From the NCBI GenBank assembly GCA_944341075.1, contig CALVLV010000006.1, positions 17,701 through 81,700 of the forward strand: DNA of 64,000 bases, written 5' to 3'. This DNA is from an uncultured Clostridia bacterium (GTDB lineage Bacteria > Bacillota > Clostridia > Christensenellales > Borkfalkiaceae). Under the pieces are notes generated by a model. That model was not told the DNA's origin, made no database searches, and saw nothing but the letters and a program-made list of their open reading frames with translations. Shown here one piece after another: positions 1 through 64,000 of the stretch (the first letter of the stretch is position 1; each line of letters starts with the position of its first letter). A program made the position numbers and the translations under genes.

Positions 1-823
1 TGCCGTCGCCCGCGGGTACGCCCGCCGTTTTGCCCGTGCGGTATACCGAAGATCCCTCCTCTACCTCTCTGTCGTCGCCGAAGAGAATTACGCCTACGTT
101 GCCTTCGGCAAGCTCCTGAACCATGCCCTTGAGGCCGCATTCAAACAGCACTATTTCGCCGTATTCCACGAGGTCGAGCCCGCTTACGCGCACGATGCCG
201 TCGCCTACGGAGAGCACCTTGCCCGTTTCGCGCGCGCCGAGGGGCATTGCCCAGCCGCCTATGGCCTGCTTTAAGCCGTCTACCGTTTCGCGGAGCAGCG
301 ATGTCACGCCGCCCGCCGACTTTATGTCTTCCTTGAGTCTATTTATCCTGCCCTGCGCCGACCAGTCGTACACCTTGCCGGCAAATTCCAGGCGGAAGCC
401 GCCGACTATTGCCCTGTCTATGACTATCTCTATTTCGGGGCGGACACCGTAGGACTTTTCAAGGAAGTCTGCAAAGCCCCTGCGCTGAGTATCGGTGGGG
501 GGAGTTATGCAATACAGGCGCGCCACGGGCGCGGAAGAAACTGCCTGCTGCTTTGCGGGCGCCGCGGTGAAGTCTGCGGCGGCGGCGCCTATCTGCCCGC
601 TTATCTTTTGTACGTTGCCCTTTGCAGACCAGTCGTACACGTCGCCGTTATATTCAAGGCGGAAGCCGCTTACCAGCGACTTATCTTCTGTGATTTTAAT
701 TTCGGGGCGGGCGCCGTACTTTTTTTCAAGAAAGTCCGAAAGACCCTTTTTCTGCTCCTCCGTGGGGGGAGTAACGCAGTACAGACGGGCTATATCTGCG
801 GGGGAATTACGCTTTTTTTCCAT
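1..823 (-). CDS. atpA: ATP synthase F1 alpha subunit with two N-terminally fused delta C-terminal domains (partial)
   Basis: The reading frame is open from an ATG at 823 to the left edge (274 codons), so the 3' part is outside the window. Residues about 12-77 and 101-166 are two similar copies of the C-terminal domain of the delta (OSCP) subunit; both open with ARLYC(V/I)TPPT and contain GFRLE..G.VYDWSA.G. From about residue 200 the protein matches the alpha subunit beta-barrel (GKVLSVGDGIVRVSGL, then GNVGVILFGD and YRTGKTAGVPAG). The delta N-terminal domain is absent. A GGAGGGAG ribosome site precedes the start, and the gene overlaps the end of atpF by 17 nt. No stop or frameshift separates the parts. 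In ordinary enzymes delta is a separate protein that joins the b stalk to alpha; here the joint appears covalent. Alpha identity is clear, although the catalytic core is not in view. Confidence 0.93.
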   Translation of the reverse strand, partial: MEKKRNSPADIARLYCVTPPTEEQKKGLSDFLEKKYGARPEIKITEDKSLVSGFRLEYNGDVYDWSAKGNVQKISGQIGAAAADFTAAPAKQQAVSSAPVARLYCITPPTDTQRRGFADFLEKSYGVRPEIEIVIDRAIVGGFRLEFAGKVYDWSAQGRINRLKEDIKSAGGVTSLLRETVDGLKQAIGGWAMPLGARETGKVLSVGDGIVRVSGLDLVEYGEIVLFECGLKGMVQELAEGNVGVILFGDDREVEEGSSVYRTGKTAGVPAGDG

Positions 824-1532
824 CTGCGCTCCCTCCGTTCACCGATTTTAAGAACTCGTCGTACACGGCGCTGTCGCTGCCCTCTGTCCTGCCGCGCTCT
901 ATGGCGGCAAGGGCGGCCTGACCTATGACGTCGGCAACGCTTTCTTCCGCCTTGCCTTCTTCTGCGGCGGAAACATTTTCTGCGGAAAGGGCGGCTTCGG
1001 CCCTGTCTGCGGCGCCGCTTATGGTTATATCTTTATCTGCAGTGGAAAGGTAGCTGTCGTAAAGCGCCCTGTCGCTTTCGGGCGTGCTGCCCACGACAAG
1101 CAGTTTTTCGGCAGACTTTACCACCATGTCGGCTATCTCGCTGCCGGCGCCCGCAATGTATGCGGCGCGCTCCTCTTCGGAACGCTTTCTGCCCTCGGCG
1201 AGTATGCCGCGCGCCTCGCTTTCGGCCTCGGCTATCAGCTGGCGGCTGCGCGTTTCGGTCCGGGCGAGCACCTCTTTGCGGTGCTCTTCAAGCTCGGCGT
1301 CAAGCCCGGCGAGCTTTTCCTTGCGCTCCTTTTCCATCTGCTCTATTTCAGCCTTCTTTTTTGCGTGCTCTTCGGCGGCGGCCTTGTATTTTTCCTCGCG
1401 CTCGCGCATGAACTTGCGCACGGGCTTGTAGAGTATGAACGTAAGCCCCGTTGCGAGTATTATAAAGTTGAATACGTGCAGCAATATCTGCTGCCAATCA
1501 ATACCCAGTATTGTACCGGCAAGCATTGTCAT
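807..1532 (-). CDS. atpF: ATP synthase F0 subunit b, with extended C terminus
   Basis: This is the peripheral stalk subunit of F-type ATP synthase, 241 residues against about 160-170 usually. One membrane helix at about residues 13-33 is followed by a long charged coiled coil (about 40-140), as in b subunits. The extra C-terminal 90 residues are Ala/Glu/Ser rich and contain two related short motifs, DRALYDSYLS (about 159) and DSAVYDEFLK (about 219), the second resembling the usual b C-terminal helix that binds delta. The start ATG at 1532 follows a GGAGGAGG site. The gene lies between atpE and the delta-alpha fusion, in the place where atpF and atpH normally sit. The tail is not a recognisable delta N-terminal domain. 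Confidence 0.93.
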   Translation of the reverse strand: MTMLAGTILGIDWQQILLHVFNFIILATGLTFILYKPVRKFMREREEKYKAAAEEHAKKKAEIEQMEKERKEKLAGLDAELEEHRKEVLARTETRSRQLIAEAESEARGILAEGRKRSEEERAAYIAGAGSEIADMVVKSAEKLLVVGSTPESDRALYDSYLSTADKDITISGAADRAEAALSAENVSAAEEGKAEESVADVIGQAALAAIERGRTEGSDSAVYDEFLKSVNGGSADGKKA

Positions 1533-1572
1533 GTTGGGTTACCTCCTCCGCGCGTGACGCGCGTGCCGCGCC

Positions 1573-2019
1573 TTATAATACAAATATGAGAAGAACGGAT
1601 ACGATGAGCGCGTAAATTACTACTGTCTCTATGAACACGAGGCCGAGCATCATTGTGGAGCGGATGTTGCCCGACGCTTCGGGCTGGCGGGCGATGCCCT
1701 CCGACGCCTTGGCTATTGCCATGCCCATGCCTATCGCGCCGCCGAGGGCTGCAAGGCCGATGGCTATTGCGGCGGCTATAGCTTTGCCGCTTGTGCTGTT
1801 ATCTGCCGTGCCTTCATCGGCTGCGGGTGCGGGGGTCGTTTCGTCTTCGGCATAAAGCTCTATGTCTTCATCCTGCCCCTGAACTTCTTCCGTAACGGAA
1901 GTTTCGGCAGATACGGGCGTGGCAACGACCACCTGCACTGCGGCGGTTACTGCCGCGAATGCGACGATCGCCATGAGCGCTGCAACTACAAACGACATAA
2001 CTTTTTTTGCAAGTTTCAT
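1573..2019 (-). CDS. atpE: ATP synthase F0 subunit c, with signal-like N-terminal extension
   Basis: This is the proteolipid c subunit that forms the rotor ring. The last 72 residues are a normal c hairpin: a glycine-rich first helix (GGAIGMGMAIAKA), the polar loop ARQPEA, and a second helix with the ion-binding Glu in FIETVVIYAL. The Gln typical of Na+-binding c subunits is replaced by Met, so proton coupling is more likely (inference). The first 75 residues are unusual: a Lys-rich start, a long hydrophobic stretch ending in a plausible ATPVSA signal-peptidase site, then about 35 acidic residues. Canonical c subunits are about 70-90 residues, against 148 here. The ATG has a strong GGAGGAAATT site. 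The gene sits between atpB and atpF. Confidence 0.94.
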   Translation of the reverse strand: MKLAKKVMSFVVAALMAIVAFAAVTAAVQVVVATPVSAETSVTEEVQGQDEDIELYAEDETTPAPAADEGTADNSTSGKAIAAAIAIGLAALGGAIGMGMAIAKASEGIARQPEASGNIRSTMMLGLVFIETVVIYALIVSVLLIFVL

Positions 2020-2109
2020 AATTTCCTCCGAAATTTGCTGTACAAATTTTATTTATAAATTTTATTTTTTACGGTGTAAGGTTTACGGCGTATCCACGCC
2101 CGGAATTTT

Positions 2110-2967
2110 TCAGGCGGCAGCCCTTGCCTTTTTGGCCCTTTTGGCCTTGGGCTTTTTGATATGCGGCTCGGTCACCTCGCCGAAGTATGTTGCGGTGAGC
2201 ACGACGAGGACGTACGTCTGAATGAGCGCGTGCAGCAATGTGAACAGCACGCCGACGATTACGGGCAGCACTATGCTGAGCGAAACGGTATAGTAGACGA
2301 GCTCGGTGACGAGCAGGCCCGAGAGCAGCGCGCCGAACAGACGGAAGCTCATGGAAATGGGCAGCGAAAACTCCTTGAGGGCAAGGCCCAGGCCGCGGGC
2401 GCCGCTCTTTATTACGCCGCCGAAGAATATTACAAGGTAACTCATGCAGCCCATGGCGATGGCGCCGTTGATATCCGAAAGCGGCGCGGGCAGCGACACG
2501 GGGTATCCGTTTGTGGAGCTTATCTGTATGCCCGCAAGCTCGAACAGCGTGCCAACGCAGATATAGCAGCCCGCGGCAAAGATATAGCAACCCAAAAAGC
2601 CGTTTGAATGGGGGCTGTTGCTGCGGGCCATGTCGTCGAAGAAACCCACGAGCTTTTCTATGAGCAGCTGGAACTTGCCGGGCACCTCTTTAAAGCGGGG
2701 CAGGGCGAACACGCGCACGCATACCGCAAATATTAGCAGTATGGCGGTGACTATCATGGCAGAAATCGCCGCGGGGTGCACCTCCCAGCCGAAGAGGCTT
2801 ATCCTCTTTTCTTCGTGCATAACGGCATCGGTAAGCTCCTCCGAAACGCTGCCCGAGCGCGCGCCCTGGCCTATGAGCAGCGCCGCCACGAGTATGGCGA
2901 TGAGAAGCACGCCTATCACCCCGAGCACTATATATTTTTTACTGAGCGATCTTTTTACAGTTTTCAT
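2110..2967 (-). CDS. atpB: ATP synthase F0 subunit a
   Basis: This is the stator subunit that forms the ion path next to the c ring, 285 residues with five to six membrane helices. The essential Arg lies in MSFRLFGALLSG, and the penultimate helix (LLHALIQTYVLVVLTATYFGE) is typical. An N-terminal membrane anchor (about residues 12-33) precedes the conserved part, and a Lys/Ala-rich C-terminal tail (KKPKAKRAKKARAAA) follows it. It is the first recognisable gene of the atpB-E-F-(delta)A operon; no atpI is recognised upstream. Confidence 0.95.
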   Translation of the reverse strand: MKTVKRSLSKKYIVLGVIGVLLIAILVAALLIGQGARSGSVSEELTDAVMHEEKRISLFGWEVHPAAISAMIVTAILLIFAVCVRVFALPRFKEVPGKFQLLIEKLVGFFDDMARSNSPHSNGFLGCYIFAAGCYICVGTLFELAGIQISSTNGYPVSLPAPLSDINGAIAMGCMSYLVIFFGGVIKSGARGLGLALKEFSLPISMSFRLFGALLSGLLVTELVYYTVSLSIVLPVIVGVLFTLLHALIQTYVLVVLTATYFGEVTEPHIKKPKAKRAKKARAAA

Positions 2968-3496
2968 ACTTTCACCATATACATGCGGTTTTTGGCCGCA
3001 TCAATACGTATTTGTACCTTTTGCGCCGCGCGGAACAATTGCCGAAACAGGCGGAGCTACAGGCACGCGCGCGCAGACAAAAAAATAAACGCCGCAACTG
3101 CAGCTGCTGCCAGCAGAACGGCGTTTTTGCAAACGGCACAAAAAGCACCGCAACCGCACCCGCACGCAAAGCGCATTGCAGGAACAGAACGCCGCACTCA
3201 TCACCGCCGCCCGCGGAAAGACCCGCGGCCCGGAACATTATTTCCCCCAAAATTCTACCAGATACGCAACAAATATAGCAAAACTATTGCAAAAAATGCA
3301 CCCGTTCAAGGCATATCCGATATATTTTTCACGGTTATTTTACGCCAAAGTGCGGCAACTGTCAAACATTAGCGGTATCAAGAACCTTAATTATTTTTTA
3401 TACCCGTATGCAAAATTTATACTATATAGCCTAAACGCAGCTTATAGCAGGGCGCCTTTTGCGCCCGTTTGCGCCGCAAAAATCCCATAAACATGC
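2968..3496. other. Region upstream of the atp operon
   Basis: No gene is supported here. It should hold the atp promoter, but I see no clear consensus pair. Two short overlapping minus-strand frames end just before atpB, one with a hydrophobic stretch and one Cys-rich; neither resembles AtpI. A GC-rich inverted repeat (GGGCGC/GCGCCC) lies near 3450. Confidence 0.5.
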
Positions 3497-3534
3497 AAAA
3501 GGGGCCGCGCCGCAGTAAAAGCGGGCGCAGCCCC
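3497..3534 (-). terminator. Rho-independent terminator of the XRE membrane regulator
   Basis: The arms GGGGC-GCGCC and GGCGC-GCCCC form a stem with one mismatch, followed on the minus strand by TTTT. It lies 15 nt after the stop of the regulator gene at 3550. Confidence 0.7.
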
Positions 3535-3549
3535 TTCAGGAGTATAAAG

Positions 3550-4044
3550 TCATGCAAACAGCTGCACAAACGTTGCGATAAGCACGGCGACGACTATGGC
3601 AAGCACTACTATGCGGCTTACAATGTAGCGGGTAAATTGGGCGCGCGTGCAGCCGCTGAGCGAGGGTTTTGACAGAAAGGCGAACGCCACATAGCCCGCG
3701 ACGCCCGCCGCAGAGGGTATGGCAAACCACGGGATATGCGAGAACCCCGCCGCGGCGGCGAACGCCGCAGCAAGCACAAGGCAGCCCACGGCGCACCAAT
3801 AGAATATTTTAGAGCGATTTTGTCGCCGCGCCCTGGCCGCGGCGACGTCTTCATCGGAGACGAGCTCGTCAAGGCTGACGCCGTACACCTTTGAAAGCAG
3901 CTTTAGGCTGTCTATGGCGGGGTAGCCCTTGCCGTTTTCCCACTTGGATACGGCTGTGCGGGTGACATACACCTTTTCGGCCAGCTCCTGCTGGGTCATG
4001 CCGCTCTTTTTGCGCAGGGCGACAAGTTTTTGCGAAAGTTCCAT
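3550..4044 (-). CDS. XRE-family regulator with membrane domain
   Basis: Residues 5-60 are a Cro/C1 helix-turn-helix (MTQQELAEKVYVTRTAVSKWENGKGYP), followed by a short linker and three predicted membrane segments (about 81-100, 106-125, 140-162). This build is common in Firmicutes membrane-anchored XRE regulators; the ligand and targets are unknown. A GGGAAAA site precedes the ATG. It is a single-gene unit between the atp operon and rtcB, with an AT-rich upstream region. Confidence 0.9.
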   Translation of the reverse strand: MELSQKLVALRKKSGMTQQELAEKVYVTRTAVSKWENGKGYPAIDSLKLLSKVYGVSLDELVSDEDVAAARARRQNRSKIFYWCAVGCLVLAAAFAAAAGFSHIPWFAIPSAAGVAGYVAFAFLSKPSLSGCTRAQFTRYIVSRIVVLAIVVAVLIATFVQLFA

Positions 4045-4369
4045 AAATATTTTCCCTTATTATTTTTTACGGAAATTTTATTTTAAATTTACGCAAAAAA
4101 ATAAATAATTTTTTTATTATTTTCAAGCATTTTTCCGTGCCGTAAAAAGCGCGCTTTGCGGCCGCCGCAGAAACGTTAAGCCACGCATAAGGCCACCCGT
4201 TAAGGCCGCCGCGCGGCGGGCCGTATATATGCTTAAAAATTTATTACGGGAATATTATATCACTTTTTTTCGTTTTATACAGCGTTTTTTACACATTTGC
4301 CGCGACACTGTTGCTCACCCCCGCATTTTTGCGCACGACGCGCGCTTTTGCCGCACGGCACGCGCTTTT
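4045..4369. other. Intergenic region between XRE regulator and rtcB
   Basis: The half next to the regulator is very AT-rich and probably carries its promoter. The rest is GC-rich with short inverted repeats (GGCCGCCG.., CCGCCGCGCGGCGG near 4205-4220). I see no gene. Confidence 0.5.
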
Positions 4370-5566
4370 TCAGCCCGCCTTGAAGTTATATACAGGCTCT
4401 ATTCTGCGCACGCCGCGCGCAGTGGGCGAAATGTTGGAGATTATGTCTTCGGGGCGCTTGTATGCCATGGGGCTTTCGTCGAGCGTGGCCTCGCCTACCG
4501 AGGTGGTGAACACGCCGCGCATCTGACGGCGGTACTCCTCCAGCGACAGCGTGCGCGCCGCGTTGCCGCGGCTTAAAAGTCTGCCCGCGCCGTGAGGGGC
4601 GGAAAAGTTCCAGTCCTCGTTGCCCAGCCCCTCGCATATAAGCGAACCGAAGCGCATGTTTATGGGAATGAGCAGCCGTTCGCCCGTGCGGGCGGACACC
4701 GCGCCCTTGCGCAGGATCATGGCGTCGGTATCTATATAATTGTGCACGGTGGTGAAGCCATCCGCCTCCTCAAGCCCCATGCCGCGCAATATGTCGTCCA
4801 CTATCGCGAGCCTGTTGATCGCGGCATATTCCTGCACCAAACGCATGTCGTGCAGGTAGTCGGCAAAGAGTTCTCCCTCTGCCCAGGCGCTGTCTGCGGG
4901 CACGGGCGCCTCGGCAGACCCGAGCGCGGCGAGCGCGGAAGATATCTCCCTCTGCCGGCCTTCGGCCTTTAAGCGGGCGATGAGCTCGTTCCGCTGCGAG
5001 GCCGAGTTGCCGCACAGCCTGCGGTATGCCTCCGCCTGGTAATAGCCCGCCACCTCCACGCCGAGGTGACGGCTGCCGGAGTGCACAACAAGGTACAGGC
5101 GGCCGTCTTCATCGCGGTCTACCTCTATAAAGTGGTTGCCGCCGCCCAGCGTGCCCACGCTTAAAAGGGCGGTTTGCACGTTGATATGGCTTAAACACCG
5201 CAGCCCTTCAAGGTCTGCGCGCGCGGCATAGGCATGCGGAATGCTGCGGCGGGCGGTGCCCGAAGGTATGTTTGCGCGTATAAAGCAGTCCAGCGCGGAA
5301 AAATTTATACTGCGCGCAGAGAGCTGTGAAAGCTGCATGCCGCAGCCTATATCTACGCCGACCATGTTGGGCACGGCGCGGTCGGTTATAGTCATGGTGG
5401 TGCCCACGGTGCACCCCTTGCCCGCGTGCACGTCGGGCATTATGCGTATGCGGGACGAGGCAAACACGGGGCTGTTGCACATATCCAGCACCTGCTGCAT
5501 GGCAGCCGGCTCTATCACGTCGGTAAATATTTTGGCGGTATTGTAAGCGCCCTCCGCTATCTGCAT
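4370..5566 (-). CDS. rtcB: RtcB family RNA ligase
   Basis: RtcB joins RNA 2',3'-cyclic phosphate or 3'-phosphate ends to 5'-OH ends using GTP and Mn2+. The 398-residue protein has the family motifs in order: MPDVHAGKG (43-51), GVDIGCGM (70-77, metal-binding Cys and Asp), GGGNHFIE (141-148), HSGSRHLG (162-169), and PHGAGR near 325 with the His that is guanylylated in characterised enzymes. It is a little shorter than archaeal RtcB and matches the bacterial RtcB2-like length. No archease or RtcR regulator is adjacent. A CGGAG site precedes the ATG. RNA repair is inferred from the family. Confidence 0.95.
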   Translation of the reverse strand: MQIAEGAYNTAKIFTDVIEPAAMQQVLDMCNSPVFASSRIRIMPDVHAGKGCTVGTTMTITDRAVPNMVGVDIGCGMQLSQLSARSINFSALDCFIRANIPSGTARRSIPHAYAARADLEGLRCLSHINVQTALLSVGTLGGGNHFIEVDRDEDGRLYLVVHSGSRHLGVEVAGYYQAEAYRRLCGNSASQRNELIARLKAEGRQREISSALAALGSAEAPVPADSAWAEGELFADYLHDMRLVQEYAAINRLAIVDDILRGMGLEEADGFTTVHNYIDTDAMILRKGAVSARTGERLLIPINMRFGSLICEGLGNEDWNFSAPHGAGRLLSRGNAARTLSLEEYRRQMRGVFTTSVGEATLDESPMAYKRPEDIISNISPTARGVRRIEPVYNFKAG

Positions 5567-5964
5567 TTTTTTCTCCGTTTAATTGATATTTTTATTATTT
5601 TTTAATTGATAAAATTAAATAAATTTTGGGTGAATAATTTAAAAAAAAATATGTGCGGCGTATAACCCCGCGGGGGAGGCCCGCCCGAACCTTACCGCAC
5701 GCAGCGCGGTGCGCTGCAAGGTTTTCGGCGGCGGAACTATATAAAAACGATCGCATGATCTCTCTGCGCTGACTTTAAACTATATTGCAAAACATACGCG
5801 TGGAAAATCTGTAACCCTGACGATAATACCTGACATTGACAGCTTTTAAATACTATTTGCCGTATTACAGCCTGTTATCCCGGGGACGATGCCCCGGGGC
5901 TGTCCGCCGCACGGGAAATTAATTTATTCGGTTTTTATAGGGGTGCCTGTGCCCGCGCGGGCGC
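5567..5964. other. Intergenic region between rtcB and the DIP1984-like gene
   Basis: An AT-rich stretch at 5575-5660 is the likely rtcB promoter. An inverted repeat (AACCTTACCGCACGC..GCGCTGCAAGGTT) lies near 5690-5720. A CCCGGGG/CCCCGGG hairpin at 5879-5898 is a possible end signal for the DIP1984-like gene but lacks a U tract. No gene is seen. Confidence 0.5.
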
Positions 5965-6447
5965 CTACACCTCTATATAGGTGTTTAGGTTGGCCCTGTC
6001 TATGGCAAGCTGCAGGCGGTATATGCGTGAATTTATCTTCTCCGCGTCCTTTGCGGCCTGTTCGGGGTCGTAGTTGCACTCGGTATACTCCAGCACGCCC
6101 GTCTGCGTTATGCGCCGCACAAGTTTTTCGCGCGAGGCAAGCATGTTGAGCCGCTCGGCACGGGCGTTGAGCTGCGCGACGAGCACAAGCGCCTCGCCTA
6201 TGGTGCACCCCTCCTCCGCCTCTGCCGTGCAGTTTGCCCGCGAAATGGCGGTGCGTATGGCGCGCACCTCGTCGTCTATCTTTGATACGGCTGCACGCGT
6301 GGCGGCATAGTCGTAGTCTGCGGCCGCGGGCGTTTCGCCCTCGCGGTAGCTCACGCACATTCTGCGCGTCTCGTTGAACAGCAAGGCCTCTTTGCGCTTT
6401 TCCAGCTCCTTTATGCGCTTCATTCCTTCGCTCAGGCACATCTTCAT
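5965..6447 (-). CDS. DIP1984 family (septicolysin-like) protein
   Basis: This is a 160-residue, mostly helical protein. Features shared with the DIP1984 family are the pattern IS.AN.TAEAEEG.TIGEAL followed by a helix, a variable strand, and a C-terminal heptad-rich helix ending NLNTYIEV. The family is widespread and of unknown function; the name septicolysin is historical. I chose the ATG at 6447 because GAAGGAGGAAAAAATT precedes it; an in-frame ATG at 6480 has no such site. It is transcribed alone. Confidence 0.8.
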   Translation of the reverse strand: MKMCLSEGMKRIKELEKRKEALLFNETRRMCVSYREGETPAAADYDYAATRAAVSKIDDEVRAIRTAISRANCTAEAEEGCTIGEALVLVAQLNARAERLNMLASREKLVRRITQTGVLEYTECNYDPEQAAKDAEKINSRIYRLQLAIDRANLNTYIEV

Positions 6448-6614
6448 AATTTTTTCCTCCTTCGGCTTTGTTTTACACATATATTATACCGCCTGCAAAT
6501 GATTAAAGTAAATACGCAGTTCAAATAATTTTTACACCCCCTGATTTTTTGATATTTAGCGGTATTTTTGCGTATTTGCGCCGCATTATCGTTAAAAAAT
6601 ATATACTTTAACTA

Positions 6615-6643
6615 TTGTATTTGCCCCCTTTTTATGGTATACT
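6615..6643 (+). promoter_or_regulatory. Promoter of the WYL regulator
   Basis: TTGTAT (6615-6620) and TATACT (6638-6643) are separated by 17 nt, with a TGG just before the -10. The gene starts about 85 nt downstream. Confidence 0.6.
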
Positions 6644-6734
6644 GTAAGAAAATAAAACTATACGGGCAAAAAGCGCCGCCGCACGAAAAAGAGGCGCCCC
6701 GAGGAAGGGAACGCCCGCACGGAAGGTATAAACT

Positions 6735-7745
6735 GTGGATAAAATAAAAATTTACGTAACTGCGCGCATAGCCGACATACTTTTAAAGGACGCCGAAGGC
6801 TTCGAGTTCTTCAAAGCAGACGGGCGCACTGTGAACAAGAACGCGCTGCTTACCGCCCTGATAATAAACTATCACGCCGAATTTGCCGCGCGGCAGGCAG
6901 AGATAGCCGACTTTGTAAAGCGGAGGCTTGCGGGCGCAGGGCTGGGCGAGGGCAGGCTTGCGGGCGTATGCGCCGACATATGCGGCATGTTGAACGAGCG
7001 CTCGGCGGCACCTGCGGGCGAAAAGTTTGACAGGCTTATATCGCTGAAGCCGACAAAACTTTCTGACTCGGTGATAGAGTACATAGAAAAGTACGAGCTG
7101 GGAGGGCGCACCCTTTCGGAATACTTCCGCAGCATGCTGGCGGGCTACTGCGCGCTGCCGCAGGACATGCGGGAGAAAATAATCTTCCGCGAACAGTACG
7201 AAACGATAATGCAGGCCATTGCAAGGCGGCGCAAGGTATTTTTGGTGCGCAACCCGCGCGGAAACGCCCCTGCAAAGAACAGGCGGAGCGAAATTTCGCC
7301 GTACGCGGTGAGCCGTTCGAAGGAGGAACTGCACCTGTACGTTACGGGAGTGCACGAAGGCAACTGCGTGCCGATAAGGCTTTCGCGCATTGCAAGCGCA
7401 AAGATGCTGCCCGAAGAGGCTGCCTTTACGCAGGAGCAGACGGCAACGCTGGAAAAGATGATAAAATACGGCCCCCAGTTTGCATACAGGCCGGGCGAGG
7501 GCGTTGTGGCGGTACAGCTTTCACCAAAAGGAGAAGAGCTGTTCCGCAAGCTGTATGTGCACCGCCCCGTGCCGCTGGAGACGGACGGAAATATACTTAA
7601 GTTTGACTGTTCGCACATGCAGATAGTGCAGTATTTCGAGCGGTTCGGCGCCGCGGCGAAGGTGCTCTACCCCGAAAGCCTTACCGAGGAGCTTTACCGC
7701 TTCCACCGCCGCGCGGCAAAGGCGTACCACCCCGACCTGCGCTGA
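6735..7745 (+). CDS. WYL-domain transcriptional regulator
   Basis: This 336-residue protein has a WYL-type sensor half: residues about 200-240 (KEELHLYVTGVHEGNCVPIR) match the WYL core leading to an RLSRI segment, and the C terminus (VQYFERFGAAAKVLYPESL) matches the WCX extension. The N terminus (KIKIYVTARIADILLKDAEGF, then NKNALLTALIINY) begins with a beta strand followed by helices and looks more like a ribbon-helix-helix segment than the usual winged helix. WYL proteins sense ligands such as nucleic-acid fragments and often repress defence or DNA-repair genes; the target is unknown here. The start is GTG at 6735 after GGAAGGT. Confidence 0.82.
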   Translation: MDKIKIYVTARIADILLKDAEGFEFFKADGRTVNKNALLTALIINYHAEFAARQAEIADFVKRRLAGAGLGEGRLAGVCADICGMLNERSAAPAGEKFDRLISLKPTKLSDSVIEYIEKYELGGRTLSEYFRSMLAGYCALPQDMREKIIFREQYETIMQAIARRRKVFLVRNPRGNAPAKNRRSEISPYAVSRSKEELHLYVTGVHEGNCVPIRLSRIASAKMLPEEAAFTQEQTATLEKMIKYGPQFAYRPGEGVVAVQLSPKGEELFRKLYVHRPVPLETDGNILKFDCSHMQIVQYFERFGAAAKVLYPESLTEELYRFHRRAAKAYHPDLR

Positions 7746-7774
7746 GTTTATTATTTAAATATGGAGGGATATAT

Positions 7775-7806
7775 AAAAAGGTCGGCTGTTGCCCGCCGAC
7801 CTTTTT
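7775..7806. terminator. Bidirectional terminator between WYL and HNH genes
   Basis: The stem GGTCGGC/GCCGACC is flanked by A5 on one side and T5 on the other, so it can end both convergent transcripts. Confidence 0.85.
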
Positions 7807-7837
7807 GGAAATTCTTTAAGATACCGTTAAAATTCAT

Positions 7838-8773
7838 TTAATTTCTTTTTTTCAGATTGCCTGCCAGATTAGTGAATATATAATTGTATTCGTAAACATC
7901 ATAGCCCAGCTTATCACGGCCAACAGGAGAAACATTTTTTAACCTATCTGCCGCATCTGTATTAATTTTTACCAATTCATTTATGAAGAACGAATATCTC
8001 TTCTCGTAACCTTCAAACGAATTGTCTTCTATTAGGCATTGGATTTTATCATCCAAACTATGTACACCATAATATATCTGATAACCACCAATTACCACTG
8101 TAGGCTCAAAATATTCACTTAAGTAAGTATTTGCAAGAACGCACTTATCTAGCAACCCGGCTATATCTGCTTTTTCCGGCATATTATAATCTGAAATTTG
8201 TATAACAACGTCATTTTCCGATATAAAAGAACCATCACCGCCACGTGAGTACGAAATAGATTTACCACGGAATATTTCCGATATAAAATCGAGGACGGCT
8301 GTCGTTTTAATGTCATTTATACGAATAATAACTTTACCGACAAAAAGCTGCTTATTCTGAATACCTTTAAGCTCTTTAAAAAATCTTACTCCTGCAGCAG
8401 AATCATAAAAATCAATAAAATCATTCTGCTCAGCATTGCCACTTTGCTCGTTATTTTTTATTTCATAATGATTCTGAACTTTAATAATTTCAAATTTTTC
8501 CCCATTCGCTGAAAAACAAGGAAACTTATCGGCCTTTTCGTCGTTCGTTTTGATATGACAGCATATTAAGTTGCTTTCTGTTGTTTTTCCGCCTCTGCTT
8601 TGCGGCAAAATATGGTCTATATTCCAGCCATACTTACTATTCCTGTCGTCATAGGCAGCTTTAGCAATTTCTCTTCCGGAAAAATCAACAGCTTTTTCGT
8701 TTTTGCCAAACGCTTTGTTCCAAAGACGCATAGCTGTTTCGCGGTTGATAACCATTATTGTATTTGTTTGCAT
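7838..8773 (-). CDS. HNH endonuclease-domain protein
   Basis: This 311-residue protein has an HNH nuclease motif near the N terminus: GWNIDHILPQSRGGKTTESN followed by LICCHIKTNDEKADKFP, giving the His, Asn and His positions. The remaining 200 residues are a poorly recognised alpha/beta region without membrane segments. The ATG at 8773 is preceded by AAGGAGGATTTATATCT; an upstream in-frame start at 8854 lacks a good site. The gene is much richer in A/T than its neighbours and has its own consensus promoter and a long leader, which suggests recent acquisition. It could be a solitary defence or mobile nuclease; no methylase or partner gene is adjacent, so the role is open. Confidence 0.85.
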   Translation of the reverse strand: MQTNTIMVINRETAMRLWNKAFGKNEKAVDFSGREIAKAAYDDRNSKYGWNIDHILPQSRGGKTTESNLICCHIKTNDEKADKFPCFSANGEKFEIIKVQNHYEIKNNEQSGNAEQNDFIDFYDSAAGVRFFKELKGIQNKQLFVGKVIIRINDIKTTAVLDFISEIFRGKSISYSRGGDGSFISENDVVIQISDYNMPEKADIAGLLDKCVLANTYLSEYFEPTVVIGGYQIYYGVHSLDDKIQCLIEDNSFEGYEKRYSFFINELVKINTDAADRLKNVSPVGRDKLGYDVYEYNYIFTNLAGNLKKRN

Positions 8774-8971
8774 AGATATAAATCCTCCTTGAATAATAGA
8801 AAATTTATATCTTAAAGAACCTCCTTTGCAGTTCATTACAAATACATTGACCAACCATTAGGGCAACCTAATTGCTGTAAACCTCTAAGGGTAATCCTCA
8901 TAACAGCGTTCCAGAAGATTAGTTGACCTGCTTTCTATGAAAGCTTTTAGATTTGTTGCAACTGCATTTTT
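8774..8971 (-). promoter_or_regulatory. Long 5' leader of the HNH gene
   Basis: About 190 nt separate the predicted transcription start (near 8965) from the ATG. The leader holds a GCTTTC-ATA-GAAAGC hairpin, an unused GGAGG about 60 nt upstream of the real site, and a 21-codon frame beginning MRITLRGLQQ. This is consistent with post-transcriptional control but does not prove it. Confidence 0.4.
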
Positions 8972-9000
8972 ATTATATAAATCTTTTTATTAAATGTCAA
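8972..9000 (-). promoter_or_regulatory. Consensus promoter of the HNH gene
   Basis: On the minus strand TTGACA (9000-8995) and TATAAT (8977-8972) are perfect consensus hexamers with a 17-nt spacer. Confidence 0.85.
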
Positions 9001-9039
9001 TAAAGATTAAATAGTTTTACTGTAACACGTTATTTCTTC

Positions 9040-9470
9040 CCCTCCTCCGCAGGCAACCAAAAAGAAATCCGCCCGCCTTGCGGGCTCTTTCCTCATTGCA
9101 GGCTCCCTTGTGTAAAGGGAGCTGGCTGAACCGCGAGGTTCAGGCTGAGAGATTGCTTTATAAATAATTGTGTCGCTCCACCTTACTTTGCGCATAGCGC
9201 AAATCATAACTTGCGCCGCAAGGCGCAATCATCACTAATCACGTTTCCGCATGGAAGCTCATAACTTCCTACAACAACAATCCCCCCTTAATCCCCCCCT
9301 TTACACAAGGGGGGCACGGTGTGGGGTACCCCCCATTCAAAAGAGAACACGGTGTGGGTATCCTCTTTATACAAGGAGGACTTGTCCGCTGATTGCCCAT
9401 ATAACCTTTTTACTCATCAGCAAAAGCCTACTACTGAACCTTCGGATAGTCCGGGGGTTTCTTTATACAA
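9040..9470. repeat. Cluster of intergenic palindromic repeats
   Basis: This gene-free stretch carries GCTCCCTTGTGTAAAGGGAGC followed by CTGGCTGAACC and CTGAGAGATTG (9106-9155), and runs of AATCCCCCC...TTTACACAAGGGGGG (9282-9312). The same phrases recur in the window near 21930-21965, 35612-35645, 35880-35925 and 39480-39535. I see no coding content. Confidence 0.6.
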
Positions 9471-9472
9471 AC

Positions 9473-9498
9473 AAAAAAAGCCCCCGATAAAAGGGGGC
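9473..9498 (-). terminator. Terminator of tRNA-Arg
   Basis: GCCCCC/GGGGGC with a 7-nt loop is followed by T7 on the minus strand, directly after the tRNA 3' end. Confidence 0.85.
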
Positions 9499-9500
9499 TG

Positions 9501-9576
9501 TGGTGCATCCGTCGGGGCTCGAACCCGAACCGAAGGCGTCGGAGGCCTTTATGGTATCCAATTCCACCACGGGTGC
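9501..9576 (-). tRNA. tRNA-Arg(CCG)
   Basis: The 76-nt gene includes an encoded CCA. The T arm is TCGGG-TTCGAGC-CCCGA. The anticodon arm is AAGGC-CTCCGAC-GCCTT, giving anticodon CCG for CGG codons. The acceptor arms GCACCCG and CGGATGC pair except for a C4-A69 mismatch, which is unusual but internal. A strong terminator follows. Confidence 0.85.
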
Positions 9577-9722
9577 ATGATATTTGCGTAATAATTATTT
9601 CCGCAAGGCACAAAAATAATTTTACTTGTTTATAAAATGAAAACATGGAAAGGGCACATTTGCGTTGATTTCGGTTACAGGAAAAACCTAAAACGCCGCA
9701 GAGTATGCTTGAAATAAACAGC

Positions 9723-9908
9723 TCAGCCGATGTATACAAAGGCGTTTTTGCACGCATCGTAGGCGTAGCCCATGGCCGCCAGCCTGCGGCAAAGTTCGTC
9801 GCAGTCCCAGTCGTTTTGGGCGCACAGCTCCTCGGGGGAGCACACGCCGTCGCGCAGCTTCATATTGACGACAGAGAGCAATATGGCTCCGTCTTCGGGC
9901 ATATACAC
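9723..9908 (-). CDS. DUF4250 family small protein
   Basis: This 61-residue acidic protein matches the DUF4250 pattern: P.D...LLS.VN.KLRD, then EELC..., a central D..EL..RLA..GY.YD, and F.Y at the end. The family is common in Firmicutes and has no known function. A GGGAGGTG site precedes a GTG at 9908; an ATG six bases further in is a possible alternative. It lies alone between the tRNA and mnmA. Confidence 0.8.
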   Translation of the reverse strand: MYMPEDGAILLSVVNMKLRDGVCSPEELCAQNDWDCDELCRRLAAMGYAYDACKNAFVYIG

Positions 9909-9987
9909 GAAAAAGCACCTCCCGTCGCCACAAGCTTTTTAACGTGCGGCTTTACGGTAAAACATTATACCACACCTTATTTATATT

Positions 9988-10015
9988 TTGCAATCAGTTT
10001 TGTTTATGTTATAAT
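9988..10015 (+). promoter_or_regulatory. Promoter of mnmA
   Basis: TTGCAA (9988-9993) and TATAAT (10010-10015) are 16 nt apart. A 12-bp GC hairpin (10032-10062) lies in the short leader between this promoter and the mnmA start. Confidence 0.65.
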
Positions 10016-10091
10016 TTTGGTAACATGAACTGCGGCGGCGCCGCTTTACACGGCGCCGCCGCGGCTCAACAGAAAAAAAACGGAGAACAAA

Positions 10092-11171
10092 ATGAGCAAA
10101 AAGACGGCCGTGGTGGGCCTGAGCGGCGGAGTGGACAGCTCGGTGGCCGCACTGCTTTTGAAGGAGCAGGGCTACAACGTGATAGGGCTTTTTATGCTGA
10201 ACTGGGAGGAGCAGGGCGAAAACGGCGCCTGCACCGCCGAGGAGGACTTTGCCGACGTGCGCCGCGTGTGCGCCACGCTGGACATACCCTATTACAGCGT
10301 GAACTTTGCAAAGGAGTATTACGACAGGGTGTTTGCCTACTTTTTGAAGGAGTATGCCGCGGGCAGAACGCCCAACCCCGACGTTTTGTGCAACCGCGAG
10401 ATAAAATTCGGCCCCTTCCGCGAATATGCCGAGGGGATGGGCGCCGACGTGATAGCCACGGGGCACTACTGCGGGATATCGCACGAGAGCGGGCGCAACC
10501 GCCTTTTAAAGGCCAGAGACGCGGGCAAAGACCAGACATACTTTTTGAACCAGGTGCGCGAGAAGCAGCTTGACAGGGTGATTTTTCCCCTGCAGGGGCT
10601 GACAAAACCCGAAGTGCGCAAAATTGCAGAGCAAAACGGGCTGGCAGTGGCCAAAAAGCGTGACAGCACGGGCATATGCTTTATAGGCGAGCGCAACTTC
10701 AGGAATTTTTTAAAGACCTATCTGCCCGCGCAGCCCGGCGAGATACGCACGCTTGAAGGCGAAAAGGTGGGCATGCACGAGGGGCTGATGTACTACACCC
10801 TGGGCCAGCGCAAGGGGCTGGGCCTTGGCGGCATGCACGGCGAAGAGGGACGCTGGTTTGTGGTGAAAAAGGACGTTGCAGACAACATATTATATGTTTC
10901 GCACGGGGACGAAGGGCCGCTGTATTCGCGCGCGTGCACGGCAAGGGAGCTGAACTTTATAGGCTTTGAACCGCCCGCGGGCGAGTTTGAGTGCACCGCC
11001 AAGTTCCGCTACCGCCAGCCCGAGCAAAAGGTGCGCGTAAAAGTTGAGGGCGACGAAATGCACATAACCTTTGCCGAAAGGCAGCGCGCCGTTACCGAGG
11101 GACAGTACGCCGTTATATACCTTGGAGAGCAGTGCATAGGCGGCGGCGTGATAACAGAAGCAGAAAAGTAA
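10092..11171 (+). CDS. mnmA: tRNA 2-thiouridylase MnmA
   Basis: MnmA adenylates and thiolates U34 of tRNA-Glu, -Gln and -Lys. The 359-residue protein has the PP-loop GLSGGVDSSVAALLL (8-22), the catalytic Cys in LCNREIKFG (about 98), the second active Cys in STGICFIGERNF (about 196), and the C-terminal beta-barrel domains. The start has a GGAGAACAAA site. A nitroreductase follows 80 nt downstream, probably in the same transcript. Confidence 0.97.
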   Translation: MSKKTAVVGLSGGVDSSVAALLLKEQGYNVIGLFMLNWEEQGENGACTAEEDFADVRRVCATLDIPYYSVNFAKEYYDRVFAYFLKEYAAGRTPNPDVLCNREIKFGPFREYAEGMGADVIATGHYCGISHESGRNRLLKARDAGKDQTYFLNQVREKQLDRVIFPLQGLTKPEVRKIAEQNGLAVAKKRDSTGICFIGERNFRNFLKTYLPAQPGEIRTLEGEKVGMHEGLMYYTLGQRKGLGLGGMHGEEGRWFVVKKDVADNILYVSHGDEGPLYSRACTARELNFIGFEPPAGEFECTAKFRYRQPEQKVRVKVEGDEMHITFAERQRAVTEGQYAVIYLGEQCIGGGVITEAEK

Positions 11172-11251
11172 AGCGGTGCGGTAAGCAAAGAAATCAACGG
11201 GCGCCGCGCGGATGGCGCAGGTGCCTGAAAATACAATAAGAGGTGGGAAAT

Positions 11252-11926
11252 ATGGATATGAAACAGGCAGCGATGCAGAGACATTCGGTGCGGGCATACA
11301 AAGACAGGCCGATATCGGCACAGGCAAAGGCGGCGCTTGAAGGGCGCATTGCAGAGATAAACGCGAAAAGCGGACTGCACATTCAGCTTGTTACCGACGA
11401 GCCGAAGGCGTTCGACGGCTTTATGGCGCATTACGGCAAATTCAGCGGCGTTAAAAACTACATAGCCATGATAGGCAGGGCGGACAAAGACCTGCAGGAA
11501 AAGTGCGGCTATTACGGCGAAGATCTGGTGCTGTTTGCCCAGACGCTGGGCCTGAACACCTGCTGGGTGGCGCTTACATACAGAAAGATAACTTCGGCCT
11601 ACAGCCTTGAGCGGGGCGAAAAACTTGTGCTTGTGATAGCCATAGGCTACGGCGCCGCACAGGGCGCCGCGCACAAAAACAGGCCGCGCACGGAAGTTGT
11701 AAGCGCGCCGCTGAACGCACCCGCCTGGTTTGAGGAAGGCGTAGACGGTGCGCTGCTTGCCCCCACCGCCATGAACCAGCAGAAATTCAGGTTTATTTAC
11801 AACGCAGACGGCACAGTGACCGCGCGGGCGGGCGCAGGCTTTTACGCAAAGACCGACCTGGGCATAGCAAAATATCACTTTGAGCTGTTTGCCGGCAAAC
11901 AGAACTTTGAGTGGAAACAGCCGTGA
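11252..11926 (+). CDS. Nitroreductase family protein
   Basis: This 224-residue FMN-dependent oxidoreductase has the family's N-terminal RHSVRAYKDRPI motif, a middle GEDLVLFAQTLGLNTCWVAL motif and GYG further on; the C-terminal half repeats a nitroreductase-like segment ending in the Clostridial pattern of DLGIAKYHFE. The substrate is unknown. The ATG at 11252 has AGAGGTGGG just upstream. It lies downstream of mnmA. Confidence 0.88.
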   Translation: MDMKQAAMQRHSVRAYKDRPISAQAKAALEGRIAEINAKSGLHIQLVTDEPKAFDGFMAHYGKFSGVKNYIAMIGRADKDLQEKCGYYGEDLVLFAQTLGLNTCWVALTYRKITSAYSLERGEKLVLVIAIGYGAAQGAAHKNRPRTEVVSAPLNAPAWFEEGVDGALLAPTAMNQQKFRFIYNADGTVTARAGAGFYAKTDLGIAKYHFELFAGKQNFEWKQP

Positions 11927-12022
11927 CGGCGGCACAGCGGCAGCCCGAACGGGAGGCGCGCGGCAACAAAATAAGTTAAATAAAAATATTTTAATTAAAC
12001 GGTAAAAATTCAAAAAGAAAAG

Positions 12023-12059
12023 GCCGCGGGGCGCACATTTAATTTGTGCGCCCCGCGGC
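12023..12059. terminator. Bidirectional terminator between convergent genes
   Basis: A perfect 14-bp stem (GCCGCGGGGCGCAC and its complement) with an AT loop has a T-rich tail on the minus strand. It separates the nitroreductase from the DUF697 gene. Confidence 0.75.
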
Positions 12060-12162
12060 TATATTTATTAAAAAATTATATTTTTACTGCAAAATAAATG
12101 TGAATTTTATTGAAAAAATAAATGTAATTTTTTTAAGAAAAACAGCTGCGGAAGACGGGCGG

Positions 12163-13158
12163 TCAGGCCGTCTTTGCGCGCGGTTTTTTTCTGAGTTCCG
12201 TTTCTATATCCCTGCACGCTTCGGCAAGCTCCTCTTCGGTCTCGTCCACCTCTATGCCGTCTAAAATATCCTGCAACTTATATTCCCTGTTCAGGTAGCG
12301 TATGGTCTGAAAGCCTATCACGGCGGTCATGGTGCCGTTTGCCAGCCCCTGCACCGAGCTGTCTACAAGGGCAGATATAGCCGAACCGAGTATGGGTATG
12401 CCCTTTACGGCGTCGCCCATGGTCTTTACTATGCCGTTGCCTATGTTGAGCGAACCGAGGCCGTATGAAACGAGGGAATTGCGCACCACGGCGGCAAATA
12501 TCTTTAAAAGCCTTGTTTCCGACGGGCGGAAGCCGTATAAAAACACGATATCCTTGATGAGCTGCAGGTTGACCACCGCCACCAGCGCGGCGTCTGTGCG
12601 GGAATTCTGCGAGAGCGCGGAGTATGCCGCCGACCTGAGCGCATAGCGGAATATGTAGTCCTTTGCCGTCTTTTTTACCCTGCCCGAATACATGGCGGTA
12701 AGGGCGCGTTTGATGCCCTCGTCGTCGTTATTTCTGATATATGCGGCCAGCTCCGCAAGAATAGCGTCGTCGTACCAGCCCGCATTTTCAACCCGCGTGC
12801 CGAAGTCCACCATGCGCACGGCAATATCGCGCCGCACCCTTCTGTTGTGCCGCTTTGCTGCGGCCGCGCGCGACGCGGGAATGTTGGTCTGAAAGTAGTT
12901 CATGCGCAGGATCTTTACCAGCGGAACGATAAACAGCAGCACGAACAGCACCGCCGAAACGCCCGCCGCAACGTAGCCCGCATAGGCGTTGATGCCCCAT
13001 ATCTGCAGGGTAATTGAAAGCAGGCACCACGCAAGGAACACGCCTATCACGCCCGCAACAACGCACAGCAACAGCCGTGCGGTGCGGCCGTTGCGCGCCT
13101 TTACGTACCGTTCTTCATAGTCGTATATAGTCATCTTTTTTTCTTCTTTCTTTTTCAT
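12163..13158 (-). CDS. DUF697 / YcjF-like membrane protein
   Basis: This 331-residue protein has two N-terminal membrane helices (about 28-50 and 57-80), a basic linker, and a C-terminal DUF697-like region (LVAVVNLQLIKDIVFLYGFR, then KGIPILGSAISALVDSSVQG and IGFQTIRYL). Such proteins often accompany Era-like GTPases, but none is adjacent here. The C-terminal tail is acidic then basic. Function is unknown. An upstream AT-rich stretch at 13170-13300 probably carries its promoter. Confidence 0.8.
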   Translation of the reverse strand: MKKKEEKKMTIYDYEERYVKARNGRTARLLLCVVAGVIGVFLAWCLLSITLQIWGINAYAGYVAAGVSAVLFVLLFIVPLVKILRMNYFQTNIPASRAAAAKRHNRRVRRDIAVRMVDFGTRVENAGWYDDAILAELAAYIRNNDDEGIKRALTAMYSGRVKKTAKDYIFRYALRSAAYSALSQNSRTDAALVAVVNLQLIKDIVFLYGFRPSETRLLKIFAAVVRNSLVSYGLGSLNIGNGIVKTMGDAVKGIPILGSAISALVDSSVQGLANGTMTAVIGFQTIRYLNREYKLQDILDGIEVDETEEELAEACRDIETELRKKPRAKTA

Positions 13159-13307
13159 AGCGTATTTCCGTTATTTAATTATTTCCGTAGGAAAAGGGAA
13201 AATATGGCACTCCTGCCAGAATAGCATAATATTTAAAAAATTCACAATAAATTCATATAAAAATTAATTTTTTTAATAAATTTTTATTGAATAAATTATA
13301 AGATAAA

Positions 13308-14111
13308 TTACAGATCTATTCCGAATTTATAAAGCTCGCTTTTTGTGACTCCCCTGTCCTTTGCGGCGCGCTTTATTGCCTCCTTTTTGTCCAGCCCCTG
13401 CGCCATGTAGTGGCGGATGTGCTCCACTTCTGAAAGGGCGCAAAGCTCGTTATTTTGTTCGGCTGCGCCGCCGATGACAAGCACATATTCCCCCCTCTTT
13501 TCGCCCGGAAGGCCCTGCGAAAGGGTGAAGGGCGTGCTCTCTTCGTGCAGCTTGGTTATCTCGCGCACGGCGCAGGCGGGGCGGTCGCCGAACACCTCCA
13601 GCATGTCGGCTATATACCTGTCCACATCCTGCGGGGCGGCATGGAAGATGAGCGTTAAGTCAAGACAGGCGTACCTTTCAAGCAGCCTGCACCTTTCGCC
13701 CTGCTTATCGGGCAAAAAGCCGATAAAGGCAAATCGCTCTGCGGGCATGGCGGAGAGTATCAGCGCCGAAAGGGCGGCGTTGGCGCCCGGCACCACGGTA
13801 TATTCCACGCCTGCATCCCTCAAGGCCCTGCATACCTCGCCGCCGGGGTCGGAGATGACGGGCATGCCCGCATCGGAGATGACTGCCACTTGCTTACCCT
13901 CGCGCGAGGCGGAAATTATCTTTTCCGCGGCGGAGCGTTCGTTGAATTTATGGCATGCCACAAGCGGCTTTTTTATCCGATAGGCGTTTAGCAGCCTGAG
14001 TGAATGGCGCGTGTCTTCGCAGAAGATGACGTCGGCAGCGCCGAGAGTTTCTATCGCGCGCAGCGAAATATCTTTTAAATTGCCTATGGGCGTTGCAACA
14101 AAATATACCAT
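13308..14111 (-). CDS. rsmI: 16S rRNA C1402 2'-O-methyltransferase RsmI
   Basis: RsmI methylates the ribose of C1402 in 16S rRNA. The 267-residue protein has the tetrapyrrole-methylase fold motifs YFVATPIGNLKDISLRA at the N terminus, FCEDTRHSLRLL, and ISDAGMPVISDPG, and a C-terminal helical region (LDKKEAIKRAAKDRGV). The ATG at 14111 is chosen because conserved sequence starts there. It follows trmN6 as in the yabB-yazA-rsmI order of Bacillus subtilis (yazA is missing). Confidence 0.95.
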   Translation of the reverse strand: MVYFVATPIGNLKDISLRAIETLGAADVIFCEDTRHSLRLLNAYRIKKPLVACHKFNERSAAEKIISASREGKQVAVISDAGMPVISDPGGEVCRALRDAGVEYTVVPGANAALSALILSAMPAERFAFIGFLPDKQGERCRLLERYACLDLTLIFHAAPQDVDRYIADMLEVFGDRPACAVREITKLHEESTPFTLSQGLPGEKRGEYVLVIGGAAEQNNELCALSEVEHIRHYMAQGLDKKEAIKRAAKDRGVTKSELYKFGIDL

Positions 14112-14228
14112 ATTTTTACCGTATGAGTTTGGCCGCGCAGGCGCGCGGGAATGTAATAAAAAGCGTTGGTTGCGGCATATATGCGGAGCAATTGGCATTT
14201 TCAGCCTTAAAAACCCACGCGCGCACGC

Positions 14229-14912
14229 TCAGTTTGCAATATTTACGGCGGAGGGCAGCACTTCTACCCCCTCTTTTCCGCCCTTGGCGGCTTCCACCAT
14301 TACAAGATAGGGCTTGCCGCCCGGCGTTCCGCACACAAACTGCAGCCGCTTTGGCTCCAGCGAGCGCTTTTTTAAGCCGTAGATAAGCTCGGCCACCCTG
14401 TCGGCGCGGTTGATGATGGCAAGCCTGCCGCCGAATTTGAGGGTGCGCGCCGCAACGTCGAGTATTTCGGAAAGGGTTATGGTTATCTCTTTGCGGCAGA
14501 TGGCCTTTTCGTAAGTGAGGTTTTCAAAGCCGCCGCGCTCGTAGGGCGGGTTGCAAAGTATCAGCGAAAGCCTGCCGTCGTACTCCCTGCCGATATCCTG
14601 CACGCGCGTGCATACGGCGCGCGCCTTTTCAAAACGGTTATACGCTATGGTGCGCGCGCTCATATCGGACAGGGCGGGCTGCATTTCGAACAGCGTAAGC
14701 GAGCGGACGTGCGTGTTGAGGCACAAAAAGTGCAGCCCCACTATGCCGCTGCCCGCGCAGAAGTCGGCCACGTCGTCGTTCTTTTTGCCGCGGACGAACT
14801 TTGAAAGCAGCACGCTGTCTGACGTAAAACGGTACAGGTTTACATTCTGTATTATTTTTTTATCCTGGAAGAGGTCTTCAAGCACCTCGCCCTGTTCAAG
14901 CCCGATTTCCAT
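14229..14912 (-). CDS. trmN6: tRNA1(Val) adenine-37 N6-methyltransferase family (YabB/TrmN6)
   Basis: This 227-residue SAM methyltransferase has the binding loop VADFCAGSGIVGLHFL and the N6-adenine catalytic motif LILCNPPYERGG. The N-terminal LYRFTSDSVLLSKFV segment is typical of YabB. The RNA target is inferred from the family. The start at 14912 (MEIGLEQGE) is where conservation begins. It lies between the ferredoxin gene and rsmI. Confidence 0.88.
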   Translation of the reverse strand: MEIGLEQGEVLEDLFQDKKIIQNVNLYRFTSDSVLLSKFVRGKKNDDVADFCAGSGIVGLHFLCLNTHVRSLTLFEMQPALSDMSARTIAYNRFEKARAVCTRVQDIGREYDGRLSLILCNPPYERGGFENLTYEKAICRKEITITLSEILDVAARTLKFGGRLAIINRADRVAELIYGLKKRSLEPKRLQFVCGTPGGKPYLVMVEAAKGGKEGVEVLPSAVNIAN

Positions 14913-15025
14913 AGCCCGATTATACAACAAATGGCGGCGCGTTGGCAAGGGCTTTGACGGCATACAGCCGGCGATATGTGCAATTTGAATAGCCGCCGCG
15001 GGCAAAACGGCGCAATATAAAGAAT

Positions 15026-15050
15026 AAGGGCGGGGAAATACCCCGCCCTT
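15026..15050 (-). terminator. Terminator after the ferredoxin gene
   Basis: AAGGGCGGGG/CCCCGCCCTT with a 5-nt loop lies 20 nt past the ferredoxin stop codon. Confidence 0.75.
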
Positions 15051-15069
15051 AAGCTGTTTTAACTTTAAA

Positions 15070-15240
15070 TTATTCAGCCTTGATAGCGCCGGTGGGGCAG
15101 CCATCTTCGCAGGCGCCGCAGTCGATGCATACATCGGGATCTACAACATACTTGCTGTCGCCTTCGGAAATTGCGGAAACAGGGCAAGCTGCTGCGCAAG
15201 CGCCGCACATTACGCATTCATCGGAAATAACGTGTGCCAT
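15070..15240 (-). CDS. 2[4Fe-4S] ferredoxin
   Basis: This is a 56-residue clostridial-type ferredoxin. Two cluster motifs are intact: CVMCGACAAACP (residues 9-20) and CIDCGACEDGCP (38-49), each ending in the Pro that follows the fourth Cys. It carries electrons between low-potential enzymes in the cytosol. GGAGGTTATCTG precedes the ATG at 15240. It has its own terminator and sits inside the ricT-trmN6 interval. Confidence 0.95.
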   Translation of the reverse strand: MAHVISDECVMCGACAAACPVSAISEGDSKYVVDPDVCIDCGACEDGCPTGAIKAE

Positions 15241-15581
15241 CAGATAACCTCCATTGTTTTAGATGCTTTTTAAGTATAATAATTATATCACACGTATTTT
15301 ACAAAGTAAAGGGGAACGAAAAAATTTTTGCCGCCCTTTCGGGCTTTTTTTATGTAAAATACGCGTAAAAATTTAACCTTAAACGGCAATTAATTCCTAT
15401 AAAAATAAAAGGATATTGCCGTTTTGCCAATCCCACCGGGTAGCCCTCGCTGAAGCTCATGCTACCCACCTCCCTTTGGCAAGGGAGGCACGATTGCGGA
15501 AAGATTTCGCGTGAACATAAATAATTAACGTTTCAAGCAAGGTTTCCTTGCGCAGAAAGACCCTATTTGCTGCGGTCAGCA
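15241..15581. other. Intergenic region upstream of the ferredoxin gene
   Basis: It holds a small plus-oriented terminator-like hairpin (GCCC-TTTC-GGGC-T7 at 15333-15351) with no plus-strand gene before it, a copy of a phrase shared with 19980-20020 (GTTTCAAGCAAGGTTTCC), and the start of repeat element A. No gene is seen. Confidence 0.5.
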
Positions 15582-15709
15582 GGCTCACCAAAGGGGGAAT
15601 GACTGCAATTATATAATAAGTGAGCCCCTAAAAATTGCAGTCAGGGGGAGCTGGCTCCCCCAAATTCACGAAGATTTTGCGGCGGCACCAGCCGCAAAAT
15701 CTGTGAGCC
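15582..15709 (-). repeat. Covarying hairpin element, copy A
   Basis: Ends are GGCTCAC (15582-15588) and GTGAGCC (15703-15709). Inside are three stems: GACTGCAAT/ATTGCAGTC (15601-15609 with 15634-15642), GGGGGAG/CTCCCCC (15644-15661) and an 11-bp stem GATTTTGCGGC/GCCGCAAAATC (15673-15701). Copies B (20164-20287) and C (22414-22542) share the skeleton but have different paired sequences. The last base overlaps the ricT stop codon. Confidence 0.8.
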
Positions 15710-16581
15710 TAGTCGATGAGCCCCTTTATTTCCTCGTCTACGACGTCTTCGTCCTTCTCCTTTTTGTCCTGGCGGCGCTTGAAGCGGAGCTGGTCTACGG
15801 GGAAGTCCTTATATACGGTGGCGTCGCCCTTTTCTATGCGCACCTTTACTTCCATTTTAAGCATATTTACGTTTACCACCGTGCCGGCGCCTTCGGGCGA
15901 GGTTACCTCGCTGCCCACTTTGGGCATTTTTTTGCAGGCTTCGGCATAGTAATCGTTTTCGTACGCAAGGCAGCACATCAGCCTGCCGCACAGGCCTGAT
16001 ATTTTGCCCGGGTTGAGCGAAAGCCCCTGATTTTTTGCCATTTTTATTGAAACCTTTTTAAAGTCGGGCATGCAGCTTGCGCAGCAGCACACCCTGCCGC
16101 ACGGGCCGAGGCCGCCGAGCATCTTGGTTTCGTCGCGCACGCCTATCTGGCGAAGCTCTATCCTTATGTGGAACACTGCGGATAAATCCTTTACCAGCTC
16201 GCGGAAGTCCACGCGGCCGTCCGCCGTGAAATAAAATATCACCTTGGTGCCGTCGAAGGTGAATTCGCAGTCCACCAGCTTCATATCCAGCCCGCGGGCG
16301 GCAATCTTTTCTTCGGCGGTCTTCAGGGCGGGGGCGCGGCGCTCTTCGTTGCGGCGCACAGTCTCTTCGTCCTTTTCGGTGGCGACGCGGAGCACCGGCT
16401 TTAAGGGGGCGACCAGCTCTTCGTCGGGCACGTCCTTCAGGGGAACGCACACGGTGGCGTATTCCACGCCGCGGGCCGTTTCCACTATTACGCCCTGACC
16501 CTCACTATACGTATCTTCGCCGGGGGCGAAGTAATATAACTTTCCGCTGTCTTTGAATTTTACTCCGATAATTTTAGCCAT
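15709..16581 (-). CDS. ricT: RicT (YaaT/PSP1) protein
   Basis: RicT, with RicA and RicF, supports sporulation, competence and RNase Y-dependent mRNA processing in Bacillus. The 290-residue protein has the PSP1 domain, with the Cys clusters GRVCCCASC (about 158) and CGRLMCCLAYE (about 196) that bind Fe-S in characterised proteins. The C terminus is charged (KRRQDKKEKDEDVVDEE). It overlaps the end of holB by 22 nt and so is probably translationally coupled. RicA and RicF homologues are not in the window. Confidence 0.95.
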   Translation of the reverse strand: MAKIIGVKFKDSGKLYYFAPGEDTYSEGQGVIVETARGVEYATVCVPLKDVPDEELVAPLKPVLRVATEKDEETVRRNEERRAPALKTAEEKIAARGLDMKLVDCEFTFDGTKVIFYFTADGRVDFRELVKDLSAVFHIRIELRQIGVRDETKMLGGLGPCGRVCCCASCMPDFKKVSIKMAKNQGLSLNPGKISGLCGRLMCCLAYENDYYAEACKKMPKVGSEVTSPEGAGTVVNVNMLKMEVKVRIEKGDATVYKDFPVDQLRFKRRQDKKEKDEDVVDEEIKGLID

Positions 16582-17501
16582 TTATTATTCTCCTCTATCA
16601 TTGCAAGCATGGCGCTGTATAACAGCGCCGAAAAGTAGGCGTTGAATTTTATGTCGCGCAGGGCCTTGCCGTAAATTTCTGCGCCCCTTAAAAGTGCGGG
16701 GAGCTGCCAGCCCGCGGCAACCTTTTCGTCGCTGTCCGACCTCTTTCCGCCGGCCGCCGCGCGCGCCGCCGAAAAGCATATGCGCTGGACTTCGGCCACT
16801 ACCTGCCGTTTGAACTTGCTTTCTGCATACTTCATGGAGACAAGCCCCGCGGCGGAAGCCGTCTTTGCCGAAAGTATCTCCTCTGCGGCGGTGCGTATTT
16901 CTTCCAGCTGGCCCTGCGCAAGCGCAAGCGCCGTGCCGTATACCCCGCCGCAACTTGCCGCGGCCATGGCGTTGTACTTCCCGCCCGGGTTGGCCCGCTC
17001 GAGCGCGGCGGCTATCTGCCCTTCGGTGAAGGGCGGTATCTCCAGCAGACGCACGCGCGAAATTATTGTTGGCAGCACGGGCGAGAGTGTGGAGGCGCCG
17101 AGTATGAACGATACGCCCTCGGGCGGCTCCTCTATCACCTTTAAAAGTTTGTTCTGAACGACGGCCGAACATTCTTCGAACGAGCTTATCACATACAGCT
17201 TTCTGTCGCCCTCCGAAGGGCGCATGGCGCTGTCCTCTATGAGCGCGACGGCGGCCTCGGCGTTGAATTTTTTGCCCTGCTCGGGGTAGAACCTGCAGTC
17301 GGGATACGCCCCGCGCACAATGCGGCCGCCCAGCTTTTGGGTACGGTCGGTGCCGAAAAACCGCAGCGCAAATACGGTGAGCGCCTCGCTTAAGCATGCC
17401 GTGTCTTCAAAGGCTATCATATAGGCGTGCGCCAGCCTGCCTGCTTCGGCCTCGCGGCAGAAAATTTTGTATGCAGTTGTCTGTTCTATCAGATTTTCCA
17501 T
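16560..17501 (-). CDS. holB: DNA polymerase III delta' subunit
   Basis: This is the clamp-loader delta' subunit, 313 residues. Conserved features are LAHAYMIAF at the N terminus, KLYVISSFEECSAVVQNKLL, KVIEEPPEGVSFIL and the ISR motif of sensor 1 (PTIISRVRLLEI). It lacks a Walker A, as expected for delta', and the zinc module seems absent. It lies between tmk and ricT as in B. subtilis, although yaaQ and yaaR are missing between tmk and holB. Confidence 0.92.
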   Translation of the reverse strand: MENLIEQTTAYKIFCREAEAGRLAHAYMIAFEDTACLSEALTVFALRFFGTDRTQKLGGRIVRGAYPDCRFYPEQGKKFNAEAAVALIEDSAMRPSEGDRKLYVISSFEECSAVVQNKLLKVIEEPPEGVSFILGASTLSPVLPTIISRVRLLEIPPFTEGQIAAALERANPGGKYNAMAAASCGGVYGTALALAQGQLEEIRTAAEEILSAKTASAAGLVSMKYAESKFKRQVVAEVQRICFSAARAAAGGKRSDSDEKVAAGWQLPALLRGAEIYGKALRDIKFNAYFSALLYSAMLAMIEENNKWLKLSE

Positions 17502-17587
17502 GATTTTTCTGCCACTATACTGTAAGGGATTAATACGTTCGTTTTATTCCCTTACACTATACCCAATAGTTACGGCATATGTGCCGC

Positions 17588-18214
17588 TCAATCTATTATT
17601 TTGCGCTCTTTTAATATGTCTGTTATGTTCTGCCTTGTCTGTTCGCGCGGGCCGCTGCAGTCCACTTTTGCAATGCGGTCGGGGTAGGCTTCGGCAAGTT
17701 TTAAATAGCCCTGATATACCTTTCTGTGAAAGGCAAGCCCGAGCTGTTCCATGCGGTCGCCGCGGTCGGCGCCGTGCTTGCGTTCAAACGCGGCGTCCGG
17801 CGAAAGGTCTAAAAACAGCGTTAAATCGGGGCGGAAGTCCTTCATGGCGAAGCTGTTTATGCCCTCCACGAACTCCATGCCCAGACCCCTTGCATAGCCC
17901 TGATAGGCGAGCGAGGAATCTACGTACCTGTCGCACAGCACAAGCTTGCCCGCATCGAGGGCGGGGGCGACGATCTCGCGCAGGTGCTGGGCGCGCGCGG
18001 CGGCGTATAACAGCGCCTCGCACTCGTCGCACATGGCGGTATTTTTGCCGTTCAAAATTATTGTGCGTATCTGTTCGGCAATGTCGCTGCCGCCCGGTTC
18101 GCGCGTAACTATGTGCGGAATACCGCGCTGCGAAAGCCACGCCGAAAGCAATTTTATCTGGGTGCTCTTGCCGCAGCCTTCGCACCCTTCAAAGGTAACA
18201 AACCTTCCCTTCAT
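17588..18214 (-). CDS. tmk: Thymidylate kinase
   Basis: Tmk phosphorylates dTMP to dTDP. The 208-residue protein has the P loop FEGCEGCGKSTQ (8-19), the dTMP-binding TREPGGSDIAEQIR, DRYVDSSLAYQGYARGLG, and LTLFLDLSPDAAFERK before the lid. The start overlaps the decarboxylase stop by 4 nt (ATGA), which indicates coupling. Confidence 0.96.
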   Translation of the reverse strand: MKGRFVTFEGCEGCGKSTQIKLLSAWLSQRGIPHIVTREPGGSDIAEQIRTIILNGKNTAMCDECEALLYAAARAQHLREIVAPALDAGKLVLCDRYVDSSLAYQGYARGLGMEFVEGINSFAMKDFRPDLTLFLDLSPDAAFERKHGADRGDRMEQLGLAFHRKVYQGYLKLAEAYPDRIAKVDCSGPREQTRQNITDILKERKIID

Positions 18215-19551
18215 TTTTTTACCACCTTGATTTTTCCGTCTGTCAGCCCGAACGTGTGGCCGCCCTCCTTAAGTATGCGCACAGCGCCCTCGGTTATTAT
18301 TTCGCCCGCTGCCACCGCGGGTATGCAGGGCGGCATCAGCCCCGCGTTGCATGCGCTCATTCTGCCTATAGCCGCGTCGAGGGACACGTATTCATACGGC
18401 CGCGAAAGCGCATAAAGGTAGCTGTATGTGCGCTCGGGCGGGGGCAGTGCCGCGCGGCGGAAGTAGGTGCCGCGCACTCCCTTTTCCTTAAGCGCCCTTT
18501 CAAGCGCCTTTGCAAGCGCCCTGAAGTGCGCCGCCGTAGTAGCCACCGACAGGTAGAAAACTATATACCTGCCGTCGGCAAATTCGCAGAATACGCCGCT
18601 CTTTTCCAATTTGTGCGCAAGTATGCGCGAATCAACGGCCAGAGGCGCGCAGTCGAGGCAGAGTTTTGTGTAGTCGGCAGAGGGGTAAAAGCGGTAGTCG
18701 GGCCACTTTGCCTTAAAGTCGTTTACGGCGCTTTTTACCGCCGCAACGGCCTGCGGGTTGGCGGCGACATACTTATAGCCGAACTCCACCGAGGCCATTA
18801 CGGGATAGGAGGGGGAAGTTGTTCTGAACACCGAAAGCCCCTCCTTGAGCTTTTCTTCCAGCGAAAGGTCGTTGAGCAGCACGGCGGCGCCCTGCGTGAG
18901 CGAAGGCAGCGACTTGTGCGCGCTCTCCACCCACATATCGGCGTACACGCCGGCATAGCCCCTGCGCCCCTGTTCAAAGGCGAGGTGGGCGCCGTGCGCC
19001 CCGTCTGCAATGAGCACCCTGCCCGCGGAATGGAGCGCTTCGGCATACTTTTCGAGCGGGGCGACGTTGCCGTAGTAGTCGGGGGATACGGCTATCATGC
19101 CTATTATGTCTTTGTCGCGCGCGACAAGTTCGGCTATCTCGCCGCCGTCGGGCGGCAAAATCACGCCCTCGCGCTCCGGCCCCTGCACTATCACCGGCTC
19201 TATATTCAGCAGGCGGCAGGCGTTCCACACGCTTTTGTGGCTGTTGCGGGGGACTATCATCTTTCCGCCGCGGCCGCGCACGGCGTACATCATGGCGAGT
19301 ATGCCGCTTGTAGAGCCGTCGGTGGTGATATACGCCCGCTTTGCGCCGCACAGCATGGCTATATCTGACTGCGCCTCGGCAATGGCGCCGTGCGGGGAAG
19401 AAAGGTCGTCCGTATACGAAAGCTCGGTGACGTCTTCGCCGCAGATCTTAAGCTGCGCGGCAAGCGCGCCGCCGCCCTTGTGCCCGGGGGTGTGAAAACT
19501 CACGTGCCCCCTGCCCCTGTTTATGCTGTCTAAAATTTTATATTCGCTCAT
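18211..19551 (-). CDS. Orn/Lys/Arg decarboxylase family protein
   Basis: This PLP-dependent fold-type I enzyme has 446 residues. The PLP lysine is in ESAHKSLPSLTQGAAVL, with the upstream Asp in VLIADGAHGAHLAF and the serine motif TTDGSTSGILAM. It is the short YaaO/SpeA-like form without the N-terminal wing domain, and it stands before tmk as yaaO does in B. subtilis. The substrate (arginine, lysine or ornithine) cannot be told from sequence. The product would feed polyamine synthesis. Confidence 0.92.
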   Translation of the reverse strand: MSEYKILDSINRGRGHVSFHTPGHKGGGALAAQLKICGEDVTELSYTDDLSSPHGAIAEAQSDIAMLCGAKRAYITTDGSTSGILAMMYAVRGRGGKMIVPRNSHKSVWNACRLLNIEPVIVQGPEREGVILPPDGGEIAELVARDKDIIGMIAVSPDYYGNVAPLEKYAEALHSAGRVLIADGAHGAHLAFEQGRRGYAGVYADMWVESAHKSLPSLTQGAAVLLNDLSLEEKLKEGLSVFRTTSPSYPVMASVEFGYKYVAANPQAVAAVKSAVNDFKAKWPDYRFYPSADYTKLCLDCAPLAVDSRILAHKLEKSGVFCEFADGRYIVFYLSVATTAAHFRALAKALERALKEKGVRGTYFRRAALPPPERTYSYLYALSRPYEYVSLDAAIGRMSACNAGLMPPCIPAVAAGEIITEGAVRILKEGGHTFGLTDGKIKVVKK

Positions 19552-20163
19552 AAAGCTCCTCAGCGGGATGCCCCGATCGCAAACAATTTTATATTTTTAT
19601 CTGCCGTTTACACGGCAAAAACAAGCTGCGCTGCCGCGGACAAAGTGAGTGCGCGCCCGCGTTGAACGGGGCATATATGCCGCCCTTTTGCGCGGGAATT
19701 GTTGTAAAAAAGGCGGGCGGCGCTGAAATGCGCCGCCCGCCTTAAAAAGCTTAATGAAAAATCTGTTATTTTTCCGCGGCGCTCAATATTCCGGCCTGTG
19801 GGTATTTTTGTGATTATTTAGGTATTTGTAAATATCTGCGGCACCTTTATTACTGTCATTTCGACTGTAGCGAATGGAATGAGCGGAACGAAGAAATTTG
19901 TTAATACCATTGCTACGATTGAGATTTCTCCATGCGTTCGCTTTGCTCACTTAGTCGAAATGACATATTGTTTTTTAATAATTAATGTTTCAAGCAAGGT
20001 TTCCTTGCGCAGAAAGACCACAGCATCCCCCTGTACAGATAACCCTTGAAGAAACGAGCAAGACACGAAGCGTGCGGAACGTTGCGAAGGAGCTTACTTA
20101 AAATAACTCACGTTTGCAAGGCGGGTTTCCCGCCGCAGCAGGACACAATTTGTCGCGGAAGCG
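19552..20163. repeat. Gene-free region with repeats, upstream of the decarboxylase
   Basis: It holds a long terminator-like stem (19710-19743), a 110-nt palindromic repeat starting GTCATTTCGACTG and ending TTAGTCGAAATGAC (19857-19965), a phrase shared with 15525 (TTTCAAGCAAGGTTTCCTTG), and a sequence shared with 22310 and 22560 (GCGTGCGGAA.GTTGCGAAGG). No gene is seen. Confidence 0.6.
19710..19743 (-). terminator. Terminator-like hairpin downstream of lysS
   Basis: A perfect stem, AAGGCGGGCGGCGC and its complement, has a 6-nt loop and a T-run on the minus strand. It is about 550 nt past the lysS stop. Confidence 0.6.
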
Positions 20164-20287
20164 AGCTCACCAGAAGTGAATGGCGGCATTTCTATAATGC
20201 AGGGCACTTAAATATGCCGCCAGAGGAACTTGGTTCCTCAAATCACGGAAATTGTCGCGCACGGCCTGCGCGAAAATTTCGTGAGCC
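20164..20287 (-). repeat. Covarying hairpin element, copy B
   Basis: Ends are AGCTCAC (20164-20170) and GTGAGCC (20281-20287). The stems are TGGCGGCAT/ATGCCGCCA, GAGGAA/TTCCTC and a GAAATT.TCGCGC/GCGCGA.AATTTC arm. It ends 2 nt from the lysS stop codon. The preceding hairpins GGCGGG-TTT-CCCGCC and ACAATTTGT also have counterparts in copy C. Confidence 0.8.
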
Positions 20288-20289
20288 CT

Positions 20290-21813
20290 TTATTTTGTTT
20301 TGGGTTTCATTGTGGGGAATAGTATCACATCCCTTATGGTGGGGCTGTCGGTGAGCAACATCACCAGCCTGTCCACGCCCATGCCCAGGCCGCCCGTGGG
20401 GGGAAGGCCGTATTCCAGCGCGGTTATAAAGTCTTCGTCTACCTGCGCATTGCAGCCGGGTTCCTGCGCCTTCTTTTCCTTTACTTGCTTTACAAACCTC
20501 TCCTTCTGGTCGATGGGGTCGTTGAGCTCGGAGAAGGCGTTGCCGAATTCCTTTGCGCAGATAAAGTACTCGAACCTTTCAGTGAAGGCGGGGTCAGCCG
20601 GCTTGCGCTTTGCAAGCGGCGAATTTTCTACGGGGTAGTCGTATATTATAGTGGGCTGAATCAGCTTATCTTCCACAAAGGCCTCGAAGAGTGCGATAAG
20701 CACATGACCCTTGGTGGCATGCTCGCCCTCCTCTACCTCAACGCCCAGCTGCTTTGCGCAGTCGCGCGCGGCGGCGTCGTCTGCCCAGCTGTCGTAGTCG
20801 GCGCCGCAGAATTTTTTAACGGCCTCCTTCATGGTGTGGCGCGCCCATGGTGCGCCCATGTCTATCTCTGTGCCCTGATAGGTTATTTTTGTTGTGCCGC
20901 ACACATTTTGCGCTATGGTGCGGTACATGTCCTCGATGAGATCCATCATGCCGTGATAGTCGGTATAGGCCTGGTACATCTCCACCGAGGTGAACTCGGG
21001 GTTGTGGAAGGCGTCCATGCCCTCGTTGCGGAATATGCGGCCGACTTCGTACACCCTTTCAAGACCGCCGACGATGAGCCTCTTTAAATACAGCTCCGTT
21101 TCTATGCGCAGATACATGTCTATATCCAGCGAATTGTGGTGCGTTTTGAAGGGGCGGGCGGCGGCGCCTATTTCAAGCGTGGTCAGAACGGGGGTGTCTA
21201 CCTCCAGATATCCGCGCGCGTCGAGGTACTTGCGTATTTCGCCTATTATCTGCGAGCGCTTTACAAACGTGGAGCGCACTTCGGGGTTTACGATGAGGTC
21301 GAGGTCGCGCTGGCGGTACTTGAGGTCGATGTTCGTAAGGCCGTGCTGTTTTTCGGGCAGGGGGCGGAGCGACTTCGAGAGCATCTCTATATGAGTGCAG
21401 TGCACGGAAATTTCGCCCGTCTGCGTTTTGAACACAAAGCCCTTTATACCGATTATATCGCCTATATCGTAGTCCTTTTTATAGGACATGTAGTCCTCTT
21501 CGCCCACGTCGTCGCGCTTTACGTATATCTGTATAAGCCCGTCGCGGTCTGAAAGGTGCGAAAAGGACGCCTTGCCCATTATGCGGCGGGACATGAGCCT
21601 GCCGGCAATGGAAACCTGCTTGCCTTCAAGCTCTTCAAAGTGCGACTTTATATACGACGAATTTGCCGTTACGTCGTACCTGGTCTTTTCGTAGGGGTTC
21701 TTGCCCTCTGCGGCAAGCTTTGCCAGCTTTTCGCGGCGGATGCGCGCCTGTTCGGCAAGACGTTCAGTTTCCTCCTCCTCGGTGAGGGGTGTGTTGTTTA
21801 CATTATTTTCCAT
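20290..21813 (-). CDS. lysS: Lysyl-tRNA synthetase, class II
   Basis: This enzyme charges tRNA-Lys. The 507-residue protein has an N-terminal helix, an OB-fold anticodon-binding domain (SIAGRLMSRRIMGKASF), class II motif 2 (FRNEGMDAFHNPEFTSVE) and motif 3 (GLGMGVDRLVMLLT). Length and order are normal. It is transcribed alone towards element B. Confidence 0.97.
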   Translation of the reverse strand: MENNVNNTPLTEEEETERLAEQARIRREKLAKLAAEGKNPYEKTRYDVTANSSYIKSHFEELEGKQVSIAGRLMSRRIMGKASFSHLSDRDGLIQIYVKRDDVGEEDYMSYKKDYDIGDIIGIKGFVFKTQTGEISVHCTHIEMLSKSLRPLPEKQHGLTNIDLKYRQRDLDLIVNPEVRSTFVKRSQIIGEIRKYLDARGYLEVDTPVLTTLEIGAAARPFKTHHNSLDIDMYLRIETELYLKRLIVGGLERVYEVGRIFRNEGMDAFHNPEFTSVEMYQAYTDYHGMMDLIEDMYRTIAQNVCGTTKITYQGTEIDMGAPWARHTMKEAVKKFCGADYDSWADDAAARDCAKQLGVEVEEGEHATKGHVLIALFEAFVEDKLIQPTIIYDYPVENSPLAKRKPADPAFTERFEYFICAKEFGNAFSELNDPIDQKERFVKQVKEKKAQEPGCNAQVDEDFITALEYGLPPTGGLGMGVDRLVMLLTDSPTIRDVILFPTMKPKTK

Positions 21814-22413
21814 AGTCGTTAAAAATTAAAAAACTTATTTTTTTGAAGATATCGCCGCATTTTCACGCACAGATAACCCTTGGAGAAACGAGCATAAATC
21901 TCGCCATCACGCTTTGCGTGTAACAATCCCTCAGTCGGCTTCGCCGCCAGCTCCCTTTACACAAGGGCGCAAGAGAAGTGCGACATGCCCATTACTGTCA
22001 TTTCGACCGAAACGAACGAAGTGAGTGTAGCGGAGAAATCTATTAATGCTATTTACGCGATAGAGATTTCTCCATGCGTTCGCTTTACTCACTTAGTCGT
22101 AAAGAGCGAAGCGACGGAATAGCGTAAGGAACGGAATAGCGATTGTTGCGCATAGCGCCAATCGTGTCTTGCTATGCAAAGCGTCAATCGCGTCAATGAC
22201 AAGGTAAAAATGACCGAAGGTTGCCGCAGCGCGACAAAGTATTGCGAAGTTTATGCAAGGGAAAGCACGAAAAATTTGTGAACCAATAAACACGCAATAG
22301 ATGCAAGCAAGACAAGAAGCGTGCGGAATGTTGCGAAGGAGCTTACTTAAAATAATTTACGGGCGCAAGCAGGGTTTCCCTGCGTTAGCGCGACACAATT
22401 TGTCGCGGAAGCG
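21814..22413. repeat. Repeat-rich region between greA and lysS
   Basis: It contains AACAATCCCTCAGTCGGC with CAGCTCCCTTTACACAAGGG (21930-21968), a palindromic repeat GTCATTTCGACCGAAACG to CACTTAGTCG (21993-22100), a partly duplicated stretch with many AATCG/GCGCAT words (22130-22200), and the GCGTGCGGAATGTTGCGAAGG phrase. A lysS promoter should lie near 21830-21860. No gene is seen. Confidence 0.6.
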
Positions 22414-22542
22414 AGCTCACCAAAGAGGGAATTGCCCCGATTATATTATCGTGGGCCCCTGAAAAATCGGGGCAAGGGAGAGCTGGCTCTCCCAAACTCA
22501 CGAAATTTTTCGGGCGCGGCCCGAACGAAAAAATTGTGAACC
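22414..22542 (-). repeat. Covarying hairpin element, copy C
   Basis: Ends are AGCTCAC (22414-22420) and GTGAACC (22536-22542). Stems are TTGCCCCGAT/ATCGGGGCAA (10 bp), GGGAGAG/CTCTCCC and an AATTTTTCGGGC-type arm. It is preceded by GCAGGG-TTT-CCCTGC and CGACA-CAAT-TTGTCG hairpins. It lies 128 nt past the greA stop, and the GCGTGCGGAATG phrase is repeated on its far side (22574-22612). Confidence 0.8.
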
Positions 22543-22670
22543 AATAAACACGCAATAGATGCAAGCAAGACAAGGAGCGTGCGGAATGTTGCGAAGGAGC
22601 TTACTTAGAGGTAAGTGACTGAGCAAACCCGTAAACGCGACACAGTATTGCGCCGCATATATTGTGCGTT

Positions 22671-23144
22671 TTAGGCTATGGCGATTATTTTAAGCCTGTA
22701 CGACGACCCGTCGGGGCAGCTTACCGAAACTACGTCGCCGGCCTTGTGGCGCATGAGCGCAGAGCCTACGGGCGATTCGCTGGAGATGCGGTTTGCCATT
22801 ACGTCTACATCGGTAACGGAAGTTATGGTGTACGTTTCGGTATCGCCGAACTCCTCGTCCTCTACGGTGACTTTGCTGTTGAGGTGCACGTATGAATTAT
22901 CGGTTACTTCGGCGATTATAACCGCGTTTTTGATCTGATATTCAAGTTCGGCGATCTTGCCCTCGTTAGAGCGCTGTTCTTCCCTTGCGGCGTCGTATTC
23001 GGCGTTTTCCGAAAGGTCGCCGTGGCTGCGCGCTTCGGCAATGCGTTCGATTATTTCGGGGCGTTTTTCCTTTACGAGGTATTCGAGTTCCTTTTTTAAG
23101 TCCTCGTAATTCTTTTGAGTCATTTCAAAATACTGATCGGCCAT
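22671..23144 (-). CDS. greA: Transcript cleavage factor GreA
   Basis: GreA enters the RNA polymerase secondary channel and rescues backtracked complexes. The 157-residue protein has the N-terminal coiled coil with acidic tip DLSENAEYDAAREEQ and the C-terminal FKBP-like domain (GSALMRHKAGDVVSV). Length is normal. It has a consensus promoter about 85 nt upstream and a hairpin in the leader. Confidence 0.97.
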   Translation of the reverse strand: MADQYFEMTQKNYEDLKKELEYLVKEKRPEIIERIAEARSHGDLSENAEYDAAREEQRSNEGKIAELEYQIKNAVIIAEVTDNSYVHLNSKVTVEDEEFGDTETYTITSVTDVDVMANRISSESPVGSALMRHKAGDVVSVSCPDGSSYRLKIIAIA

Positions 23145-23189
23145 GTTAATTTATATCTCCTCGCCGCATAACGCGGCATAATAATACAA

Positions 23190-23217
23190 AAGTGATTCCG
23201 CAAAACAGTGGAATCAC
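23190..23217 (-). promoter_or_regulatory. Hairpin followed by U-run in the greA leader
   Basis: On the minus strand GTGATTCC pairs with GGAATCAC and is followed by TTTTG. It starts about 10 nt after the predicted transcription start, so it could be an attenuator or a stabilising 5' hairpin. Confidence 0.5.
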
Positions 23218-23232
23218 GTTTAACACTACTAT

Positions 23233-23261
23233 ATTATAGAGTTAAGATTAAAATTTGTCAA
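23233..23261 (-). promoter_or_regulatory. Consensus promoter of greA
   Basis: TTGACA (23261-23256) and TATAAT (23238-23233) on the minus strand have a 17-nt spacer. Confidence 0.88.
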
Positions 23262-23287
23262 CTAAATACCATTTTGCTGAAAATTTT

Positions 23288-24202
23288 TTAAAGCGCCGCC
23301 CCGGGGCCGCCCCACCAGCGTGGGACAAGCCCGCCAAGCGTTACATATGCCCTGTCGCTTAAGTCGGTGAGTATGCGCAACCCTTCGGCATGCGGAAAAA
23401 CCTGCATTAGCATTTCGCGGCAGGCGCCGCAGGGCATACCCGAAGAACCGTCCGGCATTATAACGGCGAGCTGTTTTATGCGGCTTTCGCCCGCGGTTAT
23501 CATTGAAGCAACGGCGGCGCGCTCGGCACACATGCCCAGCGAACAGGCGGTATCTATGCATACGCCCGTATATATGGCGCCGCTTTCCGCCATAACGGCG
23601 GCGGCAACTCCGCCCGCCTCGGCAAACGGCGACAACGTGCGCGCACCCTGAACGCTGTGCGCGGCGAAAAATAACCTGTCCCACGAGCTGTCGAACGAGG
23701 CAAGCGCAAGCGCTTCTATCTCCTTTACAAATGCATCCTTGCCATCGCAATACGACTGAATATCGTACGGGAACCTGCGCGCAAGCGCTGTTTTCAGGGC
23801 GGCATACTCCTCCCGTGCGGACGGGTGCGACCTGAGATAGTCGCGGAAGGCGAGGTGGCGGAATATGTTGGCGGTATCGCCCGCGCAGAAGATATGCAGC
23901 TGTTGCGTGCGCTCGTCGCCGCCCTTGCGGAGATAGCGCCTGCCCGGTATGCCGAACTCGCCCATATACTCATACCCAGCCTCTTCAAACAGGCGGGCGG
24001 CATTGTCTGCCGCGGAAAGGTCGGTGACTACCGGCATGATATCCACTATCGGCTTGGCGGCAAGCCCCTCTACGGCGGTGCTGCCTATGTGATATACCGC
24101 AACGCAGTTTTTGCCTAGTATGCGCCTTATGAGCGCCTCTTCGCGGCGGAATGCCTGCGGCCAGGCGGGGTCGTATTGCTTTACCGTTACATGCTGTGGC
24201 AT
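23288..24202 (-). CDS. GrpB-family domain fused to cytidine deaminase
   Basis: This 304-residue protein has two domains. Residues 1-165 match the GrpB/UPF0157 nucleotidyltransferase-like family (VYHIGSTAVEGLAAKPIVDIM, HIFCAGDTANIFRHLAFRDYLR). Residues about 175-300 match a homotetrameric-type cytidine deaminase with the zinc site CAERAAV and PCGACREML and the TGVCIDTACSLG strand. Cytidine deaminases turn cytidine into uridine in pyrimidine salvage; the GrpB activity is not established. All three zinc Cys and the catalytic Glu are present. The start at 24202 is preferred over a GTG four codons upstream. It has no close operon partner. Confidence 0.9.
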   Translation of the reverse strand: MPQHVTVKQYDPAWPQAFRREEALIRRILGKNCVAVYHIGSTAVEGLAAKPIVDIMPVVTDLSAADNAARLFEEAGYEYMGEFGIPGRRYLRKGGDERTQQLHIFCAGDTANIFRHLAFRDYLRSHPSAREEYAALKTALARRFPYDIQSYCDGKDAFVKEIEALALASFDSSWDRLFFAAHSVQGARTLSPFAEAGGVAAAVMAESGAIYTGVCIDTACSLGMCAERAAVASMITAGESRIKQLAVIMPDGSSGMPCGACREMLMQVFPHAEGLRILTDLSDRAYVTLGGLVPRWWGGPGAAL

Positions 24203-24263
24203 AATTTTCCCCACAGCGGCGCGGAAAAGTTTTTCCGCGCCGCCGCATAAATTACAATAAATT

Positions 24264-25439
24264 TTATATTGACTTTACAAAATCGCTTATGCGCTCTATC
24301 GCCTCGGCAAGCTGCGACATGCCCGTGGCATACGAACAGCGCACATGGTCTTTGCCGGCTTGGCCGAACGCCGAACCGGGCACCACCGCCACCTTTTTTT
24401 GCTGCAGCAGGCGGTTTGCGAACTCCTCGCCGTCCATGCCCGTTTTTGCAACGGAGGGGAACACGTAGAAGGCGCCCTTGGGCGCAAAGCACTTGAGCCC
24501 CATGGAGTTGAAGGCGTTTACCATAAACCCGCCGCGCTTTTTATAATCTTCCCTCATCTCTTCAACCACGGCAAAGCCGTCTGAAAAGCTTTCGGCAAGG
24601 GCGCAGTTGGCGGCGTGCTGGCTCATGCGGGGCGCGCACATTATGGCGTACTGGTGTATTTTGAACATTGCCTCGTCTATCTCTGCGGGGGCGCACACAA
24701 AGCCCACGCGCCAGCCCGTCATGGCGAATGCCTTTGAAAAGCCGTTTATAAGCACCGTTCGTTCGGCCATATTGCCCAGCGAAGCTATTGAAACGTGCCT
24801 GCCCGTATAGGTGAGTTCGGCGTAGATCTCGTCGGAGATGACCAAAAGGTCGCGCCGCTCTATTTCGGGAATTATGGCCCGCAGCTGCCCCTCGGTCATT
24901 ATGGCGCCCGTGGGGTTGTTGGGGTAGGCGAGTATTACAGCCTTGGTTTTGGGCGTGCACGCCGCGGCTATCAGTTCGGGGGTGACTATAAATTCGTTCT
25001 CGGCGCGGCACTCCAGCGGCACGGGCGTGCCGCCCGCCATATACACGAGGGGCGCATACGAAACGTAGCAGGGCGAGGGAACGAGTATCTCGTCCCCCGG
25101 GTCGCACACGGCGCGCAAAACAAGGTCTATGGCCTCGCTGGCGCCAACGGTGACTATGGTGTGCTCCGGCGAATACTTTACGTTGAACCGCTCTTCAAGG
25201 TAGCGGCAGATATTTTCGCGCAGTTCGGTAAGTCCCCGGTTGCCGGTATACTGGGTATACCCGCGCTTTATAGAGCGCACGGCGGCGTCGCGTATGTTCC
25301 AGGGCGTTACAAAGTCGGGTTCGCCCACGCCAAGCGATATGGCGCCCTTCATTTCGGACACGATATCAAAAAACTTTCTTATGCCGCTCGGCTCAAGGCC
25401 TGCGGCGCGGCTGTTGACAAACTTTCTCACTTTAGCCAC
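24264..25439 (-). CDS. Class I aminotransferase (PLP)
   Basis: This 391-residue aspartate-aminotransferase-fold enzyme has the PLP lysine in INGFSKAFAMTGWRVGF, the cofactor Asn and Tyr in LAYPNNPTGAIM and SDEIYAELTY, and the C-terminal Arg in VRCSYATG. It resembles the PatA/AspC-like enzymes of Firmicutes. The substrate is unknown, with aromatic or branched amino acids being likely. It starts one base after the stop of an Lrp-type regulator, which probably controls it. Confidence 0.94.
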   Translation of the reverse strand: MAKVRKFVNSRAAGLEPSGIRKFFDIVSEMKGAISLGVGEPDFVTPWNIRDAAVRSIKRGYTQYTGNRGLTELRENICRYLEERFNVKYSPEHTIVTVGASEAIDLVLRAVCDPGDEILVPSPCYVSYAPLVYMAGGTPVPLECRAENEFIVTPELIAAACTPKTKAVILAYPNNPTGAIMTEGQLRAIIPEIERRDLLVISDEIYAELTYTGRHVSIASLGNMAERTVLINGFSKAFAMTGWRVGFVCAPAEIDEAMFKIHQYAIMCAPRMSQHAANCALAESFSDGFAVVEEMREDYKKRGGFMVNAFNSMGLKCFAPKGAFYVFPSVAKTGMDGEEFANRLLQQKKVAVVPGSAFGQAGKDHVRCSYATGMSQLAEAIERISDFVKSI

Positions 25440-25440
25440 C

Positions 25441-25929
25441 TTACGGCTGTATGCTCAGCCTTCCCCCCTCTTCGTCGTGCATAAGGGCGCCTTCCACCTT
25501 GTATTTTTTGAGTATGAAGTGCGTGGCGGTGGAAATTACGCTGTCGTAGGTGGAGATGCACTCCGATACAAAGCGCGAAACGGCGCGCAGCGAGGCGCTT
25601 TCGACTATCACGGCAAGGTCGTATGCGCCGCTCATCAGGTACAGGTTTTTTACCTCGGGGTGGGCGGCTATTTCACAGGCGATGGTGTCGAAGCCGTGGC
25701 CGCGCATGGGCGTTACCTTTACTTCGATAAGCGCCTCTACCCTTTCGACCTCGGCAAGGTCTTCGTTGACTATGGCGGTGTATTTTACTATAACGCCCTC
25801 TTCCTCAAGCTGCGAAACGGCGGACTTTACCTCCGCTTCGGATACGCCCAGCATGGCCGCCATGCTCGCCGCCGAAAGGCGGGAATCTTCGGTGAGAAGG
25901 GAGAGTATGTCCTTTTTTATCTTTTCCAT
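25441..25929 (-). CDS. Lrp/AsnC family regulator
   Basis: This 162-residue protein has an N-terminal winged helix (LSAASMAAMLGVSEAEVKSAV SQLEEEG) and a C-terminal RAM ligand-binding domain (YDLAVIVESASLRAVSRFV). The family senses amino acids. ATG 25929 follows GGGGGCAAC. The cotranscribed aminotransferase is its likely target. Confidence 0.92.
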   Translation of the reverse strand: MEKIKKDILSLLTEDSRLSAASMAAMLGVSEAEVKSAVSQLEEEGVIVKYTAIVNEDLAEVERVEALIEVKVTPMRGHGFDTIACEIAAHPEVKNLYLMSGAYDLAVIVESASLRAVSRFVSECISTYDSVISTATHFILKKYKVEGALMHDEEGGRLSIQP

Positions 25930-25959
25930 AAGTTGCCCCCGTCTGCCGCATTTTGCAGG

Positions 25960-26400
25960 CACAGCCTGCGCGCGGCAATATTTTTTATAAAGGTTATTTA
26001 TATTATATTAGAACTTTGCGCCGCCGTTGTCAACAAAAAAATTTAAAAGGAGAGTGCCCGAAAGGTGTATACGGCTATCAACCTGTCATTAACGCGATCG
26101 CGCCCTGCAGGCGGACGATACGCTATTCCGTTGCCTGTGGCTCCTTACGATTAAGTGAGCAAAGCGAACGCTCTACCATTGTCATTAACACTATTGGCGC
26201 TAACGCGCAACAATAGCTATTCCGTCGCTTTGCTCCTTACGACTAAGTGAGCATAAAGCGAACGCATGGAGAAATCTCTTTGCATAACGCTCATTTTTAT
26301 TGAGATTTCTCCACTCGCTATCGCTCGGTCGAAATGACAAATAATAAATAACATACTTTTCGGGAACACCTTTAAAAAATAGGCGGGGAATGTGGCGCAG
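25960..26400. repeat. Gene-free region with palindromic repeats
   Basis: A family repeat runs from about 26225 to 26341 (GACTAAGTGAGCATAAAGCG ... GGTCGAAATGACA) with partial fragments before it (CTATTCCGTTGCC, GCGCAACAATAGC). The Lrp promoter should lie near 25990-26040. No gene is seen. Confidence 0.55.
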
Positions 26401-26404
26401 ACAA

Positions 26405-26433
26405 TTTACAAAGGCGTGCATTTAAGGTATAAT
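26405..26433 (+). promoter_or_regulatory. Promoter of the 86-residue gene
   Basis: TTTACA (26405-26410) and TATAAT (26428-26433) have a 17-nt spacer, with the ATG about 30 nt downstream. Confidence 0.75.
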
Positions 26434-26463
26434 ATAGTTCACATTGCAAATTTGAGGTGACTG

Positions 26464-26724
26464 ATGATAAAGATATGGGGCAGAATTGAAAAGGAACACA
26501 AAATTGTAAGGCAGACCACATACGAGAGCATTGCAAAGTTTGAGTGGGGCGACTTTTTTAACTACCTTTCGGACATATGCGAGGCGCTTGACGTTGCCAC
26601 GCCCGTGCTTTTGAAGACGCACATATTCAACTACGCCAAGTTCAACCGCGTCACCTTTCTGCCGCGCGACTTTACCGAACCTGTAAATTTTGACAAGCTG
26701 ATACTTGAAAACATTTTAAGATAG
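26464..26724 (+). CDS. Conserved small protein of unknown function
   Basis: The gene encodes 86 residues with an acidic/aromatic composition and no membrane segment or signal. It begins MIKIWGRIEKEHKIVRQTT and has several aromatic-acidic clusters (FEWGDFFNYLSDICEALD). A GAGGTGA ribosome site and a good promoter support it. The composition and clean start look like a real gene. I do not recognise the family. Confidence 0.75.
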   Translation: MIKIWGRIEKEHKIVRQTTYESIAKFEWGDFFNYLSDICEALDVATPVLLKTHIFNYAKFNRVTFLPRDFTEPVNFDKLILENILR

Positions 26725-26843
26725 CCCGCCGACAACGGGGGCTTTACGCAAGGCGCAACTACATTTCCCCTTATTTTTCTGCGCCACCGTGCATATGCCT
26801 TTAAATGCGGCATATCCGCCGTCGTTTTCGGCAAAAAATTACA

Positions 26844-26859
26844 TGTTTCACGTTAAACT
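26844..26859 (+). promoter_or_regulatory. Divergent parS-like site
   Basis: TGTTTCACGTTAAACT matches the Bacillus parS palindrome at 14 of 16 positions. It lies about 18 kb left of the origin-proximal sites and overlaps the start of a terminator. Confidence 0.4.
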
Positions 26860-26891
26860 GCCCTGCGCGCCTTTTTTGGTGCGCAGGGCAG
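26858..26891. terminator. Terminator between convergent genes
   Basis: CTGCCCTGCGC/GCGCAGGGCAG with a 12-nt loop and a T-rich tail on the plus strand ends the 86-residue gene transcript and faces the SHOCT gene. Confidence 0.8.
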
Positions 26892-26895
26892 ACTT

Positions 26896-27723
26896 TTATT
26901 TTATTCCCAAAGCTTTTTCGCGGGCTTTTTTATATTCTTCTTCGTCTATAAGCCCGTCCTCGTACAGCTTTTTCAGATTTTCCAGCTCTGAACGGCGGTC
27001 TGTCTGCGTCATGCCGGCCACGACGGAGGATCTGCCTGCAGCGTTATTAAAGTTACGCCTTACTTTGCCGCTTTCCGCCGCTTTAGCCGCTTTAGCTGCG
27101 CGCGCGTTTGCCGCGGCCAGTCTTTTTGCTTCACGCTCTTCTTTCCGTTTCTGTTTTTCTGCAAGTTTTGTTGCCTTATATTGTGCCTTGCGCTCCTTTG
27201 GCGGAAGTTGCAATTCTTCCCACGTCCAGCGGAAATATTTAAAATATTGAATTAGATAATACAATACAAACGGCATTACCGCTACACTCACTCCAAAAAA
27301 TATAACATGAAAAAGTAATTTCCAATCACCCAGATGACTTATTAAGTAGAAACAAAAAAATAAGCATGAAATAGAAATGAATGCTCCGATTGCCGTAATA
27401 ATAAATATTAAAACCGCAACGCCATATGTAAGAACTTTTATTTTCTTTGAGATGAGCATATTTATGTCATTAGAGCAGCAGTGCCAACAACGACTAGAAG
27501 CAAGATTTATAATGGCGTAACCGACAACAGGTATGCTTATAAAACCAATAAAATACGCAATACCCGTTCCCCCTATTACTAATAATAAGAACATTACAAC
27601 AATAATTTCCATAGCAAACGCTAGGCGGTATATAAAAAAAATACGGTCAAAATCTTTTTTCGCTTTTTTATATATGCGCTCATATTCACATTCGCCCGTA
27701 ACACTGTATTTACCTATTTTCAC
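26896..27723 (-). CDS. Membrane protein with C-terminal SHOCT domain
   Basis: This 275-residue protein has four predicted membrane helices (about 33-55, 60-80, 98-125, 135-158), a long Lys/Arg/Ala-rich coil (about 170-215), and a SHOCT motif at the end (LENLKKLYEDGLIDEEEYKKAREKAL). SHOCT is a short oligomerisation motif. A CWHCC cluster lies between helices 2 and 3. It overlaps the upstream gene by 4 nt. The function of the pair is unknown. Confidence 0.82.
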   Translation of the reverse strand: MKIGKYSVTGECEYERIYKKAKKDFDRIFFIYRLAFAMEIIVVMFLLLVIGGTGIAYFIGFISIPVVGYAIINLASSRCWHCCSNDINMLISKKIKVLTYGVAVLIFIITAIGAFISISCLFFCFYLISHLGDWKLLFHVIFFGVSVAVMPFVLYYLIQYFKYFRWTWEELQLPPKERKAQYKATKLAEKQKRKEEREAKRLAAANARAAKAAKAAESGKVRRNFNNAAGRSSVVAGMTQTDRRSELENLKKLYEDGLIDEEEYKKAREKALGIK

Positions 27724-28184
27724 AACCTCTCCTCCAATCTCTCTATAAACGCAACTGCTTTTTCGCCCTGTTCGCGAGAAAGACGCATTATTCCGCTTTC
27801 CAAAGCGCCGTTCAATCTGATACCGAGCTCGTCAACGTGTACAAAAGTACTGCTTTTTGCCCTGTTTGCAAATTTAAGGCACAAGTTTTCTACCCGACAA
27901 AAATAATCAAAATTTTTGCCGAACGGCGCAGAATATGGTTTATAACCGACATGAGAAGTTGCGCGGTAGCAACCTATAACGCGCCCCGCCCACTCCTTAT
28001 TTTTAAATGATTTGGGAATATACTGAATGAGAATATCGCCGCGGCAGACCATGCCCGCAGCCACCTTGCTTAAAATTACGGTGCACTCGCTTTCCCAAAA
28101 AAGGCTTCCGCTATCCTCAAAAAACGGAACAGGGTCGCCGCCGTTCATTTTACTGTCGCCCAAAATTTTTAAAAAATAGTTCAT
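27720..28184 (-). CDS. Unknown protein cotranslated with the SHOCT membrane protein
   Basis: The protein is 154 residues with no membrane segment. A beta-rich middle (AGMVCRGDILIQYIP, then WAGRVIGCYRATSHVG) has a rhythm like PUA/EVE-type barrels, but I cannot assign it. The C terminus is helical (ALESGIMRLSREQGEKAVAF). ATG 28184 is chosen over one 17 codons upstream, which would place the start in the operator. It is the first gene of a two-gene unit divergent from an XRE regulator. Confidence 0.72.
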   Translation of the reverse strand: MNYFLKILGDSKMNGGDPVPFFEDSGSLFWESECTVILSKVAAGMVCRGDILIQYIPKSFKNKEWAGRVIGCYRATSHVGYKPYSAPFGKNFDYFCRVENLCLKFANRAKSSTFVHVDELGIRLNGALESGIMRLSREQGEKAVAFIERLEERL

Positions 28185-28208
28185 TTTGTACCCCCGTTTT
28201 GCCGTATA

Positions 28209-28222
28209 GGCTATATATAGCC
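28209..28222. promoter_or_regulatory. Palindromic operator for the XRE regulator
   Basis: GGCTATATATAGCC is a perfect palindrome at the predicted transcription start of the minus-strand operon. A second half-site (ATATATAGCC, 28234-28243) lies between its -35 and -10. This is a typical layout for XRE repression. Confidence 0.65.
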
Positions 28223-28225
28223 TAA

Positions 28226-28255
28226 ATTGTATCATATATAGCCCACTACTGTCAA
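28226..28255 (-). promoter_or_regulatory. Promoter of the SHOCT operon
   Basis: TTGACA (28255-28250) and TACAAT (28231-28226) on the minus strand have an 18-nt spacer overlapped by operator half-sites. Confidence 0.7.
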
Positions 28256-28291
28256 GGCATGCGTTGTATTATTAAAGAAAACAGGTATACA

Positions 28292-28525
28292 ATGAACACA
28301 TACACGGCGGTAAGAGAGCGGTTATTACAGCTTTTGGAACTTAAAAAAATTTCCATACACAAGCTTTCGCTTGAATCGGGCGTTTCCCCCTCCACTATAA
28401 AAAATATTTTATACGGAAAAAGCACCAATCCGGGGGTGGTTACCATAAAAATGCTTTGCGACGGGCTGGGCGTTACACTTGCAGAATTTTTCAGCACAGA
28501 GAGCTTTTTGCAGTCTGAAGATTGA
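28292..28525 (+). CDS. XRE-family regulator (77 residues)
   Basis: This is a compact Cro/C1-type protein: AVRERLLQLLELKKISIHKL then SLESGVSPSTIKNILYGKS, a typical HTH, followed by TIKMLCDGLGVTLAEFF. It is divergent from the SHOCT operon and next to the GGCTATATATAGCC operator, so it is the likely repressor of that operon (inference). ATG 28292 has only a weak AGGTATAC site. Confidence 0.85.
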   Translation: MNTYTAVRERLLQLLELKKISIHKLSLESGVSPSTIKNILYGKSTNPGVVTIKMLCDGLGVTLAEFFSTESFLQSED

Positions 28526-28565
28526 TCTGTTTTACAGGTAAATTATCTGCGTGAGGGAACGGATT

Positions 28566-28796
28566 ATGATAACATTGGAACAGATACGCGAGCGATTGGC
28601 GGAATGTATAAAACAGAGCGGAATGACGCAGACAGAGCTTGCGCAAAAGCTGGGCATAAAGCAGCCGACGATAGGGCAATACCTTTCGGGCAGGGCGATG
28701 CCCGCGCTTGATACGCTTGCCAACCTTTGCAGAATACTCGACGCGGACGCTAATTACATACTTTGCCAGGACACAGATAAAGGCGGGGACGCATAA
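28566..28796 (+). CDS. Second XRE-family regulator (76 residues)
   Basis: The helix-turn-helix TQTELAQKLGIKQPTIGQYLSG is followed by MPALDTLANLCRILDADANYILC. It lies 40 nt after the first XRE gene on the same strand, with GAGGGAACGG before the ATG at 28566. The pair probably share a transcript that ends in the strong terminator at 28781. Confidence 0.85.
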   Translation: MITLEQIRERLAECIKQSGMTQTELAQKLGIKQPTIGQYLSGRAMPALDTLANLCRILDADANYILCQDTDKGGDA

Positions 28797-28818
28797 AACA
28801 GTCCCCGCCTTATTTTTT
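28781..28818 (+). terminator. Terminator of the XRE pair
   Basis: AGGCGGGGAC/GTCCCCGCCT with a 10-nt loop is followed by TATTTTTTG. The stem starts inside the last codons of the second gene. Confidence 0.9.
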
Positions 28819-28880
28819 GCCGCGGTAAGCCAATAAAATATTAAATAAAGCCGGCTGCGCGCGGCAAAATATTTTTAAGT

Positions 28881-28918
28881 GTGCCGCCTGTGCCGCCAAA
28901 TGGCGGTACAGGCGGCAC
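28881..28918 (-). terminator. GC-rich hairpin after the small membrane protein gene
   Basis: GTGCCGCCTGT.CCGCC pairs with its complement over about 17 bp with a 4-nt loop, 6 nt past the stop at 28924. The U tract is weak. Confidence 0.55.
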
Positions 28919-28923
28919 ATAAT

Positions 28924-29205
28924 TTATTTCAATCCCCTGAACGGCCTGAAGGCAAGCAGGGCATATAGGCAGAATATTGCCGACACAAAGCCTATGCCGA
29001 GCACCACGCGCACGGCGGTAAGACTGCCGAAGCACAAAAACAGCAGCAGATTGAACCCCGCAAAGGCGTAAACGCCCCCGCATATGCCTAAAATAACCAG
29101 ATTTAAAAGGCAGGCGATACACGATAACCTCATGCAGGCAGTATGCGCAACGCGCGGTTTTTTACTCCGCCGAACGGCGCGAAAAAAATTTATGGCTGCG
29201 GGCAT
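28924..29205 (-). CDS. Small membrane protein of unknown function
   Basis: The protein is 93 residues with a basic N terminus and three hydrophobic segments (about 28-45, 48-63, 66-84). It has several Cys and a RPFRGLK end. The start lies 9 nt after the stop of the 365-residue gene and uses an AAAGGTG within that gene's last codons, so the two are probably coupled. An internal ATG at 29133 would leave only the membrane part. I do not recognise a family. Confidence 0.6.
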   Translation of the reverse strand: MPAAINFFRAVRRSKKPRVAHTACMRLSCIACLLNLVILGICGGVYAFAGFNLLLFLCFGSLTAVRVVLGIGFVSAIFCLYALLAFRPFRGLK

Positions 29206-29214
29206 ATCCGCGGA

Positions 29215-30312
29215 CTACACCTTTACCAGACTGCCCGTTTTTGCCGACTGGTACATTACCCAATAGCCGGAGCCTGCCCCGGCGGGGATAAAGCCCGCAA
29301 CGCCCTTTAAACTTTGGGGGCAGCGGCCCTGCGGGGCGGGCACGCCGTAGCATATGTATGCGGGGACCCCGTCCTCCTCTATCACCCCGAAAACATAGTG
29401 CCCCGAGCCGTAAGTTATGCGCGCCCAGCGGGAATGTAAAACTGTTTTTTCAAGCACATGTTCGCGCGGGTAGCGGCTGAAGATACAGTCTATTTCCTCC
29501 TTCATCCTGCTGTAGAAATGCGTATTTTGCCCGTTATTCTGCAGCGGCGGTCGGGGCATATCTCCGCCCGTATCTACAGGTTTTTGTCCGTTTGCCGCTG
29601 CCCTGAGCGGTCTGGCCTCCTGCTCTTCACGTACGCCGATATCAGCCTCATCCGCGCCCCCGCCGTGCCGCCGCGGTTGCGGCGCACATTCGCATACATC
29701 GCCATCGCCCTCATCACCATGCCCGCCTTCTCCGTCCGCGGCTGCGAGATTTTCCTCATGCCTCCATTCGTCGGTTGTTCCCGCGATATCTGCGGCGGGG
29801 TCTTTGGAGATAGTTTCTGCGGGGGTTCCTGCGATATCTGCGGCATATGTGCCGCCCTTTTTAAGGTCGGCCGCGTTCTGCGCATCAAATTCATAATAAT
29901 TTTCCTCGGCAATGGCCTCGTCTTCGTACGAAGAGGGCTTTGATTTTTCCTGGCGCTCGGCCTCGCGCACGGCAAGCGGGACTGCCCACGCCATATCGCC
30001 GCAGACGGCGGCTGCGACGGGCGTTACCGTGCCGTTGACAAAGCATATTGCCGCGGCAAACCCGCGGGAAGTATCGGCCTCGGTGAGCACCTCGCCGCCG
30101 CTCCCTTCAAACAGGGCGCATACAGTGCCGTCTGTTATTGCGGTGACATACCTGCCCGCCGAAAGCGGGGCGAAATTTATGAGCGATATTTCGGCGCGCA
30201 GGCAGGAGCCGTACTTTTCTGCCTTTACAAGCCCCGAAAGATTGGCGCCGAAGGTGGAAAAACCGCCCCTTAACGCCTTTATTACGGCGATATTTTTTGA
30301 ATAACCAGCCAT
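29215..30312 (-). CDS. Unknown protein with conserved ends and a long acidic middle
   Basis: This 365-residue protein has a well-ordered N-terminal 120 residues (GYSKNIAVIKALRGGFSTFG, LSGLVKAEKYGSCLRAEISL, APLSAGRYVTAITDG) that read as a compact beta-rich domain. A low-complexity acidic/Gly linker follows (about 135-255). A C-terminal domain (MKEEIDCIFSRYPREHVLEK, WARITYGSGHYVFGVIEEDG) ends in GYWVMYQSAKTGSLVKV. It has no signal or membrane segment. The two folded ends with a disordered bridge suggest a scaffold or coat-like role, but this is a guess. Confidence 0.78.
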   Translation of the reverse strand: MAGYSKNIAVIKALRGGFSTFGANLSGLVKAEKYGSCLRAEISLINFAPLSAGRYVTAITDGTVCALFEGSGGEVLTEADTSRGFAAAICFVNGTVTPVAAAVCGDMAWAVPLAVREAERQEKSKPSSYEDEAIAEENYYEFDAQNAADLKKGGTYAADIAGTPAETISKDPAADIAGTTDEWRHEENLAAADGEGGHGDEGDGDVCECAPQPRRHGGGADEADIGVREEQEARPLRAAANGQKPVDTGGDMPRPPLQNNGQNTHFYSRMKEEIDCIFSRYPREHVLEKTVLHSRWARITYGSGHYVFGVIEEDGVPAYICYGVPAPQGRCPQSLKGVAGFIPAGAGSGYWVMYQSAKTGSLVKV

Positions 30313-30586
30313 ATTATTTTTTACCAGCCTTTGCCGCGGCGCCGCCTGCATATATTGCGCCCGACTTTTAATATATTATATTGCACGCGCATGCGTAAAA
30401 TATTGTATTATTTTAAAATACGGGCGCGCATTAAGGCGAAATTATGTGCGCGCGTTAAAACAAAAATATAAGGCAATGCCGCATTTTATGCGCCCGTTGA
30501 ACCCGCACAGTCTGCAATATGGCCGATTATTTGCGGCGCAAACGCATAAATATCAGCTTTTTTATATTATTTTTTATTTAAAATTA
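30313..30586. other. Intergenic region before pckG
   Basis: AT-rich DNA with no gene. The first part may hold the promoter of the minus-strand gene at 29215; no clear hexamers were found for it. Confidence 0.5.
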
Positions 30587-30615
30587 TTGCGTTTGCAAAA
30601 AAATTACGATATAAT
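30587..30615 (+). promoter_or_regulatory. Promoter of pckG
   Basis: TTGCGT (30587-30592) and TATAAT (30610-30615) have a 17-nt spacer; AAAGGAG lies just before the ATG at 30658. Confidence 0.7.
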
Positions 30616-30657
30616 TATTTTGAAATAAAATTTTACAAAATATTAAAGGAGTAAAAA

Positions 30658-32658
30658 ATGGCACTTACGAAGAATAAGAAAATACTCTCCTTTGTTGAAG
30701 AGAGCGCCGACCTTGCCCAGCCCGACTATATAGTTTGGATAGACGGCAGCCAGAGGCAGATCGACGAGCTCAGAAGGGAGGCCGTTTATTCCGGCGAGCT
30801 TATAAAGCTCAACGATACCCTTTTGCCTGACTGCTACCTGCACCGCACCAAGGTGAACGACGTTGCAAGGGTGGAGGACAGAACCTTTATATGCACCACC
30901 AATCGCGACGACGCAGGCCCCAACAACTACTGGATGGACCCCAGGCAGGCGCACGAACTGGCAAACGAGATAGCGCGCGGCTCTATGCGCGGCAGGACGA
31001 TGTACGTTATACCCTACTCGATGGGCGCCGTAGGCTCTTCGTTTGCTCGCTACGGCATAGAAGTGACCGACTCCATTTACGTTGTGCTTAACATGAGCAT
31101 AATGACGCGCGTGGGCAGGAAGGCGCTGGACGCGATAGGCCCCCGCGGCGACTTTGTAAAGGGCTTCCACGCAAAGTGCAACGTTGACGCCGAAAACAGG
31201 TACATTCTGCACTTCCCCGAAGAGAACGAGATAATTTCGGTAAATTCGGCATACGGCGGAAACGTGCTGCTCGGCAAAAAGTGCTTTGCGCTGCGCATAG
31301 CCTCTTACCTGGGCAAAAACGAAGGCTGGATGGCCGAGCACATGCTTATACTCGGCGTAACCTTCCCCGACGGCGAAAAGAAATATATTGCGGCGGCTTT
31401 CCCCTCCGCATGCGGCAAGACCAACCTTGCAATGCTGATACCCCCCAAGCACTACCTTGACAAGGGCTATAAGATAGAGTGCGTGGGCGACGACATAGCG
31501 TGGATACGCGTGGGCGACGACGGCAGGCTGTGGGCGGTGAACCCCGAAAACGGCTTCTTCGGCGTGGCGCCCGGCACCAACGACCACTCCAACCCCAACG
31601 CCCTTGCCACCACCAAGCGCGGCACCATATTCACCAACGTTGCGCTGAACACCGACGACATGACCGTATGGTGGGAGGGCCTTACCAAGGAGCTGCCCGA
31701 GCACGTTATAGACTGGACGGGCAAGCCCTGGGATCCCAAAAAGTTTGACAAAAAGAACAAGTCTACCTGCGCGGCGCACCCCAACAGCAGGTTTACGGCG
31801 CCCGCAAAGAACTGCCCCTGCATTTCGCCCGAGTTTGAGAGCGCAAAGGGCGTGCCCCTTTCGGCGATAATCTTCGGCGGAAGAAGGGCCACCACTACTC
31901 CCCTTGTATACCAGTCGAGGGACTGGAACCACGGCGTGTTTGTGGGCAGCGCCATGTCTTCCGAAACGACGGCGGCAGCCACCGGCGCGACGGGCGTTTT
32001 AAGGCACGACCCCATGGCAATGAAGCCCTTTGCAGGCTACCACATGGGCGACTATTGGCAGCACTGGATAGACATGGGCAAACTTGTTAAAAACCCGCCC
32101 AAGATATTCAACGTAAACTGGTTCCGCCAGGACAAAGACGGCAACTTCATATGGCCGGGCTTCGGCGACAACATGCGCGTGCTTGAATGGATTTTGAAGC
32201 GCTGCGAAGACAACGTGGACGCAAAAGAGACGGCCATAGGCTACGTTCCCTACGCAGAGGATATAGACATATCCGAGCTCGACTACGAAGTAGCGCCCGG
32301 GCACAAGTTCGGCATAGAAGACCTTGAAGAGATACTCAAAGTGGACGAAGCTCGCTGGGGCTACGAGGCCGAGGAGCTTGAGGGCTACTACAGGAACTCC
32401 ATAGGCGACAGGATCCCCAAGGAGCTTTGGGACTGCCTTGAGACGCTGAAGGCAAACTGTGCCGAGGCCAAGGCGGCGGCAGACGCGGCAAAGCCCGCAG
32501 AGGCACCCGCTGCAACCGAAGAGATACCCGCAGAAAAGCCCGCATACACCGGCAAGAAGCGCGGCAGAAAGCCCGGCTCCAAGAACAAGCCCAAGCAGCC
32601 CGAACCCGCACCCGTAAAGCGCGGCAGGGGCAGGCCCCGCAAAAACCCCGTGGTTTAA
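30658..32658 (+). CDS. pckG: Phosphoenolpyruvate carboxykinase (GTP) with AT-hook tail
   Basis: PckG interconverts oxaloacetate and PEP with GTP/GDP. Residues 1-600 follow the GTP-type family: the P loop FPSACGKTNLAM (about 249-260), the metal-site region VGDDIAWIR, the nucleotide loop and the mobile lid PFAGYHMGDYWQHW. After about residue 605 comes a 60-residue tail rich in Ala/Pro/Lys with two DNA-binding AT-hook motifs, GKKRGRKPGSKNKP and VKRGRGRPRKNP. The tail is in frame and ends at a normal stop. Related AT-hook cores (RGRP) bind the AT minor groove in other proteins. Transcription is from a good promoter. Confidence 0.96.
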   Translation: MALTKNKKILSFVEESADLAQPDYIVWIDGSQRQIDELRREAVYSGELIKLNDTLLPDCYLHRTKVNDVARVEDRTFICTTNRDDAGPNNYWMDPRQAHELANEIARGSMRGRTMYVIPYSMGAVGSSFARYGIEVTDSIYVVLNMSIMTRVGRKALDAIGPRGDFVKGFHAKCNVDAENRYILHFPEENEIISVNSAYGGNVLLGKKCFALRIASYLGKNEGWMAEHMLILGVTFPDGEKKYIAAAFPSACGKTNLAMLIPPKHYLDKGYKIECVGDDIAWIRVGDDGRLWAVNPENGFFGVAPGTNDHSNPNALATTKRGTIFTNVALNTDDMTVWWEGLTKELPEHVIDWTGKPWDPKKFDKKNKSTCAAHPNSRFTAPAKNCPCISPEFESAKGVPLSAIIFGGRRATTTPLVYQSRDWNHGVFVGSAMSSETTAAATGATGVLRHDPMAMKPFAGYHMGDYWQHWIDMGKLVKNPPKIFNVNWFRQDKDGNFIWPGFGDNMRVLEWILKRCEDNVDAKETAIGYVPYAEDIDISELDYEVAPGHKFGIEDLEEILKVDEARWGYEAEELEGYYRNSIGDRIPKELWDCLETLKANCAEAKAAADAAKPAEAPAATEEIPAEKPAYTGKKRGRKPGSKNKPKQPEPAPVKRGRGRPRKNPVV

Positions 32659-33108
32659 GCCTTGAACGCTATATTTTGTAATTGACCCACGCATATGCGG
32701 CAATTTATGATATTTGGCAAATGGTATTGTAAGTTTTTTAAAAGCAAAATTATAGTTTTTTGAATTTTTTAATGGAATGGTAAATGCCGCGGCGCTTAAA
32801 AAGCGCCGCGGCATTTAAATTATATAAGATAGGAATTGTGCAATACTATTGCGGCATAAAACTTACCATGTGTAAAGAGATCTCTCCATGCGCTCGCTAC
32901 GCTCGCTTAGTCGAGATGACAGGGGGGGGGATATGTGCCACTTAAACTGTCGGAATAACCTGAACCGGGGGTCATTTTGACCGAAACGAACGCAGTGAGT
33001 GAAGTGGAGAAATCTCAAAAAACCTCCGTCACGCTATACGTGCCACCTCAATTAGTGAGGCAGCAATACGGCAATAATTGCGCCATATTGTGGCCCCAAT
33101 CACGAAAA
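32659..33108. repeat. Intergenic region with terminator and outward-facing repeat halves
   Basis: A bidirectional terminator (32782-32816) is followed by two halves of the GTCATTTCGAC repeat family in inverted order: GAGATCTCTCCATGCG ... GTCGAGATGACA (32880-32923) and GGTCATTTTGACCGAAACGA ... GGAGAAATCTC (32970-33017), separated by a G9 tract. No gene is seen. Confidence 0.6.
32782..32816. terminator. Terminator of pckG
   Basis: AAATGCCGCGGCGCTT and its complement form a long stem; tails are AT-rich on both strands. Confidence 0.8.
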
Positions 33109-33831
33109 TCACTCCCTTTTTAAAAAACCTTCTTCATTTTTATGCTTTTTATCTTCGCCCTTGCCGTCGGGCACGCCACTGAATATATCGGCAACGCAGT
33201 CCAGCCCCATGTCGCCGTCTTCAGAGATAATTATCACCGCCACTATCACCGCGACGGCAAACACCGAATATGCCGACAGGGTGAGCGCGCGTATAAGTTC
33301 CTTTAAGTTGTGCGATCCCGATACCATGGCATAAGTAAATGCCGCCACAACGAGCATATAGTACCCGAATGTAGACACGAACGTCGTATTGGTGAATATT
33401 ACCACAAGTATGTACGCGACGGCGGAAATTGCCAGCCATATAAAGAAGAACGCCTTTATGTGCTTTGAAATGAATGGTATAAGACATAGCGCGAAGAACA
33501 CCCACAGATATGCCACGCAGGCGAGGCATATGAGCAGCATGGTGACAAAGTTATTTTCCAGCCCGCGGAAAAAGTACCACGCGCGTATGCAGAACCCAAG
33601 CGCCACGGCATTGGCGGCAAAGCATGCCAGATTTACGGCGGTGTTGCCCCTGACCACAAAGGCGACCAGACCGCTCAAAATGAGCAATATTACGCCGACT
33701 ATCAGAAAGAGCCAGCCGTAGGACTCGTGCTCCAACCGTACGTACCCGAGCGCCAGCGCCACTGCCGAGGCTACGAGCAGGAAAATAAAGGTTGCAAGGC
33801 TGACTATGCCCGCCTTTTTGAATTTATTCAC
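33109..33831 (-). CDS. Polytopic membrane protein of unknown function
   Basis: The protein is 240 residues with six to seven hydrophobic helices (for example IVSLATFIFLLVASAVALAL and WLFLIVGVILLILSGLVAFV) and an acidic then basic C-terminal tail (GKGEDKKHKNEEGFLKRE). The start is GTG 33831 after AAAGGGGGAACT. It lies upstream of repeat DNA and next to another small membrane protein gene. I do not recognise a family. Confidence 0.8.
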   Translation of the reverse strand: MNKFKKAGIVSLATFIFLLVASAVALALGYVRLEHESYGWLFLIVGVILLILSGLVAFVVRGNTAVNLACFAANAVALGFCIRAWYFFRGLENNFVTMLLICLACVAYLWVFFALCLIPFISKHIKAFFFIWLAISAVAYILVVIFTNTTFVSTFGYYMLVVAAFTYAMVSGSHNLKELIRALTLSAYSVFAVAVIVAVIIISEDGDMGLDCVADIFSGVPDGKGEDKKHKNEEGFLKRE

Positions 33832-33904
33832 AGTTCCCCCTTTGCCGCCGCGCATAATGCGCCGTGTGCGCTTTTTGCAGTAACGCGGCTGCCTTATTTA
33901 TCAT

Positions 33905-34207
33905 TCACTTTACATTCTCTCCGTCTTCTTTGTCCGCATTCGCGGCGGAATTTGTTGGCGCGGCCTCATTGTTTTTATTCGATTGCGCCTCGCTTTTTTC
34001 AATTTTTGCAGGTTGAACGGGCGGCGTTGACTGCGCGTTATCTTCCGCTCCGCCCGAAATAAGGCCTGCTATGCCGAAAATAATGCCGAATACTACAAGT
34101 ATCAGCCCAAACACGTCACCGAAAGTTGAGTCGAAGGCGAGTATAAGAAAAAATATGCCGGCAAGCGCCAGAATTATGCCGAACAGCAGCGGTTTTATAC
34201 CCTTCAT
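33905..34207 (-). CDS. Small two-helix membrane protein with acidic tail
   Basis: The protein is 100 residues. Two hydrophobic helices (MKGIKPLLFGIILALAGIFF, then VFGLILVVFGIIFGIAGLI) are followed by a 45-residue disordered tail rich in Asn, Ala, Glu and Lys. ATG 34207 follows CAGGGGGCAATC. It is likely in one unit with the gene at 33109. Function is unknown. Confidence 0.7.
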   Translation of the reverse strand: MKGIKPLLFGIILALAGIFFLILAFDSTFGDVFGLILVVFGIIFGIAGLISGGAEDNAQSTPPVQPAKIEKSEAQSNKNNEAAPTNSAANADKEDGENVK

Positions 34208-34250
34208 GATTGCCCCCTGAAATTTATTTTTTTTTATTATATCACAAAAA

Positions 34251-34277
34251 GAAAGCTGCCGCAACAGTTGCGGCAGC
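34251..34277 (-). terminator. Terminator of queT
   Basis: GCTGCCGCAAC/GTTGCGGCAGC is followed on the minus strand by TTTCTTTTTG, 15 nt past the queT stop. Confidence 0.85.
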
Positions 34278-34291
34278 CTGTATTATTTGCG

Positions 34292-34930
34292 TCAATTTTC
34301 CTCTTTGTTTTCCGCAGGCATATTCTCTGCAGGGGCCGACGGGGCGGGCTTTGAAGCGCCTGCCGCGGCGTGCACGGGAGAGGTGAACACCTTAACCCCC
34401 CTTTCGCGCAGCCTGAGCACGGCAATGTAGAGCGGCGTGCCGAGAACGTATACCCATACCGCCTCTGTAAGCGCGGTCGCGCCCACTTCCACCCAATACA
34501 CAACGTTTGGCTGGCCGGCAAGTATCCACACGGCGGGGATTATGAAGGCGTTTAAAATTACGGGGAATATGCCGCCTATTGCCACCTTGAGCACATGGTT
34601 TTTGATGGCTATGCCGCAGATATAGGTGAAGAAGGCGGCAAACAGCGTTGCAAGACTGCCGAGGAATATGTCGTATACGCCGTACGATGAGAAAAAGTTG
34701 GCGAGTATGCAGCCTATGTACAGCGCGGGCACGCTTTCGGGGAAGAACAGCGGCAGAATGGTGAGCGCCTCTGTGGGCCTGATCTGGAAGGGGCCGTAGG
34801 CAAGCCCGCCGCCCAGGCCGAACAGCCAGGTGACTACTGCGTAGATGGCCGCTATAACGCCCGCGCGGCAGATCATCTTCGAGTTCCAGTGCGAAAAATC
34901 GTTTGCAATGGTTTTTAGTAATGTTTTCAT
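34292..34930 (-). CDS. queT: QueT-family queuosine precursor transporter
   Basis: QueT is the S component of an energy-coupling-factor transporter for queuosine precursors. The 212-residue protein has five to six membrane helices and the family signature YGPFQIRPTEALTILPLFFP. A Pro/Ala/Glu-rich C-terminal tail is added after about residue 175. A preQ1-I riboswitch with a terminator stands upstream, which fits the assignment well. The ECF A and T subunits are not in the window. Confidence 0.94.
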   Translation of the reverse strand: MKTLLKTIANDFSHWNSKMICRAGVIAAIYAVVTWLFGLGGGLAYGPFQIRPTEALTILPLFFPESVPALYIGCILANFFSSYGVYDIFLGSLATLFAAFFTYICGIAIKNHVLKVAIGGIFPVILNAFIIPAVWILAGQPNVVYWVEVGATALTEAVWVYVLGTPLYIAVLRLRERGVKVFTSPVHAAAGASKPAPSAPAENMPAENKEEN

Positions 34931-35018
34931 ACTTTTTTACCGACCACGGCGCAGTACTCTCTTTGTGTTTTTTATGGCAAAACATGCGATTGGGGCGCAC
35001 ATATGCCTCAATCAACAC

Positions 35019-35047
35019 AAAAAAACGGGACGGCAAAAACCGTCCCG
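35019..35047 (-). terminator. Expression-platform terminator of the preQ1 riboswitch
   Basis: CGGGACGG/CCGTCCCG with a 6-nt loop is followed by T7 on the minus strand, 20 nt after the aptamer and 88 nt before queT. Confidence 0.9.
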
Positions 35048-35067
35048 AAAAATACTTGGTCAGTATT

Positions 35068-35112
35068 CTCCTTCGGTTTTTTTATGGAAGTGTTGAGCCG
35101 AAAACCTTCCGC
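35068..35112 (-). promoter_or_regulatory. preQ1-I riboswitch
   Basis: On the minus strand P1 is GGAAG/CTTCC, the loop contains TTTTCGGCTCAACA, and the A-rich tail ATAAAAAAACCGAAGGAG supplies the CCGAA that can pair with the loop as the pseudoknot. The layout matches the class I preQ1 aptamer of B. subtilis queC. Binding of preQ1 would be expected to favour the downstream terminator and switch off queT. Confidence 0.88.
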
Positions 35113-35233
35113 ATCAAGCCGCACCTGCGGCGTTGAAAATTAAGTTATGAATTTAATTTTTTCTTGATCGCGCCATATAGCGCATTTCGTATCAAAGTAA
35201 AATTAAATAAGCGAGATTTTGGCAAAGCTAAAA

Positions 35234-35602
35234 TTATGTCTGCCCGGATAAAATAGTTTTAACTATGCTGTCTATATATTCGCAAACGCCACAAAAATTT
35301 GTGTTTATCTGAATATTTTGTATGCGTATTACAATTATGCCGTATTCGGCAAAATATGCTGAACGTTTTTTGTCGTACTGAATATTTTCTTCAGAGTAAT
35401 GCTGCGAACCATCAATTTCTATAACCAGTTTTGCAGCCGAACAATAAAAATCAGCTATATAGCTACCTATTATCTTCTGCCTTATAAATCTTACGGGATA
35501 AGTATTTAAAAATGTATACCACAGCCTTCGCTCTTCCTTAGTCATGTTTTTACGCAACTCTCTGGCAAACGGAAGCAACGATTTATTATGCTTTCTGGGC
35601 AT
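35234..35602 (-). CDS. DUF559 endonuclease-fold protein
   Basis: This 122-residue protein is of the Vsr/PD-(D/E)XK-like DUF559 family: NMTKEERRLWYTFL, FIRQKIIGSYIADFYC, KLVIEIDGSQHY and GIIVIRI are in the expected order, with the catalytic Asp, Glu and Gln visible. Such small proteins are common next to repeats and mobile DNA; the activity is untested. No clear ribosome site lies before the ATG. Confidence 0.88.
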   Translation of the reverse strand: MPRKHNKSLLPFARELRKNMTKEERRLWYTFLNTYPVRFIRQKIIGSYIADFYCSAAKLVIEIDGSQHYSEENIQYDKKRSAYFAEYGIIVIRIQNIQINTNFCGVCEYIDSIVKTILSGQT

Positions 35603-35971
35603 TAATTTTTAATCCCCCCTTTAATTCCCCCCTTTGGCAAGGGGGGCAAGGTAACGGGTAATTCCCTCTTTGCAAAGGGGTAAGGTAACGAGTAACTACT
35701 TTTTCAAAATAACGAGGTAACGAGTAACTACTTTTTTCAAAATAACGAGATAACAAGCCTCTTTTTTGCAATGGAACAATGTAGCGGGTAACTACTTTTG
35801 ATAAGGGTAAAAATATGGCTTAATATAATTCACCATTTTTGTTGCACCCTCTCTTGGCTCCACTTTTTAAGGGGAGCTGGCTTGCGAAAGCGTTAGCGAA
35901 AGCAAGACTGAAGGGTTTATTATCTGCACCACACTATAACACGGCGCTACACGACGAAACTTGAAAAAAAA
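35603..35971. repeat. Tandem and palindromic repeats between khpB and the DUF559 gene
   Basis: About five imperfect copies of a 33-nt unit (AGGTAACGAGTAACTACTTT...) run from 35648 to 35806. They are preceded by AATCCCCCCTTTAATTCCCC and followed by a CTGGCTTGCGAAAGCG/AGCAAGACTGAAGGG repeat (35878-35925). No gene is seen. Confidence 0.7.
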
Positions 35972-36868
35972 TTATTCCTCGCTGTTGCCGTTGCCTTCAT
36001 CCTTTCCCGCGCCGGAGTTGCCCAGGAAGGTACCAAGGTAGATCTGCTTTTTGCCGCGGGGGGCAGACGAACGGGGAGGGCGTGCGGGCCTGTCGCCGCG
36101 GTCGCGCCTATCGTCCCTTCTTTCGCCGTCGCGGCGGTCGAAGTTGCGGCGGGGCCTGTCGCCATAGCGCCTTTCGCCCCTTTCTTCAAACTTTTTATCG
36201 CGGTTGAACTGCCTGCCGCCGCGCCTTTCGCGGCGCTCGAAGGGCACCTCGTTTTTGGGTATTATTACCACCCTGCGCATGGGCTCTTTGCCCTCGGATA
36301 CGGTGGTAACGTCCTCGTTGTCTGCAAGTACGGAGTGCACCACGCGGCGCTCGTAGGGGCTCATGGGTTCAAGCGCCATGCGCCTCTTGCGTTCCACAGC
36401 CTTTGCGGCCTTGGCAACCGCCACTGCCTTCAGCTTTTCTTCGCGCTGGGCGCGGTAATTTTCACAGTCCACAACAACGCGGCGGTATTCCTCCCTGCCG
36501 ATGTTGGCAACGGCGCCGGCTATGCACTGAATGGCGTCCAGCACCTCGCCCCTGCGGCCGATGACTGCAGAGGTGTTGGTGGTCTTTATCTCTATTTCGA
36601 TCTTTTCGCCGTCGGATACTATCTCGCTGAAGGCGGGTATCTTTATTATCTTCAACAGCCCGTCCACAAAGGCTGCGGCGCGCTCGCCGTCGGTGGCCTT
36701 TTTAACTATTTTTACCTTTGCCTTTACAGAGCCGAACAGCTTCTTTTTGCCCTCTTCAAGAACGGTTATTTCGGCCTGTTCTTCGGTTATGCCAAGGGCC
36801 TTAAGCCCCTCTGCAATGGCCTCTTCCTTGGTTTTGCCGGTAAATACGTTTTCCATACTTTCTTCCAT
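35972..36868 (-). CDS. khpB: KhpB/Jag RNA-binding protein with RG-rich tail
   Basis: KhpB is an RNA-binding partner of KhpA that affects cell shape and division. The 298-residue protein has an N-terminal Jag-N domain (TGKTKEEAIAEGLKALG), a KH domain (TSAVIGRRGEVLDAIQ), and an R3H domain (SPYERRVVHSVLADNEDVTT). After about residue 210 comes a strongly basic/acidic tail of repeated Arg, Asp and Gly (for example RRNFDRRDGERRDD), about 80 residues longer than usual. It is next to yidC, as in most Firmicutes. Confidence 0.95.
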   Translation of the reverse strand: MEESMENVFTGKTKEEAIAEGLKALGITEEQAEITVLEEGKKKLFGSVKAKVKIVKKATDGERAAAFVDGLLKIIKIPAFSEIVSDGEKIEIEIKTTNTSAVIGRRGEVLDAIQCIAGAVANIGREEYRRVVVDCENYRAQREEKLKAVAVAKAAKAVERKRRMALEPMSPYERRVVHSVLADNEDVTTVSEGKEPMRRVVIIPKNEVPFERRERRGGRQFNRDKKFEERGERRYGDRPRRNFDRRDGERRDDRRDRGDRPARPPRSSAPRGKKQIYLGTFLGNSGAGKDEGNGNSEE

Positions 36869-36886
36869 GATATTACTCCTTATCAG

Positions 36887-38167
36887 TTATCTCTTTTTAC
36901 CGTTTCTGCCCGCCCTTTCTGCCTTGGAAGGCTTTCTGAGATATTTGTCGAGCTGCTCGGTCTCTTCAAGTTTTTTAAATTTAACGTCGAGCACTTTGTT
37001 TACTATAAGCGTCGTCAAAAAGCTGTACAGCGTGTTGGTTATCATGTAGATAGAGAAGCCCGCGCTGTAGAAGAACGAGAACACGCCGTATATGATGGGC
37101 ATTATGATGAGCATCCACTTGTTTGTGCGCTTGCCGCTGCCGTCTACGGTGCCCAGCTCGTTCATGCTCTTCTGCATGCGCATGGTGACGAACTGCGAAA
37201 GGAACATCATGCCTATGGCAAGAACTATAAGCACAAAGTAGCCGTTGTAGGTATTCTTTTCGGCAGTGAGGTGAGCGGTGACTTCGTTATAAGATTCCTC
37301 GTAGTTGCTCAAGTCCCCCGCCCTTGAAACAGAGCTTGCAAAGTTGGAGAAAGAGGGCACCTCTTTGTTGAGCATAGAGTCGGGATACCATATGTTGCCC
37401 ACCCATAAAAAGCCCTGGTTTTCGGTGCGGTAATATTCGGCCGCGGCCTCGCGCGCGCCCTCGGCAACGTATTCCTTTATCACCACGAACATCTCGTTTT
37501 CGGTGAGCACGCCGTCGGCGCCTGCCGCCTCTTCCACAAGCTGCTCGTAAGTGGGCTGGTTTTCGGCGCGGTTGTCGTTATAATAGCTTTCGAAGCGCAA
37601 AAAATCAACGTAGTAAACAGTTTCGCCGTCTGTATCTGTGCCGGCTATCAGAAAGCCGCTGTTGTCCTCTTTATCGTCGTAGACGTAGTTTACCGCAACG
37701 CCGTTGTAGGCCGTTACCATGACGCGGTAAAGTTCAAGGTTGGCGTACTGCGAATACTGCGAAAACTGGCTGAACACCAGCATGAATATGATGAGCGAAA
37801 CCAGGGTGGGAAGGCACACGCCGAGCATGCTGTATCCGTTCTTTTTATACAGCTCCATCACCTTCTGGTTATACATGTTTTTATCGTTGGAATACTGCTT
37901 TTGCAGCTTTTCCATCTGCGGGCGCATGCGCTCCATTATGAGCGACTGCTTTTTTGTTTTTACCTTAGAAAACACGTCCAGCGGCAGAACTATAGTCTTT
38001 AAAACTACGGTGAATATTATTATGCCCAGCGCGATTATGCCCACGCTTTCCACCAGCCACCTTACTATGTCGCCGATAAAGTTGAGGTCTATGGTGTTTT
38101 CTATCTGTTTCACCATGAAACTTATAAAGTTTTCAGAAACGCCCTCAAGGTTTGCCAATAAATTCAT
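36887..38167 (-). CDS. yidC: Membrane protein insertase YidC
   Basis: This is the YidC/Oxa1 family insertase, 426 residues. It lacks an obvious lipoprotein signal; five membrane helices and the cytoplasmic coiled region (MERMRPQMEKLQKQYSND) are visible. An extracytoplasmic insert of about 150 residues (about 165-310) lies between the second and third helices and is larger than in most Firmicutes. The tail is Lys/Arg-rich, as in ribosome-binding forms. Confidence 0.94.
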   Translation of the reverse strand: MNLLANLEGVSENFISFMVKQIENTIDLNFIGDIVRWLVESVGIIALGIIIFTVVLKTIVLPLDVFSKVKTKKQSLIMERMRPQMEKLQKQYSNDKNMYNQKVMELYKKNGYSMLGVCLPTLVSLIIFMLVFSQFSQYSQYANLELYRVMVTAYNGVAVNYVYDDKEDNSGFLIAGTDTDGETVYYVDFLRFESYYNDNRAENQPTYEQLVEEAAGADGVLTENEMFVVIKEYVAEGAREAAAEYYRTENQGFLWVGNIWYPDSMLNKEVPSFSNFASSVSRAGDLSNYEESYNEVTAHLTAEKNTYNGYFVLIVLAIGMMFLSQFVTMRMQKSMNELGTVDGSGKRTNKWMLIIMPIIYGVFSFFYSAGFSIYMITNTLYSFLTTLIVNKVLDVKFKKLEETEQLDKYLRKPSKAERAGRNGKKR

Positions 38168-38187
38168 TTTACAACTTTAAGGCGGGG

Positions 38188-38478
38188 TTAGAGCACCCAC
38201 CTTACCTTAAAAAAATTTTCGTAGGCGGGGTCGTACCCACCCTTTGTAAACGGGTTGCAGCGAAGTATGCGCCATGCGCCCAGAAGTATGCCTAAAATAA
38301 CGCCGTTGTTGTTTATAGACCGCAGGGTGTATTCCGAACAGGTGGGCGTGAACATGCAAGTGCCCCTTGAAATGTGCCGCTGGTAAAAAACTATCATGCG
38401 CATGCACACCGCCTTTAAATAGGGGCGGAACACAATTTTTTTGAGTTTTTTTATAATACTCCCGGCGCGTGCGTTCAT
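38188..38478 (-). CDS. yidD: YidD-like membrane insertion efficiency factor
   Basis: The 96-residue protein has the YidD signature YQRHISRGTCMFTPTCSEYT and a GAWRILRCNPFTKGGYDP end. It lies between rnpA and yidC in the usual order. Confidence 0.95.
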   Translation of the reverse strand: MNARAGSIIKKLKKIVFRPYLKAVCMRMIVFYQRHISRGTCMFTPTCSEYTLRSINNNGVILGILLGAWRILRCNPFTKGGYDPAYENFFKVRWVL

Positions 38479-38490
38479 CTTACACTTTTT

Positions 38491-38829
38491 TCAGCTCTTT
38501 GCGCTGTTTTCGGCCTTTGCGGCCGACATCTTTTTAAGGCATGTTTCAATCGCCCTTTCAAAGGCATGCAGAGAATACTCTTCCGCGGGCTTAGGTATGA
38601 GCACCGCGGCGCACTTTAATTGCGCGCACTTGTTTGCAAAGGCCTGCCTAAGAAGCCTTTTTATCCTGTTCCGCTTTACGGCCTTGCCGTGTTTTTTTGA
38701 AACGATCACCGCCATTTTAAGCTGCTCAGAAGGGGCATATATAACGGTGAGCGCACCGGAATACGCCCGCCTTCCGCTTTTGAAAAGGCGCTGTATTTCG
38801 GCATTCTTTTTCAACCTTGCATACTTCAT
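38491..38829 (-). CDS. rnpA: RNase P protein component
   Basis: The 112-residue basic protein has KKNAEIQRLFKSGRRA, MAVIVSKKHGKAVKRNRIKR (family signature) and LLRQAFANKC. ATG 38829 is where conserved sequence begins; an upstream in-frame ATG at 38895 adds unlikely residues. It stands between rpmH and yidD in the typical arrangement. Confidence 0.95.
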   Translation of the reverse strand: MKYARLKKNAEIQRLFKSGRRAYSGALTVIYAPSEQLKMAVIVSKKHGKAVKRNRIKRLLRQAFANKCAQLKCAAVLIPKPAEEYSLHAFERAIETCLKKMSAAKAENSAKS

Positions 38830-38922
38830 TTTATCTGTGCGCCGCACGCAATTGCCTGCGTACGGCAAAAATGCCGCCATGTTGCATGCCGGCAAATTAA
38901 GGGCGCTGCGCCCCGTTTTAAG

Positions 38923-39057
38923 TTATGCGGAGAGGTGCTTGCGGCCCTTGTTTCTCCTTCTCTTCAAAACATTCCTGCCCGCCTTGGAAGCCATGCGCTT
39001 CCTGAAGCCGTGCACTTTGCTCCTCTGCCTCTTCTTGGGCTGATAGGTACGCTTCAT
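38923..39057 (-). CDS. rpmH: Ribosomal protein L34
   Basis: The 44-residue, very basic protein starts [20 protein letters not shown] and ends KGRKHLSA, matching bacterial L34 in full. GGAGGACTAATC precedes the ATG. In most bacteria rpmH lies beside dnaA, but here dnaN comes next. Confidence 0.97.
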
Positions 39058-39755
39058 GATTAGTCCTCCTAAAAAAAGTATTCACGCGAAATCTTTTGCC
39101 TTTGGCAAAATCTTCCGCCGTGATATTACGGTAAGTCGTAAAAATGCTTAACAGCGGAAGTAAATTCCGCTTTGCATTTTTTCGGCGTTATTGTTTTAAA
39201 TTTATTGTTGCGATAAGATATTCCTTGTAAAGTTCTTTACGCGCGGGCCACCGCGCTGAACTTTACTGCGGGAAGAAATTCCGCAATAAAGGCGCCCTTG
39301 TGGAAAGACGAACGAGGCATTTCATAGCACAACGGACACCCGTTGTGTGTGCCGATGTGAGATGAGCAAACGCATATGCAAGGCGTTTGCGGTGACCGCG
39401 TGAGGAGCGCAAGCGACGCTACTTTGCGGAGGGTTCCCTTTGGGAAACCGCAAAACCGCCATGTATTTACCTTGATGGCGGCGAGACGCTGGCTTGCGAA
39501 AGCGTTAGCGACAGCAAGACTGAGGGATTGTTACCGTAAATCCCCCTTTTACTTTCCCCCTTACTAAGGGGGACTTGGCCGCGTAAAGTTGCCGGCTTTA
39601 TTAACAGGCATTTAAATTATCGCACAGCCCGCCAGTCTCCCATAACGTTTGCCGCAAGGCAAACTTACAGGCGGCATCTTGTATCCTTCTATTATTTTTG
39701 GCGCGGAGTATCTTCCGCGCCTGCGTACTATTATACAATTATAAAAAACTTAAAG
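39058..39755. other. Region between rpmH and dnaN, where dnaA is usually found
   Basis: About 700 nt with no gene. It contains hairpins (GGGTTCCCTTTGGGAAACC near 39435), a CTGGCTTGCGAAAGCGTTAG/AGCAAGACTGAGGGATTG repeat (39490-39535) and CCCCCTTACTAAGGGGG (39555). The rpmH promoter is likely near 39100-39250. I see no dnaA fragment in any frame. Confidence 0.7.
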
Positions 39756-40859
39756 TCAAGCGTTATTGGCCGTTCTTACGGGTAAAATTAAATACAGCGC
39801 ATTTATATCCTGACTGTTTGTGCAGATGAACGGCTGCACCTGGTTGTTGAACGAAAGTTTTATCACGTCTTCCGAAAGGGCGTTTACCGCGTCTGTTATG
39901 AACTTGGAGTTCATGGCGATGCGTATGTCGTGCCCCTCCACTTCGGCCTTTACCGGCTCCTGCACGTTGCCTATTTCGGAATTGGAAGATATCTCTATTC
40001 TCCCCGCGGATATGTCGAAGATTATAAGGCTGTTTTTATCTGAGCGCACGAGTATGGCGGCGCGCTCTATGCTGCTGCGTAAGGCCGTCTTGTCCACGGT
40101 GACGACGGTGGAAAAGCTCTTTGGTATGATGTTCTCCTTTTTGATGAATTCGCCGCCGTACAGCCTTGAGGTGAGCACGGTATCGTCCACAGAGACGAGT
40201 ATCATGCCGCGCTGAACGAATATCTCCGTTTCGCCCTCTGAAGGGAGCATCTTTTCCATCTCCGAAAGCGTTCTTGCGGGGCAGATTATGTCCAGGTCGG
40301 CGGTGGCCGACTTTACGGGAGCCGTTATGGTGGCCAGCCTGAACCCGTCGAGGGCGGTCACGCACACGCTTCCGTTCTTTATAAGGAACTGGCAGCCCTT
40401 TAAGTTGGGGCGCGAATCGTCTGTGGCGCAGCAGAAAGTGGTGGAGTTTATCACCTTTTTAAGGTCGGCAACGTCCATCTTAAAGCTGTTTTCGCTTATA
40501 TCGGTGCTTATCTTAGGGAAATCGTCTGCGGCGAGCACCTGCATGTACGACTGGCTGTCGGCATAGCCTATCTCCATCCTTCCGCCCTCTACCGAAAGGG
40601 TTATCTGCACGTCCTCAAGCTTTTTTATAAAGTCGGAAAAATATCTGCCGGGCACGCAGATCTCTCCCTCTTCATACACCTCGGCCTTTATAGTCTGCTG
40701 TATGGATATTTCGCCGTCGGTCGCCGAAAGGGTGAGTTCGTCGTTGCGGGCGGATAGCTTTATACATTCCAAAAGGGGCACGGTGGTGCGCACGGCGCAC
40801 GCCTTTACCACCTTTAAAACGGCTTCTGAAAGGTTTATTCCTTCGCAAACTGTCTTCAT
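39756..40859 (-). CDS. dnaN: DNA polymerase III beta sliding clamp
   Basis: The 367-residue clamp has the three repeated domains and typical landmarks: CIKLSARNDELTLSATDGEI in domain 1, RPNLKGCQFLI and TALDGFRLAT in domain 2, and PVRTANNA at the C terminus in place of the usual PMR(L/M). It is read leftward, co-oriented with rpmH and rnpA, which is unusual when dnaA is missing between them. Confidence 0.96.
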   Translation of the reverse strand: MKTVCEGINLSEAVLKVVKACAVRTTVPLLECIKLSARNDELTLSATDGEISIQQTIKAEVYEEGEICVPGRYFSDFIKKLEDVQITLSVEGGRMEIGYADSQSYMQVLAADDFPKISTDISENSFKMDVADLKKVINSTTFCCATDDSRPNLKGCQFLIKNGSVCVTALDGFRLATITAPVKSATADLDIICPARTLSEMEKMLPSEGETEIFVQRGMILVSVDDTVLTSRLYGGEFIKKENIIPKSFSTVVTVDKTALRSSIERAAILVRSDKNSLIIFDISAGRIEISSNSEIGNVQEPVKAEVEGHDIRIAMNSKFITDAVNALSEDVIKLSFNNQVQPFICTNSQDINALYLILPVRTANNA

Positions 40860-41336
40860 GTGTCTTCCTGCCTTTGAATTGATTTATATTTTTGCTCTCT
40901 GCCCCCTCTGCGGGCGCATGCGGGGACAGACTATGTTAGTTAGTTTATTTATTAAAAAATTAAATGGTAGTAGTATTATTAGTGGCGGTGGAATTATGGA
41001 TAACTCTTTCGCCCCGCCGCCCGTTTTGTATGTTACGAATACTATAATATCAAATATGCCGTCAAAAATCAAGTTAAATGAGCTTTTTTTGAGGGGCGCG
41101 GATGTGAAAATAACGGTTGATAAAGTTGTGGAAAGGCTGTGGAAAAGTGTGGGCGGTTCTGTGGATTGGTTGATAAAAAATTTACCGGCTTTTTGGGGTG
41201 ATTTTGTAGAATTTTGCCGAAAAAGGCAGTTATCCACAAACTCACCGTCAAAAAAGGGGCTGTGGAGAGAAGTTGTATACATTTCCCGTATCCCTTCAAA
41301 ATGGACGGCATGGCGGCTTTTTTGGCGCAAAAGTGA
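40860..41336. other. Candidate origin segment 1 (DnaA boxes between dnaN and rsmG)
   Basis: The divergent dnaN-rsmG gap holds one perfect DnaA box, TTATCCACA (41230-41238), and near matches on the other strand: TATGGATAA (40995), TGTGGAAAA (41138), TGTGGAAAG (41127), TGTGGATTG (41160) and TGTGGAGAG (41261). The surrounding DNA is moderately AT-rich. Gene orientation changes from leftward to rightward here. Confidence 0.6.
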
Positions 41337-41365
41337 TTGAAATGACGTCGCGGACGTGATATAAT
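41337..41365 (+). promoter_or_regulatory. Promoter of rsmG
   Basis: TTGAAA (41337-41342) and TATAAT (41360-41365) have a 17-nt spacer. An in-frame ATG at 41364 falls inside the -10 box and so cannot be the translation start of this transcript. Confidence 0.75.
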
Positions 41366-41420
41366 GTATTTCGCGACGCACCTGTATGTGCGCAGTTATC
41401 AACTTTGTTCTGGTGGAAAA

Positions 41421-42101
41421 GTGACTTATAAAGACGGTTTTGTGCCGCCCGAAGGCAGTGACATGCTGCTTAAGCAGTTCTTCGGGCTGATATCCGACTA
41501 CAACAACAAGATCAACCTTACGGCAATAACCGGCGAGCGGCAGTTCTTTATCAAGCATGTGTGGGACAGCCTTGCCGGGCAGAAGTACTTCCCCGCGGGC
41601 GCCTCTGTAGCCGAAGTGGGTTCGGGCGGGGGGTTCCCCTCGCTGCCATTGAAGATCTGCCGCCCCGACCTTTTTTTCACACTCTTCGAGAGCGTGGGAA
41701 AAAAGTGCGCTTTTTTGAAGCTTGCCGCAGACAGCCTTGCCATTGACGGCGTTGAAGTGGTGAACTGCCGCGCCGAAGATGCGGGAAAGAACGGAAAATT
41801 CCGCGAAAAGTACGACGTATGCTGCGCCCGCGCCGTGGCAAGGCTGAATACCCTTCTCGAATACTGCGCGCCGCTTGTAAAAGTGGGCGGCAGGGTGGTG
41901 GCATACAAGGGCGACGCCGCCGAGGAGATCGAGGAGGCCGCCAATGCAGCAAAGCTGCTTGGCCTGGAGCTTGAGTGCGCGGAGCATTACGACCTGCCCG
42001 AGGGCGAAGGGGCGCGCACGCTGGCAGTTTACAGAAAAATAAAGCCCACTCCGCCAAAATTTCCGCGCGGACAGGGCAAAGAGAGGAAGGATCCGCTTTG
42101 A
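41421..42101 (+). CDS. rsmG: 16S rRNA G527 N7-methyltransferase RsmG
   Basis: RsmG methylates G527 of 16S rRNA. The 226-residue protein has the SAM-binding VAEVGSGGGFPSLPLKI, the RVSRAVA-like CARAVARLNTLLEYC and the N-terminal NKINLTAIT motif. The start is taken as GTG 41421 after TCTGGTGG because the longer ATG lies within the promoter -10. It is the first rightward gene of this replichore and overlaps the SLOG gene by 4 nt. Confidence 0.92.
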   Translation: MTYKDGFVPPEGSDMLLKQFFGLISDYNNKINLTAITGERQFFIKHVWDSLAGQKYFPAGASVAEVGSGGGFPSLPLKICRPDLFFTLFESVGKKCAFLKLAADSLAIDGVEVVNCRAEDAGKNGKFREKYDVCCARAVARLNTLLEYCAPLVKVGGRVVAYKGDAAEEIEEAANAAKLLGLELECAEHYDLPEGEGARTLAVYRKIKPTPPKFPRGQGKERKDPL

Positions 42102-42550
42102 AAGAGAAAAGTTGCGCCTTTTCCGGGCACAGGCTTTTGGGGGACGACTTCGACAGGCAGCTTCTGGAGCGCGTCACCGAAGGGCTGATGAAGCGCGGCG
42201 TGCTCACCTTTTACTGTGGAATGGCAAAGGGTTTCGACCTGGCCGCCGCAGAGACCGTTTTAAAGTTCAGGGACAGGTACGGCGCAAAACTTGTGGCGTG
42301 CATACCCTACGAGGGGCAGCCCGAACGGTTTTCTTCGTCGGACAGGGAGAGGTATTTGAACATACTTGAATACTGCGACGAAAAGGTGGTTTTTTCAAAA
42401 AACTATAACCGCTGTTGCATGCACGCGCGCGACAGGTATATGGCGGAAAATTGCGGGGTGCTTGTGTGCTATCTTCGGAAAAAGAGCGGCGGCACGTTCT
42501 ATACCGTGAACTATGCCCGCACCCTGGGTGTAAAGATAATAGAGGTATGA
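42098..42550 (+). CDS. SLOG-domain (DUF1273/YpsA-like) protein
   Basis: This 150-residue Rossmann-like SLOG protein has CAFSGHRLLGDD at the N terminus, the GMAKGFDLAAAETVL nucleotide-binding loop, and RDRYMAENCGVLVCYL. SLOG proteins bind nucleotide-derived ligands. The start is TTG 42098 after GAGGAAGG, overlapping the rsmG stop as TTGA, so the two are coupled. The role is not known. Confidence 0.87.
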   Translation: MKEKSCAFSGHRLLGDDFDRQLLERVTEGLMKRGVLTFYCGMAKGFDLAAAETVLKFRDRYGAKLVACIPYEGQPERFSSSDRERYLNILEYCDEKVVFSKNYNRCCMHARDRYMAENCGVLVCYLRKKSGGTFYTVNYARTLGVKIIEV

Positions 42551-43475
42551 ATATAGGTCTGAAGGGCAGGCAAAGTTCTGAAAGGCCGGCAAAATCTGAC
42601 CTTCGCGCAGCGTTTGAGTGTCATGTCTTTTGTGAAATTATGTAGTATGCCGCAAAAATAATACTGTGGGCTTTGTGTTGAAACGGCCCTGCCTTGCAGA
42701 AGATTTTGTATGTAATTAAAAAGGTTGTAAAACAAAATAAAAAAGGTCTTGCGAATTTCAGCAAGGCCTGTTTTTATTATAAAAATAATCAAAAAATTGT
42801 GAAAATAAAATGCGGTTTTTAAGTTAGTAGACCGAAAAAACCATTATATGTATTATTTGGGTGTATTAATGTATAAAACAGTTATAATCTAATAAAATTG
42901 ACCGCATAATATGCCTTTATCATTACATTTTTATGTAAATTTTTATCGCGCAGCACAGCGGAAAAATATAATTAAAAATTGATTAAATTTAATAAAAAAA
43001 TTCAATTAAATATATATTTTTTATTATTTTAATTGCTGTTTTTGCAGTATTTTTATCAATTAAATAAAATTTGTCTGCTATATCGTGATTTATAATTGAA
43101 ATTTTCTGTTTTTTTGCAAAAATATTTGCATTTTGAGTATTTTTGCTATATTAATATAGGGTTGAACAATTAAATTTGAAATGTTCCTCATGATGCCTGT
43201 ATTTTCAGTCTGTAGCAGTAGCCGCCTAATGTACGCACCGCAAGTTCGTCCTGCGTAAGCTTAAAGTCGGTAAAGTGCTATCATCTGTTACAATTACTTG
43301 CTAATACGATAAGCTGTTGCCTCAGCTGTAATATTGCCTCTCCCTCCACTCGCAGAATAAAGGCGGATAAAGGATTTACTTTTTCTGTATAAGTTCTTCC
43401 CTTTCTGTGGCAGCTGATTTATGAATGTACATGGACACTTATCTACTATTTTGAATCATTCAGTTCATTTTTTGA
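42551..43475. other. AT-rich gene-free region left of yyaC
   Basis: A terminator for the rsmG-SLOG unit lies at 42745-42775. DNA from about 42780 to 43190 is extremely AT-rich. From 43190 to 43430 it is more balanced and reads on the minus strand like a decayed coding remnant (FKLTQDELAV.TLGGYCYRLK), with several stops; I cannot name its source. Confidence 0.5.
42745..42775 (+). terminator. Terminator of the rsmG-SLOG operon
   Basis: GGTCTTGC/GCAAGGCC with an 8-nt loop is followed by TGTTTTTATT. Confidence 0.85.
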
Positions 43476-44087
43476 TTATTCGGCAGTCTTAAGGTTATTG
43501 ACGGCATTGCCTGTATTGTGCGGCGGGATATTCTCGCCGCAGGCGATCCTGCGCATATTGTCTAGAACAAAGTCTGCCACGCCCTCGGCAATTATATCTG
43601 CCATGCGGTAGACTATGTTCAGGCGCGTCGCCGTGAGTATGGAAAAGTTGAAGATAGATTTTTCGGCAATGATCCCTATTATAGAACTGTCGCCCACGCG
43701 GGCAAGCTTTTTGTTTGCGCCCGCCCCCGGCTTTACGCCGCGCTTGGCAATTTTAATAAGACCAATGTCGCCCGCAGAGCCTACGGCGGCGTCGATAGCT
43801 ATTACAGGGCTTTCTGGATGAGTAGAATGCACGAACGAATTTATATACTTAACCTCGTGTGCTGTCACGGGGGAGGAGAGCGTTCCGTAAATAAAGCAGT
43901 TGAGACCGCGCAGACGCTCTCTCAGCTTTGTTCCAGTCACCGGGCCCAGGCTGTCGCCCACAGAGAGGTCGCTGCCTATGCACACAATAGAGGGGATGCA
44001 TGCCGCAGTATACATTTTTTTAAGCGCAAGACATATTCCGCTTGGCGCCAAAGTGTTATAGAGATTAAAAGAAAACTCATTTTGCAT
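43476..44087 (-). CDS. yyaC: YyaC-family putative spore protease
   Basis: This 203-residue DUF1256 protein is related to the GPR-like spore protease family. Motifs seen are SIVCIGSDLSVGDSLGPVTG, VIAIDAAVGSAGDIGLIKI and VKPGAGANKKLARVGDSSII. In B. subtilis yyaC lies near parB, as here. The gene is isolated in an AT-rich gene-poor stretch and faces the direction of replication opposite to ftsH. Confidence 0.92.
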   Translation of the reverse strand: MQNEFSFNLYNTLAPSGICLALKKMYTAACIPSIVCIGSDLSVGDSLGPVTGTKLRERLRGLNCFIYGTLSSPVTAHEVKYINSFVHSTHPESPVIAIDAAVGSAGDIGLIKIAKRGVKPGAGANKKLARVGDSSIIGIIAEKSIFNFSILTATRLNIVYRMADIIAEGVADFVLDNMRRIACGENIPPHNTGNAVNNLKTAE

Positions 44088-44590
44088 ATATAACTTTCCA
44101 AAATAATATATAATTCGACAATATAACTTTGTATTTTTGTTTAAATTAGGCTATAGAGTAGTGTTTGTTAATACTGTATCGCCTTATATACTTCGGTATA
44201 TTTATTGACTCTGCTGCTATATTTTATACGGTCACAATACATAGTTTTTATTGGCAGCTTTATTTTTTTTTGCTGTTTTGTATAACTGATCTGTCTATCT
44301 GTAGCCGTTTTGGTCTTCCGATTTAATGCTCAGGGCTGAACAATTTATCTGTATATTTGAAGTAGCAGATTCTTGAGCTGATAGATGTTTTTACAGTCAT
44401 AAACAGATATGGTGAGCTATTTCTAATCGCTCTGTGAGCCATAGTTTTCTGCTGTTTTACTCTCATTTTTAAATTTACTGGAGTTTTTATCGGAACGTGA
44501 AAAATATAGCGCTATGATTTAATTTGTGCGCCATGTGTTTTTTGCACTTATTTTTTGTTTCATAGCACCATTATTAGCTTACTGTAATAA
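44088..44590. other. AT-rich region left of origin segment 2
   Basis: No gene is seen. The yyaC promoter should lie near 44100-44180. The sequence is of low complexity with many short T/A runs. Confidence 0.5.
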
Positions 44591-44820
44591 ATTTTATTAA
44601 CAATTTATCAACATATCAACAGTGATGTGTTTATATTTTATCAACAATTCCACAGTGGGTAGTGCTTATTGCATGTATATTTTTATGATACGCATGATTT
44701 TTTAGTGTTTTTTCATCTATATTTTGCATTAAATTTGGTTGGATTTCTTTAATTTTATCCACAATTCCAAGGGTGAATAAATACTTTCGATCAACAAATC
44801 AACAACAGTTTTTATTAAAA
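44591..44820. other. Candidate origin segment 2 (DnaA box cluster)
   Basis: DnaA boxes in one direction are TTATCAACA (44605-44613), TTATCAACA (44638-44646), the perfect TTATCCACA (44755-44763), and two ATCAACA words near 44790-44802. The surroundings are extremely AT-rich, suitable for unwinding. Two parS sites follow 30-90 nt to the right. Confidence 0.6.
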
Positions 44821-44853
44821 TTTAAGCGTTTAATATTATTTAAATGCGTTTCA

Positions 44854-44869
44854 TGTTTCACGTGGAACA
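44854..44869 (+). promoter_or_regulatory. parS site
   Basis: TGTTTCACGTGGAACA matches the Bacillus parS 16-mer at 15 positions. It lies beside the DnaA boxes and about 4.5 kb from parB. Confidence 0.85.
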
Positions 44870-44895
44870 TTGTTTTGTTAAAAAATTTGGCTGAA

Positions 44896-44911
44896 TGTTT
44901 CCCGTGAAACA
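44896..44911 (+). promoter_or_regulatory. parS site
   Basis: TGTTTCCCGTGAAACA differs from the perfect palindrome at one position and lies 27 nt from the previous site. The same sequence occurs at 48565. Confidence 0.87.
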
Positions 44912-44919
44912 CATTTTTT

Positions 44920-46530
44920 AGTAAAAATCAGTATTGCGCTACAGATATTTTTAACCAAAATATGTATTTTACGAAGTGTTAATGTGTTTACATATGGTGT
45001 GACAGGTACATAAAATTTGCGTGATAAAAGCTGAAACTGTATTCAAACACTTGAAATTAGAAATGTTATATGGTAGAATTATTATAGCAGAAAGTGGAGA
45101 GATATTTCACCGCTTATTTTTCTCTTTCTGCCGATATAAATCAGGACTATGTGCTGCATTTTTAGGATGAGTGCAACTATTTATTAAATGCTATAGCGCC
45201 TGATGATATATATAGCGCTATAAATATTATATATGTATGTAAAATATAATATCAAAGCTGCCATCTGCAAAATGTGCACCCCTTTAATTGCGCTCAGATA
45301 TTGATTGTTGTACTTTTAAATGCTCTTATAAGGCTTTAAACGGCCTGTAGGCGTGTCTTGCCACCAACAAAATGAATTTGCCTTACAGGCCGTAAAATGG
45401 CATTTTAAAGCCATTTGGCGGTTTCAGGGGTGAAGTAGAGGAAACACACTGCTTAATACGGCTATTCGGCTTGCAGGGCTGTTTAAACGCGCGTGTGCAG
45501 GCTTTTCTTAACATTCCAATTAAAGTGCATTCCGGGCAATATAGCGTGTATTTGTAACCAGGACGGGCCCGGTGTATGTTTGTTTTAGCAAATAAAGGCG
45601 CATACACTTACCTGCCGGCAGTACACTTGCGTTACTTTTGCGGTACATTTGCGGCATATTGAGTAAATGGCAGTATTATGCTTATAAGTTTTTAATTGTG
45701 CGGTAATCCTTACAGTATGGCATCGGAGCGTATTCGGCATACTTAGCACCAAAAAATGAAGGTCTGTAAAGGGTTTGATTTATATATTTTCAGACATATT
45801 TAAATAAAACTTTGCATAATTTTATGCCAAGTTATGACAAAATTCGCAAATAAAAGGCATTTGCGCCGCGAATTTTTAAGTATATTTTATCGAGAATATA
45901 AATAAAACTTTACATTAGCTGTCTTTTTTAATGTTAGCATACATTTTTGAGTGTTTTGCAATACTTAGCACTAAAAAATGAATGTCCTGAAGTGGCTGAT
46001 GCTTGATATATTGGTTGTTGCCATTGTTGTGTTTTTTCTGCACTGTGAGCGGGAATATACACCTTGAATAGTGGCTATATTTAACTGTGGTGCTGTTCAG
46101 GGGGCTTTGCTGTCTGTCGTGCCAACGGCTCATCTGTTTGTAAATAACAATGTGGCTGACGGGCGAAGAAATGCGGCAATAGCTGTATTTTTTAAAAAGA
46201 CTGCAAGATATTTTGCGCCGCCGATTTTTTATGGCGCATAAAATGTTAAGCGCCCAACTTCATTTCATGCGCTTCAAATTTTTGCGCTTATATAGATTTG
46301 GTGCGCTGTATTATGCACCATACCTGGATATAATTGCTTGAAATATGCCTGCGCGGCATATAAATTTTTACGCGCGTGCGCGACATAATAATATAAAAGC
46401 GGCTGTAATGGCTGCGCAGTTTTACCCTTACGGAATGGCGCGGCCTTTTATATAGATGACTGCGGCGACAGCGGTGCGCTGCACTAACACTAAATTCAAG
46501 GGGGAGGATCCCCCGCAAAAGGAGTAGGAT
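44920..46530. other. 1.6-kb gene-free region upstream of ftsH
   Basis: AT-rich DNA with no supported gene. It contains an inverted repeat (AACGGCCTGTAGGC at 45340 with GCCTTACAGGCCGT at 45382), an AATGGC-GCCATT hairpin (45403-45421), and a 30-nt direct repeat ATACTTAGCAC.AAAAAATGAA (45739 and 45959). The ftsH leader and promoter should lie between 46380 and 46520. The function of the region may be origin-related spacing. Confidence 0.55.
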
Positions 46531-48546
46531 TTGAGTAAAAAAAGTAAAATCATCATGTGGGTGGTTATCGCTGTGCTCATTATTGCTGTCATAGCGGTAG
46601 TCGTTGCAACCAGCCTCGACAGGGGCGTTGCGCTGACCTACGACCAGTTCTACAGATACTCCAATAACTACGGCTACGCTGTTGATTACGCAAAGCAGAA
46701 TGGCGGAGTGAACGAGCAAGGAGAGGTGGAACTGATAGAGGCGTCTGACGGCGAGTATTACGCGTTGGTGCCCGATGAATCTGCCGAGGGCGGCACGACT
46801 GTTGAAACCGTTCCCGCAGGCCAGATCATCAATCGCATGACAATTGACCAGTACTCTATTACTGCCTATGCCGTGAATGGCGCTGTATACAGGCTCTCAG
46901 GCCCCTCGTATTATTCCGAGAACGGCGACATCAACAGATGGGCGAGTTATGGAATATCTATCGAGTATTCAAACCCCAATTCGGGCAGCTACTGGTCAAC
47001 GATAATCACTGTAGGCGGGCTTATACTTCTGTGCGTTGTATTCTGGCTGATCATCCGCTCGACTGCCGGTGGCGGCGGGCGCACAATGTCGTTTGCCAAG
47101 AGTAAGGCGCGCGTATCAACCAACATCAAGGTGCGCTTTACAGACGTTGCAGGCGCCGAAGAAGAGAAGTTGGAGCTTGCAGAGGTAGTTGAGTTCTTAA
47201 AGCAACCCAAAAAGTTCTCCGACCTGGGCGCGCGCATACCAAAGGGCGTGCTGCTTGTAGGCCCTCCGGGTACGGGTAAAACGCTGTTTGCAAAGGCTGT
47301 TGCCGGCGAGGCGGGCGTTCCGTTCTTCTCAGTCTCCGGTTCCGACTTCGTTGAAATGTATGTCGGCGTAGGTGCCTCAAGGGTGCGCGACCTGTTCGAT
47401 ATGGCAAAAAAGAACCAGCCCTGCATCATTTTCGTAGACGAAATAGACGCAGTGGGCAGGCAGCGTGGCGCAGGCCTCGGCGGCGGCAACGACGAGCGCG
47501 AACAGACGCTCAACCAGATCCTCGTGCAGATGGACGGCTTCGAGTCGAACGAGGGCGTAATAGTTATGGCGGCCACAAACCGCGCAGACATTCTCGACCC
47601 CGCGCTCATGCGTCCGGGCAGGTTCGACAGGCAGATATATGTAAACCTTCCCGACGTGCGCGGCAGGGAGCAGATATTAAAGGTGCACGCGCGCAACAAA
47701 CCGCTTGCACCCGACGTAAACTTCAAGACCATTGCAAGGATAACGAGCGGCTTTTCGGGTGCAGACCTTGCAAACCTTTTAAACGAGGCCGCCATACTTG
47801 CGGCAAGGGCAAACAAGCAGTTTATAGGCAACCAGGAGCTTTATGAGGGCGTAAACAAAGTGCTCATGGGCCCCCAGAAAAAGAGCAGGATAGTTACGGA
47901 GAGCGATAAGAGGATAACCGCCTATCACGAGGCAGGCCACGCCATTGTCGCCCGCAAGTGCAAGCACTGCGATCCCGTGCAGGAAGTTTCAATAATCCCC
48001 CGCGGCAACGCCGCAGGTTACACCATGACCAGGCCCGACACCGACGATTCGTTTATCTCGAAAGACAAGATTAAGGACTTTATCTGCATGGCCCTCGGCG
48101 GCCGAGTGGCAGAGGAGCTTGTGATACACGATATCACCACAGGTGCTTCGAACGACCTTGAAAGGGTGACCGAGATGGCTAAGAAGATGGTGACCGAGTG
48201 GGGTATGTCTGACAAGCTTGGCCTTGTAACTTATGGCAGCAATTCGCAGACCGTGTTCCTCGGCCGCGATATGGAAACTCACAACGCCTACAGCGAAGAG
48301 ACCGCCAGGGCTATAGACGAAGAGATGCACGACATAATCAACGGCGAACACGACCGTGCCGTAAACATTCTTACCGAAAACCGTTCGGTTCTCGATAACA
48401 TGGCACGCGTGCTCATCGAAAAAGAGACCATCTATTCTGAAGAAGTTGACATGCTGATGGAAGGCAAGGGATATGCCGACGTTATCGCCTATATGGACGA
48501 ACACGACGCCGCCCGTGCCGAAAATCCCTTCAAAAGATATGAATAA
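46531..48546 (+). CDS. ftsH: ATP-dependent zinc metalloprotease FtsH
   Basis: FtsH is a membrane-bound AAA+ protease hexamer that degrades membrane and regulatory proteins. The 671-residue protein has two N-terminal membrane helices (about 8-30 and 155-175) around an extracytoplasmic domain, Walker A GPPGTGKT (about 246-253), Walker [11 protein letters not shown], the second region of homology RPGRFDRQ, and the zinc site HEAGH (about 465). The start is TTG 46531 after AAAGGAGTAGG. It is the first gene right of the gene-poor zone and is followed by parA. Confidence 0.97.
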
Positions 48547-48555
48547 TTGATGTGA

Positions 48556-48589
48556 CGGCGGGAATGTTTCCCGTGAAACATTCCCGCCG
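48556..48589. promoter_or_regulatory. parS embedded in a 34-nt palindrome between ftsH and parA
   Basis: TGTTTCCCGTGAAACA (48565-48580) is flanked by CGGCGGGAA and TTCCCGCCG, so the whole is a perfect palindrome apart from one central mismatch. It would fold as a stable hairpin in RNA, so it may act both as a ParB site and as the ftsH transcript end. Confidence 0.8.
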
Positions 48590-48607
48590 GGCATTAACGG
48601 GGGCAAT

Positions 48608-49369
48608 ATGGCAAAAGTTGTTTCATTTACAAATAAAAAGGGCGGCGTGGGCAAAACCACTACCGTTGTGAACATGGCGGCATACTGTGCCGACTTTGGC
48701 AAAAGGATGCTGCTTATAGACCTCGATTCGCAGGGTAATGCCACAACGGGGTTGGGATTTTCTAAAAGTGCGTTAAAAAAATCGGTTTATAACGTGCTTA
48801 TAGACGACGAAAAAATTTCGGCGAACATCCTTCCCACGCAGATGCCTCTGCTTGACATTCTGCCTGCAAACGTCGACCTGACGGGGGCGGAGGTAGAGCT
48901 TGTTTATAAACGCAACCGCGACCGCATATTAAAGACTGCGCTTGAAGAGGTAAAGGACAAGTACGACTACATATTTATCGACTGCCCGCCTTCGCTGGGT
49001 CTGCTTACTATAAATGCGTGGGCGGCCTCTGATTCGCTGATAATACCGCTGCAGAGCGAGTATTACGCGCTTGAAGGCGTAAGCCAGCTTATGAACACCA
49101 TTGCAATGGTAAAACAGCACCTTAACCCTCACCTTACAATAGAGGGGGTGGTGATAACCATGTATGGCGGCAGGGCAACCGTTTCAAAGCAGATAGCGGC
49201 CGAAATAAAAAAGTTCTTTAAAAATAAGCTATACGAAATAATCATTCCGCGCAACGTAAGGCTCTCCGAGGCACCCAGCCACGGCAAGCCGATCATTCTT
49301 CACGATCCAAAGTGTATCGGTGCACGCGCTTATAAGGCGCTGACCGAAGAGTTTTTGTCCAAGCAGTGA
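48608..49369 (+). CDS. parA: ParA/Soj chromosome partitioning ATPase
   Basis: The 253-residue Soj-type Walker ATPase has the deviant Walker A KKGGVGKTTT (10-19), Walker A' (RMLLIDLDSQGNAT) and Walker B-like YIFIDCPPSLGLL. It lacks the N-terminal extension of plasmid ParA. In Bacillus it controls DnaA activity and segregation. It is directly upstream of parB. Confidence 0.97.
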   Translation: MAKVVSFTNKKGGVGKTTTVVNMAAYCADFGKRMLLIDLDSQGNATTGLGFSKSALKKSVYNVLIDDEKISANILPTQMPLLDILPANVDLTGAEVELVYKRNRDRILKTALEEVKDKYDYIFIDCPPSLGLLTINAWAASDSLIIPLQSEYYALEGVSQLMNTIAMVKQHLNPHLTIEGVVITMYGGRATVSKQIAAEIKKFFKNKLYEIIIPRNVRLSEAPSHGKPIILHDPKCIGARAYKALTEEFLSKQ

Positions 49370-49404
49370 TTTACCGTTAAATTTTATTTAAAGGAGATTT
49401 GAAT

Positions 49405-50319
49405 ATGGCAAAAGGTTTAGGTAGGGGGCTTGAGGCACTGTTTGCCGATACAAGCGCAGCTTACGAGCACATGTACGAAAGCGGTAAGCCGTTTGAATAT
49501 ACCGAAGAGGAGAGGAAGAATGCACAGGATATGCCTTTGGACAAAATAAAGGCAAATCCCAACCAGCCGCGAAAGAACTTCGACGAGCAGGCGCTTAAAG
49601 AACTTGCCGATTCCATCAAAAAGCATGGCGTTATCATGCCGATAGTTGTAAACGACAACAACGACGGCACATACATGATAATTGCAGGCGAACGCCGCTA
49701 CCGTGCTTCAAAACTTGCAGGCAATACCACAATTCCCGTTATCATCCGCAACTATAATGAGCGCGAGATAAAGGAAATATCGCTGATAGAAAACCTTCAG
49801 CGCGAAGATCTTAACCCTATAGAGGCGGCCACCGCCATGAAGCAGCTGATGACCGATTATAAGCTTACGCAGGACGAACTTGCAGAGCGCATAGGCAAGT
49901 CGCGCCCGGCAGTTGCCAATACGCTCAGGCTGCTTACTCTGGCGCCGGAAGTTATAATGATGGTTTCTGAAGGTCAGCTTTCTGCGGGGCATGCCCGCAC
50001 GCTTGTTCCGCTGGCACCTGAAGATCAGCTGACATTTGCCAAAGAGGCGGTAAAGAACGCGTCATCCGTCAGAGAGCTGGAAAAAAAGGTGCGTGCATAC
50101 AACATGCCGCCCGAGCTTATTGAAGAGCGCAAAAAGAAAAAGCGCGCGCTCGCCTCGATAGAATTAAAAGATCTTGTAGAGCGCATGCGCTTTACTTTCC
50201 GCACAAAGGTCAGCCTTATCGGCAACGATAAAAAGGGCAGGATCTATATCGACTACTACTCGCGCGACGACCTCGACAGGATAGTGGAGATACTCGATAT
50301 AATCGACAAGCAGAAGTAA
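49405..50319 (+). CDS. parB: ParB/Spo0J chromosome partitioning protein
   Basis: ParB is a CTP-dependent DNA clamp that loads at parS. The 304-residue protein has the CTPase motif GERRYRAS (about 93), the ENLQRE.LNPIE segment, the helix-turn-helix LTQDELAERIGKSRPAVANTLR, and a C-terminal dimer domain. ATG 49405 is chosen with AAAGGAGATTTGAAT before it. Five to six parS sites occur in this window. Confidence 0.97.
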   Translation: MAKGLGRGLEALFADTSAAYEHMYESGKPFEYTEEERKNAQDMPLDKIKANPNQPRKNFDEQALKELADSIKKHGVIMPIVVNDNNDGTYMIIAGERRYRASKLAGNTTIPVIIRNYNEREIKEISLIENLQREDLNPIEAATAMKQLMTDYKLTQDELAERIGKSRPAVANTLRLLTLAPEVIMMVSEGQLSAGHARTLVPLAPEDQLTFAKEAVKNASSVRELEKKVRAYNMPPELIEERKKKKRALASIELKDLVERMRFTFRTKVSLIGNDKKGRIYIDYYSRDDLDRIVEILDIIDKQK

Positions 50320-50703
50320 ATATCTTTGGTACATAATATATTTCGGCACATGTCTGTGCCGGAATATATTTTTACGGTAAAATTAAAAATGCTGGCAGTA
50401 AGAGGCTGTTGTTCGTCTGATAAGACATTTTTTATCTGATTTTACATTAAAAATGTCCAAAAAATTCCGTCAAAACGACTTAAAACAGGGCAAAATTCTG
50501 TCTCAGAGGCTTTAAATGGCAAAATTTGCCATAAAATCGGGTAAAAAATGGGTAAAATCGGCCTTATTAAGGGGTAATTCTGTATAAATGGCTTAAAATC
50601 AAGGGGTATTTTTGAATGCCGCCCATTACGGCAGGCCTTACAATTTACCCGCAGTACAGTAAAAATCAGCTAAAAATAATATCGGAAGAGAAAATTCAGT
50701 AAT
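50320..50703. other. Intergenic region right of parB
   Basis: No gene is seen. An inverted pair GGCACATGTCTGTGCC lies at 50344-50359. The rest is rich in TTAAAA and GGTAAAA words (50500-50610). Confidence 0.5.
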
Positions 50704-52119
50704 ATGGAGTTCAAAAAATTTACAACAGAAGATGCGGTACGTTTGAGTGAGTATTTCAGGCGTTGCAACTTTCATATCAGCGACTATTCCGCTGCATTCA
50801 AGGTGATCTGGCAGGATTACTATACAGAATATTTTGCAGAAGTGGAGGGGTGCCTTGTATTTCAGGAGTATTATCAGGGGCGCACATATTTCCATTACCC
50901 GCTCTCCCTCGGCGACGATGATGCGGAGGATAGGGCGCTTGACGCAATAGAGGAGTATTGCCGCAACAACAATATCAGGCTGCACTACACAACAGTGCCG
51001 CGTGAAAAGTTATATAAGTTTGCCGACAGATACGGCGCCGAACTTCGTATAAATAATAAGCGCAGGTGGCGCGACTATCTTTATAACGCGCAAGACTTTG
51101 TTGAATACGCTGGAAAGAAGTATTCGGGCCAGCGCAACCATGTAAATAAGTTCAAAAAACTCTACCCGCAGTTTGAATATTGCACGCTTACACAGGCCGA
51201 CAGACCTGAGATAGAGGAGTTCCTCAAGGAGTTTGCGCGCAGGCAGATAGCAAAGGGTACAGTTATAGCGCGTGAGGAGCTGGCCACCGTATTCAAGTTG
51301 ACCGGACTTTTGGACGTTCTCGGCCAGAGGGCAGGGGGAATAAGGGTGGACGGCAAACTTATCTCTTATTCGGTCGGCGAGGTGTGCGGCGATCAGCTCA
51401 TTATTCATGTTGAAAAGGCGCTTACCCAATACGAGGGCATATATGCAACAACAGCGCAGCAGTTTGCCATTCATAATGTAACGCCTGAAGTAAAGTATAT
51501 CAACCGCGAAGACGACTCGGGTGACGCGGGGCTTAGAAAGAGTAAACTACAGTATAATCCTGTTGCGCTTGTGGATAAGTTCAACTGCTACCCGCACCGC
51601 GCGATAGATAACGTTGCTCACCTTCCTTCTGTCAGATGTGAACGCATAGAGATCAGAGAGATAGCAGATATGTATTCAAATGCGTTCTACAGGCTGGAGT
51701 TTGATGAGGAACGCAATAAATATTGGGGCTATAACTGGCGTGAACACTGCAATGAAGAGCCAACGCCCGAATACTTTATGCGCGGCATACGCGAAGATTT
51801 CAGCAGCAAGGAGGAGATCCCCCTCGGCATATACTTCCAGGGCGTGCTTGCGGGTGAAGTTGTTCTACATAACTTCGGGTTCAGGAACGACTGCGAAATC
51901 GGTGTTCGCCTTCTCCCTGAATACGAAGGCATGGGGCTTGCCAAAGAGGCATTGCTTGGTCTTATGAGGTATGCCTTCTTTGAACTTGATATCGAAACGG
52001 TGCTTGCAAAATGCTATAAGCAGAATGTGCGCAGCCGCAATACATTGCTCTCTGCAGGCATGAAGCAGACGGGGGAGGACGATACCTTCTTCTATTTTAA
52101 AAAGACTGCCGCCATGTAA
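50704..52119 (+). CDS. DUF2156 (lysyl-transferase-like) domain fused to a GNAT acetyltransferase domain
   Basis: This 471-residue soluble protein has two parts. Residues 1-295 match the DUF2156/phosphatidylglycerol lysyltransferase C-terminal fold (YSGQRNHVNKFKKLYP, FKLTGLLDVLGQRAGGIRVD, HVEKALTQYEGIYATTAQQF, VKYINREDDSGDAGLRKSKL). Residues about 310-471 are a GNAT acetyltransferase (EIGVRLLPEYEGMGLAKEAL, NVRSRNTLLSAGMKQTG). Similar single-domain DUF2156 proteins transfer aminoacyl groups; the substrate is unknown. Confidence 0.9.
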   Translation: MEFKKFTTEDAVRLSEYFRRCNFHISDYSAAFKVIWQDYYTEYFAEVEGCLVFQEYYQGRTYFHYPLSLGDDDAEDRALDAIEEYCRNNNIRLHYTTVPREKLYKFADRYGAELRINNKRRWRDYLYNAQDFVEYAGKKYSGQRNHVNKFKKLYPQFEYCTLTQADRPEIEEFLKEFARRQIAKGTVIAREELATVFKLTGLLDVLGQRAGGIRVDGKLISYSVGEVCGDQLIIHVEKALTQYEGIYATTAQQFAIHNVTPEVKYINREDDSGDAGLRKSKLQYNPVALVDKFNCYPHRAIDNVAHLPSVRCERIEIREIADMYSNAFYRLEFDEERNKYWGYNWREHCNEEPTPEYFMRGIREDFSSKEEIPLGIYFQGVLAGEVVLHNFGFRNDCEIGVRLLPEYEGMGLAKEALLGLMRYAFFELDIETVLAKCYKQNVRSRNTLLSAGMKQTGEDDTFFYFKKTAAM

Positions 52120-52164
52120 GTGTTGTCGGTCAAATTCGTCTTTTCCACAGTATGTTTGCGGTAT

Positions 52165-52206
52165 TGTGGATAACTATTTGCTGAATTTTCCGTTTCACGG
52201 GAAACA
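52165..52206 (+). promoter_or_regulatory. DnaA box next to a parS-like site
   Basis: The perfect box TGTGGATAA (52165-52173) is followed by CGTTTCACGGGAAACA (52191-52206), a one-end-degenerate parS. TTTTCCACA (52141) is a further near box. The cluster lies between two genes. Confidence 0.55.
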
Positions 52207-52293
52207 TATTGTATAAATTGCACAAATAACTATATGCGCCAATCAAAAGTATGTATATATTGTACAGATAATTGCGGGCGCAATTCAAATGAT

Positions 52294-52608
52294 ATGGATA
52301 AAAAGTATATTATTAAAGTAATTTTGCTCAACGCCCTCTGGCTGGCATGGATAGCTCTTTCGGTATTCTTCGGGTATCTTATTGCAAAAGAATACTTTTC
52401 CGATAACATTGCCACGCTTATCCCGTTCAGCCTAATATTTATAGCTGTCGGCGGCGTAGTCGCATTTATCATCTATAAGTTAATTGCAAGGTGTAAGAGA
52501 GGGAAAGCCGCTCAATCCCCTGCAACAAAGAGTGCCGAAGATGGCACAAATGCACTTGATTCCGAACGTCATAGCAGCGATGATACAGGTAGTTCCAACG
52601 GCAGTTGA
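52294..52608 (+). CDS. Small two-helix membrane protein
   Basis: The protein is 104 residues. Two hydrophobic helices (VILLNALWLAWIALSVFFGY and TLIPFSLIFIAVGGVVAFII) are followed by a basic then Ser/Asp-rich tail. ATG 52294 is the most natural start for the membrane part; the longer frame from 52234 adds a Cys-rich stretch. I do not recognise a family. Confidence 0.65.
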   Translation: MDKKYIIKVILLNALWLAWIALSVFFGYLIAKEYFSDNIATLIPFSLIFIAVGGVVAFIIYKLIARCKRGKAAQSPATKSAEDGTNALDSERHSSDDTGSSNGS

Positions 52609-52620
52609 TACTATGCAATT

Positions 52621-52657
52621 AAAAATGCAGCCCATGTATAATATGGGCTGCATTTTT
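52621..52657. terminator. Bidirectional terminator
   Basis: AAAAATGCAGCCCAT and its complement form a 15-bp stem with A and T tails, so it can end both the small membrane gene and, from the other side, the aldo/keto reductase transcript. Confidence 0.85.
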
Positions 52658-52809
52658 ATAGTGTAAACATCAAAATCATATCATATCAAATTTTATTTAC
52701 ATAATACATGATATTATAACAATATATATTTGCATTTATGTCTTTTCACTATACCGCAGCGGCTTTATACGCTGGGTTTTTACGCGACCACTCGCCATAT
52801 GGCAGGCAG

Positions 52810-53667
52810 TTACCTGCCCATCTGCGTGTTTACCATGCTCATAAACCACTCTACCGTGACGGGATCCTGGTGGGAGAAGAACGCACTCTCGTCTTCGTCA
52901 AGCCCTTTCAGCGTCTGCATGTCTTCGTTCTTCAGCGAAAAGCCGAACACGTTAAAGTTTTCAGCCATTCTGTTTTTGTGAGTAGACTTTGGTATCACTA
53001 TCACGCCGCTCTGCAAAAGGAAGCGAAGCGCCGTCTGCGCGGGCGTCTTGCCATACTTTGCAGCAACTTCCGCAAGCGTCTTGTTCGTAAAAAAGTCCTT
53101 CCTGCCCTCGGCAAAGGGGCCCCAGCTTTCATGTGCCACGCCGTATTTTTCCATCACATCGTGCGCCGCCCTCTGCTGGTGGAACAGGTGCGTTTCCACC
53201 TGGTTGACGGCGGGCTTTATTTCGCAAAAGTTATAAAGGTCTATCAGCCTGTCGGGCGCAAAGTTCGAAACGCCTATCGCCCTCACCTTGCCGTCGCGCA
53301 CAGCCTTTTCCATTGCGCGGTATGTTCCGTAGTAGTCGCCGAACGGCTGGTGTATCAGCAGCAGGTCAATATAGTCGGTCTGCAGCTCTTTAAGCGAACT
53401 TTCTATCGACTTTGCCGCCGCCTGTTCGCCCGCGTTGGTTATCCACACCTTTGTGGTAATAAAAAATTCTTCGCGTGCAATGCCGCTCTTTTTAACGGCG
53501 TTGCCCACGCCGCGCTCGTTGGCATATGCCTGGGCGGTGTCTATCGAGCGGTAGCCTACGTCTATCGCGTCGCTAACGCACCTTTCGCACCCGGCGGGGT
53601 CGACCTGATACACGCCGTAGCCCAGCACGGGCATCTGCACTCCGTTGTTCAAAAGCCTGTATTCCAT
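52810..53667 (-). CDS. Aldo/keto reductase
   Basis: The 285-residue NADPH-dependent TIM-barrel protein has MPVLGYGVYQV, DAIDVGYRSIDTAQAYANERG with the catalytic Asp and Tyr, TTKVWI with the Lys, and LLIHQPFGDYYG with the His. It resembles 2,5-diketogluconate reductase-like AKRs; the substrate is not known. ATG 53667 has AAGGAGGAACAAA upstream. A divergent LysR regulator at 53911 probably controls it. Confidence 0.94.
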   Translation of the reverse strand: MEYRLLNNGVQMPVLGYGVYQVDPAGCERCVSDAIDVGYRSIDTAQAYANERGVGNAVKKSGIAREEFFITTKVWITNAGEQAAAKSIESSLKELQTDYIDLLLIHQPFGDYYGTYRAMEKAVRDGKVRAIGVSNFAPDRLIDLYNFCEIKPAVNQVETHLFHQQRAAHDVMEKYGVAHESWGPFAEGRKDFFTNKTLAEVAAKYGKTPAQTALRFLLQSGVIVIPKSTHKNRMAENFNVFGFSLKNEDMQTLKGLDEDESAFFSHQDPVTVEWFMSMVNTQMGR

Positions 53668-53910
53668 TTTGTTCCTCCTTATGCGGCACGGGGCCTGGCT
53701 CACTCCGGCCGCCTCTTATTTTGTTGATTTTGTCCGCTTGTCCCTGCTCCGCTGCAAAGGTGGGGGAGGTGGCGCGGCCCTTATTTATGGTTTTATTATA
53801 CCGCACAGGCGCTTGCCTGTCCATTTTAAATATGTTACAATAGTGTTAACCAAAAGTTTATAGTGATAATATTCATTTACATAAAGTTAGTGGTAGAGGG
53901 GGTGACAGGC

Positions 53911-54807
53911 ATGCTTGAAAGTATAAAAATTTTTATATCGGCGGCACAGCGCGGCAGCATAAACGCCGCAGCCGAGGCCAACTTTATAACGCCGCCGGCG
54001 GCGCTCAAAAGACTGAACTCGCTCGAGGACGAGCTGGGCTTAAAACTGCTTGAGCGCAGCGGCAGGGGCGTTACGCTCACCCGCGCGGGGCAAAGCTACC
54101 TTGCCGACGCCATATCGCTTGTTTCGCTCTCCGAACAGGCCACTGCCAGGGCGCGGCGGGCCGAGGCTGGCACCTGCGTAATTCGTGCGGGCACGTCTGT
54201 GCTAAACCCCTGCAACAGCCTTGTGGAGCTGTGGAAGGAGTGCGGCGAAAATTTTCCGCAGTACAGCATAGAGATAGTGCCGTTCACCGACAGTGTTGCC
54301 GAACTTTCAGAAATTTATGCCCGCATGGGCGCGCGCTTCGACGTGATGATGGGCATTTATGATTACACCGCCCCGCGCAAGCCGTTCTGCATGCTGCCCG
54401 TGGGGCAGAGCGCGTTCTGCATATGCATGCCCGCAGCGCACAGGCTGAGCGGACAGAGTACGGTGAAGATAGAGGATCTGCGCGGCGAGCGGGTGATAAT
54501 CGTGCGGCAGGGCATGTCGCCCAAGGTGGACAGGCTACGCGCGCAGATGTCGGCTTACCCCGATATTTCGCTGATAGATGCGCCCGAATTTTACGATATA
54601 GGCGTATTCAACCGCGTGGCGGCGGAAGGGGTGCTGCTGCTCTCTGTAGAGTACTGGGCGCACGTGCACCCCTCGGTCGTCTCCGTGCCGTTAGAGGGGG
54701 CGGAGGGGCAGGCCTACGGCATAGCCTATGCGCACAACGCACCCGCGGGCGTGCAGCGCTTTGTTTCGGTCATAGCCTCATATCTCTCCCGCGGTCGCAA
54801 ACCGTAA
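53911..54807 (+). CDS. LysR-family regulator
   Basis: The 298-residue protein has an N-terminal winged helix (IKIFISAAQRGSINAAAEAN, then LGLKLLERSGRGVTLTRAGQ) and a periplasmic-binding-protein-like effector domain. The ATG at 53911 follows GAGGGGGTGA. It is divergent from the aldo/keto reductase gene with 243 nt between the starts, the typical LysR layout, which suggests it controls that gene. Confidence 0.94.
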   Translation: MLESIKIFISAAQRGSINAAAEANFITPPAALKRLNSLEDELGLKLLERSGRGVTLTRAGQSYLADAISLVSLSEQATARARRAEAGTCVIRAGTSVLNPCNSLVELWKECGENFPQYSIEIVPFTDSVAELSEIYARMGARFDVMMGIYDYTAPRKPFCMLPVGQSAFCICMPAAHRLSGQSTVKIEDLRGERVIIVRQGMSPKVDRLRAQMSAYPDISLIDAPEFYDIGVFNRVAAEGVLLLSVEYWAHVHPSVVSVPLEGAEGQAYGIAYAHNAPAGVQRFVSVIASYLSRGRKP

Positions 54808-55112
54808 GGTATAACAATTTTTCCGCATGTGGTCAGACGACGGGCGGAGCGGGTTTTTAAAGTATGGGTTAATTATAAGTTAATAAAATTGACCCGACTT
54901 AAACGCGTTTTTTGTCTGATTTTATTCAATTGCCCCGCATATATGCTGTAAACAAATGTTCCTCGTGAAACTTTTTGCCCGCCTGCCACACTGTTTTTTG
55001 TGCGGCAGGCGGGCATGTTTTTAACTTTTTAAATACTGCAGCGGCGTGCGCAAAAAAGCGCACGCCGCTGCATAATTTATATTATTTTTGCAATTAGTCC
55101 GGCTGTTTTTTC
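54808..55112. other. Intergenic region between the LysR gene and ypeB
   Basis: It holds a degenerate parS-like TGTTCCTCGTGAAACT (54957-54972, 13 of 16), a LysR terminator (GCCCGCCTGCC/GGCAGGCGGGC, 54977-55014) and a ypeB-side stem (TGCAGCGGCGTGCGC and complement, 55037-55072). No gene is seen. Confidence 0.65.
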
Positions 55113-56888
55113 TTACAGCAGCATGTCGCCCACAAGGGTGAACACTTCAAGTTCGGCGCCGCCGTCGGCGTCAAGGTACACGTAATAAGTCCTTCCGCCG
55201 TAGTTTATAACAAATTCGTATGCAAGTTTTTCGCCGCCGTCAAAGGGTATAAGGGCAAGCCGCGCGCTCTGCACGTCGTAGTTTTCCACCAGCGACTTGG
55301 CCTCCGCCATGTTCATTTTTGGCCTTGCAATGCTCCTTGCGGTGTGGTTGAGAACATAGGGCAGCGCCTCTATGCCTGTTACTATGCCGCGCTCTTCGCA
55401 CACCTTTACCTTTATCATGTCGGGGTATACCGCCACGCCGTTTTGTTCATAAACGTAGTTCAGGTCGCAAGTGGTGCCGTTTTCGCCCGCCCATACGCAG
55501 GTCATGCCGCCGTAGCCCGCCTTTTCAAGGAAGTCTTCTGCTATCCTGCGGCAGTTTTCAACGGTGAAGTTCCTGTCCTTGCATTCCTTGTAGCTGTCGA
55601 ACATCACCAGCTTTCCGCCTGCCTTGGATATCTGCGCAAAGTATTCGCCGTCGTCCGTCTGCATGGAGATGTTGAACAGCATAAGCTGCCCGCCTACGGC
55701 CTCGCCGGTGCACTGCGCGTCGGTTATTTTATAGTCGGCAAAGTACTGCAGCGCAAGTTCTTCGGCGCGCTCCGGCGATATCTCCTCTGCGCCCTGCACG
55801 TATTTTGCGTTGCCCTGCTGCACGTTTTCGGCAAACGGCCCGTCGTGTATCTCGCTTGGGGTCTCCACCGCGGGGTCTATATAGCCCTCAAAGTTCTCAA
55901 ACATAACGCCCTTGCCTTTGAGCGCCTCAATTATCTGCTTGTCGTCGCAACTTGCGGTCAGCTCGTTCAAAAACTGCTTTATCTTGCCGTTGCACTCGTA
56001 CATATACTCTATCGCTGCCGTCTGCGAACTGCTCAGGCTTCTGCCGCGCGCCACGGTGTAAAGCATGTTCTGCGCGCTTTCGCCCACTTTATTTATAAAA
56101 GAGGTCATGTTGCGCGTCATCTCGCCCGCCACCGGCAGGCGCTCCAAGGCGCTCTCGGCCATCTCGCTCTCTATGGCTATGTCGGTAAATATCTTTGTCC
56201 TGTCGCCCGCAGAGCTCGCTATGCGCGCCTTGGCAAGGTTGGCGTCAAGGTTGTCCACAATGGCGTTCAGCTCGTAGAGGGAGTGTGAGGCATCCGCCGC
56301 CATGTCGGCCTGTATGCCATTCATATTTATCCAGCCGAAAGTCAGCATCGTGCCCAGCGCAAGGGTAGATACACCCAGCGCTATCACCGCTGCCAGCCAG
56401 CCGCCGAACCCCGGCGTGCGCTGTTTTTTGGCCTTGCGGCGCTCTTCGCGCACCTTTAAATTGTGCTCGCGCCTGGCTATCTTTGCGTTCAGCCTGGCCT
56501 CGCGCCTCGCCTTGGCGGCCTCTATTTTCGCCATGCGCGCCTGCTTTTTGTCCTCTATCTGCTGTTCGCGCGTCTTGCTCTTCAGCTGCTGCGCCTTCAT
56601 CATGCGCTCGTGCCTGCGCTCTTCCCGCCTTTCCTCGGCGGTGGCCGCCTGCTCTTCGCGCTTTTTCTGTTTTTCCGCCTTCAGCGCCTGCTGCTTTTTC
56701 TCTCTTTCGGCGCGCGCCTTTGCGGCGTTCAACTTTTTCTTCTCCGCCTTTGTAAGCTCGGGCGCGGCCTCTGCTTTGGCGGTACCCGCGGTCTTTGCGC
56801 CCTCTTCGGCGCTCTCCGCGGCCCTTGTCTTTTTATTCTCTAAGCTCTGCGCCTTTTTTGTTCCGCTTGAAATTTTCTTTTCGCTCAT
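55113..56888 (-). CDS. ypeB: Germination protein YpeB with long charged N-terminal region
   Basis: YpeB is needed for SleB function in spore cortex hydrolysis. The 591-residue protein has a central membrane helix (FGGWLAAVIALGVSTLALGT, about 168-187), the helical YpeB N-terminal region, and PepSY-like repeats (about 365-575). The first 165 residues are almost all Lys, Arg, Glu and Ala, a coiled-coil-like extension not found in Bacillus YpeB (about 450 residues). ATG 56888 follows GGAGGGCGGCA and lies 10 nt after sleB. Confidence 0.92.
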   Translation of the reverse strand: MSEKKISSGTKKAQSLENKKTRAAESAEEGAKTAGTAKAEAAPELTKAEKKKLNAAKARAEREKKQQALKAEKQKKREEQAATAEERREERRHERMMKAQQLKSKTREQQIEDKKQARMAKIEAAKARREARLNAKIARREHNLKVREERRKAKKQRTPGFGGWLAAVIALGVSTLALGTMLTFGWINMNGIQADMAADASHSLYELNAIVDNLDANLAKARIASSAGDRTKIFTDIAIESEMAESALERLPVAGEMTRNMTSFINKVGESAQNMLYTVARGRSLSSSQTAAIEYMYECNGKIKQFLNELTASCDDKQIIEALKGKGVMFENFEGYIDPAVETPSEIHDGPFAENVQQGNAKYVQGAEEISPERAEELALQYFADYKITDAQCTGEAVGGQLMLFNISMQTDDGEYFAQISKAGGKLVMFDSYKECKDRNFTVENCRRIAEDFLEKAGYGGMTCVWAGENGTTCDLNYVYEQNGVAVYPDMIKVKVCEERGIVTGIEALPYVLNHTARSIARPKMNMAEAKSLVENYDVQSARLALIPFDGGEKLAYEFVINYGGRTYYVYLDADGGAELEVFTLVGDMLL

Positions 56889-56898
56889 TGCCGCCCTC

Positions 56899-57648
56899 CT
56901 ATATCGCAAATACGTGCTTGCCTATCGTCGTCACCGTCTGGCGTGAAAATATCCAGCTGCTGGTGGCGGTGGCGGGGTTGTAGTAATAAAGGCACCCGTA
57001 GGTGGGGTCCCAGCCGTTCATTGCATCGCGCGCGGCGTTTATCGCCGTCTGGTTGGGCGTAAGGTTTATCTGCCCGTCATCTACGGCTGTAAAGGCACCC
57101 TTCTGGTATATCACGCCCGAAATGGTGTTGGGGAACTGTGAAGACCTCACCCTGTTCAGCACCACCGCGCCCACGGCAACCTGGCCCGTGTAGCTTTCGC
57201 CGCGCGCCTCGCCGTATATGCACCTCGCCAAAAGGTACAGGTCGGAACCGGTGTAGTCGGAACTTCCGCCCGAACTGCCCTTATTCGCGTCCTTGTCGCC
57301 CTGTTCCAGTACGCGCACCGAATCGTTCATTCCCAGCGCCGCATATGTCGCCTTGCCGCAGATGCCGTCCACGGTCAGCCCGTTCTTCTTCTGAAAGGCC
57401 TTTACGGCCTTTACCGTGCCCGAACCGTAAATTCCGTCCACTTCTCCGCTGTAATAGCCCCAGTTTTTCAGCCTGCGCTGTACTTCTTTTACTTCGCCCC
57501 CGCGCGCGCCCTGCCTTAAAACGGCGGTGTATGCCGCAGGCTCGGCAAAGTAATCGTGCCCCGCGCCCGCCGCGGCAAATGCCGCGCCGCCCGCCAGAAC
57601 GGCAGCGGCAGAAAGCGTTGCAAGGCTTACTTTAAGTGCTTTTTTCAT
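56899..57648 (-). CDS. sleB: Spore cortex-lytic enzyme SleB
   Basis: SleB is a lytic transglycosylase that opens muramic-lactam-containing cortex peptidoglycan on germination. The 249-residue protein has a signal peptide (MKKALKVSLATLSAAAVLAG), a peptidoglycan-binding domain (VKEVQRRLKNWGYYSGEVDG), a Gly/Ser linker and the SleB catalytic domain with IYGEARGESYTGQVAVGAVV including the key Glu. ATG 57648 has AGGAGGAAGA before it; an in-frame ATG 47 codons upstream is ignored. Confidence 0.95.
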   Translation of the reverse strand: MKKALKVSLATLSAAAVLAGGAAFAAAGAGHDYFAEPAAYTAVLRQGARGGEVKEVQRRLKNWGYYSGEVDGIYGSGTVKAVKAFQKKNGLTVDGICGKATYAALGMNDSVRVLEQGDKDANKGSSGGSSDYTGSDLYLLARCIYGEARGESYTGQVAVGAVVLNRVRSSQFPNTISGVIYQKGAFTAVDDGQINLTPNQTAINAARDAMNGWDPTYGCLYYYNPATATSSWIFSRQTVTTIGKHVFAI

Positions 57649-57869
57649 TCTTCCTCCTGAAAATCCCGCTCCCTGCGCGGGAGCCTTTAAACTATGTGTT
57701 ATAAAAACGTATAAGCAGGTGTTGCGGCGGTATTTCAGCTGCGCAGATCTTTGCGCCGCTTGTCTGCATGCATGTTGACGCGCAGACATGCAAATGCATG
57801 TTTTTGCTGCATGCTAAGGCAATTGACCGCCATATATGCCGCAACTAACGGTCGCGCACCGCGCGGCGC

Positions 57870-58409
57870 TCAGCCGAAAAACCTCTCAATTATGTCAAGT
57901 ATCAGCGAACGGTAGGTCACGTCTGAAGTGGCAGAAGTAAAGCACAGCGGCGGGTAAAGCACGCACCACCAGTTGTCGCCAGTGCCCGTGCCAAGCTCAA
58001 CTATAAGGGCGTCGTATTGCCCGCTCTCCAGTGTAAGGTCGCCGTAAACGCGGGTGGGGAACGTTTCCCTGCGCACCTCGGCGCGCGCGCCGTAATCAAA
58101 GCCGTTCTGCCTTAAAACGCCGTCGCATACGTCGGCTATCTCGTCGGTCAGCCCGCCTATAACGCGCATTGCCGTCTGCTTGTCGCCGCATTCGGCGGCA
58201 TACGGGGTGATAAACTCCACCACGGCGTCCTTCACCTTATACTTCACCTGCTGGTCTTGCTCCGAATTGGAGTTTGCCCGCACGTGTATGCGCAGGTATT
58301 CGCAGTTCTGCACATCGCCATTGGCTTCGCCCGCGGGCATGGCTGCCGCAAAGACCACCGTTGCAATTATTATGATTATTGCAAAAAAAGTTATACCAAA
58401 GTTTTTCAT
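57870..58409 (-). CDS. spoIIR: Sporulation signalling protein SpoIIR
   Basis: SpoIIR is made in the forespore, crosses to the intermembrane space and triggers SpoIIGA processing of pro-sigma-E. The 179-residue protein has an N-terminal hydrophobic signal (FFAIIIIIATVVFAAAMPAG), the conserved LRIHVRANSNSEQDQQVKYK, and the WWCVLYPPLCF C-terminal motif. Start ATG 58409 is set by the signal. It is near sleB-ypeB. Confidence 0.93.
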   Translation of the reverse strand: MKNFGITFFAIIIIIATVVFAAAMPAGEANGDVQNCEYLRIHVRANSNSEQDQQVKYKVKDAVVEFITPYAAECGDKQTAMRVIGGLTDEIADVCDGVLRQNGFDYGARAEVRRETFPTRVYGDLTLESGQYDALIVELGTGTGDNWWCVLYPPLCFTSATSDVTYRSLILDIIERFFG

Positions 58410-58583
58410 GTGCAAGGTATTGCCCGCCCCGCCGCAGTTTATACATTCATTTTTTTGCAGCCGTCGTGCAAATTTACACAACGATGGGGCAAAACTGAGC
58501 GGTCGAAGGGGGAGAGGTATGGCCCGTGCCGCGCATTTTGTTGTTGAAATCTTCGGCGGAATGTGATATACTCGACGTGTATA

Positions 58584-59027
58584 ATGAAGATTTTTGAAGT
58601 TACGGCGAAAAAAAGAGAATATCTTGACCTGCTTCTGCTCGCCGATGAGCAGGAGAGCATGATAGAAAGGTATATAGACCGCGGCGCCATGTATGTTCTG
58701 GACGACTGCGGGGTCAAGGCCGTGTGCGTCGTCACGGACGAGGGTTGCGGCGTGGCGGAGATAAAGAACATTGCCGTGTTGCCGCACTTTCAGCGCATGG
58801 GGTACGGCAGGCGCATGGTTGAGTTCGTAAAAAATATCTGCCGCGGAAAATACCGGATATTGCGCGCAGGCACAGGCGACAGCCCGCTCACCGTTCCGTT
58901 TTACGAAGCATGCGGGTTCAGACGTTCATATACGGTCAAAAATTTTTTTGTGGATAACTACGATCATCCCATATATGAAGCGGGCGCTCAGCTTAAAGAC
59001 ATGGTGTATTTTCAGCTAACGTTGTAA
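58584..59027 (+). CDS. GNAT family acetyltransferase
   Basis: The 147-residue protein has the acetyl-CoA motif IKNIAVLPHFQRMGYGRRMV and the later GDSPLTVPFYEACGFRRSY. The substrate is unknown. A TATACT-type -10 near 58566 would put the transcript start a few bases before the ATG at 58584, so the mRNA may be nearly leaderless. It is divergent from spoIIR. Confidence 0.88.
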   Translation: MKIFEVTAKKREYLDLLLLADEQESMIERYIDRGAMYVLDDCGVKAVCVVTDEGCGVAEIKNIAVLPHFQRMGYGRRMVEFVKNICRGKYRILRAGTGDSPLTVPFYEACGFRRSYTVKNFFVDNYDHPIYEAGAQLKDMVYFQLTL

Positions 59028-59052
59028 AAAGCACCCGTTGCGGGTGCTTTTT
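59026..59052 (+). terminator. Terminator of the GNAT gene
   Basis: GCACCCG/CGGGTGC with a TTG loop is flanked by A5 and T5. It is followed by a second strong stem (AGGCGGGCAGAGCG and complement, 59111-59143) ending in TTTT. Confidence 0.88.
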
Positions 59053-59285
59053 ATATAAATCAGTTAATATCAGGTTGCGCCGCAAAAGAATACCTATGAT
59101 AAAAAACGGCGAGGCGGGCAGAGCGAAAATCGCTCTGCCCGCCTTTTCATGTTCAGAACTTTTCAAATTCCTCAATATAACAAAATAACCTGAACATTCT
59201 TTTTACAAAAAGAAGTTCAGGCTATTAAGACTTGGTGCCGCAACCCTGTCATTTCCGCGCATAGCGCAGAAACGGCAGGGCTGCA

Positions 59286-60836
59286 TTATATTCTTGCGGC
59301 ATAGCTTCGGGCGTTCGCCCTCGCACGGCCATTCAAACCTTTTTTGCCGCACGCAAAAAGGCACCCGCAACGGGGTGCCTTTGGTGCCCCGCGTGAAAAC
59401 AAAGTTGAACTTTCGAGTTCTGCAAGGCTTATTGTTTCTTCTTTACCGTTGGCATTATATATAATTTTTAAATGGTCGTCATAAAGGTAAATGGCATTGA
59501 TAAATGTATCTATTATCTTGCGCTTACCTTCCTGCGTGGTTATGTCTATCTTGCGGAAGTTGGATAGCGCCATTTTAAAATGGTCTTGCGAGAAGATTGG
59601 GGATTTGAGCTGTTCTTTGGCAATCGCGTCGCCTATCTCTCGCTTTTCCTTTTCCAGCCCGTCAAGTCGTTTCAATAATGTTTCCGTCGCGTAGCCCTTC
59701 TGCACGGCGTTGACGATATTTTCTATCTCTTTTTCCTTTTGCTTTAACTGCTCCTGCAATTTTGGAAGAATAGTACTTTCTGTATACTGCAATTCGTACA
59801 GCTTTGCCGAAAGCCTTTCAATAATGTCATCGTCTTTTAGGAACTCCATCGTCTTGTAGACTATGAAATCTTCCAGCTTGGTCTTGCTGACTGGCTTCTT
59901 TTCGCACTGGTGTTTCTTCTGCCTAACACATGCGTAATAGCGATAGACAATTCCTTTCGTGCCGCTTGTTCCAGCCTGCGCAACCATCATTGCTCCGCAT
60001 CTCCCACAGAAAAGTTTTGTGGTGAGCAGATAATCTTCATCTGCCGTATGCCTTGCAGGTGCCTTTGAGTTCTTGGCAAGTTCCAACTGTACTGCATTGA
60101 ACAACTCTTCCGCAACAAGCGGCGGCACGCTGTTCTCTATCACAACGCCCATATGGTGATACTCTCCTATATAAACTCTGTTAGAAAGCATGTAGCGGAT
60201 CGCATTGTATCTCAGAGCCTTGCCATTCGAGCGCGTTACTTTGCGCTCGTTCATTATGCGATAGATTTCTTTTACCGTCTTTCCGTCATTGCACAACTTA
60301 AAAATTTCCTGAACGACGGGCTCGGCTTGCGGGTCAATATCGAGCTTGCGCTCATTATTTATCACATAGCCGAACGGAACGTTGCCTCCATTCCACAAGC
60401 CTTTTAAAGCATTCTCTTTCATGCCGCGCGTTACCTTTTCGGCAAGCTCGGCTGAATAGTATTCTGCCATGCCTTCGAGGACACTTTCCAGCAGTATGCC
60501 CTCGGAGCCTTCGGCTATTGTCTCCTTTGCAGAGATGACCTTAACTCCATTTTTGCGAAGCAGCGCTTTATAGTGCGCGCTATCATAGCGATTGCGGGAG
60601 AATCTGTCCAATTTCCACACGATAATGCAGTCGAAGGCGTGCTTATAGCTGTCCTTTATCATTCGTTGAAATTCTGGACGGTGGTCTGTCTTAGCCGAAA
60701 ACGCGCGGTCTATGTAATCGCCGATGACCTGAATATCGTTATAGGTCGCATACTCCATACATTCTCGTATCTGACCTTCTATCGACGCTTCGGTTTGATT
60801 GTCGCTCGAATAGCGGGCGTAAATGACTGCTTTCAT
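59286..60836 (-). CDS. Large serine recombinase (integrase of the mobilizable element)
   Basis: The 516-residue enzyme has the resolvase domain with the catalytic Ser in YARYSSDNQTEASIEGQIRE, WKLDRFSRNRYD, a recombinase domain, and a zinc-ribbon-like segment (CGRCGAMMVAQAG...YYACVRQKKHQC). A coiled coil follows (about 385-440). The C-terminal 35 residues, after ELESSTLFSRGAP, look unlike the family and are encoded over a hairpin (GGCACCC/GGGTGCC, 59360-59379) that resembles a host terminator. It is AT-richer than the flanks and marks the left end of an integrated element. Confidence 0.95.
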   Translation of the reverse strand: MKAVIYARYSSDNQTEASIEGQIRECMEYATYNDIQVIGDYIDRAFSAKTDHRPEFQRMIKDSYKHAFDCIIVWKLDRFSRNRYDSAHYKALLRKNGVKVISAKETIAEGSEGILLESVLEGMAEYYSAELAEKVTRGMKENALKGLWNGGNVPFGYVINNERKLDIDPQAEPVVQEIFKLCNDGKTVKEIYRIMNERKVTRSNGKALRYNAIRYMLSNRVYIGEYHHMGVVIENSVPPLVAEELFNAVQLELAKNSKAPARHTADEDYLLTTKLFCGRCGAMMVAQAGTSGTKGIVYRYYACVRQKKHQCEKKPVSKTKLEDFIVYKTMEFLKDDDIIERLSAKLYELQYTESTILPKLQEQLKQKEKEIENIVNAVQKGYATETLLKRLDGLEKEKREIGDAIAKEQLKSPIFSQDHFKMALSNFRKIDITTQEGKRKIIDTFINAIYLYDDHLKIIYNANGKEETISLAELESSTLFSRGAPKAPRCGCLFACGKKGLNGRARANARSYAARI

Positions 60837-60903
60837 TTTTTACCTCTCTGGCGGCATTATACCATAGTAAATATGACAGATATAGTCATATATAAAAATT
60901 TTT

Positions 60904-61179
60904 TTAATTTTTTTCTTCGGAAACATCAATGCCGAGCAATACGCCAAACCTGAACCCCTCTTTATAGAATGTTTCGCACTCCTCGCAGGATGCCTCGTCT
61001 ATGGCATCTTTGAATTGTTTGTACAACTCTGCGGATTCTTTGTCATATTTAAGTTTTTCAGTCAATTTATCGTCAAACTCGCATACTTTGTCCATCAACT
61101 GACTGTATTTTTCAGAGGCGCGCACGCTTTCATAAGTGCCGCGCAGCCCGAAACACATTTGCTCAATTGCAGATTTCAT
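60904..61179 (-). CDS. Small DUF6809-like protein
   Basis: The 91-residue acidic, helical protein (MKSAIEQMCFGLRGTYESVR, then EECETFYKEGFRFGVLLGID) resembles the short DUF6809 proteins seen in Clostridial mobile elements; the match is by pattern only. TAGGAGTTGCT precedes the ATG. It is the first gene of the recombinase unit and lies under the operator at 61211. Confidence 0.75.
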   Translation of the reverse strand: MKSAIEQMCFGLRGTYESVRASEKYSQLMDKVCEFDDKLTEKLKYDKESAELYKQFKDAIDEASCEECETFYKEGFRFGVLLGIDVSEEKN

Positions 61180-61204
61180 AGCAACTCCTAAACATTTTTT
61201 CTAT

Positions 61205-61233
61205 ATTATATAGCTCTAAACGAGCTAAGTCAA
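61205..61233 (-). promoter_or_regulatory. Promoter of the recombinase unit with operator in the spacer
   Basis: On the minus strand TTGACT (61233-61228) and TATAAT (61210-61205) have a 17-nt spacer that is exactly the palindrome TAGCTCGTTTAGAGCTA. A second half-site TTAGCTC lies at 61239-61246. A repressor bound here would block the promoter. Confidence 0.8.
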
Positions 61234-61266
61234 TAATTTTAGCTCAATTCGTGGTAATATTTAGGC

Positions 61267-61470
61267 ATGATAATATTCAAAGAAAGACTGAAAGAGTTGA
61301 GAATTGAAAGGAAACTTTCACAGACAGAGCTTGCGAAAGAGCTGAACGTCAGCCAGCGCAGCATAAGCAGTTGGGAGACTGGTTTCAGAGAACCCGATTT
61401 TGCAACATTGGAACGCATTGCCGTATTCTTTGATGTAACTACGGACTATCTGCTCGGTTTAGAAAATTAA
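61267..61470 (+). CDS. XRE-family repressor of the element
   Basis: The 67-residue Cro/C1-type protein (LSQTELAKELNVSQRSISSW ETGFREPDFATLERI) is divergent from the recombinase unit and next to the TAGCTC operator, so it is probably the element's repressor. It is AT-rich like the element. A strong bidirectional terminator follows. Confidence 0.92.
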   Translation: MIIFKERLKELRIERKLSQTELAKELNVSQRSISSWETGFREPDFATLERIAVFFDVTTDYLLGLEN

Positions 61471-61490
61471 AATAAAGATTTATTATGATT

Positions 61491-61525
61491 AAATAGCCTC
61501 GGGAACTCTGTTCCCGAGGCTATTT
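61491..61525. terminator. Bidirectional terminator
   Basis: AAATAGCCTCGGGAAC and its complement have a TCT loop; tails on both strands are A/T-rich. It separates the XRE gene from the convergent lipoprotein gene. Confidence 0.88.
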
Positions 61526-61548
61526 GAATAACTTTATGCTAATTGTAT

Positions 61549-62679
61549 TTACGCCTTCCCCCTATTAAAACTGCCATTAGTACAATTAACTTTGTTTATT
61601 ACAAAGCTATGGTCCCAACCTGGATTACCATTATCTATTTCAAGCCATTCTGAAGTTGTCCCTCTAAAATTTAAAGTATGCAGATTATTGCAATTAATAA
61701 CTGCGGCAGAACGCAATGTTTTACAATAAGGATACATAATTAACGACTTTAAATTCTCACAACCGTCAAAAGCATATGTCGCCAAACATTCTACATAAGA
61801 AGGTATTTCAAAACTTGATTGAGTCTTGCCAACAGGATAGCTTAATAGTGTTTTTAAATCTTTTGAATATAATACTCCGTCTTTTGCCGCAAACTTTGGA
61901 TTTGTACTGTAAACTTTAAATTCCGACAGATTTTGACAGGTCATAAAATACGAAATGGCTACAGTTTCTACATTTGCACTTATAGTTATTGTTTTTAGTG
62001 AGGTGCAATTTTCAAACCATCCTAAAGTGAAATCTGTAATCATATTAGGAACGAGAAATTCTTTAAGTGAAGAGCATCCACCAAAAGCGCGAGAACCTAT
62101 ATCATAAATACTGTAAGGCATTTCAAGGTCATAAAGGTTAGTAAATGAATATAATGCCTTAGTATAAATGATCTTACAGTCCTCATTAACTTGGAAAGAC
62201 TGTACTGATTTATCAAGCCCTTTCAATAAAACAAGATAATTATTTTCCTCATTTCCCAAATAAGCACCGTTTTCAAATGTATAATATTTGAGTGAACTGC
62301 AACCGCTAAACGCATCTGTACCTATTTTAGAAATACTGCTTGGTAACGAAATAGTTTCTAACGCACTGCAATTATTAAATGCGTTGGCGCCAATTTCTGT
62401 AACTCCTTCCGGGATAACAACCTTCTTGAGAGAAGAGCAATTTGCAAACGCATTATTTTCAATACCTGATATTTTTTTATTATTATAACTTTCCGGAATT
62501 TCCAGCTCAGTGATATCATCAGATTTAATACTTTTTATGTAATACGTATCTCCAACTTTTAAATTGAACTCAAAAAGATCGGAGGCATTATCTGAAAAAA
62601 GGCTACACCCCGCAAATAATATTGAAAATGTAAGACAACAACCAAATATAGCGGAGATTATAGTTTGTTTTATTTTCAT
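61549..62679 (-). CDS. BspA-like leucine-rich repeat lipoprotein
   Basis: The 376-residue surface lipoprotein has a signal with lipobox LFAGC (about residue 25), then about nine LRR_5 units with the pattern (A)F.(N/G)C.SL..(I/V).(I/L)P (for example NAFANCSSLKKVVIPEGVTE). The last domain (SEWLEIDNGNPGWDHSFVIN) is typical of BspA-type ends. It would sit on the outer face of the membrane. It is cargo of the mobile element; the binding partner is unknown. Confidence 0.93.
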   Translation of the reverse strand: MKIKQTIISAIFGCCLTFSILFAGCSLFSDNASDLFEFNLKVGDTYYIKSIKSDDITELEIPESYNNKKISGIENNAFANCSSLKKVVIPEGVTEIGANAFNNCSALETISLPSSISKIGTDAFSGCSSLKYYTFENGAYLGNEENNYLVLLKGLDKSVQSFQVNEDCKIIYTKALYSFTNLYDLEMPYSIYDIGSRAFGGCSSLKEFLVPNMITDFTLGWFENCTSLKTITISANVETVAISYFMTCQNLSEFKVYSTNPKFAAKDGVLYSKDLKTLLSYPVGKTQSSFEIPSYVECLATYAFDGCENLKSLIMYPYCKTLRSAAVINCNNLHTLNFRGTTSEWLEIDNGNPGWDHSFVINKVNCTNGSFNRGKA

Positions 62680-62779
62680 ATTTCCCTCCATGTTTTAATA
62701 TAATGAACGCACAAAACCGCTAAAAACATATTCAGCATCATTATTTTAACATATATTAGATAAAAAGTAAACTGGCTTA

Positions 62780-62944
62780 TTGCCAATCGCGCTTAAAAAA
62801 GACATAGCTATGGGTATTCATTCCGAAGACGTTATCGAACGAAGCCTTAACAGATTGCCTTCATTTAATGAGTTTAACACGGTTAAAATTCAAACCGATA
62901 ATCGTAGCATAGACCAGATTGCAGATATAATTATATCCCTTTAA
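62780..62944 (+). pseudogene. Remnant of a nucleotide-kinase-like gene
   Basis: A 54-codon frame (ending FNTVKIQTDNRSIDQIADII) resembles the C-terminal end of a P-loop kinase or phosphotransferase. It has no start region or upstream domain and is preceded by a stop. It is most simply a broken gene left in the element. Confidence 0.4.
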
Positions 62945-62989
62945 CCCGATAAAACGACAAAATATTACAAACAAATGTTTGTACTTCTA
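62945..62989. other. Short AT-rich spacer before the hairpin transcript
   Basis: No gene or motif is seen. Confidence 0.5.
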
Positions 62990-63018
62990 TTGACAACGGT
63001 TCTTTTTTATGATATAAT
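62990..63018 (+). promoter_or_regulatory. Consensus promoter driving the hairpin region
   Basis: TTGACA (62990-62995) and TATAAT (63013-63018) have a 17-nt spacer. No open frame of quality follows. Confidence 0.85.
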
Positions 63019-63022
63019 GCGA

Positions 63023-63640
63023 GAGTACAGGCAGATATGTTGCCTGTGCTCTTTTGCTGTACATTCAAGTACAGGTACTCCTCTTTCACGAGAGAGTTTA
63101 GCGCAGATATGACTGCGCCGCAGAGCGTATTGCTCTGTATGGATTTCAGCGCAAAACGCGCTGCACCCGAGCCGTCTGAAAGACGCGCCATAACGGGGTT
63201 TTGTAGGCGTACAATTTTTTGCTTAAACCCCGATAAATGGTCGTCTTTCTTCGAGCGAAGACAGGCTTATTTTGTGTTACAGTTTTTTTCGAAATAAGTC
63301 GTTATCTCCTTTGTTCGGAAAAGATGTGCGATGAAAGGCTTTTAAGATGCCTTAAACTTTTGCCAAGCGGCGCAAAGCGACATTTGAGCAAAAGTTGCCG
63401 GTATCGCAATCGCAAAAATACTTTTTGCGATTATTGTTGTACTCTTTTTTATGGAGTTAAGCCTCTTTATCACGCATTTTTAGATGTGCCGTTAAGGGCT
63501 TTTTTAGCGTACAAATTTTCAGACAACCGAGGCAAAAGCAAAAGTAAATAAACCGAAAATTACATAGAATGGCTAACCACCATAAAGCTTAAGTCGGTGA
63601 TCGCGTTACAAGCATCAGCGACTTTTTTGCGTTCTTTTTT
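63023..63640 (+). ncRNA. Candidate structured non-coding RNA of the mobile element
   Basis: Nine stem-loops follow each other within 240 nt: 63023-63051 (11 bp), 63057-63074 (CTGTAC/GTACAG), 63081-63094, 63101-63118 (GCGCAG/CTGCGC), 63121-63137 (CAGAGC/GCTCTG), 63147-63163 (CAGCGC/GCGCTG), 63173-63185 (CGTCT/AGACG), 63194-63232 (CGGGGTTT/AAACCCCG) and 63243-63262. More stems follow (AACTTTTGC/GCAAAAGTT; a CAATCGCAAAAA hairpin). A terminator-like AAGTCG..CGACTTTTTT lies at 63591-63637. Two weak overlapping frames inside (86 and 104 codons) do not look like proteins. Confidence 0.55.
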
Positions 63641-63706
63641 AGGCTATCGAACTCATGATTTTGCTCGTGGGTAATGATAAATAACAATCAAATCAGGAGG
63701 TAAAAA

Positions 63707-63739
63707 ATGAACAAGCAAACGACAATCAGACCGCCATAA
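63707..63739 (+). CDS. Ten-codon leader-like small ORF
   Basis: ATG 63707 has a very strong AGGAGGTAAAAA site, but the frame encodes only MNKQTTIRPP. It could be a leader peptide, or the ribosome site may act in another way. Three CAAGCAAAC words (63712, 63746, 63789) occur here and downstream. Confidence 0.35.
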   Translation: MNKQTTIRPP

Positions 63740-63836
63740 ATTAGGCAAGCAAACGAAAATTACAAGACAAACCAAAGCCTAAATTCGGCAAGCAAACTTG
63801 AAGTGCGTTATTGATACTTCTTCCACTTCGTGGGTT

Positions 63837-63860
63837 CGAAGTATAGCTCACTATACTTCG
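63837..63860 (+). other. MobV-type oriT candidate
   Basis: The inverted repeat CGAAGTATAG-CTCA-CTATACTTCG is close to the pMV158-type oriT (AAAGTATAGTG...TATACTTT) nicked by MobV/Pre relaxases. A second hairpin ACTTCG-CAAG-CGAAGT overlaps its end. It lies 65 nt upstream of the relaxase frame, the usual position. Confidence 0.75.
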
Positions 63861-63923
63861 CAAGCGAAGTACCGTTCGCTCTGCCGAGGGCTTTTAACCA
63901 GAAAAATCAAGGAGGACAATGAA

Positions 63924-64000
63924 ATAAGCTACTTAGTTTGTCACATGGAAAAATATCACAAGACGGACATTGCGCCCGTCGAACAGGAGAACGAGCGAGA
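63924..64000 (+). CDS. MobV/Pre family relaxase (5' end, partial)
   Basis: The frame runs to the right edge and begins ISYLVCHMEKYHKTDIAPVE followed by QENER, matching the (M)SY.V..M.K...... N-terminus of MobV/Pre relaxases with the HNQRE-like segment. The family Met position here is ATA (63924), eight bases after GGAGG; a standard ATG occurs only at 63945. MobV relaxases nick oriT to start plasmid or element mobilization. The rest lies outside the window. Confidence 0.8.
   Translation, partial: MSYLVCHMEKYHKTDIAPVEQENER

Follow-up and report, generated by a model that had tools for sequence, protein, structure and literature searches.

The ATP synthase operon of an uncultured Clostridia bacterium encodes an α subunit to which two tandem C-terminal domains (CTDs) of the δ subunit (OSCP) are fused, and the b subunit of the same operon carries a doubled C-terminal tail. 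The fused, doubled clamp and the doubled b tail of this clade suggest that motors with additional or stronger stalks exist in nature. The stretch of DNA analyzed herein (the window; 64,000 nucleotides, G000:C6:17701–81700) covers only the first 274 codons of the fusion gene (2..823, minus strand; residues 1–274 of 679), and the remainder extends to G000:C6:16484, outside the window. The complete gene (L003:8485–10524, minus strand) is intact, encodes 679 amino acids, and lies within an 81.7-kb contig. A single open frame runs from an ATG at window position 823 on the minus strand past the left window edge, preceded by a Shine-Dalgarno (SD) sequence, GGAGG, located 8 nt upstream of the ATG, and the operon is arranged in the order a, c, b, [δ-CTD x2 - α], γ, β, and ε. 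The Pfam OSCP profile (PF00213) matches the fusion twice (window 596–790 and 326–523), solely with profile positions 105–170 and 105–171, the CTD being present and the N-terminal domain (NTD; profile positions 1–104) being absent. These ranges fit the first-pass annotation, which had placed two δ-CTDs at residues about 12–77 and 101–166 in one frame with α. Briefly, CTD copy 1 (CTD1) occupies residues 12–77 (593..790, minus strand), a linker variable in length and sequence follows at residues 78–100 (524..592, minus strand; pLDDT 50–60), and the α-proximal CTD copy 2 (CTD2) occupies residues 101–166 (326..523, minus strand). Between CTD2 and the α core, an N-terminal α helix is predicted by AlphaFold2 at residues 174–189 (257..304, minus strand) with low confidence (pLDDT 54–56). 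A complete α follows in the same frame at residues 179–673 (NCBIfam atpA, TIGR00962, 722.6 bits; cut-off, 484.45) and carries all three ATP-synt_ab domains (PF02874, PF00006, and PF00306). The earlier estimate of up to six CTDs per F1 follows arithmetically.

AlphaFold2, supplied with an alignment of 19 sequences, predicts two separate β-α-β-β-β-α units, with pLDDT mostly >90 in both CTDs and 70–83 in the last helix of each. The top PDB matches of the predicted CTDs in Foldseek are δ/OSCP chains, with a few unrelated proteins from rank 37 on; since each match covers a single domain, TM-scores calculated for the full query are approximately 0.3. In a PDB sequence search with the fusion N-terminus, the best match is an engineered delta-deltaN-alpha chain, 9jc1_I (E 1.1e-7), of which residues 7–109 align with query residues 102–203, i.e., from CTD2 through the junction and the N-helix into α. 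This chain originates from Bacillus PS3, in which δ residues 2–104 were deleted and the CTD was fused to α in a background lacking the ε C-terminal domain, the δ NTD being located on the threefold axis, where it restricts FoF1 to a single stalk (Ueno et al., 2025; PMC12229609). Cryo-electron microscopy of the engineered enzyme (PDB 9jc1) revealed one to three stalks, two on average, each site showing b2 in its canonical pose; gels indicated a 2.2-fold content of a and a 1.8-fold content of b, and H+/ATP was 5.8 versus 3.0 (PMC12229609). Three-stalk particles were rare, for which the authors blame loss during grid preparation (PMC12229609). The natural fusion resembles the engineered one in that an NTD-less CTD is placed on the α N-terminus through a short linker with the N-helix retained (predicted here, at low confidence), and in that the engineered junction is colinear with CTD2-α. 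The two differ in that the PS3 construct combines one CTD with PS3's own b, whereas two CTDs are combined with a doubled b tail here.

The first-pass annotation knew of no description of this arrangement, which requires a division. The single NTD-less fusion has been engineered, solved, and noted in nature (Ueno et al., 2025; PMC12229609), and is thus already known, whereas no description of the double version was found, and what is new is the doubled CTD with the doubled b tail. In literature searches limited to open-licence papers, none of the titles and abstract openings listed mentions a tandem CTD or a doubled b tail, and among the same literature a fusion of δ to α is described only in PMC12229609. 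Natural single fusions are named there as well (Acidaminococcus fermentans; UniProt G4Q3K6 and A0A1I2C5T3), and A. fermentans is considered highly likely to be multi-stalk (PMC12229609). The Acidaminococcus fusions are compared here through that mention only, and the window gene belongs to another bacterial group.

A frame of this kind might be an artefact produced by a frameshift, a chimaeric assembly, or pseudogene formation, or the cell might process or bypass the fusion and so obtain a normal α; the genome is indeed a draft of 44 contigs. This explanation is, however, very improbable in light of the relatives. Upon a search of 101 genomes (its own and 100 relatives), an F-type α was found in 39 and an OSCP match in the same 39, and intact doublet frames occur in 14 of 16 same-genus operons, the other two carrying one CTD. 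The doublet also occurs in independently assembled contigs, several of which are named Candidatus Coproplasma. Many of these named-assembly loci are identical in sequence to members of the genome set, from which the genus takes its name here. Among 28 named-assembly loci found by pattern, two CTD motifs precede α in 20, one in six, and none in two, the short motif pattern having scored L126 and L129 as none; L126 has a divergent CTD. Furthermore, both CTDs are under constraint: across 91 pairs of the 14 doublets, the median pN/pS is 0.44 for CTD1, 0.35 for CTD2, 0.28 for the α core, and 0.47 for the α N-terminus (residues 172–200), in comparison with 0.93 for the linker (residues 78–99), which is poorly aligned and serves as a rough internal control. 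Assembly error and pseudogene formation were rejected on the basis of this conservation and constraint, and the indel or mis-assembly by which the fusion might have been refuted is unsupported. Bypass through an internal start yielding unfused α was also considered and rejected. An ATG is located 20–22 codons into the α core in all 16 genus operons, but it lies beyond the N-helix, so that its product would be α without that helix, and an SD-like GAGG accompanies it in only three; other starts near α in these operons are scattered and without SD. Since no SD-bearing internal start at α is conserved, unfused α is unlikely.

No other OSCP match or δ NTD was found in the same genome at E ≤ 10 (metagenome-assembled genome, 94.7% complete), which agrees with the earlier claim that the δ NTD is missing and answers the proposed check for a separate atpH. 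The genome yielded a single a gene and a single b gene, and besides α and β a single further PF00006 match is present, which resembles Rho by eye. Within the genus, at least 20 genomes, 13 of which are >90% complete, are listed without an F-type α, versus 16 with it; the ATP synthase is thus patchily distributed within the genus, which can dispense with it. Other ion pumps are present in the genome of the window, which codes for a membrane pyrophosphatase and an RnfD-like protein.

The second half of the joint, which the first-pass annotation did not mention, is altered as well. The b subunit binds δ through its C-terminal end (PMC6131620), and it is this segment that is doubled in the 241-residue b subunit of the window (atpF, 807..1532, minus strand; PF00430), the gene of which overlaps the start of the fusion by 17 nt. 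Copy 1 (residues 132–165; 1038..1139, minus strand) is recognized by a hidden Markov model (HMM) of single-copy b tails, and copy 2 (residues 198–232; 837..941, minus strand) by hhalign of the pooled copies. Among 40 operons, b is 229–249 residues long in each of the 16 genus operons (two of these values count from an early start) versus 158–188 residues in the 24 others. With pooled profiles, copy 2 aligns with copy 1 at E 2.5e-9 and with single-copy tails at E 3.4e-8, whereas the 16 individual tails score 6.0–23.8 bits against the single-copy HMM, and seven of them surpass all shuffles while nine do not (3200 shuffles were made, 2448 of which obtained a score, the best being 9.1 bits); it is the pooled profiles, and not the individual tail scores, that are decisive for the doubling. 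AlphaFold2 predicts a helix-break-helix in both tail copies (copy 1 to residue 148, then 151–166; copy 2 at 199–214, then 219–232), at a modest tail pLDDT of 56–80. The median pN/pS over 120 pairs is 0.40 for the b stem, 0.36 for copy 1, 0.84 for the linker, and 0.48 for copy 2. The additional segment is not δ joined to b: Pfam yields only ATP-synt_B on this protein, and the extra part matches b tails.

Upstream in the operon, the c subunit (atpE, 1573..2019, minus strand; PF00137 at residues 81–144) has an N-terminal extension of approximately 80 residues, in which a hydrophobic, signal-like stretch and an acidic segment precede the two c helices, and long c subunits recur in other operons of the window's ATP synthase subtype. 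The a subunit (atpB, 2110..2967, minus strand), the sole copy found in the genome (PF00119, one match), has an extra hydrophobic N-terminal segment, which is probably membrane-spanning and is also found in related operons. Elsewhere in the window, an open reading frame at 7838–8854 (minus strand) contains an HNH endonuclease-like stretch recognized by eye.

Loss of the δ NTD extends well beyond this clade. In a sample of 248 genomes of the order, α is present in 125 and an OSCP match in 124, the odd genome (G611) having a 601-residue α frame. Among the 124 genomes with δ, 19 have the full-length form, 34 a stand-alone CTD, and 72 a CTD fused to α, as counted by eye, with G094 counted twice (full-length and fused). 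Stand-alone CTDs were defined by CTD-only matches within short frames of 71–249 residues, and CTD-only frames of 559–796 residues were taken as fused because the α frame is also at least 559 residues; these classes rest on match rows, and whole operons were inspected for a subset. In a sample of 398 genomes of the phylum, an OSCP match was found in 334, and among the matches listed, i.e., the strongest, all are full length. A separate δ NTD encoded before a stop codon was considered for the 12 CTD matches that reach into NTD positions (19–52), and was rejected since the part in question is the b tail in all 12, G064 included. Hence, genomes with an NTD-less δ, either on its own or joined to α, are common in the order, a point likewise absent from the first-pass annotation.

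On an α tree built from 40 operons, fused CTDs intermingle with stand-alone ones, with weak deep branches; parsimony on this tree requires eight changes for the state “fused single” and six for “stand-alone.” A one-time origin of the fusion within the order was rejected on the basis of this intermingling, the weakness of the deep branches being borne in mind. A single-fusion subtype, whose α is 57–64% identical to that of the window, occurs in several families; it is represented by the loci L081, L099, L101, and L133–L136 (G065, G094, G097, G619, G580, G637, and G656) and, by α identity, in G537, G584, G585, G587, G597, G611, G635, and G662. In G094, a single-fusion operon is found alongside a canonical δ operon. 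Spread of this subtype by horizontal transfer is possible.

One genome of the order, G659, carries the fusion further. Its single 754-residue protein (L148:440–2704, minus strand) comprises a membrane helix, a stalk-like segment, a δ-CTD, and a complete α: the N-terminal helix has a Kyte-Doolittle hydropathy of 2.19 in a 19-residue span that begins at residue 4, approximately 140 stalk-like residues follow, and the δ-CTD lies at residues 168–243 (37.5 bits). The N-terminal part matches ATP-synt_B of Pfam weakly, below the cut-off (E 0.11), and a separate 142-residue b-like gene is located upstream. The protein is the only α match in that genome, a single case in one genome; if it is real and all three α subunits are this protein, each head would carry three membrane-anchored half-stalks.

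Within the clade of the window, comprising 24 members (the genus operons and the named loci with a distinct α, with L120, missed by the pattern, added by eye), every member has a doubled b tail; two CTDs are present in 21 and a single one in three, G015, G057, and L125. Because these three combine a doubled b with one CTD, b copy 2 can do without CTD1, and they are the chief objection to a strict pairing of CTD1 with b copy 2. On the α-core tree, the three are not placed together: L125 is basal to one half, and G015 and G057 group with the doublet locus L103; the two-CTD label requires four changes by parsimony, three of them forced by starred branches. Furthermore, grouping of the CTD1 copies as one clade was rejected by the AU test (p 0.0114; 71 columns, the group having been named after the tree was seen). 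It follows that the doublet either formed or underwent conversion repeatedly; a single origin was accordingly rejected, and parallel gain and gene conversion both fit. The distance from the CTD motif to the α core is 44–51 residues in all 33 fusions measured, while the spacing between CTD1 and CTD2 varies from 71 to 91 residues in 21 doublets, which identifies CTD2 as the constrained copy.

These shifts in copy number, at least three to four on the α tree, together with the failure of CTD1 copies to form one clade, raise the prospect that CTD1 is a near-neutral tandem duplication, gained and lost, and that only the single fusion matters. A partial tandem in an unrelated stand-alone δ beside a single-tail b (L132) points in the same direction. 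Nevertheless, we regard near-neutrality as improbable, since CTD1 is constrained (median pN/pS, 0.44 and, for seven closely related pairs, 0.09–0.26; linker, 0.93) and two CTDs have been kept in 21 of 24 members. The tandem at L132 (2640–3035) is itself independent, the 131-residue δ consisting of a CTD seemingly without its last helix followed by a full CTD. The CTD doublet is a variable layer above the doubled b tail and the NTD-less δ, and the simplest order of events would be loss of the NTD, then fusion, then a single doubling of the b tail, with doubling of the CTD afterwards being repeatedly gained, lost, or homogenized.

Comparison with other known enzymes places this architecture apart. 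The canonical F1Fo of Escherichia coli and PS3 shares its subunits, the order a-c-b-δ-α-γ-β-ε, the δ-CTD fold, and the b tail motif, but has a separate two-domain δ with the NTD on the threefold axis and one stalk (PMC12229609). The atpFH product of mycobacteria likewise joins δ covalently to a neighboring subunit (PMC5709465), on b and not on α. The PDB chains 8j0s and 7jg5 of this b-δ fusion match the window's fusion. The mycobacterial fusion retains the δ NTD. N-ATPases, which lack δ and have a longer b (PMC5706428), share the absence of a separate δ, and were considered because the NCBIfam list of b includes the alt_F1F0 b family, below its cut-off; this assignment was rejected, α scoring 594.5 bits against a cut-off of 750.5 (TIGR03324). 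The stand-alone δ-CTD of L096 matches the end of TIGR03321 (179–244 of 246) weakly, far below the cut-off (E 8.5e-5), and the N-ATPase b may, from this similarity, carry a δ-CTD-like end, in which case the domain would be on b and not on α. The Chloroflexus aurantiacus ATP synthase is represented by six PDB entries (9itj, 9itk, 9itl, 9its, 9itt, and 9itu) with 12 δ chains, i.e., two per entry on average, and may be a further natural F-ATPase with multiple δ subunits, although its δ is a separate, unfused protein of 157 residues.

Regarding function, the sequences show a δ cut to its b-binding CTD and joined to α, with CTD and b tail doubled and both under constraint; we give about an even chance to the reading that the head thereby takes several stalks and b gains a second contact. 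The canonical site is most likely filled by CTD2, CTD1 being the addition, because the junction aligns with the construct of Ueno et al. and the distance from CTD2 to the core is steady. By analogy with the engineered fusion, the CTD2 of each α would occupy the canonical δ site on its own α and hold a b2 stalk. As each α would have its own stalk socket, several stalks could bind, and the threefold head, no longer plugged by the NTD, would accept more than one and up to three. Each stalk would bring its own a subunit, which would raise H+/ATP and permit ATP synthesis at a low proton-motive force. More tentatively, b copy 2 might dock on the CTD1 of the same α or, where CTD1 is missing, on a free CTD of a neighboring α, and this extra contact might help stalks without the δ NTD anchor to hold better.

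The same parts could instead serve a single b2 whose four tail segments hook the CTDs of two or three α subunits, fusion and doublings offsetting the lost NTD by avidity at a normal H+/ATP. The doubling of b beside the single-CTD α of G015, G057, and L125 fits tails that reach neighboring subunits, and so does the single a gene fit one stalk, although it would serve a multi-stalk enzyme equally. We nonetheless consider a single stalk rather unlikely: the engineered enzyme with its single fusion bound an average of two stalks and a maximum of three (PMC12229609), no other feature limiting the number to one was found here, and in the G659 protein an anchored stalk is part of the α chain itself, which we count in support of several stalks per head. 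Every ATP synthase so far has one a subunit per complex according to Ueno et al., who show that this limit is lifted when the δ NTD is removed and the CTD is fused to α, leave natural multi-stalk enzymes to experiment, and seek stalks that bind stably (PMC12229609). Judged from the sequences, evolution seems to have taken their engineered steps in this clade.

It is conceivable, at somewhat below an even chance, that much of the order runs multi-stalk ATP synthases and that Coproplasma has doubled both halves of the joint, such that up to three stalks stay attached. If this is true, the δ-CTD would be a socket on each α, whether stand-alone, fused, or within one protein as in G659, from which the symmetry-breaking NTD has been lost; each stalk would come with its own proton channel, and H+/ATP would reach a multiple of the ordinary ratio, which suits a low proton-motive force. 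Full δ, stand-alone CTD, fused CTD, doubled CTD with doubled b tail, and the stalk-CTD-α chain form a graded series in uncultured anaerobic gut bacteria, through which natural multi-stalk motors, and the determinants of stalk number and H+/ATP, become directly testable.
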